Origin: Ophryocystis elektroscirrha
Lineage: Eukaryota > Apicomplexa > Conoidasida > Neogregarinorida > Ophryocystidae
NCBI GenBank assembly: GCA_030141585.1
Contig: JAQIFP010000107.1
Coordinates: 1-12,628 of the forward strand
Reading direction: 5' to 3'
Length of the DNA: 12,628 bases
A program made the position numbers and the translations under genes. Positions 1 through 12,628 of this stretch are shown here, one piece after another (the first letter of the stretch is position 1; each line of letters opens with the position of its first letter). The notes below the pieces were generated by a model, which did not search any database, was not told the DNA's origin, and saw only the letters and a program-made list of their open reading frames with translations.

Positions 1-120
1 GTATATATATGTATATATATGTATATATATGTATATATATGTATATATATGTATATATATGTATATATATGTATATATATGTATATATATGTATATATAT
101 GTATATATATGTATATATTT
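1..120. repeat. Period-10 GTATATATAT tandem array
   Basis: Eleven perfect copies of GTATATATAT (1-110) are followed by a twelfth copy changed at its end and then by degenerate TA-rich sequence to about 145. The unit length equals one turn of B-DNA, so every G falls on the same helical face. The array lies downstream of the last visible SNARE exon. It is probably in that gene's final intron or 3' flank, and it touches the window edge. Confidence 0.95.
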
Positions 121-162
121 GTATATACTTGGATATATATGTATACGTTATTTAAATTATAT

Positions 163-2481
163 TTAGATATATAATACATATATTGTTTTTACCAAGAAAG
201 CATTGAGTTTATTGTTGACGTCTACTAATTGCTGGTTAGCATGTTCAGCATGAGCGTTTAGATTAGCTACTAAACGAGCTTGTTCTTCTGTTTTCTGTCC
301 AATCTCAATAGCTATTTCTCCTAATCTGTCAATTCTATCACCAACTTCTTCCACTTGTTTGTCCTAAAATGAAAGTATTGAACGCATAGCTTGAATGAAA
401 CATATGCTTATAGGCTACTATACATTTTTACAACAAACTTCACTCCAAATAATGTATGTACGCATGAAATTCAATTGGGGTGTTTTAGACTCAATTATAT
501 TATAGCTTATATTATTATTATTATTATTATTATAATATATATATATATATGTATTTAAAATACACTCCAAACTAGAATTATAAATACATTAGGCAGTATA
601 ATCGACTTAAATATGTGTTAATGTTTTATATTTAAGTTTATTTAAAATGACGTTAGTTTATATGAGCTTACTATGTCTCGGTCTCTTTCTCTCCAACGAT
701 AGAGAACAGCTTCTTCATCTTCATTCAAATCTCTCCATTCGCTATTGTTTCGAGCTAATTTAATCAATTCTGAGTTTTTTTTTGCGGTTCTAAAACCAAT
801 ATTAATGAATATTTTATTTACTTGAACTCAAAAAATGTTTGTATTTCTTTTTTTATATACGGGTTTGGATTTTCAAACAATTTTTTTATACCATCAATAT
901 GCTGTTTCATCAATTGCAGTTCTTCAAATCTTTGATCTATTTGCTGGACTGTGTATTTCTAAGAACACGTATCTGTGAATATTCAATATAAACGTAATTC
1001 TAAGAATATTCTTAATAATCTAATTCACCGATATAAACTATACTTAGATTGAGATTTCATATTCTTTTGAATTGCTAAGAACAATACCTGTTCATACATC
1101 TACGAAAATATTATTGGGGTATTTTCTTTATAAAACCCAATAGCAATGATACTAATAATTTAAAAAATAATAATATGTATTATACTAATAATTAATAATA
1201 TAATTATTTTAATGAATAAAATTATAATAAATATAACCAAAGCAATAATTAAGATAATTACTCTAATTATAGTATTAGCATTAATAAGAATAACAATAAT
1301 AATAATTATAACTATATAACATTCTATATTTTATTAATAATAATTAATAATAATAGTTATTAATAATAATTAATAATAATAGTTAATAATAATAATTAAT
1401 AATAATAATTAATAATAATTAATAATAATAATTAATAATAATAATTAATAATAATTAATAATAATAATTAATAATAATTAATAATAATAATTAATAATAA
1501 TAATTAATAATAATTAATAATAATAATTAATGATTAGAGTAAATAATGAATAGTTATAAATATAGTAATAATAATATGGTAATGCTGTAGTTAACTTATA
1601 GCATATTGATGTTTTTAGGTTTATTTACTATAATTACACAAATAAATTTGGATAATTATATATTTAATTTGGTGTAAGTATTAAAAATATGGGTATTTTA
1701 TTATATTATATAATAAATAAAATAATAATGTGGTAAAAATAGACGTATCCTAAACTAATTTATATATAAGTTATACCACATCTTTAGGCTACTAAGTTTT
1801 AGTATTGATTTACTTTTCCTCGTTGCTTGGATTGTTTCATAACTATCTCCTTTAAAAGATAGTACTGATTTTCAAGCGTGTTTAATTGTTTACGAATAAG
1901 ATTTCCTTTTTGAATTACTTCGACGCTATTTCCGGTTTCAAATTGTAATTCATAGCGAGACCGAATAAGTTCACTTGTTTCCGATAAAAGTTTGTAAATA
2001 TCCCTCTTTGTTCTGAAGTAATAAAATTAGTTCTGAACGTATCTATAAAGTGTATCATATATACATTTGTTAACTCGTACTTTAGCCTACGCTATATAAT
2101 CATCCTGTAGAGCCCATTTTTCTTCATTAAGCTTTTCTTGTATGCATTGCCTTTCCATTAAATCAAGTTTTAAAATAAGAAATTCCAAATCTGATACACA
2201 TATATGTACAGTACATTTAAATCAGACTATTCATAAAAAGTATTAATTTTATATTTTATAACTTTGAATTATTTAATTATTTATTCTAATATTTTTTGAT
2301 CACTCTAAATATATTTTCAAAAATTAAAAAAAAAAAATTTGATTTTTTACATAAATTTACCTCGTATTCGAGAATTTGGAGCTGCATCAGAATTTTTTGA
2401 AAAACCTTCATTGTTACTTTTTTCTTGATCATTCGTAAGATCATTCGGAAATTCTTTTTTTTTGGATTCTTTTATTGGCAT
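163..2481 (-). CDS. Qc-type SNARE protein, six visible exons, 3' end probably off-window
   Basis: This is a membrane-fusion SNARE with a single C-terminal SNARE helix. Exons on the minus strand are 2481-2361, 2190-2091, 2012-1814, 958-822, 789-672 and 363-163. All junctions are GT..AG and in phase. The introns are 170, 78, 855, 32 and 308 nt. The start MPIKESKKK is the first ATG of an open, phase-compatible exon. Residues 1-40 are polar, 41-225 are charged and helical, and 226-282 form the SNARE coiled coil. In its core, IGQKTEEQ places the zero-layer Gln at about residue 253, as in Qc (syntaxin 6/8, SYP7-like) SNAREs. No membrane anchor follows: reading through gives a short tail and TAA at 163-165. 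A GTAAAA donor after LNAFL (exon end 193) makes a further exon with the anchor, left of the window, more likely. The exact Qc subtype is uncertain; the SNARE assignment is fairly secure. Confidence 0.8.
959..1813 (-). other. 855-nt intron of the SNARE gene
   Basis: The donor GTAAAT abuts codon 140 and the acceptor TTCTTAG precedes KYTVQQ, both at phase 0. It is the longest intron in the window. Most of it is A/T filler dominated by an AATAATTAATAAT array. I see no open frame of coding quality and no structured RNA inside it on either strand. Confidence 0.7.
1318..1531. repeat. AATAATTAATAAT-type A/T minisatellite
   Basis: About 210 bp consist only of A and T, built from interleaved TAATAA and TTAATAATAA units. 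It sits inside the long SNARE intron. The repeat is one-sided by composition (no G or C) and slightly irregular, as expected of slippage-grown DNA. Confidence 0.85.
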
Positions 2482-2625
2482 ATTATTATATACCTAATAC
2501 CTAGATTTATAGTGGCTACAAAATATTATGAAAATTACTCTTTTATATCAAAAAATTAAAATAATTTGCATTTTTTAATTAAATTTGAGATTTCTTTAAT
2601 ATTGAGTCATATTAATGTTAAAAAT
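2482..2625. promoter_or_regulatory. Divergent promoter between SNARE and RING genes
   Basis: Only 144 bp separate the SNARE start codon (minus, 2481) from the RING-gene start codon (plus, 2626). Both 5' UTRs and core promoters must therefore lie here or overlap. The stretch is A/T-rich with T and A tracts. I see no specific factor motif that I can name. Confidence 0.6.
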
Positions 2626-4495
2626 ATGGTGAATCTAAACGTTTTACGACGGAAATGGATTATACCAACTATAATATCATACAATAAACTTTTAATAGAG
2701 TCGATATATACAAATCCGTTTCAGGCAGCTTCATTTTTGCAGTAAAGATTAAATGGTAATTATCTAGTTTATAGGATATCTTTTTGCATAACGACTATTC
2801 TTACTGAACTAGAGTTTTTAGTCAGTGTTTTTGGACTTATTCTATGTATCAAGTTTTGTAATCCATTTATTTTGATTATCCTGTATGTATAGTTATAATA
2901 TGCAGCATATAGGACTATTATACTATATTAATATTAAACTATATATATATATATATATATAAATAATTATTAAGTATTACTTCTATGTAAAGCCCTTATA
3001 TTTATGTTACGCTTATTCTGGTATATATGTAGAATATATTATGCTCTATAGATTTATTTTTTAATATAGGTAGCTATTTGTTTGTGTAAAATGAATTATA
3101 ATAATTGTATATATTATGTACTTTCATAAAAAGTAATAAATTTAGCATAATTATAATAAATGGTAAAAAATGTCATTAAACTTTTAAATAAATTATATTA
3201 AAGGAAATTGTAGTTTATTAGGTATTATTTGCAAATATAAAAATATGCAAATTGTTTTAAATAATAATTATAAATTATTTTGTTCAATGTGAATAACAAC
3301 TAAATATATGAGTGCTCATAACTTTAAATGATCTGTGAAAATTAGGATTTGGCTAAGCGTTGGAATAATTTTTCAAATAGGAGATTTTATTCTACGATAT
3401 TATTGTCTAATCTTAATATGCGGACAACTTGACCGTTACGCAGATCTATCATGTGATTTAACATCACACTATATTCGTGGTCCTCAAGAAACAAGAAATG
3501 ATGCTAGAGAATTAGTAATCTCAATAAATGAGCAAAATCGGCGTGATTTAAGTTTATTGTAATTAATTGTGTTATCGTTATTTCTGATAAAGCTTGATTA
3601 AATTGTTAAGAAGTAAATATTGTCGTTTGCTGATATTTACCACTACTATGTCTTCAATTATTGGATTTTCTAATATATTCTGGTTAATTGCTTCTTATAT
3701 GTCATCTACGGATATCTCGCCAATACCTATCTACAGAAATTCTTTTTTAAAAAAATTATATATAATAAATGTACTTTATATTAATTATTCAATTTGCGTC
3801 AGGGAATCATTATGATAATACGAAATTCCATTACTTTCATTCTTGCATACACAATGCTTTCTCAACGAACTACATCGCAGACACGATATATAGTCCATAA
3901 TTTCGAGATTCCTACTAAAATGTAGCTTACTTAATAATAATTATTTAATATATAGATCCTTAATAACTTGTATAATAAAGATATATATACAGATATATAT
4001 ACATATATATATATATTATACCCACAGTGCTATCTATCTAGTAAATTTATCAAATAAACTCCTATAATAATTTAACATTTACAGTAAATAATTATTATTT
4101 AATAAATATATAATATTTATAATATTCTTATAATAATGAATATTAGGACACCCCAAGATTTAGATAAAATTACAACCAAGAAAATAAAATTTGTCACTAC
4201 TGAAGATACATCATGCAGTTTCAACAGGTTGGATATTGATTTATAGACATTTTTTTTACAGTATTGACTCCAATGTTCTATGTTTGAAAGAGAAAGAAAC
4301 ATTGTGTTCTATCTGCTATGATGTTTATAAAGAGTCTGAAGAAGTTAGATACCTTAACTGCTCTCATTTTTTCCATATACCTTGTATAGATAATTGGCTG
4401 TAAGCATATAAATACGTATATATACAAATATTAGAATAAAGTCCATGCTTTGTCCCATATGCAAAATATCCTGCAAACCTTGTAATGCTAAATAA
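2626..4495 (+). CDS. Multi-pass membrane RING-H2 E3 ubiquitin ligase, eight exons, 337 aa
   Basis: This is a probable membrane-bound E3 ubiquitin ligase. Exons are 2626-2741, 2775-2882, 3346-3558, 3593-3770, 3803-3921, 4147-4227, 4262-4399 and 4435-4495; all phases agree and the stop is TAA. Introns are 33, 463, 34, 32, 225, 34 and 35 nt. Hydrophobic segments lie near residues 40-75, 76-100, 155-185 and 206-223. A linker, TPQDLDKITTKKIKF, resembles the acidic-then-KxKF linker before the RING in plant At1g63170/At1g12760-type ligases. The RING has Cys287, Cys290, Cys305, His307, His310, Cys313, Cys324 and Cys327, a complete C3H2C3 pattern with the CPIC ending. Trp317 sits where E2-contacting RINGs carry Trp. 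The donor at 4228 is GTTGGA, the one non-GTA donor in this gene. Exon 4 could instead begin at 3611 in the same phase. Exons 2 and 5 rest on phase and hydrophobicity; the RING exons are firm. Confidence 0.85.
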
Positions 4496-4566
4496 CAGGG
4501 ACATCAATAAACTCAATATAAACTATCTACTTTATTTTTAATTCATTTTGCAATAATTAATTAATA

Positions 4567-4790
4567 GGTTTAACATGCATTGTCCCAGCATGTGTAGTTT
4601 AAAACATACCGGTAAAGTGCAACTTTTCGGTTGCTGGACGGTATTCCGTATGAAAACCCTAAACCATGCATCTATAATCGTTTAATGTTCTGACAGGTAG
4701 TTTTCCGATATAAAAAAACCTGTATAATGATGCGAAGACTCTAAAAAGTTGCGCATCGGCATTTAATGCCAACAAAATCAACATTTTTTT
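4567..4790 (+). ncRNA. Candidate telomerase RNA (TER) with CCCTAAA template
   Basis: A GC-richer island (33 G/C of 80 bases in 4601-4680) lies in nearly pure A/T DNA and has no coding frame. Bases 4653-4665 read AAAACCCTAAACC, which would template GGTTTAGGGTTTT, about 1.8 units of the TTTAGGG telomere repeat. Directly 5', CATACCGG (4605-4612) can pair with CCGTATG (4646-4652), leaving one bulged C. That helix ends at the base before the template, as template-boundary helices do. Inside it is a hairpin GCAAC-TTTTCG-GTTGC (4619-4634). Other hairpins are ACATGC/GCATGT (4573-4593), ACAGGT/ACCTGT (4693-4723, with facing U and A runs), GATGCG/CGCATC (4729-4757) and GGCAT-TTA-ATGCC (4758-4770). Seven T's at 4784-4790 could end a Pol III transcript. 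At about 220 nt it would match ciliate-sized TERs. Boundaries are approximate, and another structured RNA with a chance template-like motif is possible. Confidence 0.55.
4653..4665 (+). other. Putative telomere-repeat template
   Basis: AAAACCCTAAACC is complementary to GGTTTAGGGTTTT. The 3' part (CTAAACC) would align the chromosome end and the 5' part would be copied. The fourth A at the 5' edge could allow occasional TTTTAGGG units. With A/T-rich local composition, a run holding five C's in this order is unlikely by chance. Confidence 0.55.
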
Positions 4791-4839
4791 GCAATATATA
4801 CATATACACATATATATAAATTATAAATTAAACATATAT

Positions 4840-4843
<4 letters not shown>

Positions 4844-4874
<31 letters not shown>
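4844..4874. repeat. (TA)n microsatellite
   Basis: An uninterrupted AT dinucleotide run between the structured island and the symplekin start. Similar runs occur at about 2940-2960, 6676-6695, 9231-9252 and 10323-10340. Confidence 0.9.
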
Positions 4875-4880
<6 letters not shown>

Positions 4881-5143
4881 CATATTTTCTGCTTAATTAT
4901 TTAATAAAATTATTCAAATTATATTCATTTTTATATATTCATTTGTGTATAATTCAATTTTATATACATATATAGTAGACTTTAAATACACGTAAATACA
5001 TCGATATATTTGATTAAAAGACTTGCTTAAAATATGTGCATTTTATTTTACTTTATAATTAATAAATTAATTATATTTTATTTAAGGTAAATGGAACATT
5101 TTTTGTGTATTAGTAAAATTGTCATAAGGAGAATAAATCTGAG

Positions 5144-8100
5144 ATGGATGCATTAAATGCATATATCTTAGTATCGCAACTAAACCAAGACCCAAGATAT
5201 GTTGAACTAGCATATTTGCAGTCTAAAGAATTACTGTTAACACATAGAAATCAATATAATTATTTACATTCTGTATGGGTTTCACTTTTAGTAATATATT
5301 GAATATGTATATATATATTGTACGTAGGAGTCATCTAATTTTACTGTACAATCAAAAGCATTTCAACTAATCAGTGAATTATGTATTAATATAAACCTTA
5401 AATATCAAAGTTGTTTCTTTAAATTATTGAATGTACGTTTAATACTGTGTATATATATATGCATACATAGACTGGGGAATATAGACATGTGAAAGTTGCT
5501 ACGGAATATGGCGCTAAATTGTTAATTAACTTGAGCGATAATAATACACTAGATAAAATTAAGCATCATATTTTAAATCTTACTAGTATTAACAAGTATA
5601 CTAACTTTAGAAGATGTGAAGTAATTACAGGAAATATAAATCAGAGAAAAGAGTTATGTTTGAAATTTATTGATATAGTTATCAAATTATGCAGCAAATA
5701 CAAGGATGATGAAAATTTATTACTGTGTTTTAAAGATTTTTGTTTAGATCCTCCGTATTGCTTAGGTATATATGGAACGTATTACGCATTCACACAATTA
5801 ATTTATTTGATTCCTACATTGAGATCATCCTCTTTTACGATGCTTAATTATTTAGTGTATTATTTGAAACAGAAACATGAATGTGACCATTTGATCAACA
5901 AGCTTCCTAATTGGTGTAAAAATCGAAATTATGTTTTAACTCCTTGCCCTCTAAAATTGGACAAATTAAGAACATACTTTGTTATAGTTCTGTTATATGT
6001 TATTGATAAAACGAATCATTCATTTTATGAAGTTTTAATTTATCAGTTGGTTGAATGTATCTCTGTATGTCCATCAGAACTCCCTCCATTAGGATATATA
6101 AAAAATAGAGCAAGCATTCTGAAAAAATTATGTTTAACATCAAATAAACATCATTTTATTGATTCATATAATGAAAATACTTCTGTGGCTTGTTATGAAA
6201 CAAAAACTCAACGCATTGTAGATAATAAATTGGAAAAGTAAAGTAGTCAAATTAAACTTAAAATTGCGCGTGTTTAGATTTGATACTGTCAGTTATATAG
6301 CTTCAAAATATAGCCATGAGGAAGTTATTGAGACTATTTTTAATATATTAGACTCATTTGATCCTAGTTTACTATCAATACATACTGGTTCTGAGGAATG
6401 TTTTCAAGATAATAATGGTCCACAAGATACTGACAGCTTTAACCAATCGCTGGCAACTATATTTATCAACAGCAAATGCAAAATTCAGCCCTCTGACATA
6501 ATCTATGGAACTCATTATCGTAGGTTCATTTAAATTTACGTTTATAAGCAGTATACAATAATTCCTTTACATAATTAATAATACTGACAACTCAGTGATT
6601 TTCACATGTCTTACTTCATATTTATTAAAACGCGTATATTTCTACATAATGCCTGTTAGTTTGAAGTATGTACAAGTATATATATATATATATATTCATA
6701 TTTATATTATAGTTGAAAATATGTTTGATATTTAGATATTCAAAATATGCCAAATGAAGTTATTCAACAAAATAAGACAATCTTACAATCTGCTCTGATA
6801 TCAAATCATCACACGTTCACAGTTCCGTGCTATTCCGATGTTCCAGAACCTTTAAAAACCATAGCTGAATTCACAATTGCTAAAAAAAGCGTTTTTAATT
6901 TGGTAATATTAAATAATGAAAAAATGTTTATATTGTATATTATTCAATAATCATATTATAGCTATTTATATTTTTTACGTATTTATGTAATATACTGTAA
7001 AGATATATTAAACTTTAGCTTGTTGAATTAATAAACTCATAAAATTTCTCTAAATGTTTGTACTTATGTAGTGCCATATATATGAAGTTCTAGTTGCTAT
7101 ATATACGTAAGCTTAAATTATATGTTCGTAATACGTATTTTACCTATTAATTAAAATTAAATAAACTAATTATTAAATAAATTAATTATTTAATAAATTA
7201 ATTATTAAATACGTTTCAGTATAGTTTGGGCTTGCTACAAAAGACTTTATTCCCAGTTTATGATGTTTTGGATATTTCAACTTTTCAGCAAACAGCGATA
7301 TCTCTTATTTTAGAAAATATTTGGAACTCTAAAGAACATCAGGTATTAAATTAAATTATATTTACTTACACTTAGTTGGAAAATGAGTTTTCTTCTGCTT
7401 TTTTATCAACTATTAATCTTATGATACAAATTTATTTAAGGGAACTTAGTCTAGAACCCGAATTTATTAAAAAGTCAACTATTTGTATTGAAGATTTTAA
7501 AGATGTATACATATATAATACCCCGCGAAATAATTATGAATATGCATATGAGAAAAGCTGCATGGCTATTTTTAAAATACATAATCCAATTCTTTCTAAT
7601 GAGAATATTGAAATTCCTGAAAAAAATGCAAGGTATATTGTGCAATTTTTTACACAAATTCCTTTGATTCCACATTACGGATTTTATTTATTGTTACATC
7701 TTATGCGTTCAAATTGCTCTACAGCTCGAAAAATTGCATATGCTACAAATTATGCTCTTCTAAAATTACCTAATATACAATCAAAACAAATTGCACTCGG
7801 TTTTATTATATTACAATGTATACAAACTACCCATTATATAGAAGCCGCTCAGTGTATACAGAAAAGAATATATAGGCAACCTCAAATGCTTGGTAAAAAA
7901 TCTGAATACTGGGATCCAGATATCGTTTCTACTGTGTGGATAGAACAATCTTTATACAGGATTATTTGGATGTGCATATTAAAAAAAACAAATGAATTTA
8001 TAAATTTGGACACAAAGTTGACATCTAAATTTACTAACTTATATCAATTTCCTAGAATTTTAACAGAAGCATTGCTTGTTATCGCATCAGGTAATATAAT

Positions 8101-9909
8101 TACTTTATTAAATAATTCATAATATATATAAAATATAATATTAAATATAATAACAAATAAATATTAAATATAATATTAACTGTATATATTACGTATATTT
8201 AATTTATTTATTTATTTAACATTATTTAAAATATATATATTGTGTATATTGAATATAATATAAATATTTCTTATATTATTTATATATATTATTTATATTA
8301 AATATATATAGTCTGTATATGAAATATAATGTTATGTAATAATGTCATGTTTTAATATTTTGTGTATAATGTTTCGCACGTAATCTACATATGATAAATA
8401 TAATATACCTATTACTTTGTATTTCAACTGTCTAATAATATAATGTTTGTAGTTATATGAGAATTAACTATTTTGTTCAATATTTTTTTTTCAGTGTATT
8501 ATCCATTGTTTGTACAAATTGTGATACTCTGAAATATGTACTTATATATTTCTTTATAAAAAAACTTCTAATCTATATATATATATATATATATATATAT
8601 TTAAAATTAATTTTCATTTTTTCAGAAACGAATATTTCACAAATATTTGAGCACGCTACTGATTTGTTAATAAATTGTAACTTGTCCTCATTAAGAAGTC
8701 TAAATTTATTACTAGAGCTATATGACAGCACAATAGATGAGATAGAATTTCAAAACATTCTGATTCATTCTTTACAAACAGTAATGTTTCAAATTATTAT
8801 TACTAACAATTTTTTAGGTATTAAATTTTATAAATATTGCTGAATACAAAAATGAGCTTAGTCAAATGTGTACAACAGATATTAAAGCTAGTTGTGTTGT
8901 TCCTTATAATTTAATTTTATCTAAATTACTGCTCATTCCTGGCGGAGAAAACCAAGTTAAAGATGCTGTTACTTTGATAGCCAATTCTATTAGTGATAAA
9001 ACATTTTATTTCCCTTATTTGTCCATATACTCCAAGTATGTCCCTAATTATATTTGTGTATACAATTGAAACAAGTTATAACATACTACATATGTATAAC
9101 ACCCACTCTATAAATAACTTTATTACATACTCATGTTTTTAAGGGTTAGTAGATATTCATATTATTTATCTGTTTATACACTAGCTAACTTATTGAACTA
9201 GTAGCATATTATAAAAAGAAAAGTGTCCCATATATATATATATATATATATAAACTAATTACTCTGTAATATGATTTATTATTATACTTTATAAAATTAT
9301 TAACCTATAGTCAGTTTTAATAAATGCCTTACAGTGCTGAGATTTTGAAATTATTTCATGATTTGGTTGAGGAGCAAATTAATTTAAAGGGATTTTTTGA
9401 AGCTCTCTTGAACTGTAATGCATATAATTATTCGTTACTAGTTTTGGATGAAATGATATGCTCAGAAAACTTCAAAACAATGATGCCAGTATTAAATACT
9501 TATTTTGATGTATATACCCTTCTTCAAAAAAACGACAGACAAGTAACAGTATATATAGATTTAACATACATAAGCAGATATTTGTTGACTGTCTAACGAA
9601 TTGTATGAAAAATACAAACGTAGGAAACCCATTTCCTAAACTATTTGGGAGATTTTTGTTACTTGTAATAATGCGAGTTCCTCCAGCAGTAAATGAAATT
9701 AGTGAAAATGTTCTATTTCCGTTACTATCCGAAAGGCAGAACATTATGTCCGATGACTTTATTACTTGGAAAGGTATCCAATCGGCCATAATACAGCTAT
9801 GGAAGATTTATGAAACCGATAATAAGATTGAACTGCACAAACAATTATTCCACAAATTGTTGTCAATTCCAGAGTAAGTCAATATTTTTTGTCATATACA
9901 TTTTTGTAT

Positions 9910-9947
<38 letters not shown>

Positions 9948-10073
9948 TATGTTTCTTAATTAATTTAATGTTATATTAGAAAAATGTTTAACTCTATTTA
10001 CCAAGAATTAAGTAAAATACCGACTTTTCAAGACAAATGGACGCAAATATGCAAAACTGAGAAAATAAATTAA
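5144..10073 (+). CDS. Symplekin/Pta1-like mRNA 3'-end processing scaffold, twelve exons, 1072 aa
   Basis: This is probably symplekin, the HEAT-repeat scaffold of the cleavage and polyadenylation complex in the nucleus. Exons are 5144-5272, 5328-5432, 5471-6237, 6278-6519, 6736-6902, 7220-7342, 7376-8090, 8626-8780, 8818-9035, 9335-9542, 9578-9873 and 9980-10073; all phases agree and the stop is TAA. Introns run from 33 to 535 nt. The whole protein is helical-repeat-like. Residues 79-333 fit the N-terminal symplekin domain (DUF3453), including an ELPPLGYIKNRASILKKL segment where the family has LPPTL..SQV..VRKNL. About 690-870 fit the mid region (WIEQSLYRIIWMC; TEALLVIAS). Residues 960-1041 (NPFPKLFGRFLLLVIMRVP, then ITWKGI) fit the family C-terminal domain with its P.LF.R and W.GF motifs. 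Length is close to animal symplekins. Divergence is high, and another HEAT scaffold is the main alternative. Intron 8 carries a perfect TACTAAC branch site. Confidence 0.75.
6903..7219 (+). other. 317-nt symplekin intron 5
   Basis: It lies between a GTAATA donor and an ACGTTTCAG acceptor, phase 0 at both ends. Its 3' half (7145-7208) contains a repeated AATTAATTATTAAATAA-like motif with strong dyad symmetry. I see nothing coding in it. Confidence 0.65.
8091..8625 (+). other. 535-nt symplekin intron 7
   Basis: It lies between GTAATA and TTTTTTCAG, joining phase 1 to form the Glu codon before TNISQIFEH. It is A/T filler rich in AATATAATATTAAATATA-like repeats and ends with a (TA)n run at 8574-8601 just before the acceptor. 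An open frame beginning at 8457 runs through the intron end and only its last third is exon. Confidence 0.65.
8781..8817 (+). other. 37-nt intron with TACTAAC branch site
   Basis: The donor is GTAATG, the branch motif TACTAAC lies at 8801-8807, and a T run leads to TTTTTTAG. Splicing keeps phase 0, joining HSLQT to VLNFI; without it the frame stops at TGA at 8841-8843. It is the clearest complete intron in the window. Confidence 0.8.
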
Positions 10074-10076
10074 TTA

Positions 10077-10797
10077 TTATTTATAATTTTCTGAGCTTGA
10101 AAATTCTGCTTTCATATTTTGAATATTCTGCATAATTGTGTCTTGAAATTCTTCGATTGACAGATTATGAGGAGTGTTTTTGGATTCTGGTTCCACTCCA
10201 TGATCTTCAAACCACTTCAAAAGTTGTTTTGATGTTATTTTATCTGTTCCATTGCTCAATTTAAAGAACATTTCTTCAAGACTGTATTCAATATTCTGTA
10301 CAAATCAATAATGTATATTTTCATATATATATATATATATGTGTATACGCATAGACATAAAGTTGGAGTAATTTTTTATTATATATTATTGTTCGAGATA
10401 TCATATACATATATCAATTTAATGAAGCATATATAAAGCCTGGCCATCTATAGTACTTAAAAGTTATCTTTATGTATGGAAATACAGTTTTACTATTTTA
10501 TGCAGAGAATACACTATTTTTCAATATTTTCATGTAAACAAATACCGACCCAACAAACATGAACTTATAATTTGTTTGGTTTTTTACTTCTATAAATATG
10601 TCCACGTTACTTATGAATTTATCAAAATAAACAATATCAGTTTCATAAACACGTTTCAACAAGAGTTTACATGATTCGATGTTGCAAGGAACTCTCAAGT
10701 ATTTTTCTGTGTATTTTTGCAAATCACTGGGAGTTATAGCTTTATTATCATCTTGATCAATTGATTTAAACAATAACTGAGCTGTTGTTTCTGTCAT
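10077..10797 (-). CDS. Calmodulin-sized EF-hand protein, two exons, 142 aa
   Basis: A small Ca-binding or calmodulin-like protein, possibly a light chain. Exon 1 is 10797-10588 and exon 2 is 10295-10077, joined at phase 0 across a 292-nt intron (GTAAAA..TGTACAG); the stop is TAA. EF-hand 1 has the loop DQDDNKAITPSD (residues 14-25) with Asp at positions 1, 3 and 12, Asn at 5 and Ile at 8, so it is probably functional, although the usual Gly at position 6 is Lys. The segments at about 45-68 (RVYETDIVYFDKFISNVDIF), 76-95 (FFKLSNGTDKITSKQLL) and 107-120 (NLSIEEFQDTI) look like degenerate EF hands 2-4. Four hands in 142 residues is the calmodulin or myosin light-chain plan. The frame stays open upstream of the ATG to an acceptor-like site at 10845, so these exons could instead be the C-terminus of the REEP gene next door. 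Confidence 0.7.
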
Positions 10798-10938
10798 AAA
10801 ATAGTTCTTTATTAATTTACGTAAGAAAATATTATTTAACGAAACCTATAATAAAAAATTGATTAATTTTCTATTTTGTAAGAAAATATATACACACAAA
10901 AAATATTTTTTTCGAAAAATTAAACACCTTGTAATTTA
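10798..10938 (-). other. Gap between REEP stop and EF-hand start: intergenic or intron
   Basis: 141 bp lie between the TAA of the REEP frame and the ATG of the EF-hand frame. It ends in a T-rich TTTTTATTATAG acceptor-like motif (exon side at 10845) followed by 48 in-frame stop-free bases up to the ATG. No GTA donor lies near the REEP stop; GTTTCT after codon AAA would be the nearest in-phase donor. Confidence 0.5.
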
Positions 10939-11449
10939 TTAAGAAACTTTAACTCTTTCCGTTTGATTATTAATCATGACTATTTCTTCTTTGAGATGTT
11001 CTACTTGAGATAAATTTTCAGTGGGAGGTTTGTATAAAAACAGACTTTTGACTTTTGTCATATAACTACCGTATTTATTAATATAGAAAAAAAACTTACT
11101 CTTCAATCATAGGCTCATACTGGAAAAATAAAGGATATAGTAAGTACTCAAATAGTATTTTAGCTCCCTAATCAAAACTTTTTACTATTTTTCAATTAAT
11201 TCTTAACATATTGCTGAAAATATATAGTTTATGAGTTATAAAACTTTATAAGTTTTTGTGCATGTAATAGATAAAGACATTTGTAATTTCAAGAATTGGA
11301 TACTCAAATTATTGTTTCCTAAACCTTTATCATGGTGTGATAAGTTATTTGGTATAAAATATTAGTTCAAATACATTCATTCACATATAATCATTCATGT
11401 ATACATATATATAGCAATAATTGATTGTACATTCATGTGCATAATTACA

Positions 11450-11484
<35 letters not shown>

Positions 11485-11983
11485 TTGTAATTAGATATAT
11501 ATATACATAAATATACATAAGTATATACATATATATATACATGTTTATATACATATATATATACATATATATATACATAGGAATAATTACAACAATTGTA
11601 TTACTATAGATATAGCAAGTACTTATAATTGAAATTAGTGGGGTTTTCTTTTTTTTTAATAGATGCTTTATGGATTTTTCTATACATCAAAGTATACCCT
11701 CTAGTATTATTATGAACACATATAGCAATACAAATATTTATATATAAATAATATAAACTGTGAAATCGAATATCTTTATTTTTTATATTTTAGATATTTA
11801 AATTAATTATTATTCAAATTATTGCTAATTAGCAACAAATTATTTATTACCTGATATGTTGGGGAATATAACCATAGAAAAAAGAAAACTTTGGAAATGT
11901 GATACATAGGGATCCAAAAAAACAAAACTTTACTTATAGCGTCTAAAGCGGTCACCACCGAATAAATAATCCAGTAAATTAAC
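10939..11983 (-). CDS. REEP/DP1/HVA22 (Yop1-like) ER-shaping protein, 3' three exons
   Basis: This is the C-terminal part of a TB2/DP1/HVA22-family membrane protein, which bends ER tubules by hairpin insertion. Exons are 11983-11851, 11167-11100 and 11065-10939; introns are 683 and 34 nt. The first base completes a codon begun in an unseen exon, and W would fit the family. The read-out [17 protein letters not shown], then [17 protein letters not shown], then [17 protein letters not shown] matches the family pattern: YW..Y, W.P.Y...K..F.LW, then GA..L....P. Two long hydrophobic hairpins are visible. After P-x-F-x-x-YEPMIED comes a charged helix ending KVS and TAA. The exons for the N-terminal hairpin (the family's PAY segment) are not seen between 11984 and the right edge, so the gene probably starts beyond it. 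Family assignment is secure; the 3' end is in question because of the possible EF-hand fusion. Confidence 0.85.
11168..11850 (-). other. 683-nt intron of the REEP-like gene
   Basis: It lies between GTAATA (after SPTYQ) and GATTAG (before GAKILFE), phase 0. It contains a (TA)n run at 11452-11482 and TATACATA-rich palindromic repeats to about 11579. An open minus frame at 11381-11578 is only the translation of these repeats. I see no coding or structured element in it. Confidence 0.7.
11452..11579. repeat. TA and TATACATA repeat cluster
   Basis: A pure TA run (11452-11482) is followed by several copies of ACATATATATATAC-type units, each self-complementary. It lies within the REEP-gene intron. 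Confidence 0.85.
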
Positions 11984-12367
11984 CTGTATAGGTTTTACGT
12001 TTATTGACAAAACAATTGTAAGTATATAACTGGAACGTAATTTAATTTCTCTATGTAACTTCTTAGTCTCGAATATTTGAAAATTACATACGTTTAAAAA
12101 GAAGATACTTATGCGCGTATACATAATCACTTAATAACGCATAAAAAGAAGTATTAGTATACATATACATATACATATATAATAAATCTCTACTTTTGAT
12201 AATATAATAAAATTATTATACAAAATTATATACATAAAAGTATGATTGTTATTATTTATATTATCTATCTGCTTTAATTAATTATAATTAATTTATTCAT
12301 ACACGTAGCTTAAGCAAAATACTAACTATAATTAAAATATACACATATATATATTTTTATCATACTT

Positions 12368-12409
<42 letters not shown>

Positions 12410-12440
12410 CATCTATTTCTATATTTATTTATATTCTTAA

Positions 12441-12473
<33 letters not shown>
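11984..12473. other. Unassigned A/T-rich stretch upstream of the REEP exons
   Basis: This is probably intron of the REEP-like gene. No exon carrying the expected N-terminal family motif is visible. A slightly less A/T-rich patch at about 12090-12160 has donor-like GTATCT and GTATGT sites on the minus strand but no convincing exon. From 12160 on it is TA-rich simple sequence, including a (TA)n run at about 12370-12400. Confidence 0.5.
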
Positions 12474-12628
12474 TCTTATTATATATATATTCCTATTATA
12501 TATATATTCTTATTATATATATATTCTTATTATATATATATTCTTATTATATATATATTCTTATTATATATATATTCTTATTATATATATATTCTTATTA
12601 TATATATATTCTTATTATATATATATTC
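12474..12628. repeat. Period-17 minisatellite CTTATTATATATATATT
   Basis: About nine head-to-tail copies of a 17-bp unit. The first C sits at 12475 and the series reaches the last base of the window exactly nine periods later; the second copy has CCTATT instead of CTTATT. The array is cut by the window edge. Confidence 0.92.

Follow-up and report, generated by a model that had tools for sequence, protein, structure and literature searches.

Telomerase RNA is usually the part of telomerase that is hardest to find, and the question raised by the locus studied here is whether a short non-coding island at positions 4567–4790 is the gene for such an RNA. The island (224 bases) lies in a stretch of 12,628 nucleotides, here called the window, which is one contig (C8) of an AT-rich assembly of 8,008,172 bases in 118 contigs, and holds AAAACCCTAAACC at positions 4653–4665 of the plus strand. 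Judging from sequence, we consider it likely that the plus strand of the island encodes the RNA subunit of this genome's telomerase, as a compact molecule of about 215–225 nt.

Origin of the Genome

A myosin reading frame and the ribosomal protein L10a suggest that the genome is that of an apicomplexan or a close relative. Among the best 60 of 150 matches of the myosin frame to PDB chains, Myosin A scored 257–272 bits and other myosins at most 172 bits; the Myosin A chains that were matched are presumably Toxoplasma and Plasmodium proteins. The L10a protein shares 70% identity with its Neospora and Toxoplasma counterparts and as much as 74% with proteins from metagenomes; the rows with the lowest E-values were three mammal and plant records with just 53–56% identity. 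In a tree of 25 rows, for which we chose the proteins ourselves, L10a clusters with five metagenome proteins (92/99, with a fork inside the cluster that did not resolve) amid mostly alveolates (93/99). Another locus of the genome (L036), which had been read as an alveolin, gave no Pfam match.

Composition and Surroundings of the Island

The island has the highest GC fraction (0.366) of 167 segments of 224 nt sampled in the window, contains no open reading frame of at least 80 amino acids and is present in a single copy in the genome. This bears out the first-pass annotation, which had placed the telomere-like motif in a GC-richer, non-coding island. The fold z-score of the plus strand ranks fifth among 167 sampled segments (30 shuffles each), and one of the four segments that outrank it (4651) overlaps the island itself. 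With 200 shuffles, the z-score of the island was −2.84 on the plus strand; that of the minus strand was −2.61 and, as this strand folds about equally well, the fold leaves the strand unfixed. The T7 run at the end of the island and the C-rich template suggest the plus strand, on which the candidate RNA would begin with the GC-rich island and end in the T run (Table 1).

No tRNA was found in the island and no Rfam family matched it at gathering score; a search of the whole window against Rfam gave nothing usable. A permissive search (E ≤ 10, positions 4400–4950) yielded eight weak matches, all eight below the gathering score, and psRNA6 (8.5 bits, below the gathering score) overlaps the island. 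Telomerase families were absent among the Rfam matches at this threshold and over this interval; RF00025 is the Rfam accession of ciliate telomerase RNA.

Upstream of the island lies a RING-H2 gene, as the first-pass annotation had it, of which the start, the splicing and the stop codon (4493–4495) were read by eye. Downstream follows a long, intron-rich gene. The same annotation had called this gene symplekin, a name that found no support: none of six frames taken from it matched a Pfam family (two searched at E ≤ 1, four at E ≤ 0.1), and a protein search with one of the frames returned 265 candidates without a significant one, partial-protein queries of this kind being unable to recover full-length relatives. 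At the beginning of the window (1–120) there is a regular array of the decamer GTATATATAT, which has a strong fold score and is not telomeric. The translation of positions 196–363 on the minus strand resembles a coiled-coil or SNARE-type helix, and has no Pfam match.

Table 1. Features of the candidate locus and sites of the template motif (positions refer to the window unless a contig is given).
Feature	Position	Strand	Remarks
Candidate telomerase RNA gene	4567–4790	+	GC rank, fold z-score, single copy
Template AAACCCTAAACC, complement of GGTTTAGGGTTT	4654–4665	+	1.7 repeats; genome telomere CCCTAAA/TTTAGGG
Candidate boundary element, a stretch able to form hairpins immediately 5' of the template	4605–4652	+	Two competing folds
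Possible helix that closes immediately 3' of the template	ATGCAT 4575–4580 with ATGCAT 4666–4671	+	Pair probability 0.52–0.59
Possible H-type pseudoknot	4677–4723	+	U-rich first loop, A-rich third loop
Stems of the possible pseudoknot	ATCG 4677–4680/CGAT 4706–4709, crossing ACAGGT 4693–4698/ACCTGT 4718–4723	+	
Stem-loop GATGCG/CGCATC, candidate stem-terminus element	4729–4757	+	Pair probability 0.99–1.0
Hairpin GGCAT/ATGCC	4758–4770	+	Pair probability 0.75–0.99
T7 run, Pol III terminator-like	4784–4790	+	10 runs of at least seven T on the plus strand of the window (12.6 kb)
RING-H2 gene upstream of the island	4138–4495	+	PF13639, 40.2 bits over 4275–4400
Sites of AAACCCTAAACC outside telomere arrays	C8:4654 (island), C25:82748, C64:22810, C104:11713		

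The Template, the Telomere and TERT

Perfect (CCCTAAA)n arrays of 16–18 copies were found at six contig ends, namely at the start of C22, C27, C63, C86 and C108 and at the end of C114, and the telomere of this genome is therefore TTTAGGG. Repeats of the TTTAGGG type at contig ends, to which the first-pass annotation had looked as a check on its proposal, are thus present, and the candidate template is complementary over 12 nt to the telomere of its own genome. The array at C22:1–190 changes over to variant TTCTAAA repeats on its inward side. No repeat variant with an extra A was seen in the first 130 bases of the arrays; since A4653, directly 5' of the template, is one A beyond the repeat, the 5' boundary of copying would need to be exact.

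The protein partner is encoded in the same genome. At the TERT locus, which spans about 3059–6265 on the minus strand of C28, the RNA-binding domain (PF12009) was matched with 40.4 bits, over the cut-off, and neighboring frames matched RVT_1 (PF00078) with 40.9 bits. A second reverse transcriptase match (26.5 bits) and a weak match to the TEN domain (17.9 bits) at this locus are both below the cut-off.

Other Occurrences of the Template Motif

The genome-wide scan for the template covered the 12-mer rotation AAACCCTAAACC and the 14-mer CCCTAAACCCTAAA. Outside the telomere arrays the 12-mer occurs at four sites in 8.0 Mb, against one for the reversed control, so that the motif by itself is not rare enough and proves little. 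Besides the island, the site on C104 sits within an open frame of 742 amino acids; the site on C64 is AT-rich, lies before a helicase exon read by eye and is crossed by an open frame of 76 codons; and the site on C25 belongs to a degenerate interstitial telomere-like tract, with CCCTAAACC/CTTAAACC variants according to a by-eye reading. The GC fraction of these three sites is 0.24–0.30 and their minimum free energy (MFE) ranges from −23.0 to −32.2 kcal/mol; the corresponding values for the island are 0.366 and −53.1 kcal/mol. The signal is the conjunction of the motif with an isolated, structured island that resembles a non-coding RNA gene.

Rival loci that combine a USE with a template were sought with the pattern CCAGKTG, a gap of 76–136 bases and AACCCT, which misses templates lacking AACCCT as well as other spacings. 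Four loci were returned, against four for the reversed control, and all four lie within open frames of 159–586 codons. Three of them match the template only as far as AAACCCT; at C42:110295 (minus strand) the match amounts to 10 nt (AAACCCTAAA) but is inside a frame of 219 codons. Within the limits of the CCAGKTG-gap-AACCCT pattern, no better candidate than the island was found. The 18-mer around the template also matched two records from viral contigs, both in open frames (551 and 504 codons), and these matches were put down to chance.

Predicted Structure of the RNA

In the MFE fold of the island, positions 4650–4662 are unpaired, with a hairpin on their 5' side and the ATGCAT/ATGCAT helix on their 3' side. 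When the flanks were shuffled and the template was kept, 3 of 200 controls were as stable as the island. The mean unpaired value of the template is 0.65, and 47% of 200 controls with shuffled flanks were equally open.

For the stretch directly 5' of the template, the global fold pairs ACGG with CCGT (4638–4641/4646–4649); folded alone, the stretch pairs ATACCG with CGGTAT (4606–4611/4639–4644), a pairing whose probability in the global fold does not exceed 0.01. A boundary stem drawn by hand was discarded, as it is not favored in the global fold (pair probability about 0.01). The possible pseudoknot was equalled by 4 of 1000 shuffles, but by 33 of 967 sliding segments, and with the main stem given, an equally strong crossing stem appeared in 31% of 2000 conditional shuffles. 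A boundary element and a pseudoknot are possible according to these models, and on one sequence they are indistinguishable from chance. The predicted single-sequence structure is compatible with a telomerase RNA, and is not probative.

Promoter Elements and Other Non-coding RNAs

An upstream element, TTATANNCCAGGTGYGC, precedes the model matches for U6 (on C62) and U5 (on C118), with its end 50 and 52 bases away, respectively. The same element overlaps the first five bases of the SRP RNA match on C2 (35.1 bits, below the gathering score), which leaves the true 5' end of the SRP RNA uncertain. When up to three mismatches were allowed, a scan of the genome returned 138 places and the reversed control 111, so most of these places are noise. 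The five best (0–1 mismatch; on C2, C62, C118, C1 and C2) are all at RNA genes: SRP, U6 and U5, identified by model, and U4 and U3, which were recognized by eye downstream of this element and lie outside the island. Hence, TTATANNCCAGGTGYGC is probably the snRNA-type promoter element of this genome.

No USE-like element was found within 120 nt upstream of the island: of 626 control windows, 365 scored at least as high as the best site in this interval. None turned up in the 120 bases ahead of the RNase P RNA either (119 of 626 controls as good), and some Pol III-type genes in this genome may do without a USE. Its absence at the island weakens the claim for a telomerase RNA and does not kill it; because of this absence, we do not file the island RNA under the type-3-promoter class. 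The T-run terminator that is a feature of the type-3 Pol III class is present, in the form of a T7 run of a kind that is not very rare here, and the island RNA is likely to be terminated in the Pol III manner.

The RNase P RNA (C42:200794–201034) and the RNase MRP RNA (C42:201045–201275) were both located by their models, neither of which matches in the island (Rfam, 4400–4950). The two matches follow one another head to tail at a distance of 10 bases; together with the lack of a USE-like element upstream of RNase P, this arrangement points to a shared transcript or an internal promoter. The U2 snRNA was not found in the genome by its Rfam model (46 of 713 candidates scored); it may be absent from the assembly, diverged, or simply overlooked by the search.

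Alternative Explanations

The first-pass annotation had read the island as a telomerase RNA gene. This reading gains from the TTTAGGG telomere, from the presence of TERT and from the location of other non-coding RNAs elsewhere in the genome; the absence of a USE and structural hallmarks that do not go beyond chance count against it. The same absence of a USE would also suit another structured non-coding RNA, for instance a snoRNA, U1, U2 or a small RNA specific to the lineage, that holds the 12-mer by chance. Three further 12-mers outside the arrays do exist by chance or decay, U2 was not recovered among the candidates scored, and U1 was outside the search. We nevertheless regard such an RNA as unlikely: RNase P, RNase MRP, U5, U6 and the sub-threshold SRP match are located elsewhere, as are U4 and U3 by eye, the eight permissive Rfam matches around the island all stay below the gathering score and, by a rough estimate, fewer than 0.1 such conjunctions of motif and island would be expected per genome.

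The island might also be a structured UTR of a neighboring mRNA, either on the 3' side of the RING gene or on the 5' side of the gene that follows. Both neighbors are on the plus strand and the stop codon of the RING gene, in our by-eye reading, precedes the island by about 72 bases, whereas the T7 run at the 3' end of the island, the exact complement of the telomere and a GC content that exceeds that of all non-overlapping segments sampled in the window speak against a UTR, which we hold to be decidedly improbable. A functionless remnant of an interstitial telomere, or the scar of a mobile element, has a precedent of sorts in the degenerate telomere-like tract on C25 (by-eye reading). Yet the island holds just 1.7 repeats with no decayed repeats seen nearby, it is present in single copy and, unlike the tract on C25, it is structured and GC-rich; an origin of this kind appears very improbable.

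Discussion

If the island is indeed the gene for the telomerase RNA, RNA polymerase III would most likely transcribe it, ending in the T7 run. TERT would hold the RNA with AAACCCUAAACC (4654–4665) single-stranded in its active site, where the AAACC at the 3' end of the template would align the 3' end of the chromosome and the seven bases on the 5' side of this segment would serve as the copied part, adding one TTTAGGG repeat; the template would thereby be divided into seven copied and five alignment positions. Copying would be halted before A4653 by the structured RNA that adjoins the template on its 5' side, and TERT may be bound by the downstream hairpins, perhaps together with the pseudoknot.

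Ciliate telomerase RNAs are shorter than 200 nt according to a published account (PMC12133305), and the island is near to them in size. The first-pass annotation had suggested that a compact telomerase RNA in an AT-rich protist would be novel should its lineage lack one. Compactness as such is not new in view of the ciliate RNAs; it would be new for the Apicomplexa, which are among the groups where the inference of telomerase RNA failed, as stated in PMC9841428. Among the open PubMed Central papers listed, none announced a compact apicomplexan telomerase RNA in its title or in the opening of its abstract.

Further likenesses to the ciliate RNAs of the Tetrahymena type are a template possibly flanked by structured RNA at either side and an end that resembles a Pol III terminator, and ciliates are alveolates too. 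In contrast to these RNAs, the island matches no telomerase covariance model at E ≤ 10 and would copy TTTAGGG; a stem I was not identified in it, nor was a type-3 promoter demonstrated. Telomerase RNAs of the Pol III type-3 kind are described as common to the Diaphoretickes (PMC12133305). The island shares with the RNAs of plants and the wider Diaphoretickes a TTTAGGG-type template, a Pol III-like terminator and a possible boundary element and pseudoknot, and differs from them in that the USE-like element of this genome's U6, SRP and U5 genes is absent. The TER of Plasmodium falciparum is likewise a proposed telomerase RNA of an apicomplexan. With a length given as about 2.2 kb in PMC5855555, it is about ten times longer than the island.

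We tentatively propose, with slightly more doubt than conviction, that the island represents the first telomerase RNA of compact size from an apicomplexan-like lineage, one that may have left the ancestral USE-driven class but retained a Pol III terminator and a size near that of the ciliate RNAs. If this is true, its USE-less promoter would account for the failure of USE-based searches to find the apicomplexan telomerase RNAs, and it would suggest that the Plasmodium TER of about 2.2 kb is derived or not the whole story. The telomerase RNA of the Apicomplexa is an open gap, with a failed inference on one side (PMC9841428) and the long Plasmodium RNA on the other (PMC5855555). With a candidate of 220 bases, a matching telomere and TERT in one genome, the question becomes testable, and the candidate supplies a size class and a promoter expectation for searches in other apicomplexans.
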